Source: Paraglomus occultum | Lineage: Eukaryota; Glomeromycota; Glomeromycetes; Paraglomerales; Paraglomeraceae | Direction: 5' to 3' | Length of the DNA: 38,360 nt | Assembly (NCBI GenBank): GCA_910592205.1 | Contig: CAJVPJ010000164.1 | Location: 1 to 38,360, forward strand | Shown: in pieces, positions 1-38,360 of the stretch | How the letters are laid out: every line of letters starts with the position of its first letter | Numbering within the stretch: position 1 is the first letter of the stretch | The notes under the pieces: model-generated | Database searches by the model: none | What the model was told of the DNA's origin: nothing | Seen by the model: only the letters and a program-made list of their open reading frames with translations | Position numbers and translations under genes: made by a program

Positions 1-559
1 TTCGAAAAAATAGATTTTTCATATGTTTTACTATGTGATCGACAAAAATTACGTAGACTTTTGTCCAGTGAGTGTACATATCGAAATTTTAGTCCAATAA
101 ACGTCTCTTATAGACAAAACGGGAAAATAGAGTATGCCCAGGAATAAACATACGTGTCAGACTTGCATATCTTGTGATTTTGTCGTCATAGTATGTATCC
201 AGCACAGTACAATGCTGAACAAGCAAACACTGAATAAGGCCCCCCCCCCCTCTTATTGGACATTACAACACAAGAATACACTACCAAAAAAGTATTTGCC
301 GGATTTTGCCGATCAATAAGAAAACATATGAAAAATCTATTTTCTCGACATTCGTATTTGCCAATGAATTTTGTATTGATTTGAAGCTAATTGATTGCAT
401 TCTTCGAAAAAAAAATGTTGTATTTAAACTTACTATCGTTAAATCGCAGTTCAATGAAGTAACAGTAATAAGTTACACATGGGGCATGACCAGACAAAGT
501 GAACATTTGATTATGTAGTGATGTTAACCAATGTGATTGATGAGATAGTGCTCATCTTA
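1..559. other. Gene-free left flank
   Basis: No coding region is supported here. Two short open frames (134-319 and 306-518) have no family I recognise, no splice context and AT-biased composition. A run of 11 C residues at 240-250 stands out in otherwise AT-rich DNA and is a likely sequencing or assembly weak point. The frame at 306-518 ends in a short stretch, VISYTWG, that loosely recalls the start of fungal HET domains. It is too short to call. Confidence 0.5.
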
Positions 560-684
560 ACTTATGGACTTGTTTTCTTTTACTATCGTGAAGACTGAAG
601 AAATTTTAACGCGAGCCTGATCAAGCGACCAGAAACACGCTTATTTATGTAACACTACATTATTGGGGGTAGTTCCCCTCCCTA

Positions 685-1085
685 CAGTCACATCGGCAAA
701 ACTGAAAATGTGCCCGTAGAAAAAAATCACTAGCTTCGCAATGTCCAAAAGTTCATATAGAACAATAAAATATACAAGTGATGATTCTAGCGTAGAAGTA
801 TTACCAGTACAATTAAAAGAAGCTCGAATAGGTTTGGAGACTGCTATTAAATTTTTCGAGCAACAACCAGACGATCTAGGTTTTGATATCAAAGACTTGC
901 GTGTTTTTCGAAAATACTGAATGTCAAAGAGTTTCAATTGACACAATAACAATTACTTTGGAAGTTAACTTCATTGTTATTTCCTGTACTTGATTTTCTC
1001 ATTATAATAAAGATAACATTCGCATAATATAATCTAATCACATGACTATACGCAAATCTCATTTTCAGTTTTGCCGATGTGACTG
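685..1085. mobile_element. 401-bp pogo/Tigger-type element with perfect TIRs
   Basis: The element starts CAGTCACATCGGCAAAACTG and ends with the exact reverse complement. The terminal inverted repeats are identical for about 26 bp. Each end is flanked by TA (683-684 and 1086-1087), the target-site duplication expected for Tc1/mariner/pogo elements. It is far shorter than an autonomous element and contains only a 59-codon frame (741-920), so it is best read as an internally deleted, non-autonomous copy. It lies just upstream of the broken SAM-domain gene. Confidence 0.85.
741..920 (+). pseudogene. 59-aa mini-ORF, likely Tigger transposase C-terminal remnant
   Basis: An ATG-initiated frame of 59 codons lies inside the 685-1085 element, on the strand that reads from the left TIR. 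It encodes a lysine- and serine-rich start followed by a likely helical stretch with LKEARIGLETAIKFFEQQ and FDIKDLRVFRKY. This resembles, from memory, the helical C-terminal tails of fungal Tigger/CENP-B-type transposases. No HTH or DDE catalytic segment is present. The likely history is internal deletion joining element ends. The family assignment is tentative because no search was possible. Confidence 0.4.
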
Positions 1086-1120
1086 TAGAAAGGCTATAAT
1101 GTAGTGTTACATAAATAAGC

Positions 1121-2904
1121 GTGTTTGATCAGGTTCGCGTTTCTTCTTCAGTCTTCACAGTGGCAAAAGAAAACAAGTTAATTAACAAGGTCAAAAATTT
1201 TAATACCAAAAAACTTATCGAATTTTTATCTGAAGAAATACAGCTAGACGAGGTTGATATTATCCGCGAGAAAAGGTCTCTGGTCGTGCTTTTATTAAGT
1301 TGACTGAAGATAAGCTTGAAGAATGGGGACTGGCTGGTGGATCAATTTTAGCAATCGTAGATTTCATTGAGAAACTCAGAGGTGAAGAGTATGGTAGGTA
1401 TCTTCCATGCTTCTTCCACATATTCTTTTAAAATTAAAGAAAGTACTATTTCCATTATTTAGAATCCTCCAGTAAGCGGGGAAAGGTTGAAGAAGATATG
1501 ACCACAAGCAGGAAAAGGAAATACGATGAGGAAGAAAATGGTTCAAAACACCGCCACTTAGATCTCTTCCGAACGAAGATTCCCTTTTTGATACTCCGAA
1601 TAAACGTCAGATGTCTGACGAAAAAGTTATCCAGTGAGTTCGTGTTCACAGCATGTTTCTGATTTTAGAGCAATTTTATTAATTAGATTTTTTTATTAGA
1701 TACTAGCTATCTTAATGCCATGGAACATTCACTGAAACAAAATCAAGTTACCGTTCAGACGCCTTCCTTGTGGACGGAATCTCGAAGTTCTTACATCGAC
1801 GATGTTTTGAAGGTGCGTTTTTCACAGATATTAGTTGGTATATGTTGGAAGTGACAGCGGCTTAGCTACTCATTTACAGAAATCGGGGGACGAGTTTAAG
1901 ATGGAGATTATGCGAAAAATCGAGGGTGACGAAAGCAACAAGTTTCGTCTTTACTGCGAAAAAGTCTTAATGGACTTGTGAGTTGATCATTAATTGCTGT
2001 TCTTTAGATAATTAGACGCTTAATAATCTTTCTTTCTCGATTTCAGCTATAATCTAGTAGATGTATTTCCTCATCTTTTGAGAAATAGAAAATACATTGT
2101 ACAAAATGTTTCTTCGTTATTTAAATTTTACGAATCCACGTTTGGAAATTTGTATTTCGACTGGATCGAGACCCATTCATCAGCATCGAAATTAATAAAA
2201 TCACGTATTTACTCCGGCATTGCCAAGGTGGATGTGAAAGGTGAGCAATAAAGGTTTAGTTATAACTTTACCTTATGGAAGGCGTTCGGGTCTATGATGA
2301 TAAAGAAATTTTCCACGCAAATGTATCGGGTCCGCCGTCATCGTCATCACAACATGGACGTGCTGTCATCGATACAACAAAATCCATACATACTGACATC
2401 TTGAACCTGGTTGCGATTCTCCTTGACTACCTTCGAGCTCCGGTAGAAATTGCAACTAAGATTAAAGTTTTTAGTTTGCAAGTAATTGATAAATATTTTG
2501 TATTTTATTTTTAAAAAAGGTATTTAAGTTATTGATGTGTATTTTAATTAACTAATAGAATATTGTATTACGTTATACTCTCTCAATATGTCAAAAAATG
2601 GCACTTTTTTGACTTCCGAACTGTATTCTACCTTGTTACCGTTTTGATTCGATGCGATATCGAAGTACAGGGGAATCCTCTATATGATGGCGATTTCCAC
2701 GTAAGTAAAATTATTGTAATCACAATTTTTATTAGTCTTTAATCATTCACAAATTTCTATGGGTTTCAGGAAGAGATTACGAAACAAATTTCAGTTATGG
2801 AAAACCTTGACTTAACAATCGATTATAATGAAGGAGGTACAGTTCGGGATGTGTTAAAAATTCCAAAACCTTTGAAGGATCTTCTACGTGAATACGGAAA
2901 ATAA
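1121..2904 (+). pseudogene. SAM-domain protein gene, frame-broken (probable pseudogene)
   Basis: Exon 1 (to about 1393) encodes a sterile-alpha-motif-like domain: NFNTKKLIEFLSEE, then DEVDIIREKR, then in another frame GRAFIKLTEDKLEEWGLAGG and IVDFIEKL. The frame change at about 1279 fits one missing base and introduces a stop. Likely further exons are 1463-1636, 1700-1812, 1880-1979, 2047-2240, 2282-2481, 2559-2700 and 2770-2904, ending GKIPKPLKDLLREYGK-like before a TAA. Exon 6 ends in phase 0 but exon 7 only reads open in phase 2, a second break. No in-frame ATG precedes the SAM segment; the transposon and inverted repeat sit exactly there. SAM domains mediate protein-protein contacts. Proteins of this layout are abundant in arbuscular mycorrhizal fungi (recollection, not a search). 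Either decay or assembly errors could explain the breaks. Confidence 0.7.
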
Positions 2905-3153
2905 TTGTTGTAGCTAATACAAATGTATTCTCGACTTTAAAGACTTTATATTATAAGGAAATTGTAATTGAAATTATTTGTTAGAAAAGTTTCGCTTGTA
3001 CATATGTGAGCATATTTTTATACGGCAAATTATCTTCAAATCTTGTGAAAAAACGTATACCGAAAAATCAGCCTATCCGGCTTTGCAAAAAAAAAATAAA
3101 GACAGATTGCATATATTGTATAGATTGGTCATGAAGTATTTAAAGTTTCGAGT
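2905..3153. other. 3' flank of the SAM-domain relic
   Basis: AT-rich spacer with an AATAAA-like signal near 3097-3102 that could have served the upstream gene. The open frame 2978-3214 on the plus strand shows no domain, overlaps the minus-strand relic that follows and is not considered real. Confidence 0.4.
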
Positions 3154-3317
3154 TTACTCAATGAGAACCAATTCTCGAAGATGCTCAGGAATAACTACAT
3201 GTGGTTCTTCGTAATACCAACATATCTTAAAGCCTCTTCGCACAATTCTCTCTTGAGTTGATCCCGTGCAAGCCTCTCTCCTGTAATTGGCGTTTTGAAG
3301 TATTTACTATATTCCAA
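3154..3317 (-). pseudogene. Short relic of an unidentified protein, with a 2-nt shift
   Basis: Read on the minus strand, this stretch gives EYSKYFKTPITGERLARDQL followed by a helical KRELCEEALRY in one frame. It then continues in another frame as WYYEEPHVVIPEHLREL and ends LVLIE-stop. The two pieces join smoothly if two extra bases near 3212 are disregarded, so it looks like a decayed C-terminal exon. I do not recognise the family. No convincing upstream exon was found. Confidence 0.35.
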
Positions 3318-3850
3318 TGGTTATTGCTAAGTAAAAGAGATATCCGCTATAGTAATTGCTCGCTATAGTTTGCTATCGCTGCGATGTGGGTATATATTAA
3401 GCTATCTAATAATAATAAGGGAGATTTGATCATCAATACTGATCCAATCGTAATAAACTTGACGTTAGAATGTTGTTGACGTAAGCGGCATCTTAAGTCC
3501 TGGGAAATAACTTTCTCTAAACAATTAAAAATTTTGTTTCAGCTAGCTGAAATATAATTTGACACAAAATAGAACAAGATGTAGAAATAGAACTTTAATT
3601 CTTCGAACATACTACTCAGCAAATTATCAGATCGTGGCACAATTCCACTTTTTGCTTGACCTACGTAGTGTTACATAACCTGTTCTTATAATACAGAATG
3701 CTGTAAAGTTATTTTAAGTAACCCGGTTGATTAAATTTGTTATGATTTTGTATTAATCTTGAAAATTATACATTTTCCCAATGTCAAGTTTAATGCGTGG
3801 GACAAGTGAACATAACGCCGCGGAAAGAGTTTAAAAACACCACAGATATT

Positions 3851-4059
3851 TTATTCTTTCACTTTGCGTCTTGCCTCGGCATTGTTAAATAATCTTGCAC
3901 AGTCATCAATCATGTCAAGGCCACGAGTCTTGGTTTGCGAATAGTTTTGTATTTCACAATATATGCCTTTCTCTGATCTGGAGGAAGCGTGAAAGGTCTC
4001 ATGTGATTCGGTAAGCTTTTTACCACAATCGCATTACAACCATCTCCAAGAATCGTCAT
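3851..4059 (-). pseudogene. Relic of an unidentified basic protein, one frameshift
   Basis: On the minus strand, from an ATG at 4059, the sequence reads VVKSLPNHMRPFTLPPDQRK and then AYIVKYKTIRKP. A one-base shift at about 3930 then gives KTRGLDMIDDCARLFNNAEA and ends RRKVKE-stop at 3851. The composition is protein-like throughout and basic. No AG-GT boundary explains the change of frame. An upstream acceptor-like AG just before the ATG suggests this was a terminal exon. Family unknown. It is followed by about 400 bp of AT-rich DNA before the TRP-like gene. Confidence 0.35.
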
Positions 4060-4127
4060 ATGCTAATCTTATCTTTGTGTATAGTAATTTGCATGTGACT
4101 GACATGATAGTATTTTGTACGGTTATT

Positions 4128-4150
4128 TTATTGGAAGCGGCTTCCAATAA
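4128..4150. repeat. 23-bp perfect palindrome
   Basis: Arms TTATTGGAAGC and GCTTCCAATAA surround a single central G, a perfect dyad of 11 bp per arm. It lies in non-coding DNA between the minus-strand relic and the 3' end of the TRP-like gene. It could be a dimeric protein site or an RNA hairpin. Nothing in the sequence decides between them. Confidence 0.55.
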
Positions 4151-4454
4151 TCAAGTCTTTTGTATGCTAAATGCTAACTATTTGGCAAAATAATAAAATC
4201 AAATCTATTTGTTGATGAGATTACAGAGAACGCCTTTTTTTCCCACACCGCACTGTAGCTTGCTAAATACCGATGCTTGTTTTGGTCTAAAGGTCGCATA
4301 ATTTAGCATCATTACTAGATAAAATGATAGATTTGTTTATGATAAATTAATCCCTAATATAAATTTTATTGCTCGATAATTCATTGCATTTGATAAAATA
4401 TAAAATACATAAATTAGTCTGTCTATATACAAATATCAAATTCCCACTTTCTTA

Positions 4455-6795
4455 CTAAATTGAGTCGCTCTCGATTTCCGCCGTATCATCATCCTCGGTT
4501 GCATCAGTATCTTTTTTAGATGAGCAACAATATTTTCCAAGAGCCTTAGCCACTTTTATGACGATCACGACAAATAACAATAAAGAAATAATGCCTTCGA
4601 ATCCGAGCGCAACATATTTAAACACACTAGTTGTGCATTTGCTCAATCCTGGGAACAACAGGACCATAACCGCAATTCTCAAAAAAGATATGAATATATT
4701 CAATGCGTTCATCAACCATGTCATATAAGGCTTAAAAAGTAGAAGTGACAGGAAGAATAGTGTTTCGATAACAATCAAATAGATTGTTTGTGCGGTACCG
4801 CTTACGCGAGCAGCTCCGATACCGATAGCTCGAACCATGTCATAAGCGGTCGTGAAAATGAAAAACCATATGCGTGTCTTTTTTGGGTCTTTCCCTTCAT
4901 CATCCGTATACTGCGTGTAAAAGGCACCGTAAACGAATTCGTGAACTGGTGTCTTGAACGCGTCTGGATTAAAGTACATGTCCCGCATAATTCTGAACGT
5001 ACAAAAGCCGGTGATGCCAAAAGTGAAAAACGCAATACAAAGTGCAGCAAGAAAACGCAAGAACCAGCAGTCGAAATGAAGTGTTAGTTGATAGACGGCA
5101 AAAAGTGTGAGCGGGCTGTTAAACAGGAGCACCTGGACATTAAAAAGTACAAGTAAAAAAAATTATTATGGTCAAGTTCAATTCAGTCAGTTCAAAAAAA
5201 AACAAAGTCGTATAGTCGCATTACCACTCGCAACGCTCCACCTGCACGATAAAAAACCAATGTTAGAATGTCACATTGCGTCATGTTTCACACATGCAAG
5301 ATTTTTGCTTACCAATGAACAAAAGAGGAATGTTATTCCAACATTTTTCCAAAATGGGCCATTTTCCCCACCAATGTTTGAGCAAACGTGATACTAACAC
5401 AAGGATGAGGACAGCACCTACTGCACACGCCAACGCTATACAGAATATGATGAACACCATGAAGAACATATTATAGCTGGGAATGTTTAGCATTTCTCCG
5501 AAAGACGTGAACCCAGAAGAGAGCGGTTTCAACTGTGGTCTGCAAAATGTTGACATAGTTAAGTTCTCCACGTTAACCGAACAGCCATTGACGAGCGTGT
5601 TGCATATTCCTCCCCGAATTTTGTCGTCCGCGATTTTTGACAAGGTACCATTAAAGCCGCTTGAAGGTACACCGCTAAACCATGCAAGTTTGACCGATAT
5701 GTCCCGGAACAAGGGTGGGAGACAAAACAATGAGAGCAGAGCATTGCTTACGACAAACTGAGCAGCACGAAAAATATCATATACGGAAGGAATTTGTGCT
5801 GATAATGGGACTTGTTTGGCCGGTTCTCTACCTAGTTCGGCCCCATCCTTTGCGGTTTCGTCCTCTGCGGATTCCTCCTTTTTCTGTCTTTTAGTCACTT
5901 TCTTTTTGGCAAGCGCTTTGGTTAACTGTGCCTGCATTGCGGTGATCTGTTGTACCACACCAACGGCCAAAACGATAATTGCACCGACTATGAAGGGAAT
6001 GTTAATCACATTTGTGACGTTGCCTGACACCGAGGAGGGCCAATCGGCATTGCCAATGGGAATTACGGCGCAACCCGTAAGATCGGTATTAAAGTTATCG
6101 TGTAGGTAAAACTTCGCAAAGATGTCGTTGTGGGTAGCTTGATAAAGTTTGCCAAGCGAGTCTATGTTTATGAATTATTTGATTAACGAATGGACGAACA
6201 ACCCAAGCATTGTAACAGACAACAATAACGCAACGAGTCCTTACCGTCTGTGTCGGCATTTTTGTTATAAGAAAAGAGAAATGTAGTGGGTGATCCAATT
6301 GCAACTTCACATTTCCATTTTTCATTCCCACTGTTGCCTTTACCGCATGGTATATCAACAATGTGAAGTGTATTGTCGTCCATAGGCAACAATAAAATTT
6401 TTGGATCTTGTTGATAACTTAACGTCACTGGAATATTATTATTAATTAGATCTAACAACATTAATTTTGATATGAAAATCGGCACAATAATGTCAATTAC
6501 CTGTAGCATTACCCAACGTTACTGCATTTTCTGTAAAGAGATATGCAGATAATGTATCCGGGCTACTAATGAGGTAGAACTCTGTAAATTGTATCGATCC
6601 TCCGCAATTCCTGAGGCTATGTGTAAGTTGCTCAGTCGGACTGTCGACAGGTAGAAATGGACGATATCTTTTTTCAATCGTTGCTGGTCGGGCCGATGAT
6701 GTAAACGGTTTGACTAAATTTGCTGTGACTGCTGTCACGCACAATAATACTATTAGAAAGTAAATATTAAAACTAGCAACAAAATTGCTCTGCAT
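4455..6795 (-). CDS. TRP-like ion channel / flavin-carrier-type membrane protein with ML-like domain
   Basis: Five exons, complement(6501-6795, 6245-6427, 5313-6161, 5225-5241, 4455-5132), sum to 2,022 nt and 673 aa with matching phases. Residues 1-25 are a signal peptide. Residues 26-160 form a Cys-containing luminal region (RNCGGSIQFTEF, DIPCGKG, KWKCEV) like the ML-like domain of fungal TRP/FLC proteins. A membrane segment near 205-225 is followed by a charged cytosolic loop (KKKVTKRQKKEE) and about eight more hydrophobic segments. These include YNMFFMVFIIFCIALACAVG, TRIWFFIFTTAYDMVRAIGI and VFKYVALGFEGIISLLLFVV. The C-terminus is acidic. Fungal relatives (FLC1-3, Pkd2) act in ER, vacuole or plasma membrane in calcium signalling, FAD transport and cell-wall integrity; which role applies here is inference. 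The penultimate exon is a 17-nt microexon. A CAATAAA signal lies downstream on the minus strand near 4365. Confidence 0.88.
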
Positions 6796-7576
6796 ATTTG
6801 CACAATTGACTGTAAAAAAGCCAAATACTATGTAAAAGTGGGAACAAGGATGGGTCCTTTTTTATGAGAAAATCTAGGTGGTTACTGACCTTGTATGAAT
6901 CCATTTTCAACAAAACAATAAGACGGACTTGAAGCGCATGATTACTATTTAAAATTGTTTCACTTTTGTCATACCAAAATATACGTTTAGACCATTTAAC
7001 TGTTTAGGGAAAAACAATTCACGAATTCCTTTTTTATGAAATTGGCGACATGACTAACAAACACGAAACACGAAGCATTACAAGAAGATGTGCCTACACA
7101 GTCAAGCGAAGCATAACGTGAAAAAACTTTAACGTTTTTATCAAACGGAAAGCATAGCGAGCACGAATGGGTTTTTTCCATGCCAAGTGATCGCTTGTAC
7201 GATGATAGCTTAATTTGTTAAATGTATGGAACGTCCAAATCTATCGATCTTGTCACACTTGATCATTGTTGGGGCTAAGCTTGTGTTCTGATGAAAAAGG
7301 TAAAATGTATTGTCGTGATACCGTTTCATTCAGAATGATTACGCCTTCGAATGATGGCTTGGCTTGACTTCTATCGCACATCCCTTTTATATAATGATAA
7401 ATTAGCATCACACATTTGCGTCAGTTAGTCTTTGTGTTAATGTGTTCATACTCGCCTGCTTATTTAATCTACTGTTCTTAGTCATACAATTAAATCGAAA
7501 CATTTGTCCTGATACATCGCAAGCAGGATTTTTATTATTTTGAGTAATAAGAAAAAATCTTGATTTAAAACAAATA

Positions 7577-7821
7577 CAGTCAAAACCTCGTTATGTGTTT
7601 TATTGAAGGTAATTATTGCTACTCCGTTTTCAACTGTGAAATTTCTTCGTTATAACGACATTACCGTTACCAAAGTTTGAACCCTGGATTTTTACGTATC
7701 GCTTTACAACCGAACCTCGTTATACCAAATTTTCGTCAACCCGAAGGGATTCTGGTTCCATTTTTTCAATAGTAGAATAACGCTCGTTATAACGAATTTA
7801 ATAGTAAAATCGCGTTGACCG
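7577..7821. mobile_element. MITE, pogo-like, degenerate ends
   Basis: The left end TA-CAGTCAAAACCTCGTTATG faces a right end reading GTTATAACGAATTTAATAGT and then GTTGACCG-TA. The interior repeats the motif CGTTATAACGA, as at the ends of Tigger-like elements elsewhere in the window (around 37490). The element is 245 bp with no coding capacity. The right terminus differs by one base from the expected CAG, so the element is old. Confidence 0.6.
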
Positions 7822-8626
7822 TAAGATACTTTTAATCAAACTATTAACAATCTTGTAATAGTGCGATCGAGATACCCCGTACCCCGATGATACTAACAAC
7901 GACTTTCCAAACACAAACTGCGCCATTAATTTTAATTAATTAGTGACGTTGATAATAATTAATTAATATTATTAATTGTCGCGGCTGATTATGATGCTGA
8001 AATCATGAATTTTCACTGGTTGGTCAAAATTCTATTTTTTAACTCCATTGGTTAGTTTCTCCCACAATTAATAACTTAGCTAAATTGAATATTTGCAATA
8101 AAATGAGTTTGGAATACCTCGACTATTTTACCTCTTGTATTTGTGGTTAATATACACAGAGTTATTGTGAAATATGACCGAAAGCTCGTACGTGAGATTA
8201 ACAATATGGATTTATTACTGAAGGCAGAAAATGATATAAAGCAGACCTATTGTTATACTCACGCGTCCCTGTGCACCCACAAGCCTCGCTCAACGTAATT
8301 AGCACTAGCAGGAGATTAAACAAGCAAAGATTATCAGTTACCAATATTAATATTAGGTTGAGTCTTGTTAAGAATTTTATCAATCATATTAATACTGTGT
8401 TGACTATTGATTGTGTTCTAATACTCGACTAATTAATAATTAGATTTACCCGAGTAACTCTCAAATAAGGCTTCGGTGGTATCAAACATAAATTTGACTT
8501 TAACTAACATAGCATTCACTTCTGACAATCTTGGTGAACCGAAACCCTGTATTAATAGTAATTAGCACTAGCTTGGACAGAATTCAATAAATTAGATATA
8601 CGATTCGTGCGTGTATCGCTAACATA

Positions 8627-8789
8627 CAGTCAATTTTCGCAATTGCCTAATAAGAAATATTGCTCGTTTTTCAATTAATCTTGGATATGACACGAACGAT
8701 GATTCTCTCCACCTACCAAGTAGAAATAACATTTATCGAAGAGCAGAACCCCTTTCTGTCTACTAGAAGCTATAAGCGAATTGGGACTG
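8627..8789. mobile_element. 163-bp MITE, pogo-like
   Basis: The left end is TA-CAGTCAATTTTCGCAATTGC. The right end, read inward on the minus strand, is TA-CAGTCCCAATTCGCTTATAGC. Both share CAGTC, the AATTCGC core and the flanking TA dinucleotides (8625-8626 and 8790-8791). No coding capacity. A minus-strand open frame of 73 codons (8675-8896) runs across its right end and is not taken as a gene. Confidence 0.6.
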
Positions 8790-9368
8790 TATAGAGGTGC
8801 TTTTACTGTAAATCGGTCAGTTCCGTGAAAAGATGTGATTGTAAGCCAGTTGTGCCCTTGTATAGGGTGTAACTTAGAGGGAGACGGCTGAGGCAAGTCA
8901 AGTGACGTTTATGCCGACTAGTCAACATGCCAAATCAAAATCGCCTGTTTAAGTTGGAATACTATAACATAAGGACCCTTATTTGGATATGAGTACGAGA
9001 GGTACATTGTATAATAATGAAATTGAAAATTTGCACCAGAGCGACCAAGGCTTTTGGTGTCCGAGTATTTATATTTAAACCAATCACATTTTATAATTAA
9101 AACTATGCGTACAAGAATTTGTACTTTCTTGGTTCAATATCCTCATAAGATTCATATTCAAATTTCTTTCGACGTTCTGATGCTACCAAAACAAAAGCTC
9201 TTACCATAATGCAATTTGTTGCTGCGGGCGTAATTTTGCAGAAGAGTTTATGCTTCTGAAACATATTGACTGCGATATTTCTAATTGATTTTACGCGGAT
9301 GATAGAACGTTCAGCTTTATCTACTCGGTTAATCCTCACAAAGAACATTGATTGTTGGAAAATCCGTA

Positions 9369-9424
9369 GAGGAAAAGTCACGGGACATGTCGTTAATGTA
9401 AGACATGTCCCGTGTCTTTCCTCC
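9369..9424. repeat. Long hairpin
   Basis: Arms CACGGGACATGTC (9379-9391) and GACATGTCCCGTG (9402-9414) are perfectly complementary, with a 10-nt loop. Beyond them GAGGAAAAGT pairs with TCTTTCCTC with one bulge, giving a stem of about 22 bp. It is GC-richer than its surroundings and lies 430 bp upstream of the KNL2-like gene. It could be a structured RNA, a terminator-like element or the core of a fold-back element. Confidence 0.65.
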
Positions 9425-9854
9425 TCCATCATTCACCCATGTCTTCCTCCAAAGATTAAATGCGTTGCTTGCCTAGCTCCTCTGGACTAACATCTTTTGG
9501 CTCATCTCCCCTTTCCTCTCCTACAAATTACTACTCCACACTTGTTTTCCTTCACTAACTCTATCACTCAAACTCTATATCATATTCTCATTACCGAAAA
9601 CAATAGGAGACGCCAAAGGCATCCCAGCAGAAATCAGCAAGCGCATACTAATACGGTTCTTTAAAGGCAATTAACAGAATCGCTGAATTAGATTACAATT
9701 GTCCGCGATCCTTAAAGTGAATGTAATAAGAATGTCTTTTTTGTGTGTAACAATGTATCGGCTGATCACCAGCATATTTACAGTTGCCTACATTCTCGTG
9801 CCACAAGAACCGTGTTTTTATCGAGTTTAAATTTTACCACCCTCAGACGTTAAC

Positions 9855-11247
9855 ATGACAAATCGAAATTCAAATGTGTCCGCCGACTCACTCTTCCGGA
9901 TCGCAGACAGATCGGTCCTCCGTTCACCCATGCCAAGACACATAAGCTCACTTCATTCAATAAGTACCACTCCAAGCATACCTGATAAACGTGGTCCAAT
10001 AAAACCCGGGAAGTTTATACGGCCGACGCCTATAGTGCCTGCGCTCGGCATACCAACAACACGCAGGCAACATAATTATACTAGCTCACCATTACCGTAT
10101 GACAAATTAAAGCGGAACACAACCCCAGAAAAGTTTTCCTCACCAGGAACGCCGCGTTTACCCGAGTCAAATAACGATTTTGGCCTTGTACCTTTTGAGA
10201 AAAAGATCGCCGAGTCTATACCAGCGCGTCGACAAAGTTACGAGGTAAGCTCGTTTCCTGGTCCTTTGATAGACGACGGTTATCGACCGGAGAAGGGCAT
10301 ATACATGACTCATTGGCATTTGAGATGCATTTCTGCACGCGGATTAAATCTTCCAGGTAATCTTGGCGTCTGGGTAGTGTTGAAAGGAATACGGAAATAC
10401 AAGGGAAAGTGGAAGGACTGGCATACGTCAGCAATTGTCGATAGAGTTGACTCGCGGGTAGTGCTGACATTAAGTGGACAAATGTACTACCTAGCTGGTG
10501 AGGTCATTGCTGATACAATGTTGGATGATGGTGAGTATTATCTTCCTTGTAACACTGATTGGAAAACTATCTAACCGTAAAATTTGTTTAATGAATGCTA
10601 GGATTTTCGTCAGAGTTAATATCTCGATTTTCGCAAGGATTTCCTTCAGATTGGAAAGCCTTGCTGGCTGTTGAGTTTGGAAAACATCAAAGTCATAAAA
10701 TAATGACTATGACATCTACGCCTACAAAGCGCAACGATGTCGTGAATTGCGTTCGAGATCGTTGTATAGCAGATGATCGTTGTATAGCAGATGATCGTTA
10801 TATGGAAGATGCTCGTCGTATGGAAGATGCTCGTTGTATGGAAGATGCTCGTCGTATGGAAGATGCTCGTCGTATGGAAGATGCTCGTCGTATGGACGAT
10901 GCTCGTTGCACGGAAGATGATCATTGTACGGAAGATGATCGCTGCACGGAAGATGATCGTTGCACGGAAGATGACTTCTCTACCAAATCACCTCCTCGTG
11001 AGATATCTGATACAAGCAAGGATTTATTTAACGAGGCCGGGCCGATTACGCCATCACCAAAGCCGGTAGCGGATTCTGACGTAAACTATTTATTCTAATT
11101 ATTGGGACATGGTGATGCTGGTGTTATCATGATCATTAATGATGCTTCTTTTCCATATAGGTGATTATATCAAAAGATGTAATTGCCATCACTCGCTCAG
11201 GGCGGCGAATAAAACGACCTGGTGCTTGGTGGGCCAACAGTCGATGA
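9855..11247 (+). CDS. KNL2/M18BP1-like kinetochore protein (SANTA domain plus CENP-C-like motif)
   Basis: Three exons (9855-10530, 10602-11080, 11161-11247) give 413 aa with consistent phases. Residues 1-150 are a Ser/Pro-rich disordered basic tail. Residues about 152-252 are a SANTA domain: THWHLRC, GVWVVLKGIRK, WHTSAIVDR, LTLSGQMYYLAGEV, and the hallmark GFSSELISRFSQGFPSDWK split by intron 1. Residues 278-349 are a 12-unit hexapeptide array. Exon 3 encodes ITRSGRRIKRPGAWWANSR-stop, whose spacing R-[ST]-x-R-x4-P-x2-[WY]-W matches the CENP-C motif that binds CENP-A nucleosomes. The SANTA plus CENP-C-motif pair defines KNL2/M18BP1, which brings CENP-A deposition machinery to centromeres (established in animals and plants). 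No SANT/Myb domain follows. Without intron 2 the protein would end at a TAA at 11098 and lose the motif. An AATAAA lies at 11385. Confidence 0.85.
10757..10972 (+). repeat. 12 x 18-bp tandem repeat inside the KNL2-like gene
   Basis: Twelve in-frame 18-bp units encode six-residue repeats. Units change along the array: two DRCIAD, one DRYMED, five ARRMED/ARCMED/ARRMDD-type, then four ending CTED. Every unit carries one or two Arg/His, usually a Cys, and two or three acidic residues. Because the unit is a multiple of three with few stops, both strands stay open in several frames, producing false ORFs here. The gradient of unit types suggests stepwise local duplication. Confidence 0.92.
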
Positions 11248-13721
11248 CAGAAATGCTGGATGAGTAGTATGAACGGCGTATTGAAACGGTGAAACGGAAA
11301 ATGAAACCAAAGGTTGAACGAGGGCTTTTATGAAAAATGTTGACGAGTCTTTTTTTTTCTTTTATTTCTTTTACTTAGATAATTAATAAACAACCTGCGA
11401 GAACAAGATATTTAATGTAATGAGCTGTCGCCAACCTATCTATTGGTTAAGTGACTATTATCATTGTTGCTAATGGTGTCCTATATACATTTAATGCTTT
11501 CATAATCGCTGGGTTACGAAATTATTAATACGAACATAGGGTAATACAGTCTTTGTTATTATTTCTATGCTAACGTTCATTTTTGTAGTTGAACGACCTT
11601 TTATTGCCGTTGCTGTTGACTGATTGCGATCAGTGATAATAATGATAATAGACATAATTATTGACACCATGTTTCCTACCATCCGTATGCTTTATCACAA
11701 GATTTATGCGCGTCAAGTAAATACTTTAGGAAAATGCGCAATTCAGAGTGATCTAACAAAATGTAATCCTATAGTGTTGGAAAATAGAAAGAACACCAAA
11801 AGTTGACAAAAAAAAATCGAATAGGAATGCTGTCGACTTATAAGATTGTCAATGTGTGAAGAAAATTGGCTTTTGGGTACATAAAATTTGGTTTGCACTG
11901 GTTTACATGCAAAGTTTTATACAGAAGTTTGGAAGAGTATCAGGAAATACCTTGAATTGGGTGAAAGTTTTTAGCAGGTAATGGCCCGAGTAGCCAAGGA
12001 TTGTTTTTTTTTGAACAAACGAACCAACAAACTTTCTCCGTGGTTGTAGATTGGCTTTTTAATAATTCAGTATTAAAAATCTGTTAAATACTGTGTCGAA
12101 AAACGTATTAGTAATGTGTCAGAGGGAAGTAATTTTTGACAAACATTATTTGTCGATTGCATGATTGTAATAGACAATAATGGTGTGGTGAAATGAATTG
12201 ATTATAACTATGTTTTTTATACCAATAAAAGCATTGCTTTGTTCATTACACGTTAGTATTGAAGCAATTCTATTTAGCCATAGTAAAAATAAGAGGCCAA
12301 TGTTTTCTTAACACGATTATATTGTAACAGAATTACATTTTGTCTTTTTATTTTAATTCAGACATGATTTTTTTCCACAGGCAATCTTTGTTAACTCAGA
12401 AGACTGTTATGTATAAGTCTTAATCAGCGTCTACAATTTTATTACGATAAGTATAGTAATAACGACTTAGTAACAGAACATACTTTCTATCAGATGTTGA
12501 AGATTGCTAATGTCGTTACTGAGTTTAAATTGGCAAGAATGCGTTTAATAATAAATGACATTTTCTCAGTATCTAACCGTCTTCTAATACTAAAGGCTGT
12601 AGTAACAGAACAAAATTTCTGTACAGATGTTGAAGATTGCTAATGTCGTTACTGAGTTTAAAACATTGGCAAAAATACGTTTAATAATAAACAACATTTT
12701 CTCAGTATCTAACTGTCTTTTAACCGCTGTTGCTAATATTGGTTTAATTATCTGATGTCATTCTATGTTCAATTCACGCTTCTCATAGCTAGCAGTTTGT
12801 GCAGACTAATAATAATAACGAGCACATTACGTAATTTAACCATGTTATCACCAAATTGATGTGGCTATTATGTCATTCTTCCTTTCTTTGTTTCCAATTC
12901 AGGAGATAAATGTGTTATACAAACACGTAAAATACAAATCAAATCACTTAAAAGGGATTTCACTACGCGTTATCCAAATAACAGTCCAAGTTTATTAAAC
13001 GCGTTATGTGCGGTCGCTTGGGAGAGCGTTGTTCAACTAATGACGAAGACGTTCTTCAACGTAACTGACTGCTAGTTTTGAATCATTTTTCGTAGGATAT
13101 TTCGTCTGAAAATCGGTTTAAATAAAAATGACTCTTTCAGCGAGCCCTGCCGGCTAGTAATTTACGAACAAGGAACCAAAAATATCAGGACAAAGCAACT
13201 ATAGTTGAACAAAATTGATGTAATTTTGTAACCAGGTGAAGTAAATTAAAAGTGCGATATTGTTTAATTCCAGGTTTCTCAGCCGTTCTCTGAGCACGTA
13301 TAATCTATTTGATGATATATATTACATACTGATTACATGTTCAAATAAATGTTATAAATATTGGTTTTACGGCGAGATAAAAATCATAATTATAGAAATT
13401 TACTCTTTATGAGCTCCCATTACGCACGGTTGTAAGCTTCTTTTATTTCTTAATTTAGTTGCCTTAATATCAATAAAATTATGGTAATTGTTTGCATAAA
13501 ACCATTTTTAATCAAACAAAATAATGTTTGACTCTACAGGTAATTTTGTTTATTGCTTCTGTTAACATGTTTCATATTCTTGCAAATGCCAACTGTCATA
13601 AAAGGTCATGCACTAATTTAATCACGTAATGATGGAGATGCCCCCTTTCTCGCCTTAGCTTTACGAGAATTTAGAACCTTCAAAGTTATAGACTGATATA
13701 TACTTTTCATTAAAACTAGTT
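11248..13721. other. 2.5-kb intergenic region
   Basis: No gene is supported. It contains the KNL2-like 3' flank with its polyadenylation signal at 11385-11390, a direct duplication at 12469-12723 and AT-rich DNA. Small frames at 11500-11682 and 11624-11806 overlap on opposite strands and show no domains. Confidence 0.55.
12469..12723. repeat. Two-copy direct tandem duplication
   Basis: Copy 1 (12469-12587) and copy 2 (12601-12723) share AGTAACAGAACA, CAGATGTTGAAGATTGCTAA, TGTCGTTACTGAGTTTAAA, TTTAATAATAAA and TTTTCTCAGTATCTAAC. They differ by point changes and small indels. No TIR, TA flank or coding frame is evident, so it reads as a local non-coding duplication rather than a transposon. 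Confidence 0.88.
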
Positions 13722-14741
13722 CTAAGAGGATGGATTGGTTTTGTGTCTGTAAAGAACCAGCAGTACCTGCAATGATGTAAGTAAACAAAGAATAATTGAT
13801 ATGAATACAGCTTTATGCAACCATTCGAATTCATTTTGTGTCGATTGACATTGAACAGGTTCTGTTTGCTTTGTTAGGACGAAAACGTTGAATTGTGCGT
13901 CATCTTCCGAGTCAGATTCTTGATCCTGTTCCAGACTTTCAACGTATTGAATTATGTTCGAAGCAATGTCCGTGGCTTCCGTCAATATAATGTTGCATAT
14001 GGACGACGAAGCCAGACACTCTGCTCTTTCACTGAATTGAGGAGCCACCAGAATCCCCACGGTATTCATGGGGTATTCGGTGAGTTTTCTTGTCATTCTG
14101 TCAACAAAGTTGGGCTCTTTATGCAACAAACGACAATTTAGTTATCGCTGTAGATTACTAGTATTTACTAATGTGTAATTAACATTACCAGCCGGTCGTT
14201 CATCGTAGTTACAAAGGACAATAAACAGCACTCTTTCATAAGTCACGATAAAGTCAACTCCGCCGTTGTCACTAAAAATCATGCCAAATATTCATCGCAG
14301 TCAATACCAACGAACAGTAGATATGGACCTGATTGCCAATTGGCAGGGTAGGCTCACTGTCGATCACAGCTGGAAGCGTAAATTTCGAGATACAAAGCAC
14401 TCAACTAATGTCACTCACCCTTCACCATAATAATTAGCCCGTATTCCTCCGCTTCGGAGACACTGTAAGACAGTTTCTTCGTACAACGTTTTCAAGTCTG
14501 TCATTCTAAAGTAAACAAATTGTGAGCACATCATAGAATAAGTTATTATCAAAGTGTGTTACCTGTAGTTGTCGTCGTGGAGATAGAAGTAAGGTGTCGA
14601 GCTTGAAATCGCGACTAATTTAAACTGACGAGTGATCGACAAAGATTCATCTAATTATAAACACAGCGTTATTACGTGTATATAGTAACGGTTGACCACT
14701 GTACCTTTATTATTAGTATAAGCAATTTTTTGTAGACACAT
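13722..14741 (-). CDS. Small tail-anchored membrane protein, unknown function
   Basis: Five exons, complement(14705-14741, 14563-14650, 14419-14505, 14189-14271, 13722-14116), sum to 690 nt and 229 aa with consistent phases. The soluble part reads ITRQFKLVAISSSTPYFYLH, MTDLKTLYEETVLQCL, GGVDFIVTYERVLFIVLCN and MNTVGILVAPQF. An acidic linker (EQDQESDSEDDAQ) follows. A single strongly hydrophobic segment (AVFISIILCLLTSLQVLLVL) near the end is followed by only a short basic tail, RHKTNPSS. That is tail-anchor topology, so residence in ER, mitochondrial outer or peroxisomal membrane is likely (inference). I do not recognise the family. The start is uncertain: the frame stays open upstream of the chosen ATG (HLVKNDTNA), so another 5' exon may exist. 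It is transcribed divergently from VPS13. Confidence 0.65.
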
Positions 14742-15369
14742 TGCATTAGTATCATTTTTGACTAGGTGCCATTATATTACGACGATCCACCAAAGTTAAA
14801 TATATCGATAGGTAAAACTGCATGTTACGCTAGAGTCTCATTCACTGGAGTAAAGATTATCTTATTTCTTGTGACTAGAAAGCCTGCTGATACATTATTG
14901 GCCTGTAAAACTCTCAATCGAAATGACCTTTTTTTTCCTTTGTAAAAAGCCATCATACCGAATCTACATGCGCGAATCACAACCCCACATACTATCAAAC
15001 GTCTCTATTGATCTGCACACAATATCCAGACAGTCCTTTTTCAGCTACAGAAAGTCAGAATACAAAATCTCATTGTAAGGACCCAATCGTTTGGCTGTCC
15101 TTATTCAGATAATGGCATGAACGAGTTCAAAATAATTACTGCTTAGCGTTAGTGTTATAATTATCCGCTTTATCCCACCCGGGTCGGAGCGAGAGGTTGT
15201 GGTGGGTTTTATCCAAGTTTTTGGATCCCCCATGTGGCGTTTTGAATGCGCCTTATATTGATTTATCGTCATCAAAATCAGTAATGACATCACTGCAATT
15301 TTTGTGATTTAATGACATCTTGAGAAAGCATAGAGCTTTGTTCTACTATCGCGAACGGATAGCCTCAAT
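14742..15369. promoter_or_regulatory. Divergent intergenic region upstream of VPS13
   Basis: About 630 bp separate the minus-strand tail-anchored gene from the VPS13 start codon, and probably hold both promoters. A GC-rich patch at 15175-15210 (CCACCCGGGTCGGAGCGAG) is unusual for this region. A weak hairpin TAAGGAC/GTCCTTA surrounds 15076-15103. A minus-strand frame around 14830-14960 reads protein-like (NNVSAGFLVTRNKIIFTPVN) and could belong to an unrecognised 5' exon of the minus-strand gene. Confidence 0.35.
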
Positions 15370-18300
15370 ATGCTTGAGTCACTCGTCGCGAATGTGTTGA
15401 ACAGGGTTTTGGGGGCTTATGTATCTAACTTAGAGAATAACCAATTAAATATTGCTATATGGTCTGGTATGTTGCATGAAAAGGGAGAGAATGAATTCAA
15501 AGAATACGAGTGGTTTGTCTTCTTTTCGTACCGTCTAATTCTGGTTATGAACACTGAACAGGTGATGTCGTATTGAAGAATTTACAACTGAAGAAGGAAG
15601 CTTTGGATAAATTTGATCTACCTGTTGATGTATTGGAAGGTGATATTTTGTCCATTAAACAACAAAAGCGGAGAACATGCGAAAACTTAGTCTTTTAGCC
15701 CTTGTTAGTGTTATTATAGCCTTTAACTTTGTATGAATAATTGTGTTGTCATAGGTTATCTTGGTGAATTGACATTGAATATCCCATGGGCCAATCTAAG
15801 GAATAAACCAGTCAGAGCTCTAGTTAAAGACGTCTATTTATTAGCTGTGCCTAAGGCTGAATCTGAGGTCTGATAATTGCTGCAATATGATCATGATAGT
15901 AAATGCTATCTTTATGATGATGATACATTGTATGCTAATATCACCATTATTTATGCGATTGGTATTCGCTGCCTGATGTGATTTACGCGTCTGCTTGTTC
16001 TATCGGCCATTAGTATGATCCAGTAGAGGAGGAACGACGTGCCCAGCAATTGAAACAAGAAAAGTTGGCTAATGCTGAACTGTTAGCCGCACAGCCGTCT
16101 GAAGGTAGCAACACGATTCCTCTGGCATTGTAAAAAAATTTATCGTCACATGTATTTGATGCAAAAAATGCTATTCTTTAGACGGTGATGATAGTAAGAA
16201 TCAATCGTTTGTGAATTCACTCGTCACTAAGGTCGTCGACAATCTACAGATATCGATCAAGAACATACACATCAGATATGAAGATAGGCTTAGTGATCCA
16301 GGCGTAAGTATATTGAGATTACATGGTGCTGGGATGCTATCATTTCTTGCTGGCTGTTGTTGATCTGTTATAACACACATTGCTAGCATCCATTCGCAAT
16401 CGGAGTGACTCTTTCAGAATTATCTGTCGTGTCTGCTGATGAAAATTGGGTGCCTACATTCATTGAGAATGAGACAAAAGAGATTCGAAAGGTACAGTGC
16501 ATGTAATGGTTGCGTATGTACTTTGAATGTTTGTTACTAACACGGTTTGATATCGTGTAGTTACTCACTCTAGGCTGCTTGGCTGTATACTGGAATACAG
16601 ATACGACATCGTTAGCCGGACATGCTTCAAACGAAGCAATTAAATTATTTAATAGTCTGGTATTGATATCACTACATGTGCAGAATTATCTCTTTATACA
16701 CGATTATATTGATTTATTGTTTATTCTACCAAGATTGCATCTGGGAATAATAGTATTGATCACCAGTATATTCTGAAACCAGTCTCAGGAGAAGGACGTG
16801 TACGTATCTTCAAATAATGCTATTTATATGCCTAATGTGGTCGCGTACTGTTTAATCGTGCTTTATTCTAATTTATGCTTACTATTACAGCTTACTATGA
16901 GCAAAGGGCATGATCCAAACGTCCCAAAAATAAATTCTACTCTCTTATTTGACCAATTAGGCTTTGTCCTAGATGATGAACAGTACAGGGATGCGTTATT
17001 AATGGTCGATTTGTTCCATTTCTTTCTGAGACAACAACAAGTGAGTCAACAGTTTTAACTATGTGTTGTAATCGTTTTTGCTGCAACATTTATTCCTAGT
17101 CCATTTAACATTATGTCTAATATTGGTCTTACTTGTCAAAAGTATCGTAGATTTAGACCTCCAAAAGAAGTAACGCCAAAATCAAATCCAAGAGCTTGGT
17201 TCCAATTTGCAGGCAAATGCATTCTATCAGAGATACAAGAACGTAATCGCAAATTTACCTGGAATTATATCGCAGAACGTCGACTACAAAGAATAGAATA
17301 TCTCGATCTTTATACCAAAAAAATGCTCGACCGCCTCACTCCAGAGGATGCTGCAAAGTTGGAACAATTGGAAATAAAGCTCTCTTACGAAGATATCAGA
17401 TTTTACAGATCAATAGCCAGGAGTAAGCTACGCAAAGAAAAGGCACTCATAGCCAAAAAACGAGAAATAGAAAAACAAGATAAACGCGGTCGTTCTGGAT
17501 GGCTGAGTAACTGGTGGTATGGCGGTGGTTCATCAGGGGGAAATGAGAATGAGACTATATTGACCGACGAACAAAGAAAAGAACTTTATGATGCTATAGA
17601 ATACGATGAAACGGCAGCAGTCACTGAAGCGGTTGAGATACCCAAGGATTCGATTCAACTGCAATTCAGTACTATACTGAAAATAGGATCCTTTGCATTA
17701 AAGAAAAATCCGCATGGGAAAAAGCATACCATCCTATCGTTGGTGTTTGATACAGTCACAACTAAATTTCTGCAGAGACCTACGTCATTTGCGCTCGAAA
17801 CTGCTCTGGGCAGTCTAGCCGTGTACGATGGATCAACAGAGGGCACCCAGTATCCACAGATAGTCCGAGTTAAAGAGGACCTCCGGGCCGGAAAAGCCAT
17901 AGAAGAAGCACAGGCGACTAGCGTGATTCAGGAACACGACATTACACCCGCAGAAGGGCATGTTCCCGAAAACCCCTTCTTTCAACTGATGTTCGAATCC
18001 AAACCAATCGACAACCGTGCTGATAATGCTTTCTCCCTGAAAATGAAGCATCTTGAGATCATATATAATAAAAACGCGATCGATGCCGTCCAAGACTTTT
18101 TCAAACCACCAGAACAGCAGATGGAATCTATCGCAGTGTTGATCGAAGCTGCTGGAGATAGGTTTGAAGGGATTAAAGCTCAAACACGCGCCACGTTAGG
18201 ACATGCTTTCGGGTATGCTTTAGAAGAGCACAAGACGATGGATGTGGAGATTGACATGAATGCACCGATTGTGATTATACCAGAGAGCTGTACCAGGAAA

Positions 18301-21300
18301 GATGCCGAAGTTATTGTGTTGGATGCTGGTCGTATTAGCGTTGTGAGTAATTTGGTAAAAAAAGAAATAATTGCAGAAATCAAGTCGAAGGCGGCAGATA
18401 CGTATAGTGATGAGGATCTGGAAACTTTAATGTATGACAGATTTTCTGTGCAGTTATCATCTACTCAGGTATTTATTTTGGATGGGGATATGTGTTTTTC
18501 ATGTGCACTTTTCACCTTCCACAATATCTCACCACGTCTTCCCTAATGTAAATATAGCTTCTCGTAGGCCACTCTGCCGAAAGTTGCCTAGCTCAAATTC
18601 GTAACGTAAGCACTACTTATGACCTCCATGTAATCGACCGCATCAACATCAACTTCCTTGTGGAACTTTCTATTCTACCTTCCGCCCCTAATATCGCTCG
18701 TGTCCGCGTTTCTGGCAATTTACCATTACTTCAAGTCAACCTCTCCGATCGCAAATACAAAACCATCATGAAGATTGTGGATTTAGTCACAAAAAAAGAT
18801 GATGCGGCAGGAGAAGATGTTGTAAAATACATGGAAAAAAGGAAAGCGAGTAGTCCTGGCAGTGGGAAAGGGACTATATCAGGCAAAGGCAGTTTAAGAG
18901 GGAATGAAGCTAAAAAATCATGGGAATTGGCCAAGCACAGGGATTCTATGGCAATTTCGGAAAAGTTTGGTTTGGGTCGGGGGTTAGCGGATCTTTTGAT
19001 TGATAGTGAGAGTGATGGCGAAGGTGAAGAAAGCAAGGCAGAAGAAAATACTGACGAGTTCTTTGACGCTGTTGAAAGTGAAATTCCTCAGTCCGCAAAA
19101 CTAAACCAACGCCTATTCGAATTCAAATTTCAAGTCGATAAAGTATGCGCTTACCTCAAAAAATCCGATAAAGATTATGAAAAGCCCGAAACTGTTCTTG
19201 CCGATCTGTTGCTCGAACACTTTGCTCTTAGCTTTATCCTCCGCCCGGTCGAGATATCAGCCGAAGTCACGCTGGAGTCGTTCTTTATCGAAGATAAAAT
19301 TACTGAAACGCGATCTGAATTCAAACACATTGTTTCATCGAAAGGGGAAGCAGACGGAAAAAATGATGGGGGAAATCTGGTTCATGTTAGATATACAAAG
19401 GTGGATCCGCAGCATCCAGAGTATATGTCGAGATTTGAAGGGATTGATCAGAGTGTGGATGTTGTATTGAGGACTATTACGATTGTCGTAACCAGGAAGA
19501 GTATTTTAACGCTTTTGGATTTCGTTCTTGATACGTTTACTACGCCAAATAATTCTCCGGCTGTTAGTACTCCATCGAGCAATGAATCACATGATGTACA
19601 AAAACAACGAAAACCTCGGAAACAAGCAAGTACAATGCGAGTTAAAGTCCAATTGACTAGCATTGTATTTATACTCAATAACGACGGAACACGCTTAGCC
19701 ACTGGCTCGCTGGAGCGAGCAGACGTAGCCGTAATGTTGCGCAAAGACACGCTCCGCGTCGGTGCTCGCTTGGGCAACTTTTCTTTACTCGATGATACTA
19801 ACAGCTCACCTAATATCCGTCAATTGCTAACCATACAAGACGAGAACTTGGCCGATTTCCGATATGAAACGTTTGATGAAAACGAACCGGGTTATCCCGG
19901 ATATGATTCGTCAGTATATCTTCGTGCTGGGTCGGCTAGACTCACTTTTCTCGAGGAGCCAGTTAGATTGTTGGCTGAATTTGGGAGTAAATTTGCGCAG
20001 ATGAAAGGATTATATGATTCTGCTCGTCGCGCTGCTGTTGAACAAGCCGCGCAATTGCAGAAGGAAGTGCAAAAATTTCATTTTGATATTGAGATACTTG
20101 CTCCTAATGTCGAATTTCCGAGGAGCATGTCCAAGGACAGTGTTGTCGCTAATTTAGGTCAATTCTCTGCGTTGAATGAATTTGTTAACAACTCTAACGG
20201 AAATGGATATTTGACACGAATTACAGCCGGAATCAAAGACATTCGCTTAACTTCGAACTTTTTCTCCGACAGCGGAAACAAACAAGTACTGCAGATTATC
20301 GATGATGTTGATATTACGTTCAAAGTACAGTATTCTCAACAAGTGGGGGGGTCGAATATGGAAATAACTGGGCATATGTCTGATGTCAAGATGAAATTAA
20401 CAGAGAAGCAGTACAAGGTCTTGTTTGAGCTGTCGAACCAAGTCGCTCGTGCATTCAGTGGAGGTGAAGCAGTTGAAGATGGTAATGGACCGTCTTTGAG
20501 TGCATATGATGGGACCGCCGAGTCTACGCCTGTGCCGTCTTCGCCAGTAGTTATATCCCCCACTACTGAAGCACTTTCAGATAAGCCTGAGCTAAAACTA
20601 TCCACGACATTTAATGTCAATCAAATATATCTTGAAATATTTGCTAAGGATGAATTGCAAGCGGACTCGTCGGACGGGAAAAGTCTATCAAAGTTTTCAC
20701 TGAACAAGACTGATTTTAAATGTAAAATACTTACTGACGACACTATTGATGCGGAATTGCGACTCCAGTCGGTGACCTTGAGTGATACTAGACCTAACAT
20801 TAAGAATGTATTCAGAGAGATATTACCAGCTATCAATAAGGATGAACCGCAGTTTCTAGTTAGTCTAAGCATGTCAGGCGGGGCGGAACGTAATATTATT
20901 GCACTAGCTACAATTGATAGTCCCCGAATGATATTTGCTCTCGATTATCTGTTTGCGCTTAAAGACTTCTTCCTGAGTCCGTTTGTATCAGATAGTAATA
21001 ATTCAACGCAACACAAGCAAATACCCGAGTCACCAGAAGAGACAGCACCAACCCCGCCTTCTAAACCGTCTCGTCCGTCTAATCAATCCACTTCATCTGC
21101 ATCCAAGTCGACAACGCTTAACTATCGTGTAAATTTGAAATGTGCAGAAATAATTCTACTTGCCAACCCACAAATTGAAAGCACGGAAGCAGTTATTCTT
21201 TCTGCAAATCAGATAGTACTCACACAGCAAAGTATAATGGCATTATCAATCGATGAAATAGGCATGTTTTTATGTCGTATGGATAAACGAGAGGCTACAT

Positions 21301-24300
21301 TACTGCGATTTATCGACAACTTTAGAGTTTCGCTCACACTTGACAACAACCCATCGGCCGAGTATAGTCGATCAACCAGCATTATGATTGATGTTGGACC
21401 GCTGGTCATGCGAATGTCTTATAGAGACGTTATGTTACTAATGTCGATTTTGAATAAGATATCAGAATTATCATCTCAGTCATCATCTGCAAAGTTTAAA
21501 GAAATTACAGATGAGAAGTTGAATTTTGATTACAGAAATTTACAAAATGCAGTTAAGGAAAAGGAAAAAGAATGGAAGGAAAAGGAGAGAACAGTAGAGT
21601 TGGTTAAGGAATCGTTAAAGGCCGGATTTCAGGGATTGAAATTGATTCTGATCGGAGATGAACATAATATTCCAATGATTGACATGAATGCAAAGGGGTT
21701 CGCTGTCAATGTGAATGATTGGTCATCCAAGGTAATAAAACTTGTTATTGTTGTTTTTTACATGTTTGGGTCTATTTTTTTTCTTAATACGGTACCCACT
21801 TTTTTTAGATGACAGTAGATGCTGTTTTGGAGACTTACATCAACTACTTTAATCTGACTAATTCGCACTGGGAGCCCTTGATCGAACCATGGCATTATAA
21901 ATTACAAGTAATAAACTAAATATTGAGTGTTTCTTATTATAATTGATCAACGATACCATTAACTCTTATAATAGGTATCCAAGAATCTTAACCCGGAGAG
22001 CATGTCGATCGAAATATTTTCAAAGAAACGACTGGAAATTAATATAACTCACATATTCATTGAGACAATGTTGACCACGCTTTCTATTCTTAAACGTGAA
22101 AAGGAGGTCTGTTTAGATACATTATACGAATAACTGAATTTGTTATTCTGCATGCTTGTCTCAACTTTAATAATCCGTTCTGTAGCATGTGTTGAGCACG
22201 GCAAGAGAATCACGAACTGCTTATAAATTGGTCAATAGAACGGGATATAGCATGCACGTATGGAAAATATCAAGTGACGATAATACTGATACAGAGATAC
22301 GCATACTCGCAGATGGCGAGGAGGTCAACTGGCGTTTTGATGATTGGAGAATTGAAAGAGAGGTAATTATACATATCCGGAAAACACATGATAAATTAGA
22401 TTCGTAATTCTGATCAATAGTATCTTTGAAGAGTCTTCCTTCCCCGTCTTCGACCAAGAACATGCTTGGACTGCAATTCGAAGGCTCAAACTGGGAAAGT
22501 ATAAAGGATATTCCTGTTGATCGTGAAGGCGAAACATTCTACATACTCCGACCAAAACTGAGAGAAGTATCACATCGTCTGGTGGTCGACGTCAAGTTAA
22601 ATGATAATATCAAAGTTGTGACTTTTCGATCGGCATTGGTTGTGGAGAATAGAACCATGTTGAATGTGGAAATGATGATAGTTGATGCAAATGAGAAGCA
22701 AGTGTCGGATATTTATCACATTGGTAATGACGCGTTTTGAGAAGATCGAGACATCTTTGCTGATTTGTAGTTGAGGGAATTCCGTATGCTCACTATTATT
22801 TTTTGCACAGGACCAAATGATGACTGTCCTGTGCCGTTCGAATCTTCATATCATCATCGTCTGAGATTCCGACCTGAGGGTAAATAGTTGGCGATTCTAA
22901 AATGTCATGTATTTACCCTATTTGCATCGATTCTGAGCTTTGTTGTTTATTAGGCGGTTTTGGCTATGATTGGAGTTCTCAGAGTCTATATTGGCAAGAC
23001 TTTATCAGAAAAGATACAATCAAGTCTATTTCATGCGCATCTACCGGTGAAGATGTCCCATTTAGATTCCAAGTATTTACAAGATATAAGAAGGACAACG
23101 CGCGCGCCATGTAAGCATCAGCATTAAGGAGCCAGATCTTTTCCGTTCTTACCAACTGACCATATTTTCTTTATGTTGGGGTTCTTTTTCCTCGCTTACA
23201 GGACGTATCCATGCATGTCGATTCGTCTGTCTGCACCAATAGAGATAGAAAATCTTCTTCCATATGATGTCAAGTTCCGCATTTATGATAAGACAACTAA
23301 ACACGATTGGCCGAATAACCCTTTGAGTAAAGGAGGAAGTACCGCGTTGCACTTGATTGAATTGGGACATTTGTTACTTTTGAGTGTTGAGGTATTGGAC
23401 ACTGGTATGTGATAACAGCAAATGATGAGAGAAGGAATCGATATAGACTGAATTTAAATATTGTTAATACAACTATTAATCAATATTGTTTTATAGATTA
23501 TAAACCATCCGAATTTGCAATTATTAGCTCTCCAAATGAAGATTATCACGTAGATAGCACTCTTACAGTCGAGGATCCAGAGGGATTGAAACTAAATCTT
23601 AAAATACACTATACGTAAGTTGGAAGACCGCCGTGTTTTGTTATCGCGACTATCCGCTAACGTGTGAAATTTATTCAGTGAGATTCCAGATTCAGGAGGC
23701 GCCTTCAAATTCAGTATTTATAGCCCATATGTGATGATGAATAAAACAGGTCTGGATATGACGTTTAAGAGCAAGTCACTCTTCCAGAATGCTAAGATTG
23801 CTGCTGGTCAAGGTAAAATTTAACGACAACGCCCTATTTAATGCTAGCGCAATACTCATGACTCAATTTATCTTGCAGGATGGCTATCCGGACGGCGTAG
23901 GAATCAAACGGTCCGTAAATGCCAACCCTTAATGATTATTTGTTATCTAAAATTTTTTGTTCTTACTCATATTTATTTCACAGGTTAAGCCATATATGTT
24001 CTCTTACCCGAGTGATGAAACAAGGAATCGAGCATTACTTAAAGTTGGAGATTCGGACTGGAGTAGTGTACGTTTTGCGACGAATGCGACAGTTTATTTA
24101 TTATGCTATAACATATCTATGATTAATGCGTTTTCATTGAATTTAAATAGCCTTTAAGTTTTGAGGCTGTTGGGAGTGTTATGGAAGTCGTAATACCTTC
24201 TCAATCACGAGACGATGAGATACACATTGGCGTTAGCATCGAAGAGGGACATTCGAAAGTAAGTTGTCGTCATACTCAGTATATGGCATTAATAACCAAG

Positions 24301-27300
24301 TAAAATATACGCGACGAATATCACCTAATAACCCTTTTTTTCTTTCGCTACCATAAAGTATAAATTGATAAAAGTCGTAACATTCACTCCGCGTTTCATC
24401 CTCAAAAATAATCTTAACGAAGATATCGATTTCCGAGACGTGTATTCCAATAATGCAATTTTATTAAAGTCAAAAGATAGAGCACCTCTACATTTCTTAC
24501 ATAGGGGAGACGTGAAGCAGCTCTGTTTTTCGTATCCTGGGAACCCATGGTGAGGTTTATTCTTGGAAAAGGTTTACAGGGATGGTGTTGACGCCCACAG
24601 ATATATTAAAGTATTCTATGCTTTGATTTATGAATAGGTCTGCACCAATTAACATTAATGATATCGGAAGAATACATCTAAAACTTGCGAGGGCCGATAG
24701 AGAAATTCATCTACTGAGAATTGAAATTCTATTGGAGCAAGCAACCGTTTTTCTGGTCCTTAACAGAGAAGAAGGAAAATGGCCATATAGAATAGATAAT
24801 CACTCCAACGTTGATGTTGTATTCTATCAACAAGTAAGTGACAAACGTGTTTTACCATCTGGGAATTATCCTCCAAAATTAACTTAAAAAAAAACAACAA
24901 TTGAAGACTCCTGATCGCCGCGAATCAGGCTCCAGTACAAGTCTCTATGCACCCAAAAAATATGGTCTCCCAGCAGGCAGTTCAGCAGTATATTCATGGG
25001 ATTTTCCAGCACTGAAAGAGAGGAAGTTGATTTTAAATGTCAATGGTACGGAACGAACAGTTAACATACAAGAAATTGGAACTCTTGTTCCGTTCAAGGT
25101 TTCGGTAAGGCGATTTGATATATAATCCTCTGATCTAAAGCGATGCCGCGTAATTAAACTAGCTATCCTTAACAGCGTCCCGATGGAGTTCATATACTCT
25201 CCCTCGAAGTCGCTGCAGATGGTCCTATGCAGGTATTACTGCTTAGTAATTATAAGCAGTCAAAAAGCATGTACAAGCCCCGTCCTGCATCAGTAGCGTC
25301 AGTCGCGAAAAGCGAAAATGGAAGTTCAAAGGACGCCTTTGAAATTGTAAGTCTGGGTAACAGTGTGATATATGCCGGATGGCAGAGTTCATTACTAAAT
25401 TGCATCATCGTGTTTCCTGACAATTATTTGTCTCATTTAGATAGATGTTGATTCTGTAACTACTCTCAACTTCCAAATCATACTAGAGGGTATTGGAATT
25501 TCTGTCGTTAACAAGAGAATGCATGTGAGTAGATTTCTATACTTAGTTCACTCTACAACGACAACCGCCGTCTAATGCGTAAACCTCCTTTTTCGTTAAC
25601 AGGAATTATCTTATATATTACTACGTGGTTTGGAGTTTTCGTACAGCGATTCCACGCTTTATCAGTCACTACGTTTTGTAGTAAAATGGTTACAGGTAAT
25701 AAGATACTGTACTTATTAATGCAATTAAGCTAGACTTTGAATAGGCGCAATCCACAAATTTATACGTATTATTTGTACTTGTAATTTTTCCAACCAGATT
25801 GACAATCAGCTCTACGGTGGTCTGTACCCAATCATCTTTTACCCAACAATTATACCTAAAGAAGGGAAAGAGATCGAAGCCCATCCTACCTTTAACGCGA
25901 CTCTTATCAAATCGAAAGATGAATCTCACGGAGTCGTATACTTTAAATACTTTTCGATGCTGTTACAAGAAATGACTTTTGAAATAGATGAAGATTTCTT
26001 ATTCGCATTACTGGATTTCATGAAACTAAAAGGATTAACCGCTGAAGAGGATGATCTGCAGCTGTTTGATGGAAATATGGATGTTCCGGAACCAAAGTCT
26101 ATGGAGGGAGATGCACAATATTATTTTGAGATAATGCATAATCAGCCAATGAAAATTAACATATCTTTCGTGAGAACCGAAAGGATTAACGTTGAGGATA
26201 AGTATCCTTTTAATCAGTAGCGCGTGAAGGAGGTTTTTGGCAGGCGTATTCCTGTTAAACGAATACTTAGAATTTGTAAATTGAAGAGAGTAGCGTTCGC
26301 ATCCGTTCTTTTTATAGTCCTTGACTTTGTTTATAGACCTCCGCCACGGAATCCAGTCATGTTCTTCTTCAATATTTTGACGATGGCCATTGGAAATATC
26401 AATGTAAGTATCCGTGGTCTAATTATTGCACGACTTTAATGAAGTCAAGACATATTTGTCCGAAATTCTTCTAATGTATTTGTTTTCATCTACCCTCAGG
26501 ATGCTCCAATAAAACTAAACGCTTTGGCGATGGAAAATATGCGCGTTAGCCTTCCAGTACTCATCGATCGCATTCGTCGGCATTATGGCCAAGAATTCCT
26601 CTATCAAATCCATAAAATCATTGGATCGGCTGATTTCTTGGGTAACCCGGTTGGACTGTTTACTAATATCAGTTCTGGTGTGATGGATGTATTTTACGAA
26701 CCATATAACGGAGTTGTTATGAGTGGACCGAACGAGCTCGGGTTTGGAATTGCGAGGGTAAGTAAGAGGAAGAACAAGATATCAGATTAGAGAACTTGGT
26801 GAAGTAGATTATCGCTCTCGTTCATTGATTATATGATATAGCGATTGTCCTAGTACTATTGTCATATCAAACTATTACTCACTTAACCCACCTACCCCGC
26901 ATTTGCTCTTCACCTTAATTACAGGGAGGTCTCAGCTTTGTAAAGAAAACCGTCTATGGTCTCTCCGATAGCGTTGCCAAATTTACCGGTAGTATCGGGA
27001 AAGGACTCTCTGCTGCGACATTGGATAAATCCTATCAAGATCGTCGCCGTATGGCACAATTCCGAAATCGTCCCAGACATGCACTCTATGGCATCACCCA
27101 AGGGGCAAATGCGCTTGCAACTAGCGTTGGAAGCGGCATTGAAGGATTGGTTAGGAAGCCGATCGAAGGTGTTGAGAAAGAAGGAGCAGCTGGCTTGTTG
27201 AAGGGTGTTGGAAAAGGAATTGTTGGGTAATTTTTGGGGCTGGAAGGCTTTGATGGTTGAATACATCCAGGTCGTGTGATTAGGATATTGACTTGATTAA

Positions 27301-27902
27301 ATGTGTTTGTAATATAGGTTTGTTACTAAACCAGTCGTCGGTGTATTTGATTTGGCAAGTAATGTTACTGAAGGTATGTATGGCTTATTTCAAAGGAAAT
27401 GACCACGGACTTTATCAACATTGCTAATCAAATCCTTCTCTCGACACAAGGTATTCGAAATACAACAACCGTATTTGACGAAGGCGAATTAACTCCAGTT
27501 CGACCACCTCGCTTTGTTGGGCGCGATGGTATATTAAAACCTTACAATTGCCGTGAGGCTGTCGGCCAACGAATGCTTAAAGAACTCGAAAGCGGCAGAT
27601 ACTTTAATGATGATTACCTTGCTCATATTGAGCTCAAAGGCGATGATATGATAGCAATGCTTACTCGATCACGAATAATGCTTATTAGGAGTAAGCGGTT
27701 GAAAGTAGAATGGGAAGTGCAGTTTTCGGATCTTCAGGCGGTTTCAATGCAACCGTCAGGGATTTTGCTGATGTTGAGAAATGGAACACCAGGACCGTTT
27801 ATTCCTATTGCAGATCAAAACGTGCAGCATTGGTTCGAGAGAAAAGTAGAAGAAGTTATTAATGAATTTAATGCCGAGAAGAGATTAGCTGAATGTTATT
27901 AA
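15370..27902 (+). CDS. VPS13: VPS13 bridge-like lipid-transfer protein
   Basis: My 35-exon model totals 9,498 nt and 3,165 aa, with every junction in phase. That is close to the yeast Vps13 length. Main exons are 15370-15466, 15562-15639, 15755-15867, 16014-16104, 17143-18468, 18558-21731, 22186-22362, 22954-23110, 24359-24549, 25798-26201, 26500-26757, 26925-27226 and 27451-27902, with many small ones between. The N-terminus [15 protein letters not shown] is the chorein domain. [13 protein letters not shown] and the two long exons form the repeating-beta-groove rod. 22186-25200 encode the VAB/SHR-BD adaptor region ([38 protein letters not shown]). 26500-27373 encode the ATG2-like C-terminal region ([37 protein letters not shown]). 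The last exon is the PH-like domain. VPS13 moves bulk lipids at ER, vacuole, mitochondrial and peroxisomal contacts. Internal splice sites at 16734, 18558, 22432 and 26202 were chosen by phase and conservation. AATAAA lies at 27943. Confidence 0.96.
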
Positions 27903-28172
27903 TCATAATCCATTATTATTATATTATATATCTTTTTATTCAAATAAATGATTGACAATTGAATTAGTGTCAAATCTAATTGGTACTGTGTACACGTGAC
28001 TGCTATCAAAATGCAAATTTTTTAGTTTCAATAGTTACGCGCAGCTTGCAAATTGTTACTGTCCATCAGAAGTCTCTCTTTTTCTTAGCGAGCAATAGAC
28101 TGAAGAGCTCGCTACTGTTATCCAGTCCAGTTTACTCCGTTATGTGCATAGTGTTACAAATAGACTGCCAAA
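27903..28172. other. Short spacer between VPS13 and SmB
   Basis: The VPS13 polyadenylation signal AATAAA lies at 27943-27948. The rest is presumed SmB promoter and 5' UTR. Nothing else is seen. Confidence 0.6.
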
Positions 28173-28175
28173 ATG
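28173..28175 (+). other. Candidate start-codon-only coding exon of SmB
   Basis: AAAATG|GTACGT gives a start codon immediately followed by a good donor. The acceptor CACATAG at 28433-28439 joins in phase 0 to TCG ATC TCA AAA AAC TCC AAA ATG. The resulting N-terminus [10 protein letters not shown] fits the SmB family better than starting at the internal ATG. Confidence 0.6.
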
Positions 28176-29681
28176 GTACGTAGTTTATGGAGGATCTGGA
28201 GATTACTGTATACGCGTATAGATCTGTGGGTGCAGCTTGACAGATTTCTGGTGCAAATTATGACGGATTGCAATATGTTATTGACTTGAAATTTATTACT
28301 AAACTGCAGATTACTGGTACTTCGCTATAGAATAGAATGTCGTTCTTTATATAGACAGTAGTATTCGTTTTCCCAAAACTTGCCTTCCGTTCACTCTCCG
28401 CCGTCTTCTCACTCATCATTTGTTCACGTCTTCACATAGTCGATCTCAAAAAACTCCAAAATGCTTAATCTGATTAACTACCGTCTACGAATCACACTGA
28501 TTGATTCGCGAGTATTGACGGGTCAGATGCTTGCCTTTGACAAGCATATGAATCTAGTATTAGCAGATTGCGAAGAATTTCGAAAGATCAAGCCAAAGTC
28601 AGGATCGAAAGTACCACAGGGACAACCTGAGCAAGAAGAGAAACGGACATTGGGATTGGTGATTTTGAGGGGAGAGACTATCGTTAGTTTGAGTGTCGAG
28701 GGACCGCCACCACCCAGTGCTGATGAGTCAAAAGGAAAGTTGGCACAGGTACGTGCGATTACGTTGCGTTGATAAAATCCCGTGTTTCGTAAGATGAAAT
28801 CGTGTTAATATTGATCTGCGAATATTCAGTTACCTGGTGGACCAGGTGTTGGTCGGCCAGCCGGTAGAGGACTGCCTGTTGCTCCGCCGGGAGTAGCGCC
28901 TGCAGGTATAATATTGTCGTTATTGTCCTGATATTATGTAATTCTACATAGCCGTAGTTTTACTATGAGTATAGCAAACATTTTATCCAAGCTTTTATTC
29001 TAATCAACTATTATATTTCAACTTCCAAAATAGGTCTTACAGGTCCAGTACGCGGAGTTGGAGGCCCCGCACCAGGAATGATGCAACCAAGAGGTCCAGC
29101 ACCTCCTGCTGCTGCTGCGGCACCCGTATCGTACGGCAGACCACCCATGCCAGGGCAGATGCCACCGCCCGGAATGCCACCGCCCGGAATGCCACCGAGA
29201 CCGGGGATGCCGGGTGGGCCTCCTATTGGATTCAGACCTGGAATGCCACCAGGAATGCCGCCTGTGGGAATGCCTGGATTTAGGCCACAGGGTGGTGCTC
29301 CACCTCCAGGAATGCGAGTGGTAAGTAATTGACCCTTGCACCCGGCTTTTTGCGAATCCGTTATTGTTAGACGCAACGAGTGAATGAAGATATAATTTAT
29401 TTGCCTTGAATGATGACATTGACCAATGTACTAACGATGAATCCTTTGAATTTAGCCCGGTGCTCCACAACAATTTCCACCACCTGTTGGTGGCCGAGGA
29501 ATGCCAGCGTAAATATCTTCTTATATTTTCACAAGTTTATCCATGGCTTAAATATTGACCACTACCATTTCATTTTAATATCAGTTTTCCTGTACCTGGG
29601 CAAGCGCCACCACAAGGATTCCGACCTCCTCCACAAATGCGTCCTCCTCCTGGTCAACAAAACCAAGGCCGTGGACAGTGA
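28173..29681 (+). CDS. SMB1: Spliceosomal core protein SmB/B'
   Basis: Model exons 28173-28175, 28440-28748, 28830-28905, 29034-29320, 29456-29508 and 29585-29681 total 825 nt and 274 aa, all in phase. The Sm fold is clear. Sm1 reads [20 protein letters not shown], then [14 protein letters not shown]; Sm2 reads [20 protein letters not shown]. The tail is a Pro/Gly/Met-rich PPGM repeat region, as in SmB, ending with RPPPGQ-type motifs that bind GYF/WW proteins. SmB is one of seven Sm proteins ringed on U1, U2, U4 and U5 snRNAs. The first coding exon seems to be the ATG alone, followed by a 264-nt intron. Exon 2 supplies SISKNSK before the internal Met at 28461, matching the K-x-SKML start typical of SmB. 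If that is wrong, translation starts at 28461 (266 aa). AATAAA at 29713. Confidence 0.93.
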
Positions 29682-31157
29682 TATTAGTAAGTTGTACGAA
29701 AATGATTCGTCAAATAAAGGTTGTGCTGTGTATTACTACTAAACTTGGTCTTGTATAATACTAAAATATGTGTCAACGAAGCGAATATGCGTGTTTAACC
29801 TTGTGATATAAAACTAGAGAATCTTTTTGACAAGAAATGATGGCCAGGAAGGTCAGTAATAAGATATATTCATTAATAGAACTTTTCGTACCTAATCGTA
29901 AGGCACATGCAGCAAACCGTCTGTAGATGTCAAAATTAAAATGTGAATCGCACAAACACTAGAAATACGCGATCTTTATCGAATGGTTAGTCCAGCATTC
30001 CAATGCTCGTAAACGCAAGCCAGAAAGGGTGTCGGCTTCAAAGCTTGTAACATGAAGAGATGTGACACTCAATAGTCCGGCAGAATGCATTTGCTTCACA
30101 AGTGTCCGCAAGATAATGGTCCAAAAGCACAAGCCGTGGAAAGGAAACCTACTTATTTCATCAATGAAAATAACTTCTCTGACGTAATGATCGTTTGAAT
30201 TCAGCGATTCGTTGTGCCCAAATACTACAATTTATGATTATTTATATTGTATTAGTAATTAACAAACTTAAGGAGGTGACACATAAAAACATTAGTCAAC
30301 GTCTAAAAAAAGCACAAATTAGTTCCTAGAAACTCCATGGAAAGATATGGCAGGAAATACTGCAAGTGTAGACATTGACGTCAGAAGGTTATACAACCAA
30401 CATTCTTTTGTTGATGAAGTACTTTCTCAGAGTGAGAAGGATTATTTCAGATGAATACTTGCTAAAGGCGAGACGTATATTGAATGGCTGCAGCTGCTCT
30501 CTGAATAGATGCTCGAAAATTTTATCTGTCGTTATTCGCTCAAATTTTAAAATAATGCAACGTTCAAGAACTTACATGTTTAGAACTTTTTGGCTGCCGA
30601 AATGGACGGGCGGTTTATTCTGGATTATCAAAACGATTCATGACAAATTCTGATAGGCTTTGCAGTATTTTTTTTTTTTGAAATATCTATTATTAGCGAC
30701 GGACGAAGATGGCTCTAGCCTTAACTAGCATCTTCCACTATAAGTGTTCGTTGGTATGCCCGAAATAAACTCGATTTCTACCAGACAATTAAAACATTAT
30801 CATCGTCTCAAGAAATTAATTCTTTATCAGAATTAGATGAAAAATAAAGTTGGTAACCAATCGTCGTATAGACATCCAATGTAAGAGAGGGCGGGATGTA
30901 ACAGTGGGAAATCCCACGCGTTTTATAAGGTAAGGCGTGTGTGAGGGTTTTAACTGTAATACCAAATTCCATTTCACGTGCTGATAACAATTACACAGAT
31001 AAATGATTATTGTATGCATGGCGTTAAGTCACACGCTACACCAACTATACCATCTATTTCCGATAATAAAAAGGAGTTCTACGATATTCATCTCTGCTAA
31101 TCGGGAGTAGGTTTGTTGCTCTACCCGTTTTCGCTGTCATTATTATCACCATAAAAA
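29682..31157. other. 1.5-kb intergenic region
   Basis: Contains the SmB polyadenylation signal (29713-29718), then AT-rich DNA, and the presumed promoter of the carboxypeptidase gene. The 92-codon frame 30375-30653 has no recognisable domain. An overlapping frame interrupted by about six stops (30370-30650) has protein-like patches (HSFVDEVLSQSEKDYF, LAAEMDGRFILDYQND) and may be a very old relic, but I cannot assign it. Confidence 0.4.
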
Positions 31158-33211
31158 ATGGCGGCTATACGTTGTACGAGTCTGTTATGCTTCATTCTAC
31201 TCTTTTCGGCTCTCATCTTCATTAATGCGCAATTCGTCAATCAGGATTACGCGTCCTCCACTCAATATACTATCAACAAATTACAAACAAAGATAAATAC
31301 TATTGAAAATAAATTTAAAAATAAGTTGGAGGACTTGAGACTCGAGTTGGAAGCTCTTGAGCATAGTCTGCAAGAACCGTTGGATGATTTGGAAAATAGT
31401 TTTGAGATACTGACACATGACGAGTTTCCTGAGTATTCTATCCGATTGAAGTTAGGATCGTTGTGTGATAATACTGTTAAGCAGGTAAGATATGCACATT
31501 TACATCTCTATATAGATAATGTGTATGCGTGTGTGGTGTATTCTATAATAAGCATGCATTGTACTGTATCTCTACTGTCAACTGCTACTGTTGGTTATTT
31601 GCTCACTATTCTTTTACTTTTTTTAGTACACTGGTTATCTTGATGCCGGCAATAATAGACATTTCTTCTTCTGGTTCTTTGAGTCAAGAAGCAACCCCTC
31701 AACTGATCCAATTGTCTTATGGGTATGTTATTACATCCAGTCGATTATAAGTATGCTCATGGATTTTCTTCTAACAATATATGTATACACATTGTCAGCT
31801 GAATGGCGGCCCTGGATGCAGCTCTTTGACTGGATTGTTTTTTGAATTGGGTCCATGCACCGTCAATGCTGAAGGAACCGACGCAGAATTTAATCCTTAT
31901 TCATGGAATAATAATGCTTCGGTCATATTCTTAGATCAGGTAGAGCAAATGTTTTCTCATGTGTTTCCCTACTGTTTAGGCCTAAGCTTAACGTTGACAT
32001 TTCCAATGTAAACACAGCCAATGAACGTTGGATTTTCTTATGGTAATGGAGTAACCAATACTAATGCTGCAGCTCAGGACGTGTTGGCGTTTCTCCAAAT
32101 ATTCTTCAACAAATATCAACAATATGGCCAATTAGACTTTCATATTGCTGGTGAATCGTAAGTCAGTCTATTGTACATGAATGATATAGACGTTATAGTA
32201 TGGAGCTTATAATAACATGATTTGCTTCAATCACCTAGTTACGCAGGTCATTACATTCCGGCTATCGCATATGAAATCGTCACTCACAACCATGCCGTTG
32301 CCGGTATCCATTCCGGATGCACCGAATACGATATCAAGCCAAAAACCAGTAGTCTCATCAACTTTAAATCTATTCTTATTGGCAATGGTCTTGTTGATCC
32401 TCTTGTTCAATACAAATACTACCCTGAAATGGCTTGCAATTCATCGTATCCCCCGGTACTCGACGACGATACTTGTGATAGGATGAGATCGGCGTATCCC
32501 AAATGTGCTCAATTCATTAGCAACTGTTACAAATCAGAGAGCGTATTTAGTTGTCTACCTGCTTCAATGTACTGCAACAAAGAGATGATGGGTCCATATC
32601 AGCGGACCGGGAAGAATCCTTACGACGTCAGGAAAGATTGTGAAGGGAATAGCCTATGTTATCCTATCCTTGAGTCTATCGAGAAATATTTGAACCGAGA
32701 AGATGTTAAACGCGAACTCGGTGTGGACCCTGGCATTCGTTATAAAAGCTGTAACCATGACGTTAACTTCAGATTCTTGATGGCTGGTGATTGGTCAGTA
32801 TAGATATGCATATCCCTAACTTGAATTCTAATATGTCACCCGTGAGCATAAAAACTGACGTTTTTCTTTATTAGGATGCGTCCATATCATCAACTAGTTC
32901 CCAAATTGCTGGAATCGGGTATTCGCGTCCTCGTATATGCAGGTGACGCCGACTATATCTGCAATTGGATTGGCAATGAAGCATGGGTAAGGGCAATCGA
33001 ATGGTCTGGTAAAGACGCATTCAACTCCGTCAAGGATGAAAAATGGATTACTGAAGACGTATCCAGGACATGGGCTGGCAATGTCAGAAGTTCAGGATTG
33101 CTAACTTGGCTTAGGGTCTTCGAGGCTGGTCATATGGTGCCTTACGACCAATCCTCAAACAGTTTAGACTTCTTTAATCGTTGGATTCAGAAGAGAGAGT
33201 TGTCTGTATAA
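31158..33211 (+). CDS. Serine carboxypeptidase, carboxypeptidase Y-like (peptidase S10)
   Basis: Six exons (31158-31484, 31627-31722, 31799-31939, 32018-32157, 32239-32793, 32875-33211) give 531 aa, all in phase. Residues 1-24 form a signal peptide ending INAQ. A helical Leu/Lys/Glu-rich propeptide ([20 protein letters not shown]) follows. The mature enzyme starts near [20 protein letters not shown]. The substrate-binding [10 protein letters not shown], the [11 protein letters not shown] segment, nucleophile Ser in GESYAGHY (split by intron 4), Asp in [10 protein letters not shown] and His in [10 protein letters not shown] complete the triad. Many Cys residues in the insert domain fit the family's disulfides. 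It removes C-terminal residues from peptides at acidic pH in the vacuole, after entry through the secretory pathway. AATAAA signals at 33253 and 33273. Confidence 0.95.
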
Positions 33212-33345
33212 CCTATACGCCTGTACCGATTTATTTATTTTATAATATATTTAATAAATTGTATTCGCCGTAAATAAACGCACATTCTGTGCCGTTAAGA
33301 GTCATTACAGCAGTGACTGACTGGTTCATTGTTCTCTTTAAATAT

Positions 33346-36115
33346 CTACAATCCTCCCCTCAATTCACTAACAACCATTCGCATCCGATCCTCACTCATG
33401 ACCCCAAATTTATAAACCTGCATAACAAAACTACCGGTACCAGCCGTTAAACTCCTCAACGCGCTTCCGTATCCTAGCATTTTTTCCAATGGTACTCTGG
33501 CATAGACTACTCTCCTTGGCTTTTGTATATCAACGTAATCATCACTTTGATAAGTCCCGTCAGGTGGTGCATAGACCTCTCTTTCTTCTATATCACTCAT
33601 GTCACTTTGCCCTGCAGTTTCGAGCGATAGAATATCTCCACGACGAACACCGCTGAGATCACTGACGACTACGCCGAGATACTCTTCAGGAATCTCAACG
33701 GTAACGTTCATCAGTGGTTCGAATAGCAAAGAGTTGGAGCGCTTGAGAGCTTGGGATAAAGCAAGGGATGCACACGCACTAAGGGCTGTCTTAGATGACT
33801 CGGTACCGAAAAGGCGTAACGAATGAACTTTGACGCGAAGATTTATCAATGGAAAGCTGAGAAGTGGGCCACGGTATAGTGCAGAAACAAGACCACTGCG
33901 AATTGAAGTTGCAATGTCTTCGGGTGGGAGTGATGGCCCCTGTGTGGGTGTTTGTGTAGGAGAAGACTGTTGCGATAAATCAAGTTCAATGCGATTTCCT
34001 CCTTCTTCTGCTATTCCAGAATCACCCTCTGTTAATCTGCTAATATTCAGCGACATCTGAACTCTTGCTCGTTTACCCATAATTTCTTTATCGTACAAAC
34101 AGGTATGCTCAATCTCATCGATAATACTCTCCCTATACGAAATTCGCATCTTTCCGATTTCTGCCCTGACTTTGAAGTCGTTCAATAACCTGTCTCTGAC
34201 AATTTCCAAGTGAAGCTCTCCCATCCCACTAATTAGCGTCTGTCCAGTCTCTTCGTCATTGATGACATGCAAAGAAGGATCTTCTCTTAACACATTTTCC
34301 AGTGCCTCTTGTAACGGCTTCTCGTCCGATACTGTTGCCGGCTCAACAGCACAGACAAATACAGGCGCAGGTATCTCTATACTAGGAAGACGGAGTGATT
34401 TACGAGAATCGTTAAATTGAATTAAAGTGTCACCAGTACGAGTGGATTTTAATCCGACAAGCGCACAAATGTTGCCAGCGGTTATGCACGGGATTTCTTC
34501 AGCATCATTGGCATGCATCTTTAATAGTTTGTTTACACGCTCGTTCGTTTTCGTGTTTGTGTTATAAAGCGACATGCGATTGTTTAAAGTACCTATAGGG
34601 ATAACCAAACCTTATGAGTGAGCATGTTTGCGTATCAAACATATTATTATATTATGTTCCCAACCTGAATATACACGGACAAAAACCAATGATCCTCTTC
34701 TATGATCATGAACAACCTTGAATGCGAGAGCACATAAGCTCTCCTTCTCCTTTAGCGGTATTACAGTGTTTTTCCCATTTGCAAGAGTTCCTATAGGCGC
34801 CGCACAGTCAAGAGGCGATGGCAAGTAGTCCACAATAGCATCGAGCACTGGCTGGACGCCACGGTTCCGAAAAGACGCCCCGCAAAATACGGGAACGGCT
34901 TTACCACTAAGCGTCACTCTTCTCAAAGCACCTCTCACTTCCTCAGCCGATACCTTCATATGATCTTCTTCGGCAAGCATGATCTCCAAAATATTGTCAT
35001 CCATCTCAGACAACGCTTCAACTAGGTTCATTCTCCCTTTCACTGCCTCATCGTAAACACTCTTATCACCATATTTCTCGGTCAACTTTATCCTCTTAAC
35101 GATATTACCATTGACATCCTGATCCCAATCCAAGACATCCATTTCTACCAAATCCACGGCACCCCAAAACACATTTTCTCCACGAGCATCTTTTTTCATG
35201 ATAGGAATCTGACACACCAACGTCCGTGTCCGCAACTTTTTGGCAATCTGCCGGACAGTTCGTCCAAACCTGGCCCCAACCCGATCCATCTTGTTTACGT
35301 ATGCAATTCGAGGTACGTTATACCGATCGGCTTGGGCCCAAACAGTTTGCGTTTGAGCTTCGACACCAGCAACGCCATCAAGAATAGTGACAGCACCATC
35401 GAGTACGCGGATGCTGCGCTCAACTTCAATGGTAAAATCGGCATGGCCTGGGGTATCTATAAGGTTAATGCGGTAATTGCGCCAGGCAAAGGTAATTGCA
35501 GCGGAGGTTATGGTAATACCGCGTGCGCGTTCTTGTGATAAGTAGTCCATAACCGTGTCTCCATCATCGACATCTGTTCCGTGACAAGCGGAATAGAGGA
35601 TAAATGAAGACGGGAGGAGAAATGTTTTGCATTGCGGCAATGATTATAAATGAGCGCTTGAATAAAAGATAGGAAATCGGATAAAGTGTGAAGGCATGAT
35701 TTACATTAATGTTTTGGTAACTTGCCCCCTATTCGTCTTGTAAGTCCCGCATAGTGCAACATTCGTTCTGTGGTAGTCGTTTTGCCTGAAAGCCACAGTT
35801 TGCTACGTTAAAGTCATATTGGTAATGTTGTGGATGTGATTGAAGCTCGTAGATACCTGCATCTATATGCGCGATAATTCCTATATTTCTAATACGTGAA
35901 ATGTCATATTCTTATGTTTTGGTGAATTATTTATTAGTTGATAAAAAATTCTTGGCCGACGCGAGCGAGGTCATTGTTCTAGTACCTTCACTTGACATTG
36001 AATATGATCTCACAAATCTATAGTATCGTTCATGCGTTGATAGCAATGGTTGTAGCCTATTCCGTCTTAGAGCAGAGAGCTTTATGCCCTTCAAGATAAA
36101 ATGCCCCAGTAGCAT
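33346..36115 (-). CDS. MEF2: Mitochondrial elongation factor G2 / ribosome-releasing factor 2 (MEF2, GFM2)
   Basis: Five exons, complement(35986-36115, 35857-35910, 35726-35785, 34665-35573, 33346-34592), sum to 2,400 nt and 799 aa, all in phase. Residues 1-40 are a basic, Arg-rich mitochondrial presequence (LRRNRLQPLLSTHERYYRFV). G1 AHIDAGKTTTTERM is split by intron 2. The switch region GDVDDGDTVMDYLSQERARG identifies the EF-G2 rather than the EF-G1 branch. G3 is DTPGHADF and G4 is NKMD; domains II-V follow (GELHLEIVRDRLL, RRVVYARVPLEKMLGYGSAL). A Ser/Thr/Gln/Pro-rich insert (QQSSPTQTPTQGPSLPP) in domain IV looks lineage-specific. EF-G2 works with RRF to split mitochondrial ribosomes after termination. 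Intron 3 is GC-AG. The gene converges on the carboxypeptidase gene with a 134-bp gap between stop codons. Confidence 0.95.
35574..35725 (-). other. GC-AG intron in MEF2
   Basis: The donor is GGGG|GCAAGT and the acceptor is GAACAG|ATG. The join restores RRIG-DVDDGDT in frame, which is the conserved EF-G2 switch region, so the non-canonical donor is well supported. The intron is 152 nt. Confidence 0.85.
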
Positions 36116-36240
36116 TTGGTGGTCAAAAGTCTCGAAAAATAGTAGTTAAAAAACTCAAACACGTGACGGATAATCATTCATTATTATCTCGAATTATTAT
36201 CTATACTCGACAATCATGTGATTTTTTAATTTTAATTATT

Positions 36241-36268
36241 AATAATAATGATAATAATAATAATAATA
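36241..36268. repeat. AAT/ATA microsatellite
   Basis: A run of AAT trinucleotides with one ATG-type interruption, within AT-rich DNA upstream of MEF2. Confidence 0.85.
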
Positions 36269-36378
36269 CTGTATCACGCAATACGCGAAACAGACTTTAA
36301 AACTATTCTTCTATACAAATGACAACAACAAAGAGTTGTTAAATACAAACGCGAAATTCATACACAGTGTCACATATA

Positions 36379-36523
36379 AAGGAGGTCATTGCCTATGCAA
36401 AAAACAATGGAAATCTTCGCCGCGCAAGTCTTAGTGATAGTTGTCAAGTTCTTTAAAACGTGTAATATTTCAAACGATTTGGACTCTGACGATGATGTTA
36501 ATAATAAGATAATAATCAATTGA
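36379..36523 (+). pseudogene. Tigger/CENP-B-like transposase relic, N- and C-terminal pieces fused
   Basis: One frame gives KEVIAYAKNNGN, which resembles the first helix-turn-helix of CENP-B/Tigger transposases. A second, overlapping frame gives VVKFFKTCNISNDLDSDDDV, which resembles their C-terminal SFKKCGISNALDG-type tail. The DDE catalytic core between the two is missing, so the copy looks internally deleted and frameshifted. The assignment rests on remembered family motifs. Confidence 0.45.
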
Positions 36524-36739
36524 ATACATTTATAATGGTAAATTATTTGTTCTGAAGTATTGCTTATTTTCGGGTATTGCTTATTTTCGGAAGAATACCG
36601 ACATTTTCAGGCGTCATATTTAGTATCAATTGCAATATTTTAAGCGCAGTAATCATTACGATATTCGTACATCTATTTGTTACTGATTAGTATAATTGCT
36701 TTATTATATTCAAATAAAGATATTATTCACATAAGTCTC

Positions 36740-36825
36740 ATTGTACCGAATATTGCTTGACCTTAGGGGCCTAACTTCGTTATATATAGAGGTACCTCGC
36801 ATCCCCGACACTTCGGGTTTGACTG
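36740..36825. mobile_element. Right end of another pogo-like element
   Basis: The sequence ends CTTCGGGTTTGACTG followed by TA at 36826. Read inward this is TA-CAGTCAAACCCGAAG, close to the left end of the MITE at 7577. No matching left end was found upstream, so its extent is unknown. It may be the right end of the element that carried the 36379-36523 transposase relic. The same TA is the left flank of the next MITE. Confidence 0.5.
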
Positions 36826-36827
36826 TA

Positions 36828-37013
36828 CAGTTGACTCTGCCTTATACCGAACCTGGATATACCGAACTTTGAATATACCGAACTTTGAATATACCGAATC
36901 AGAATCACCAGGCCCGATTTTTCCTAATCAATAAATCCGATTATAACGCAAGCTCTGGTTATAACGAACTAAAATTCTCCAGCCGGTCAGTTCGGTATAG
37001 GCAGCGTCAACTG
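36828..37013. mobile_element. 186-bp MITE with TA duplication
   Basis: The left end CAGTTGACTCTGCCTTATAC and the right end (read inward) CAGTTGACGCTGCCTATACC form TIRs of about 26 bp with few mismatches. TA flanks both sides (36826-36827 and 37014-37015). The interior has short repeats of ATATACCGAACTTTGA and of TTATAACG. No coding capacity. A pogo/Tigger-type non-autonomous element. Confidence 0.88.
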
Positions 37014-37480
37014 TACTTGAGAAAAAAAGATCTAGAGACTTTGCGAGAACATACGTCACCAATACCCGGTTAACCGTGTCTTATAAAATTGCACCCTTTG
37101 AAATAGAATATAGTGAAACTGTTAAAAATTCGGCATTACAATATGCAAATATGGAAAGTTCGTAGATGCGGTAAGTTTCTCTTTGCAGACTTAATCTATT
37201 TGAAATATTAGGCGTTTCCCACAGATATATAGATTGGTTAACTAATATTGATAATTCTTTAGACCGTGATCATTCAGACATCATCTGTAAAGGTACTTCA
37301 AAACGCAATATTACACAACACTCGTCCACCATCGACTCTGTTGCCGTAAGGCATATGACATTATGTCACGGACAAAAAACATCGTCGTCCACTCTCTGAA
37401 AGCCGTGAAGGTGTCGTAGGCACTGTTGTTGTTGATAGATATGATGCGGGGTTTGTGGTATGGGAACGAGGAAAATATTA

Positions 37481-37560
37481 CAGTCAAAGCTGGCTATAAC
37501 GAACTTCGGTTATAACGAAGATCTGTTTATAGCGAAGATTTTCTACCGACGTGAGCCTAT
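37481..37560. mobile_element. Unpaired left end of a Tigger-like element
   Basis: TA-CAGTCAAAGCTGGCTATAA is followed by repeated GGTTATAACGAAG and TTATAGCGAAG. These are the usual TIR and subterminal motifs of this class. No clear right end is visible before 37830; a degenerate candidate lies near 37795. Confidence 0.45.
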
Positions 37561-37831
37561 TCGTGGCTTATTATTTGTTCCGCGCACGAGGAAAATAATT
37601 TTAACCATTTCGACAACACGACATTGATCAAAAATCAAGTATTCTGTTGAAAGAAAGAGAACATTTGGGATTTAATTCGATTTTGCTCAATTATGGCATG
37701 TGGGAAACCAAGCAAGCAAGATCAGAGGACAAATAAATATATACATATTCAAACTCGATATAATAAAGTCGACGGGCTGGGGGTAATGGTTTAACTATAG
37801 AGGTTTTATTTTGTCGAGGATTATATGTATA

Positions 37832-38360
37832 CAGTCGTACCCCTTTATAAGCACCTCTTATATAGTCACCACCCCCATGTAGTCACACTTTTGTTGGCAC
37901 CGACCGATTTTATAATAAATTTACCCCTATTTAGGCACATTTCGACTATAGTCACTATCACACTCTTCCATGGCACGGGCTAATATCAGATATATGTAAA
38001 TTTCCTCCTGTTTAGTCACATCACGTGAACAAAGTATTTACAGACATGTGATTATTGTCTATCACTATGTGTAAAGATTTTTGGCGTTGCTTCTTCACTC
38101 AAAAAAAATGTCACAGAAAACAACAAGAACATCCATCAGTGATCTGCTTAAAAATGAGATTTGTATTTTTCATATGCATAACAAGACTTTTAAACAAAAC
38201 GAAGAAGTAAGACAACCGGTGTCTAATACGGAGGCATTAATCCATCTGAAAAGCATCATTCGATATCAGGAGCAATCAGCTGACGAAGTGTTTACCCCGA
38301 ATGAATTGACTGTTCTTCGTCGTAAGATATCTGTTCTCGAATGTTTGATAGATAAGAGTA
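37832..38360 (+). mobile_element. 5' part of a Tigger/pogo-like element, cut by window end
   Basis: TA precedes the end CAGTCGTACCCCTTTATAAG. The following 190 bp carry AGTCAC at 37864, 37881, 37950 and 38014, and AGGCAC at 37933, typical of subterminal transposase-binding repeats. A reading frame starts 276 bp in, at 38108. The right end lies outside the window. Confidence 0.7.
38108..38360 (+). CDS. Partial Tigger-derived protein, possibly internally deleted
   Basis: The open frame starts at the first ATG inside the TIR-bounded element and runs 84 codons to the window edge. SISDLLKNEICIFHMHNK resembles the N-terminal helix-turn-helix of CENP-B/Tigger transposases. Only about 20 residues later EALIHLKSIIRYQEQS, ELTVLRRKISVLECLIDKS follow, which look like the C-terminal helical tail of such proteins rather than the rest of the DNA-binding domain. 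This suggests a deletion derivative lacking the DDE core, but the 3' part is not visible. If intact it would be a DNA-binding protein of element origin, able to compete with full transposase (inference). Confidence 0.5.
   Translation, partial: MSQKTTRTSISDLLKNEICIFHMHNKTFKQNEEVRQPVSNTEALIHLKSIIRYQEQSADEVFTPNELTVLRRKISVLECLIDKS

Follow-up and report, generated by a model that had tools for sequence, protein, structure and literature searches.

A probable KNL2/M18BP1-type gene with a CENP-C-like tail in the glomeromycotan fungus Paraglomus occultum

The probable KNL2 gene and its surroundings

The stretch of DNA analysed here, called the window below, comprises 38,360 nucleotides of a Paraglomus occultum contig and belongs to an assembly of 32.3 Mb in 1408 contigs. 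Its GC content, about 34–43% in 4-kb blocks, is closer to the value of 37% reported for two assemblies of Paraglomeraceae than to the Glomeromycota average of 27% (both figures from the available text of PMC11134847). The gene under study is flanked by ordinary neighbours (Table 1). It occupies positions 9855–11247 of the forward strand and consists of three exons that keep a single frame throughout and encode a protein of 413 aa. The ATG at 9855 and the stop codon at 11245–11247 were checked at base level, and the exons, splice sites and protein length put forward in an earlier note on this DNA agree with the present analysis at the same level.

Table 1. Features of the window and the second KNL2-like copy (window positions unless a contig is named)
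Feature	Position	Strand	Description
TRP-like channel frame	4455–6174	−	Ordinary neighbour
KNL2 exon 1	9855–10530	+	Proline/S-T-P-rich N-terminus and first part of SANTA
KNL2 intron 1	10531–10601	+	71 b, GTGAGT...TAG; interrupts the SANTA domain
KNL2 exon 2	10602–11080	+	End of SANTA (GFSSELISRFSQGFPSDWK), then low-complexity acidic linker
18-bp tandem array in KNL2 linker	10757–10974	+	In-frame, 12.1 copies; units e.g. DRCTED/DARRME
KNL2 intron 2	11081–11160	+	80 b, GTAAAC...TAG
KNL2 exon 3	11161–11247	+	C-terminal CENP-C-like (CENPC-k-type) motif RSGRRIKRPGAWW and stop
VPS13-type lipid-transfer gene frames (VPS13_N, VPS13_M, VPS13_C)	17059–27899	+	Downstream of KNL2; ordinary
Serine carboxypeptidase frame	32216–32800	+	Ordinary neighbour
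Elongation-factor-G frames	33349–35643	−	34612–35643 by eye only; ordinary neighbour
Second KNL2-like copy	C700, about 10371–11674	−	77% identity at the exon-1 protein level; no synteny

The best relative in the database is the P. brasilianum protein P0001, which has 343 aa and shows 84% identity across 69% of the query, and the protein searches returned no relatives beyond P0001–P0003. The N-terminal part of the window protein, roughly residues 1–145, is rich in proline and S/T-P and includes the conserved stretch RPTPIVPALGIPT. The whole protein has 11 S/T-P sites, of which T58, lying in this stretch, is invariant in four aligned rows and is also present in the second copy on contig C700. 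As plant KNL2 proteins carry a TPV/IK CDK motif ahead of SANTA (according to the available text of PMC13294675), T58 may by analogy serve as a CDK site. The linker of P0001 has a single DRCTED at the site of the 12.1-copy array of the window protein. The 18-bp minisatellite in the window is a possible strain marker.

The SANTA domain and the CENP-C-like tail

The Pfam SANTA family (PF09133) is matched by residues 174–245, which align with profile positions 18–91 of 92 (E = 1.7e-14; 54.5 bits, with a cut-off of 21 bits); the domain that the earlier note had read from the letters was thus recovered by the profile search it had proposed. This match crosses the junction of exons 1 and 2 and thereby supports intron 1. 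P0001 carries SANTA as well (E = 1.3e-15, Pfam). Human Mis18BP1 (9r6h) was the sole PDB relative of the window protein at E ≤ 0.1 (E = 1.6e-6, phmmer), and the same chain was matched by P0001 (E = 9.3e-8). Four Pfam families were listed at E ≤ 10 for the window protein, with HMMER filters removing most weak matches, and neither SANT/Myb, in line with the earlier claim that this domain is missing, nor the CENP-C cupin family was among them. A match to LED_rpt (E = 0.0014, below its cut-off) was judged an artefact of the tandem repeat, and the prokaryote library NCBIfam gave, as expected, no match for P0001. According to the available text of PMC9210943, SANT/Myb occurs in the KNL2 of some organisms only and is absent in plants, so it is not required for membership of the KNL2 family.

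The comparison of the window gene with the C700 copy showed that SANTA is under purifying selection. The dN/dS ratio (NG86) was 0.24 for the part of the domain in exon 1 and 0.08 for the part in exon 2 (26 codons); the whole of exon 1 gave 0.36 and the linker 0.81 (34 compared codons). An AlphaFold2 model (P0001 and three further rows) had a mean pLDDT of 33.4, and its strand-then-helix pattern was not used as evidence.

The signature RxxRxxxxPxx[FYW]W is matched exactly and only once in the window protein, at residue 397 (RSGRRIKRPGAWW), where the earlier note had placed a CENP-C-like motif. The register of the tail is that of vertebrate CENP-C (RxxRxxxxPLxYW), of the CENP-C central region RxxxxPxxWW, where nucleosome binding requires the arginine and the tryptophans (available text of PMC4830207), and of the plant CENPC-k example KRSRSGRV/LLVSPLEFW (available text of PMC9210943). 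Its WW resembles the central region of human CENP-C (KSRRISRRPSDWW). The motif stops four residues past the WW and does not include the downstream half, which reads GERxxY in vertebrate CENP-C. P0001, a deposited gene prediction, ends with VIVSKDVIAITRSGRRIKRPGAWWAYNH, which holds the same motif RSGRRIKRPGAWW, and a run of 22 residues (SKDVIAITRSGRRIKRPGAWWA) is identical in the two proteins. The C700 copy has nearly the same motif (RAGRRIKKPGAWW), with two changes and the signature residues kept. A comparison of 27 exon 3 codons between the window gene and the C700 copy gave 8 codon changes of the replacement type and 3 silent ones (dN/dS 0.59, NG86), a ratio that is not low; in the 15-codon motif core there were 2 replacement and 3 silent changes (dN/dS 0.23), the counts being small throughout. 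We take the tail to be a genuine but short CENP-C-like motif in which the portion following the aromatic pair is missing.

Shuffling produced the signature in 63 of 200,000 whole-protein permutations and in 7 of 200,000 permutations of the last 28 residues. A five-row weight matrix scored the window at 12.5, the C700 exon at 10.1 and the P. brasilianum protein at 8.9; the window score was reached in 78 of 5,000 whole-protein and 72 of 20,000 tail shuffles. Two other stretches outscored the window motif among 192,523 residues of stop-to-stop frames, a set drawn from the loci of the analysis, the window included and L001–L003, L038 and L039 left out. The support given by the matrix is modest. 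With a motif so short, a matrix score of moderate significance and a 28-residue P. brasilianum tail that matched no PDB chain (phmmer), the gene might be read as a KNL2-family SANTA protein whose tail resembles CENP-C by chance and which reaches the centromere via CENP-C or Mis18, much as mammalian M18BP1 does via CENP-C. The exact CENP-C/CENPC-k register, the C-terminal place shared with plant alphaKNL2, the unchanged run in P. brasilianum and the retention of the signature residues by the paralogue make this reading improbable.

The CENP-C-like motif depends on the splicing of intron 2, as the unspliced frame terminates at the TAA at 11096–11098, and such a read-through had been named in the earlier note as the outcome that would leave the motif untranslated. 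Read-through is disfavoured by P0001, which continues into the motif, and by the C700 paralogue, in which exon 3 is 84.1% identical to that of the window and intron 2 is 67.1% identical. These values are identities over the positions aligned in a single global alignment with gaps, in which exon parts reached 82–89%, intron 1 74.6% (adjoining exon parts 88–89%) and the flanks about 66%, and in which the linker took up 224 gap columns. Exon 3 is therefore predicted to be spliced and translated, as supported by the P. brasilianum prediction, by its conservation in the C700 copy and by the low dN/dS of its motif core.

A second copy and the partner genes

The genome contains two SANTA matches, both above the cut-off, one in the window gene and one on C700. 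The DNA similarity between the two loci is confined to window positions 9763–11237, and among the window frames of at least 100 aa just the two KNL2 ones matched C700. Allelism of the two copies was rejected on these grounds, and the C700 copy is, judged by its sequence, a dispersed paralogue. A one-base length difference relative to the window places a stop in its frame directly after SANTA, and the downstream linker and motif exon are still recognisable past this stop. The C700 copy may be a recent pseudogene or may encode a SANTA-only protein, or its stop may stem from an assembly error within an A run. The window KNL2, as far as its letters tell, looks intact. A short frame (L003, 4603–4992, forward strand) lies upstream of the C700 copy, some 430 b from its start; it has no Pfam match, and we take it, by eye, to recall the MATA_HMG-like proteins of Glomeromycotina.

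In an unrooted FastTree tree of five exon-1 proteins, the window protein, P0001 and P0002 were separated from the C700 copy and P0003 by 13 sites, with a support of 0.998. Since both copy types are found in this genome and also elsewhere (P0001 and P0002 versus P0003), the KNL2 duplication would most simply be older than the split of the sampled lineages. Plants have an alpha KNL2 with the motif and a beta KNL2 that is devoid of it, and metazoans have one KNL2 (available text of PMC13294675). It is conceivable, and in our estimate rather unlikely, that Paraglomus independently evolved a plant-like pair, with an alpha form carrying the CENP-C-like tail in the window and a SANTA-only beta form on C700, the two perhaps being partners at the centromere.

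The search of the assembly for other components of the CENP-A loading machinery gave a single Scm3/HJURP match, at C945:6634–6777 in a 276-aa open frame (E = 5.0e-15 in the genome search, 2.3e-15 with Pfam alone). Mis18 was found as two pieces at C1231:8590–9004, apparently split by an intron. One of them lay above and the other just below the cut-off in the genome search; both were above it when scanned singly with Pfam, and when joined they matched S. pombe Mis18 (E = 1.3e-9) and human Mis18-alpha (E = 4.3e-8) in the PDB. Weaker Mis18 matches lie on C390 and C923. Nuf2 was found on C983 and H3 genes on C9 and C36; C782 gave H2A/H2B-type matches and C61 an H4-like piece, both named by eye.

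Of the three components that the earlier note had proposed to look for, Mis18 is thus present, and CENP-A and CENP-C were not found in the assembly. Four protein/profile searches of the assembly returned no CENP-A beyond the two H3 genes, though the H3 query recovered H3 exon pieces down to 21 aligned residues, and none of the seven matches of a CENP-A pattern search of the assembly stood in an H3-like context (by eye). The H3 on C36 was rejected as CENP-A, being 95% identical to H3 over residues 4–95, as was an H3-tail-like match on C400, which lies in the frame of a von Willebrand-type protein (by eye). The assembly search for CENP-C with PF11699 gave no candidate and is weak evidence, as this profile matched below its cut-off in 8 of 14 control genomes; a further CENP-C search was empty as well, an answer that carries no weight by itself, and Ndc80 was not found in the assembly by a search whose empty answer proves little. 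Nuf2 and Ndc80 are obligate partners, and as Ndc80 was missed though Nuf2 was found, the absences of CENP-A and CENP-C from the assembly prove little. An incomplete assembly or search likely lies behind the missing CENP-A, CENP-C and Ndc80, a real loss of CENP-A being the less probable reason; for P. occultum, PMC9453076 gives 44 Mb assembled in the available text and 39.6 Mb in its abstract.

The unrecovered CENP-A, together with the Mucorales and Umbelopsidales, which are described as devoid of CENP-A in the available text of PMC9089191, would fit a lineage in which the tail is CENP-C-like by ancestry and KNL2, Mis18 and Scm3 act on H3 nucleosomes or at DNA-defined centromeres without CENP-A. 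We consider this very improbable, as the same source reports CENP-A in Endogonales and other fungal clades, and the missed Ndc80 and an assembly of 32.3 Mb against the 44 Mb of P. occultum point to incompleteness. Moreover, losses of CENP-A and HJURP coincide in fungi and animals (available text of PMC13001451), and an intact Scm3 in this genome therefore predicts that CENP-A is present.

Proposed role and known systems

The SANTA domain, the CENP-C-like tail and the missing SANT match bear out the KNL2/M18BP1-type identity proposed in the earlier note. The window gene is probably a KNL2/M18BP1 orthologue of the alphaKNL2/non-mammalian type, and its general role is most likely that of an adaptor in centromere licensing that links CENP-A nucleosomes to Mis18–Scm3. 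That the SANTA domain belongs to another chromatin protein with no centromere role is highly improbable, for although SANTA alone is no proof of function, its combination with a CENP-C-like motif is the architecture of KNL2, no PDB relative other than human M18BP1 passed the threshold applied, and Mis18 and Scm3 are encoded in the same genome.

In its role as an adaptor, KNL2 would dock through its C-terminal motif on existing CENP-A nucleosomes by analogy with CENP-C, whose arginine contacts the H2A–H2B acidic patch and whose tryptophans contact the CENP-A tail. Direct binding of the tail to CENP-A nucleosomes is reasonably likely. The conserved S/T-P-rich N-terminus and SANTA would bring in Mis18, as suggested by other species, and Mis18 would then recruit Scm3 carrying new CENP-A–H4. 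According to the available text of PMC11879092, CENPC-k is needed for the centromere targeting of KNL2 in Arabidopsis, chicken and frog, and in Arabidopsis it is insufficient alone and needs adjacent positively charged DNA-binding stretches. Much of the linker of the window KNL2 is acidic. This speaks against the proposed role, as do the missing downstream half of the motif, the dN/dS over exon 3, the modest matrix support and the CENP-A and CENP-C that were not found. An ancestral fungal route of CENP-A loading, as envisaged in the earlier note, is plausible.

In animals and plants, KNL2 contributes to re-forming centromeres at their proper site. Fission yeast is without M18BP1, and Sad1 takes over the recruitment of Mis18 (available text of PMC7618776). 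The occurrence of KNL2, Mis18 and Scm3 in one fungus would suggest that early fungi possessed an animal-type licensing set, part of which was lost later in the fission-yeast line. A compact KNL2 of 413 aa should be useful for biochemistry, and the gene offers a handle for locating centromeres in arbuscular mycorrhizal fungi. CENPC-k is mentioned for the KNL2 of chytrid fungi, among others, in the available text of PMC9210943, which cites Kral 2016 and Sandmann 2017; in the portion of Kral 2016 available, neither 'fung' nor 'chytrid' occurs. As a chytrid KNL2 with the motif has already been mentioned, a fungal KNL2 of this kind is not categorically new. No report of KNL2 in Glomeromycotina was among the matches listed in the open-licence PMC literature, and the glomeromycotan KNL2, its Mis18 and Scm3 partners and the KNL2 duplication are, as far as searched, new.

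Among known systems, CENP-C/Mif2 shares with the window protein the motif signature only, the WW variant of the window protein resembling the CENP-C central region, and no CENP-C cupin family is among the Pfam families listed for the window protein. Non-mammalian vertebrate KNL2/M18BP1 (chicken peptide PDB 7y7i; frog) combines SANTA with a CENP-C-like motif in the same way, and binding to the CENP-A nucleosome would be expected of both, whereas the window protein has no SANT/Myb match. These vertebrate proteins are also longer. Human M18BP1 is alike in its homologous SANTA and unlike in having no CENP-C motif and being placed by CENP-C (available text of PMC11879092). The chytrid KNL2 with CENPC-k can be likened to the window protein by description only (PMC9210943, available text). 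In Arabidopsis KNL2 the motif has positively charged DNA-binding flanks (PMC11879092, available text), whereas the window protein has an acidic tandem-repeat linker. Plant alphaKNL2 differs from the window protein, which has 413 aa, carries WW in place of FW and ends just past the motif, but shares with it SANTA followed by a C-terminal RSGRxxxxPxx[F/W]W, the absence of SANT and a TP site in the conserved pre-SANTA stretch.
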